A stretch of DNA of 8,237 bases from Deltaproteobacteria bacterium. Lineage in GTDB: Bacteria; Desulfobacterota; DSM-4660; Desulfatiglandales; Desulfatiglandaceae. Position numbers and translations under genes: made by a program. The notes beneath the pieces are model-generated. The model searched no databases, was not told the DNA's origin, and worked only from the letters and a program-made list of their open reading frames with translations. Each line of letters begins with the position of its first letter. The first letter of the stretch is position 1. This document shows positions 1 to 8,237 of this stretch, piece by piece. The DNA is taken from positions 1 through 8,237 of the forward strand of contig JAFDJF010000134.1 of assembly GCA_019307645.1 (NCBI GenBank). Reading direction: 5' to 3'.

Positions 1-109
1 GACACTTTAGTTCACTTATGAAGACCGTGTGTCCATGTACACCCCTGCGGGGTGAAACCAATGCCGGGCCCTCCCCGAATAGCGGGATCTTCGACAGGAC
101 CCGGATTCT
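1..109. other. Non-coding left edge with imperfect hairpins
   Basis: No gene is supported here. Two structures are visible. One is a short 6-bp stem with a 3-nt loop (CACCCC-TGC-GGGGTG, 40-54). The other is a longer imperfect stem pairing 64-72 with 96-104 (8 of 9 pairs), with a smaller CCCG/CGGG stem nested inside. They lie directly downstream of the minus-strand SnoaL-like gene that ends at 110, so they could form the 3' end of its transcript. Neither is followed by a clear U-run on the minus strand, so a standard intrinsic terminator cannot be claimed. Confidence 0.35.
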
Positions 110-562
110 TTACTTTATTTCCCCGGCGTCAAACAAAAGGTGTCGGGAAAGGTCTCCGTATAATTCCGGGAGCATTTTCCGCTCTTTAAAGCGCCATTTG
201 CCACCAACCCTTTCAAATCGGTCATGATAGCGGCCGGCGATGATCGGTTGCAGTGGAAAGTCGTCCAACGCCTGGAATACAGTGAAGTAGGACCGTGCCG
301 CAGCGCTATTGTTCTCTTCGTCAACTTCGATAATTGCATTGGTGGTCACGTGTTTGGTACAAGGGGTGCCTGTTTTCTCATAGATACGGGTTGAGTTCTG
401 GTACATGGCCAGAACCTCGTCGTAGCCGCGGACACCATTTTCCAGATCAAGTGCTAAGATTTCTGCATTTGAAAACATCTCGGCGACGCCTTCGAGATTG
501 CCTGCATCAATCCGCTCGGCATAGAGATAGAGAAGATTTTCAATCTCCCGGTAACTGTCCAT
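110..562 (-). CDS. SnoaL-like / NTF2-fold family protein
   Basis: A 150-residue protein of the SnoaL-like (nuclear transport factor 2 fold) superfamily, which includes small dehydratases, dehydrochlorinases, isomerases and binding proteins. Seen: an N-terminal helix with LYAERIDAGN (residues 13-22), a central TKHVTTN motif (69-75), and a C-terminal block with AGRYHDRF, GGKWRFKERK and GDLSRHLL, all typical of this subgroup. Asp19 and His71 sit where the Asp-His dyad lies in LinA-like and scytalone-dehydratase-like members, so catalysis is possible but not proven. The start at 562 was chosen over the upstream in-frame ATG at 634 because GGAGGT lies just upstream at good spacing and the family usually begins near here. 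It has no signal peptide or membrane segment, so it is probably cytosolic. It is transcribed divergently from the TetR-type regulator and may belong to its regulon. Family is fairly sure; substrate and reaction are unknown. Confidence 0.88.
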   Translation of the reverse strand: MDSYREIENLLYLYAERIDAGNLEGVAEMFSNAEILALDLENGVRGYDEVLAMYQNSTRIYEKTGTPCTKHVTTNAIIEVDEENNSAAARSYFTVFQALDDFPLQPIIAGRYHDRFERVGGKWRFKERKMLPELYGDLSRHLLFDAGEIK

Positions 563-701
563 GGTTGACCTCCACTTATTTACAGGTTGATCGGATATTG
601 AAAAGCATGTGCGTCTGCCGGTCAGCAGCCGCATCGACTATTCTGAATGGGTGTGAAGCAGTGAAAGAAAATCAGGTTAGGGTTTATTTTTCCAGAAAAA
701 G

Positions 702-730
702 AGTCTAGGAAAATTGGGTTAGTGTGTCAA
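702..730 (-). promoter_or_regulatory. Candidate sigma70 promoter for the SnoaL-like gene
   Basis: Read on the minus strand there is a perfect -35 TTGACA (730-725), a 17-bp spacer and a -10 TAGACT (707-702, 4 of 6 to consensus). Transcription would start near 695 and give a leader of about 130 nt before the ATG at 562. It is back to back with the plus-strand promoter whose -35 starts at 758. Sequence match only. Confidence 0.5.
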
Positions 731-757
731 GTCCCAGTGGCATGTTTTACATCGCCC

Positions 758-787
758 TTGACATCGCCATGCGTCCTCAATTACACT
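758..787 (+). promoter_or_regulatory. Candidate sigma70 promoter for the TetR-type regulator
   Basis: A perfect -35 TTGACA (758-763) is followed by an 18-bp spacer and a -10 TACACT (782-787, 4 of 6 to consensus). The -10 lies inside the first 27-bp operator-like palindrome (781-807), so a bound repressor would block RNA polymerase. The leader to the ATG at 923 would be about 130 nt and would carry the second palindrome. Sequence match only. Confidence 0.5.
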
Positions 788-807
788 ATTTAATAAGAAA
801 AGTATAA
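781..807. promoter_or_regulatory. Operator-like palindrome, copy 1
   Basis: TTACACT (781-787), 13 bp, AGTATAA (801-807). The arms are inverted repeats with one mismatch. The arm sequence and the 13-bp gap match the copy at 872-898, which makes chance unlikely. The size fits a TetR-family binding site, and the left arm overlaps the -10 of the regulator's promoter. That the adjacent regulator binds it is inference. Confidence 0.6.
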
Positions 808-871
808 ACCCATTTTGAACAGATAATAACCATCACATGAGAACATGGGGTGCATTAGCAAAGGCTGAAAC

Positions 872-898
872 TTACACTATTATAATTTAAAAGTGTAA
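872..898. promoter_or_regulatory. Operator-like palindrome, copy 2 (perfect arms)
   Basis: TTACACT (872-878), 13 bp, AGTGTAA (892-898): perfect 7-bp inverted arms around an AT-rich core. It lies 91 bp downstream of copy 1 and 24 bp before the regulator's ATG. The core contains a perfect TATAAT (881-886), and the same core reads as TATAAT on the minus strand (884-879). No convincing -35 was found for either, so the core may simply be AT-rich. Likely role: second binding site for the TetR-type regulator. Confidence 0.6.
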
Positions 899-922
899 TT
901 CTTACATGTGATTGGGGGTCAT

Positions 923-1819
923 ATGAACATTGCGATGAAGGAAAGAATCATTCATGGCGCTTCAGAACTGTTTTCCAAACAGGGATATCCAGGTGTTCGT
1001 GTTGAAGATATTGCGGAATTTGCCGGGATCAGCAAAAAAACCATATACAATCATTTTCAGAACAAATTTTCTTTAATTGACGCTGTGATTGATTCAAATA
1101 CGTTAAGCATATGCAAAAGAATTGACGAATTCGGGTTAGATGACAGAACAAGCCATAACTGGCTTAAAAAAATATTTTTTCTTATTGTTTTTTGCTGTCA
1201 GGAGCTTACCGAATGGATATTACCCCCTGCTGAATATAGACACAACAACCTGGCAGAAAGGGTTGGAAAGTCTCTGGCGCAGATAAGACGGAAAATAATA
1301 GAAAAGTCAGAACAGTTTCTCGATCAGGACATGGGAAAGGCAACTGTTCATGATGACCTGTCCTGCCGTGCCCTGTTCAGCTTGTCCTCAGCAGTTGTGG
1401 AGGGGGTTTTTCATCTCAATGGTTTATGCCGTACCGCTGAAATAGAGCAGAATCCATTGATCTGCAACCTGAAGACCATGGCAGATGCTTATGAGATAGA
1501 AAATGCGGGTTTGCCTGCGGACCCTGAAACAGGAACCACACTCAACATTGCAGTAACCGGATCGAAGGATGCCGTCTATCGGCTTAAGACAGGTGGCCGA
1601 CCGAAAAAAATATATGCGGTAGCTGGGCGTGAAATGAGGAAGAAACCGGGAAGACACACTCGTGAAGAACTTGAACAGCGGATCAAAGAGCTGGAAAAAG
1701 AGTCTGCTGGACTCAGACAGGTTGAGCAGGATCTGCGGCAAAGCAAGGACCGGTTGTCCCTGGCTCTGGAGACAAGCGAGGCCATGCCCTGGGAACAAAA
1801 GAAGAGTTTGAAGAGATAA
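923..1819 (+). CDS. TetR/AcrR-family transcriptional regulator with C-terminal coiled coil (5' part of a frameshifted fusion)
   Basis: This reading frame gives 298 residues. Residues 5-50 form a clear TetR DNA-binding domain: helix 1 with ASELFSKQGY, then the helix-turn-helix VEDIAEFAGISKKTIYNHF (27-45) and the NK that follows. A ligand-binding helical region runs to about residue 185. Then comes a poorly conserved basic linker, and from Met238 (RKKPGRHTREELEQ) a coiled coil like the N-terminus of PAS-LuxR regulators. It ends in LALETSEAMPWE, the usual entry into a PAS domain, then stops. The ATG at 923 was chosen because GGGGGT (914-919) lies just before it; the GTG at 908 is an in-frame alternative with no clear ribosome site. 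It is probably a ligand-controlled regulator of itself and its neighbours. TetR proteins are normally about 190-220 residues, so the tail is abnormal and is explained by the shift at about 1800. Confidence 0.85.
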   Translation: MNIAMKERIIHGASELFSKQGYPGVRVEDIAEFAGISKKTIYNHFQNKFSLIDAVIDSNTLSICKRIDEFGLDDRTSHNWLKKIFFLIVFCCQELTEWILPPAEYRHNNLAERVGKSLAQIRRKIIEKSEQFLDQDMGKATVHDDLSCRALFSLSSAVVEGVFHLNGLCRTAEIEQNPLICNLKTMADAYEIENAGLPADPETGTTLNIAVTGSKDAVYRLKTGGRPKKIYAVAGREMRKKPGRHTREELEQRIKELEKESAGLRQVEQDLRQSKDRLSLALETSEAMPWEQKKSLKR

Positions 1820-1986
1820 TACAGCTCGTTGAATACACACTCCGGTATTTAAAAAACACGGATGACTTATCAAATGCTAATGAGGAACTCAAAACTCCGA
1901 CACACCCTGACGATTATGAAAAACTCTATTCCGCTGGCAAGGCAGTCGTTGATGGAGAAAAAAGCGCTTATGAAGGTGACTTCCGG

Positions 1987-2580
1987 ATGCTCAATAAAGA
2001 TGGCAAATGGGTCTGGTACTATGGCAAGGCCAAGGTAATCGGATGGGACAAAGAGGGGAAGGCAGAGATTTTATCAGGGATCACCATGGACATTACCGAG
2101 CGAAAGAAAGTAGAAGAAACCCTCAGGAAGAGGGAATCAAAGCTCGCCAGTCAAACTCACAAGCTCGAGGAAACCAATACGGCACTGAAAGTGCTTTTGA
2201 AAAACAGAGATGAGGATAAAAAAGAGTTTGAAGAGAAAATAATTACCAATCTGAAGGAAATGGTATTTCCCTTTATCGATAAATTAAAATCCACCCGTTT
2301 AAACGAAAGCCAGATGGTATATCTGGATATCATCAAATCACATCTTGATGACATGACAGCCCCGTTTTTGCATCAACTTTCCTCAAAGTATTCGGGTCTT
2401 ACCCCTGCTGAAGTCAAGGTCGCTGTTTTTGTAAAAGACGGAAAAACAACCAAAGAAATAGCGGGGTTGCTGAATTCGTCAGTTGATGCGGTTAATTTCC
2501 ACAGAAACAATCTCAGGAAAAAGTTTAGTCTTGTCAATTCAAAAACAAACCTTAGAACGCATCTTTTATCTCTTTCATAG
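1987..2580 (+). CDS. PAS C-terminal half with LuxR/GerE helix-turn-helix (3' part of the frameshifted fusion)
   Basis: From the first ATG this gives 197 residues, but the frame is open from 1726 and the homology starts earlier: HPDDYEKLY, typical of PAS domains, is coded at about 1906-1932, before any start codon. The visible order is the PAS/PAC core (GKWVWYYG ... GITMDITERKKVEE), a charged coiled coil, a helical spacer, then a LuxR-type DNA-binding domain in the last 65 residues (LTPAEVKVAVFVKDGKTTKE, followed by AIDAVNFHRNN-like recognition helix residues VDAVNFHRNNLRKKF). This C-terminal part matches PAS-LuxR regulators found widely in sulfate reducers. The ATG at 1987 has only AAGGTG upstream and lies in the middle of the PAS fold, so independent translation from it is doubtful. 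It most likely belonged to one protein with the TetR part. Confidence 0.7.
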   Translation: MLNKDGKWVWYYGKAKVIGWDKEGKAEILSGITMDITERKKVEETLRKRESKLASQTHKLEETNTALKVLLKNRDEDKKEFEEKIITNLKEMVFPFIDKLKSTRLNESQMVYLDIIKSHLDDMTAPFLHQLSSKYSGLTPAEVKVAVFVKDGKTTKEIAGLLNSSVDAVNFHRNNLRKKFSLVNSKTNLRTHLLSLS

Positions 2581-2584
2581 TATA

Positions 2585-2617
2585 AGTTTTCACCTATCAT
2601 AAAACTATCTATTTTTT
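2585..2617 (+). terminator. Weak terminator candidate after the LuxR domain gene
   Basis: A 6-bp AT-rich stem (AGTTTT 2585-2590 with AAAACT 2601-2606) is followed within a few bases by a run of six T (2612-2617). It begins 4 bp after the stop at 2580. The stem is weak, so this is tentative. Confidence 0.3.
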
Positions 2618-2696
2618 AATATTTACATTTTTTCCCAAGATGGTATTTTATAATAAAGATCTGACACATCACCTTATAAATTTTATTGAGCCAATT
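2618..2696. other. AT-rich intergenic stretch, possible promoter for the oxidoreductase operon
   Basis: This stretch is strongly AT-rich and has no gene. TTTACA (2622-2627) precedes TATTTT (2644-2649, 16-bp gap), and a perfect TATAAT lies at 2649-2654, but no pair has both good sequence and good spacing. A promoter for the downstream genes is expected somewhere between 2618 and 2850. No TTACACT-type palindrome is present here, so the TetR-type sites do not obviously control the operon. Confidence 0.25.
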
Positions 2697-2833
2697 TTGA
2701 CGATTCCGTAAAAAGTCGTCACTCCGGTGGAAACCGGAGTCTAGATAAGCTGGAACTATTTGGTATAACTGGATTCCGGCCTCCGCCGGAATGACGAAGG
2801 AGGGTGTTTCCTGACTTTTTACGAGTCCATCAA
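2697..2833. repeat. REP-pair / MITE-like element with terminal inverted repeats
   Basis: A 137-bp palindromic element. Outer imperfect inverted repeats at 2697-2717 and 2813-2833 match at 16 of 21 positions and include a perfect 11-bp arm (CGTAAAAAGTC). Inside are two perfect hairpins in opposite orientation: 8-bp stem ACTCCGGT with loop GGAA (2721-2740), and 8-bp stem ATTCCGGC with loop CTCC (2773-2792). Each is flanked on its outer side by GTCGTC or GACGA. Paired hairpins with CCGGAATGACG arms are a widely dispersed repeat type in proteobacterial genomes. The element ends 18 bp before the ribosome binding site of the first oxidoreductase gene. It has no coding capacity. It could be a small mobile element or a transcript-stabilising structure; no U-run supports terminator function. 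Confidence 0.7.
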
Positions 2834-2860
2834 TTTTAAAACAATTTTAAGGAGGGCCAT

Positions 2861-4489
2861 ATGGCACAGACATTTGATGTAATCATTATCGGGGCCGGTC
2901 CCAACGGTCTTGCGATTGGCGCCTATCTCAGCAAGGCAGGGGAGAGAGTCCTGCTGCTCGAAAAACGGCTTGAGGAAGGCGGAGGATTGATGACCGAGCA
3001 GGTGACGCTTCCCGAATACTATCACAACACCCATTCCGTTTACATGATGATGGTCGATATGGCGCCGGTGTATCCCGATTTTCAACTGGAGGAAAAATAT
3101 GATGTGCATCATGTTTTTCCCGATCTTCAGGTGGCCATGCCGCTTTCTGACGGAAGTAGCCTGTGTATATACCGGGATGTTGACAAAACCTGTGAGTCTC
3201 TGGCGCAGTTTTCAAAAAATGATGCGGAAAGCTACCGTGACCTGCACCGCCGGTGTGATGAATTCATGAAAAACATCCTCGGTCCTCAGACCTATGTGCC
3301 CATGGATGCGGCGCCTCTCGTAGCGGCCAAGATGGCGACAACGGAGCTTGGCAGGGATTTGACCGAAATTTCAGAAAAAACGCCTCTTGATATCATCTGC
3401 GATCATTTTGAAAACGACCAGGTCAGGACCCTGATGCTATATATGTGCACGCACTGGGGGCTTGACTACCGGCAGTCCGGTGTCAGCTACATGGTTCCAA
3501 TCTATTTTAACCGGATGTCAAATTACAGTCTTACAAAGGGCGGTTCCCACAGGGTTTCAAATGCCCTGTACAAATCCGTATTTGAAAACCAGGGACAAAT
3601 CAGGCAGAGCGTGGTTATTAAAAGAATTATCATTGAGAACGGTGAAGCAAAAGGCGTAGAGCTTGAAAACGGCACACAGTACCTGGCGGAAAAGGCAGTG
3701 GTGAGCACCCTCGACCCGCACCAGACTTTCCTTGACTACGTGGGCAAGGACAACCTTGACCAGGATTTTACGGAAATGATCGAAAACTACATGTGGGAAA
3801 AATGGAGCCTTGCAAACCTGCATCTTGCACTGTCCGAGCCGCCGAATTTCAAGGCCGCTGAAACCAATCCGGATATAAACAACGCGTTTATCTATGTCCT
3901 TGGATATGAAAGCATGGCAGAGCTTACAAACCACTACGACATGATGTTAAACGATGAAATGCCTGAAAATGCGGCGTTTAACTGCTGCTTTCCGAGCATT
4001 CATGACCCCTATCAGGCACCTCCCGGAAGGGCTTCCGGACTGATTTCAGAAATGGCGGTTTTTGACCTGAAAGACGGTGGAAGTGAAAAATGGCTTGACC
4101 GGAACTACAGGGCGGCGTTTGCCGAAAGGCAGCTGGCGACTCTTGAGAAATACGTTACAAATATTTCAAAGGACACCATCCTTCGAACCTACATCACCAC
4201 ACCGCGGGATATTTACAACAAATATGCCAGCATGGTAAAGGGCGGATACAAGCACGGCGCCTACCACCCTCTACAGATGGGGTATCTCAGGCCGAACCAG
4301 GACTGCTCACATTACAGAACCCCGGTGAAGAACCTGTATGTGGGAGGCGCAAGTGTATGCCCCGGGGGAATGATCATCTGGGGGCCAGGCTATAACTGTG
4401 CCAATGCCATTGCAGATGATTTCGGCATTGAAAAGTGGTGGACGGAACTTGAGATGGTAACAAAGGCGCGTGAAAATAATTATGTGTAA
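2861..4489 (+). CDS. FAD-dependent oxidoreductase, phytoene desaturase (CrtI)-like family
   Basis: A 542-residue flavoprotein of the CrtI/amine-oxidase-like NAD(P)/FAD oxidoreductase superfamily. Seen: an N-terminal Rossmann FAD motif with GAGPNG (Gly11, Gly13, Gly16) and Glu34 ending the second strand (LLLEKR), then GGG at 40-42 followed by MTEQ. Near the end are YRTPVKNLYVGGAS, PGG and GPGYNCANAI (about 485-516), the C-terminal FAD-binding block of CrtI-type proteins. It has no signal peptide or obvious membrane span. The start has a strong GGAGGG ribosome site (2851-2856). The family performs desaturations, isomerisations or saturations of isoprenoid, cyclic or carotenoid substrates, but many anaerobe members are uncharacterised and no carotenoid genes lie nearby. 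It is followed after 219 bp by a paralogue and then by dehydratase subunits, so a role in catabolism of an unsaturated or cyclic compound is more likely than pigment synthesis. Family sure, reaction unknown. Confidence 0.9.
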   Translation: MAQTFDVIIIGAGPNGLAIGAYLSKAGERVLLLEKRLEEGGGLMTEQVTLPEYYHNTHSVYMMMVDMAPVYPDFQLEEKYDVHHVFPDLQVAMPLSDGSSLCIYRDVDKTCESLAQFSKNDAESYRDLHRRCDEFMKNILGPQTYVPMDAAPLVAAKMATTELGRDLTEISEKTPLDIICDHFENDQVRTLMLYMCTHWGLDYRQSGVSYMVPIYFNRMSNYSLTKGGSHRVSNALYKSVFENQGQIRQSVVIKRIIIENGEAKGVELENGTQYLAEKAVVSTLDPHQTFLDYVGKDNLDQDFTEMIENYMWEKWSLANLHLALSEPPNFKAAETNPDINNAFIYVLGYESMAELTNHYDMMLNDEMPENAAFNCCFPSIHDPYQAPPGRASGLISEMAVFDLKDGGSEKWLDRNYRAAFAERQLATLEKYVTNISKDTILRTYITTPRDIYNKYASMVKGGYKHGAYHPLQMGYLRPNQDCSHYRTPVKNLYVGGASVCPGGMIIWGPGYNCANAIADDFGIEKWWTELEMVTKARENNYV

Positions 4490-4708
4490 GGCAGGCATTT
4501 TGTCTGTTGAAACGTTGAAAAATATGAAGCTGTCCATTCTTGGGTTTTTGATGAATCTCTCCCGATAGTTCAGAGAGCCTAAACGTCCGGTGGACTTTTA
4601 ACCAAATCAAAATTCCAGTCATGGTTCAAAGCTTCCTCCAGGCAGTAGGGGACCCTCGAACCCTTGAAACCTCGAACCCTTGAACCCTGACTTTTATAAG
4701 GAGGCATT
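4490..4708. other. Intergenic region between the two oxidoreductase genes
   Basis: 219 bp with no supported gene. It holds a weak CTCTC/GAGAG stem (4557-4577), a minimal GTCC-GGT-GGAC stem followed by TTTT (4585-4599) that could be a very weak terminator, and the tandem repeat at 4654-4684. The gap is long for an operon, but the gene order and direction still fit one transcript. Just before the next gene is AAGGAGG, a strong ribosome site. Confidence 0.45.
4654..4684. repeat. Short tandem direct repeat, 16-bp period
   Basis: Two copies of CCTCGAACCCTTGAA (4654-4668 and 4670-4684), period 16 bp, identical over 15 bases, followed by a partial AACCCTGA unit. Such GAACCCTTGAACC runs occur as small intergenic repeats in related genomes (from general knowledge, not checked here). 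It ends about 15 bp before the ribosome binding site of the second oxidoreductase gene. No function is known. Confidence 0.7.
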
Positions 4709-6451
4709 ATGGCAGACCAGACATATGATGCGGTAATCGTTGGCGGCGGAAATAAAGCCCTGCTGCTTGCTTTATATCTTATCAAATACGCGGGGATGAG
4801 TGTTGGAATATATGAAAGAAGGCACGAGATCGGGGGATGTCTCTGTACTGAAGAGATATGTGCTCCCGGATTCCGCGGAAATCCCCACGCAAACATAATC
4901 CTGCCCTGGTATTATGCGCCCATATACCGGGATTTCCCCGAGTTCTGGGACTATGGAGCCCAATACGAGCAGTATATCGTCAGTGACGGATTTGTGTTTA
5001 AGGACAAGGAAAACTGTCTGGCCATATACAGCGACAAGCATGATCCCAATCAGGAAAAAACCTGCACAGAGATTGCACGGTTTTCAGAAAAAGATGCCCA
5101 GACATGGCGCAAACTCTGGGATTTGGAACAGAGTGACGCCTACAGGAGAGTAATGATAGACAGCATATTCAATCCTCCTGAACTTATGGGACATGAGTCC
5201 ATAGCCAACCGGCAGATGGAAGTATACCCCATGCTGATTGAGGCGGGCCTGGATCCTGACGAGCTGATGTTGATGGCAAGTGCCCTGCGCGCATGCAGAG
5301 AATTGTTTGAAAGTCCGGAGCTTCAGTCCTGCATCCTGCGGTTTAGTGTTTCCAGTGTAACGGATATTAACGAACCGGGCTGCGGCAGCCCCATGGTGCT
5401 TGGTCATGCTACTACTTTGCCCACAATAGGGTTTAACCGGGGCGGTACCCATATGATAGCGCACGCAGCCCACCAGCTTCTCAATCAAATGGGCTGTAAA
5501 TTTCACATCAACAAACACGTGGAAAAGGCTATCATAGAAAACGGCAGGGCAACAGGCATACGCCTTTCAGACGGATCAGAGGTAAAGGCAAACCGTCTGG
5601 TGGTAAGCACCCAGGCTCCGTGGCAGCTTTTGTTTGATTTGATAGGCGAAGAATATGTTCCGGAGAAAACCGCAAAACGGGTCAAGTTGATAGACAGGTC
5701 TTTCGGATGTCTCATGTGGTACAGCATGGCCGTGCATGAGGCCCCGAAATACAAGGCTGAGGCATTTAACCCGGACATTCATGAGTGCATGTGGCTGGGG
5801 CTTCAGCCTGATCCGGACCCCATGCATATCGCAAGGGAGTGCATGTATGAAAAACTTCATAAATTCCCGCCTCTGGAGGACTATGCTTCTACGGTATGGT
5901 GCCATAGCCTTGTTGATCCGACCTATGCACCGCCGGGAAAACATGTGGTTCAGAATGAACAGCTTGGCCCTCCTGCGTCCGCATTTTCCGAAAAGGAATG
6001 GCTTGAAATCAAGGACCGGTACGCAGATGAGCTTATGAAGATCTGGGAGGACTACGCACCGAACATGACCTGGGACAATGTGATCGGTGTGGATGCGAAC
6101 ACCCCCTATGATGCAAACCGTCAGTTGAACCTGAGCCCGGACGGCACAATGGCCGGGTGTGACCGCACGCCTTATCAGGTGGGGGGAATGAGACCGACAC
6201 CGGAACTGGCAAACTATAGAACTCCCATAGAAAACCTTTATGGGACGGGCGGAGCATGGCATCCCGGGTCAAATGCAGGATCCGCAGAATCGTACAACTG
6301 CTTTAAAGCCATTGCAAAAGATATGGGATTAAACGGCCCCTGGGGAGGTGGCGATGAACTTGAAGATCCTGAATCGCTGGTTGAATCGGTGTGGGCCATA
6401 AGAAACAGGCTGAGGGAATCTGCGACGGATACGGAAAAATACAGGAAATAG
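4709..6451 (+). CDS. FAD-dependent oxidoreductase, CrtI-like family, paralogue of the upstream gene
   Basis: A 580-residue flavoprotein related to the product of 2861-4489: both share an E(K/R)R..E.GG block, a D.Y.APPG block, a YRTP(V/I).NLY..GG C-terminal block and a conserved P.(F/Y)KA....NPDI stretch in the middle. The N-terminal dinucleotide motif is GGGNKA (12-17), so the third glycine of GxGxxG is alanine. Glu36 is present. Two cysteines follow (GGCLC, 44 and 46) and may be functional. The C-terminal block is NLYGTGGAWHPGSNAG (about 508-523). AAGGAGG precedes the ATG at good spacing. The protein is probably cytosolic. The pairing of two paralogues suggests a heteromeric enzyme or two successive steps on one substrate (inference). 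Older annotation may call it phytoene dehydrogenase or NAD(P)/FAD oxidoreductase; the true substrate is unknown. Confidence 0.9.
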   Translation: MADQTYDAVIVGGGNKALLLALYLIKYAGMSVGIYERRHEIGGCLCTEEICAPGFRGNPHANIILPWYYAPIYRDFPEFWDYGAQYEQYIVSDGFVFKDKENCLAIYSDKHDPNQEKTCTEIARFSEKDAQTWRKLWDLEQSDAYRRVMIDSIFNPPELMGHESIANRQMEVYPMLIEAGLDPDELMLMASALRACRELFESPELQSCILRFSVSSVTDINEPGCGSPMVLGHATTLPTIGFNRGGTHMIAHAAHQLLNQMGCKFHINKHVEKAIIENGRATGIRLSDGSEVKANRLVVSTQAPWQLLFDLIGEEYVPEKTAKRVKLIDRSFGCLMWYSMAVHEAPKYKAEAFNPDIHECMWLGLQPDPDPMHIARECMYEKLHKFPPLEDYASTVWCHSLVDPTYAPPGKHVVQNEQLGPPASAFSEKEWLEIKDRYADELMKIWEDYAPNMTWDNVIGVDANTPYDANRQLNLSPDGTMAGCDRTPYQVGGMRPTPELANYRTPIENLYGTGGAWHPGSNAGSAESYNCFKAIAKDMGLNGPWGGGDELEDPESLVESVWAIRNRLRESATDTEKYRK

Positions 6452-6519
6452 CATTTGATACAACAGACACGTTAGGATTCTACGGAAAGGTGCGGAGCTT
6501 TTGAAAAAGGGAGAAAAAC

Positions 6520-7665
6520 ATGGACACAAATATGCAGTCAACGGCATTCCGGGAACTGGCCGAAGCAGCTGAGACCCTTGAAAATCAGTCGTTAAGGAGC
6601 TGGAAACAGGAAGGCGGCAAGGTGATGGGCTATTTCTGTTCCTCCATGTCAGAGGAGGTTCTCCTGGCCGCAGGTTTTCTGCCTTTCCGGATGCGGGCAA
6701 CCGGAAGCACCGGCACAGAACTTTCCGATGCACTTGTAAGCAGCATCAACTGCAGCTTCATGCGGCACTGCCTGAACGCCGGCCTGAGTGGAAGTCTTGA
6801 TTTCCTTGACGGCCTGATTGTACCCAACAGCTGTGACAACATCCGTCGTATCTATGATCACTGGATACGAAAAAAGGACACCCCTTTTGTTCGGATGGTG
6901 AGCCTTCCCAGAAAAGCAGGAGAATCACAAATCGCCTGGTACAGGGAAGAAATGGTCAATGTAATGACAGCCATGGAAGAGCATCTTAACATCAAAATAT
7001 CAGACAATGACCTCAGGGAGGCAATAAAGCTGCGCAATGAAACCCGCCGTCTGCAAAGAGCGCTATATGATCTCAGAAAGACGGAAAACCCACCCATTAC
7101 CGGCTCTGAAACACTGACTGTCATTGTTGCCGGTACGGCCATGCCGCGGGGCCACTATAATGATCTGCTCAAACAGTTACTGGCAGACCTGCAGGGTACC
7201 CAGGGAAGCGGAAACTACCAGGCCAGGCTGATGATAATCGGCGGCGAACTGGATAATCCGGAATATCTGAAAGTGATTGAGGATCTGGGGGGCCTTGTGG
7301 TGACGGACTCTTTGTGCTTTGGCTCCAGAATGTTCATGATGGATGTTGATGAAGATGAAAAAGACCCATTGACCGCCATTGCGCGTTACTATGTTGCAGA
7401 GCGTCCCACCTGCCCGCGTGTGTTCGGAATGTATGAGAAGCGGGCTGAATTCATCAAAAAAATGATAGAGGACTTCAACGTGGATGGCGTTATTTTTCAA
7501 CGGCTTTCCTTCTGCGACCTGTGGGGAATCGAGCAGTTTACCCTGAAAAATGAATTTGAGGACTGGAATATTCCATTGATAATGCTTGACCGGGAATACA
7601 ACTTAAGCGGCGTAGGCCAGCTCCGGACAAGGGTGCAGGCATTTCTGGAAACCATTGGGAGGTAG
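6520..7665 (+). CDS. 2-hydroxyacyl-CoA dehydratase family subunit (HgdB/BcrC/FldC-like)
   Basis: A 381-residue iron-sulfur subunit of the 2-hydroxyacyl-CoA dehydratase / class I benzoyl-CoA reductase superfamily. Family signs are YFCSSMSEEVLLAAGFLPFR (38-57), the PNSCDNIRR motif (102-110), a central segment GTAMPRGHYND, FQRLSFCDLW near residue 332, and a C-terminal PLIMLDREY...GVGQLRTRVQAFLE. Cys40, Cys105 and Cys332 are the likely ligands of the [4Fe-4S] cluster; Cys78 and Cys84 are extra. Known members use one-electron, ATP-driven ketyl-radical chemistry to remove water from 2-hydroxyacyl-CoA, or to reduce aromatic-CoA rings, and are strictly anaerobic. The length fits the smaller subunit. 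The ATG at 6520 has GGGAG (6506-6510) upstream; an in-frame ATG at 6532 is an alternative. The partner subunit starts 3 bp after the stop. No activator (HgdC/BcrA-like ATPase) is present, so it must be coded elsewhere or beyond the right edge. Confidence 0.9.
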   Translation: MDTNMQSTAFRELAEAAETLENQSLRSWKQEGGKVMGYFCSSMSEEVLLAAGFLPFRMRATGSTGTELSDALVSSINCSFMRHCLNAGLSGSLDFLDGLIVPNSCDNIRRIYDHWIRKKDTPFVRMVSLPRKAGESQIAWYREEMVNVMTAMEEHLNIKISDNDLREAIKLRNETRRLQRALYDLRKTENPPITGSETLTVIVAGTAMPRGHYNDLLKQLLADLQGTQGSGNYQARLMIIGGELDNPEYLKVIEDLGGLVVTDSLCFGSRMFMMDVDEDEKDPLTAIARYYVAERPTCPRVFGMYEKRAEFIKKMIEDFNVDGVIFQRLSFCDLWGIEQFTLKNEFEDWNIPLIMLDREYNLSGVGQLRTRVQAFLETIGR

Positions 7666-7668
7666 GTC

Positions 7669-8237
7669 ATGGATTTGAACAAGCAAAAAGGACTCGAGCG
7701 CGTGTTTGAGGAGATCGCCACCTATGAAGCGATTGTTGAGATGTTGGAGTCAAATCCGGATGAAATGTCCCATCTCCATCTGCCGTTGGCAAAAGTCGTC
7801 CTCTGGCAGCATAAAAAGACCGTGGAATGCATCGAAAAAGGCAAACCCCTTGCAGCCTCCTATTTTACAAACGCACCGGAAATCCACACGGCCATGGACA
7901 TCCACTGGTACCACATTATTGCCCAGGCCTTTGGCGGTGGAATGGAAAACCCTCATACAATGGAGGATCTCGAAGGCGTCGATTCCATGGCTGTTGCCAC
8001 GGATGTCTGCACGCTCCTCAGGCTGGCCCTGTTTTATTTAGATGCAGGCATTCTGCCAAGGCCCACTGTTGTGGTGCCATTACTGGAACCATGCGACGGT
8101 GTGATCGGGCTTCATGAGGCGGTGCGGAATCACAAATTGTGGCGTGGTCTGCCTTTTTTCTCCCCTGACCCTCCCTACTACAATGATGAGAGAAGCATCG
8201 ATTACTTTGCCGATGAATTGCGGCAGATGGTGGATTT
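7669..8237 (+). CDS. 2-hydroxyacyl-CoA dehydratase family subunit, second partner (3' end cut by window)
   Basis: The frame is open from the ATG at 7669 to the window end (189 codons), so the gene is partial. The ribosome site GGGAGGT (7658-7664) overlaps the stop of the upstream subunit, a sign of translational coupling. Family-like features are a helical N-terminus (LERVFEEIATYEAIVEML), the GKPLAASYFTNAPEIH segment about 60 residues in, a TDVCTLLR stretch (Cys114), and PLLEPCDGVIGLHE, where Cys142 followed by Asp matches the CD motif that holds the [4Fe-4S] cluster. These subunits are usually about 400-430 residues, so roughly half is missing. It should form a heterodimer with the preceding protein and supply its own cluster and the second half of the active site. 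The subtype (dehydratase or ring reductase) cannot be decided from this part. Confidence 0.85.
   Translation, partial: MDLNKQKGLERVFEEIATYEAIVEMLESNPDEMSHLHLPLAKVVLWQHKKTVECIEKGKPLAASYFTNAPEIHTAMDIHWYHIIAQAFGGGMENPHTMEDLEGVDSMAVATDVCTLLRLALFYLDAGILPRPTVVVPLLEPCDGVIGLHEAVRNHKLWRGLPFFSPDPPYYNDERSIDYFADELRQMVD

What the first reader, a model, noticed from the sequence alone, without database searches (positions are those of the whole stretch)
2861..8237. Gene set pairing two CrtI-like flavoproteins with a 2-hydroxyacyl-CoA dehydratase/benzoyl-CoA reductase-like enzyme
Low-potential radical iron-sulfur enzymes and CrtI-type desaturase/isomerase flavoproteins are not a textbook pair. Their co-direction suggests an uncharacterised anaerobic pathway, perhaps for a cyclic, polyunsaturated or terpenoid CoA ester. 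The flavoproteins could desaturate or isomerise before or after a radical dehydration or ring reduction.
Basis: partly seen in the sequence, partly recalled or inferred. Interest (0 to 1): 0.7.

Follow-up and report, generated by a model that had tools for sequence, protein, structure and literature searches.

The report
Anaerobic terpenoid-type oxidation and reduction operon
A run of four bacterial genes pairs a two-part flavin enzyme, of a type known to attack terpene-like molecules without oxygen, with an unusual relative of the enzymes that reduce benzene rings, which suggests an uncharacterised way of breaking down oily natural compounds without air.

Summary
In detail: four co-directional genes, A (2861-4489), B (4709-6451), N (6520-7665) and the start of O (7669-8237). 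A and B carry the histidine motif that binds flavin covalently in the limonene dehydrogenase CtmAB / sterol delta-24 desaturase pairs (His kept in 120 of the 120 listed B relatives). N has all six cysteines that bind the [8Fe-9S] double cubane in benzoyl-CoA reductase BzdN (120 of 120 listed). O relatives have the HadB/BzdO fold, but the third cysteine of the catalytic [4Fe-4S] site is histidine (120 of 120 listed) and the catalytic glutamate and tyrosine columns are changed; no curated model fits. The set recurs: A-B-ATPase-N-O, N-O-B-A with acyl-CoA genes, A-B with two N-O pairs. N occurs in 4 of 194 genomes of one order, all among the 8 with B (two of the four were reached through A). It is not universal: the two closest A-B relatives lack neighbouring N-O, and 11 of 15 N clusters lack A-B within 10 kb. 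Best reading: anaerobic catabolism of an isoprenoid or alicyclic compound, with allylic oxidation by A-B and ATP-driven reduction of a CoA ester by N-O. Substrate unknown. New variant of a known kind.

The parts
2861..4489 (+). A: CrtI/CrtO-family flavoprotein, CtmA-like subunit; His58 is the predicted covalent flavin site
   Evidence: NF045689 217 bits; His58 in the column of the flavin-His motif
4709..6451 (+). B: CrtI/CrtO-family flavoprotein, partner subunit; motif GFRGNPHA with His60
   Evidence: His in 120 of the 120 listed hits of 1025; model; nearest solved fold 4rep carotenoid desaturase
6520..7665 (+). N: PF06050 subunit with all six double-cubane cysteines (C40, C78, C105, C266, C298, C332)
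7669..8237 (+). O (first 189 aa): partner PF06050 subunit; C114 and C142 match two of the catalytic-cluster ligands; the third ligand position lies beyond the window and is His in the listed full-length relatives
1987..2580 (+). PAS/LuxR-type regulator C-terminal part; similar regulators sit beside A-B in L025 and L030 and beside a Cys-type N-O pair in L071
908..1819 (+). TetR-type regulator with C-terminal extension; a TetR gene also lies upstream of A-B in L047

Best explanation
The genes encode two enzymes of one anaerobic catabolic pathway for an isoprenoid or alicyclic hydrocarbon-like compound. A and B form a heteromer with one covalently bound flavin per subunit. It oxidises an allylic C-H of the substrate without oxygen, by hydroxylation with water or by desaturation. 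In relatives an alcohol dehydrogenase and an aldehyde:ferredoxin oxidoreductase would then take the alcohol to an acid, which becomes a CoA ester. N and O, fired by an ATPase activator and ferredoxin, form an archerase-type enzyme. N holds very low-potential electrons on an [8Fe-9S] double cubane; O passes them to the CoA ester at an altered iron-sulfur site with two Cys and one His, most likely reducing a conjugated or ring double bond. Shown: gene order, families, motifs, recurrence, predicted fold of O. Inferred: subunit assembly, flavin binding, cluster types, direction of electron flow, order of steps. Not known: substrate and product.
Against: The closest A-B relatives (L024+L023, L027) have no N-O nearby, and 11 of 15 N clusters have no A-B within 10 kb. 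CtmA, CtmB and delta-24 desaturase sequences could not be fetched, so membership rests on motif and architecture; window A keeps only the NTH core of the published motif. No activator is seen between B and N in the window. One A-B linked N-O pair (L025) is HadBC-like instead. Genomes G001 and G004 of the co-occurrence count were reached because they carry A. No substrate-specific gene was found.
Confidence: 0.5

Rival explanations
1. N-O is a radical 2-hydroxyacyl-CoA (or other hydroxyacyl-CoA) dehydratase that removes water from a hydroxylated CoA ester produced through A-B; no net electrons are consumed.
Against: N keeps all six double-cubane cysteines, two of which HadC lacks. The O family lacks the Glu65 and Tyr97 equivalents that HadB and BzdO share.
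Confidence: 0.22
2. The two enzyme pairs belong to separate pathways inside a catabolic gene region; their adjacency is loose clustering and not a shared substrate.
For: Of 11 B loci (B at 50% identity or more), 8 have no His-type N within 10 kb and 7 have no N of any kind; 11 of 15 N clusters have no A-B within 10 kb. Genomes carry many paralogues of each.
Against: Different gene orders bring the same families together in four loci outside the window. Co-occurrence is 4 of 4 N genomes within 8 B genomes of 194; leaving out the two genomes reached through A it is 2 of 2 within 6 of 192, probability 0.0008.
Confidence: 0.22
3. A and B are carotenoid-type desaturases or ketolases (CrtO/CrtI), as automatic names say, for pigment synthesis, with N-O unrelated.
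For: Best NCBIfam hit is CrtO, and JGI names say beta-carotene ketolase. The nearest solved fold of B is the carotenoid desaturase 4rep.
Against: Scores are 217 and 159 bits against a cut-off of 1000. The Gly of 4rep at the flavin position is His here. No carotenoid biosynthesis gene appeared among the 60 neighbour proteins scanned.
Confidence: 0.06

Closest known systems
Limonene dehydrogenase CtmAB (Castellaniella defragrans)
   Same: Two adjacent CrtI-family flavoproteins about 27% identical to each other, each with the flavin-His motif; LuxR-type regulator nearby (PMC4109377, PMC11061730, passages)
   Different: Here followed by an ATP-type iron-sulfur enzyme; no CtmE/CtmF-like ferredoxin or reductase was found in the window; nearest relatives are Desulfobacterota-type genomes, not denitrifiers
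Sterol delta-24 desaturase (Sterolibacterium denitrificans)
   Same: Alpha/beta flavoprotein pair, His-linked flavin motif, allylic chemistry without oxygen (PMC11061730, passages)
   Different: Genomic setting; reaction type of the window pair (hydroxylation or desaturation) unknown
Benzoyl-CoA reductase BzdNO (class I, bzd type)
   Same: N has all six [8Fe-9S] ligands; O relatives have the same fold; ATPase activator present beside relatives
   Different: 173 bits against a 454 cut-off for BzdN; O family has His for Cys380 and lacks Glu65 and Tyr97; one activator gene seen where BzdPQ are two
2-Hydroxyisocaproyl-CoA dehydratase HadBC
   Same: Fold of O, single activator
   Different: HadC lacks two of the six cysteines; HadB keeps the third Cys, the Glu and the Tyr
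Double-cubane cluster protein (DCCP)
   Same: Best NCBIfam score for N (205 bits, cut-off 350)
   Different: N is paired with a distinct O subunit; DCCP is built from one kind of chain (recalled)

Membership tests
CtmAB / delta-24 desaturase type flavoprotein pair | Two adjacent CrtI-family genes | tested here: met
   in relatives A lies within 1 kb of B in 7 of 11 B loci, one of the other four being at a contig end
CtmAB / delta-24 desaturase type flavoprotein pair | Flavin-His motif G-F-L/R-X-N/S-T/L-H-A in both subunits | tested here: met
   His60 in B (GFRGNPHA) and His58 in A (EYYHNTHS); the Asn and His are kept, flanking letters vary, most in A
CtmAB / delta-24 desaturase type flavoprotein pair | Sequence clade with CtmA and CtmB | not testable with these tools
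CtmAB / delta-24 desaturase type flavoprotein pair | Activity on an allylic isoprenoid carbon | not tested
   needs the bench
Class I benzoyl-CoA reductase (BzdNOPQ) | Six Cys ligands of [8Fe-9S] in N | tested here: met
   6 of 6 in window N; 120 of 120 listed relatives
Class I benzoyl-CoA reductase (BzdNOPQ) | Three Cys ligands of [4Fe-4S] in O | tested here: not met
   third is His in 120 of 120 listed full-length relatives; window O itself is cut before this site
Class I benzoyl-CoA reductase (BzdNOPQ) | Catalytic Glu65 and thioester-binding Tyr97 in O | tested here: not met
   window O has Ile84 and Leu116 in these columns (alignment at about 15% identity)
Class I benzoyl-CoA reductase (BzdNOPQ) | Curated model score | tested here: not met
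   below all BCR cut-offs
2-Hydroxyacyl-CoA dehydratase (HadBC) | Curated model score | tested here: not met
   167 of 700 bits (window N), at most 44 of 750 for the His-type O relatives scanned
BCR/HAD superfamily (PF06050) | Pfam domain and fold in both subunits | tested here: met
   (for O through full-length relatives)
BCR/HAD superfamily (PF06050) | ATPase activator of the BadF/BcrA family | tested here: inconclusive
   adjacent to N in L047, L048, L049, L053, L070 but not inside the window; presence in 5 of 5 genomes says little, as 10 of 14 control genomes match too

The most novel reading that the evidence does not exclude
The His-type N-O clade is a third functional branch of the benzoyl-CoA reductase / hydroxyacyl-CoA dehydratase superfamily. 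Its catalytic [4Fe-4S] cluster is held by two cysteines and one histidine, which shifts its potential and chemistry. Fed by a double cubane and ATP, it reduces a terpenoid-derived CoA ester made by a covalent-flavin allylic oxidase, giving a previously undescribed anaerobic terpenoid or steroid degradation route in Desulfobacterota and, by the names of database relatives, Dehalococcoidia and other sediment bacteria.
Probability: 0.3. Interest if true: 0.8.

Novelty: new variant of a known kind. Interest (0 to 1): 0.6.

Why it matters
Oxygen-independent attack on isoprenoids is known from very few enzymes, and ATP-driven low-potential reductases are known mainly for aromatic rings and amino-acid fermentation. 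A recurrent operon that joins the two would point to a pathway for unsaturated terpenoids or steroids in anoxic settings. The His-for-Cys swap at the catalytic cluster makes a concrete, testable question of how this superfamily tunes its chemistry.

Tried and rejected
Carotenoid synthesis was considered and put last (CrtO scores far below cut-off; His at the flavin position). Membership of BzdNO and HadBC was tested and rejected on curated scores and on O residues. The benzene 'Magic' cluster paper (PMC13101534: abstract, outline and passages) was opened because its listing looked related; the passages I saw name other FAD-binding and Fe-S proteins, so I did not file this as the same, without comparing sequences. 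The plasmid collection gave only 24-28% identity hits (20 records), not followed. The NaphS2 paper (PMC2988823, passages) and the limonene methanogenic paper (PMC12583861, passages) gave no link between the two enzyme pairs. Literature searches that found no paper joining the two pairs: (licence-limited library, so not proof).

Limits of counts. The lists of 120 are the best of 3164 (N), 1025 (B) and 529 (O) hits. Contig-length matches suggest that two further contigs (35,176 and 119,293 bases) hold relatives of both N and B; the 1,934-base match in the same list was dropped as too short to hold both genes. The cluster counts behind one search were made by hand; they are approximate, ignore contig breaks, exclude the window, leave out Cys-type N, and include one cluster (G128) whose O lies off the contig. 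Loci L043-L045 and L060-L067 were left out as duplicates of longer stretches. ORF picking in GC-rich loci hid some genes: the B of G002:C202 (70%, with A beside it) is missing from the 11.

Full report
The observation. Four co-directional genes lie at 2861-4489 (A), 4709-6451 (B), 6520-7665 (N) and 7669 to beyond 8237 (O). The gaps are 219, 68 and 3 bases and each start codon follows a purine-rich stretch. A and B match CrtO/CrtI models well below their cut-offs. N matches PF06050 at 304 bits. The O fragment hits no model alone, but aligns at 67% and 73% identity to full-length PF06050 proteins in relatives. No whole genome is held for the window; the nearest genome loci are from Desulfobacteraceae-type and other metagenome-assembled genomes.

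The flavoprotein pair. PMC4109377 (passages) describes CtmA and CtmB, two CrtI-family flavoproteins that are 27% identical to each other and are needed to oxidise limonene to perillyl alcohol without oxygen. PMC11061730 (passages) describes the sterol delta-24 desaturase, 34% and 38% identical to CtmA and CtmB, with flavin covalently bound to a histidine in the motif G-F-L/R-X-N/S-T/L-H-A, present also in both CtmAB subunits. Window B has GFRGNPHA with His60, and the histidine is kept in 120 of the 120 listed relatives. Window A has EYYHNTHS with His58 in the same column. The solved carotenoid desaturase 4rep has glycine there. Some more distant B-type proteins have Cys there (L031, L032, L039). 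A and B are 27% identical to each other. The model of B (mean pLDDT 92) has 4rep as its best solved match. So A-B looks and probably works like a CtmAB-type enzyme; the sequence-clade test could not be run because the reference sequences were out of reach.

Do the genes belong together? In the order of G004, N (E at most 1e-120) is found in 4 of 194 genomes, and all four are among the 8 of 194 with B (E at most 1e-70); drawn at random this has probability 1.2e-6. Two of the four, G001 and G004, were reached because they carry A; without them it is 2 of 2 within 6 of 192, probability 0.0008. Kinship is ignored in both. The two subfamilies meet in different orders: A-B-activator-N-O in L047 (its O is split over two frames), enoyl-CoA hydratase-N-O-B-A-acyl-CoA dehydrogenase-hydroxyacyl-CoA dehydrogenase-N-O in L029, B-Fer4 protein-N in L046 (A and O are off this short contig), and A-B with two N-O pairs within about 14 kb in L072. 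L047's N is a deeper branch and its A and B are only 34% identical to the window's. Two more contigs seem to hold relatives of both, by equal contig length. Four of 15 N clusters in nine genomes lie within 10 kb of A-B against 0.39 expected, P 0.0007 (hand-made counts). Against this, 11 of 15 do not, and the two loci with the most similar A-B pairs, L024+L023 (79%) and L027 (75% for B), have no N-O nearby. L023 appears to continue L024 by a 124-base overlap with one mismatch. Of ten genomes with N at 46% or more, nine have A/B-like proteins at E at most 1e-30; four of these nine were reached through A, so the independent count is 5 of 6. The exception, G551, has Cys-type O. In wider draws, N (E at most 1e-110) is rare: 5 of 395 genomes of the phylum of G004 and 2 of 282 of the phylum of G002 and G003.

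Pathway hints. After A-B in L023 come two thiolases, two OB-fold partners, an aldehyde:ferredoxin oxidoreductase and an alcohol dehydrogenase. In L070 the order is activator-N-O-CdhC-like-ADH-AOR, without A-B. An AOR is also on the L029 and L050 stretches, a FadL/TodX-type outer membrane protein is on the L029 contig (L058), and Fer4 proteins directly precede N in L046 and L050. This fits allylic hydroxylation, oxidation to an acid, CoA activation, and low-potential reduction of the CoA ester. The order of steps and the substrate are inference, and no CoA ligase was found among the neighbours scanned.

Verdict. A-B is a CtmAB-like covalent-flavin pair by motif and architecture. N-O is a distinct branch of the BCR/HAD superfamily, without a curated model of its own in the libraries searched, with a double-cubane-type N and a His-substituted O. 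Their recurrent linkage supports one anaerobic pathway for isoprenoid or alicyclic compounds, at about even odds. Searches of a licence-limited library found no paper joining the two.

Noticed in passing
window 908-1819 and 1987-2580 (+): Two regulator ORFs lie in different frames: TetR_N with an extension, then a PAS/LuxR part. Relatives (L025, L030) have one 528 or 627 aa regulator whose C-terminal part matches only the second ORF, so the first may be a separate gene or the pair may be frame-broken.
   Followed up: partly
window 110-634 (-): A SnoaL_4-type small protein with weak similarity to ring-hydroxylating dioxygenase beta subunits, on the opposite strand from the operon.
   Followed up: no
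window 4654-4685 (+): Short direct repeats with 8-base spacing in the 219-base gap between A and B.
   Followed up: no
L048 51-812, L070 3081-3845, L072 7750-8532: A small CdhC-like (PF03598) protein of about 255 aa recurs next to His-type N-O pairs; role unknown.
   Followed up: partly
L031 8381-10051, L032 8689-10371, L039 12469-14238: B-type flavoproteins with Cys in place of the flavin-linking His (NTCS, NQCS, NPCA).
   Followed up: no
L025 3976-11556: An A-B pair linked to a HadBC-like (Cys-type) N-O pair, a second kind of iron-sulfur partner for the same flavoproteins.
   Followed up: partly
L047 1509-2794 (-): The O gene of this contig is split over two frames; may be an assembly error.
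   Followed up: partly
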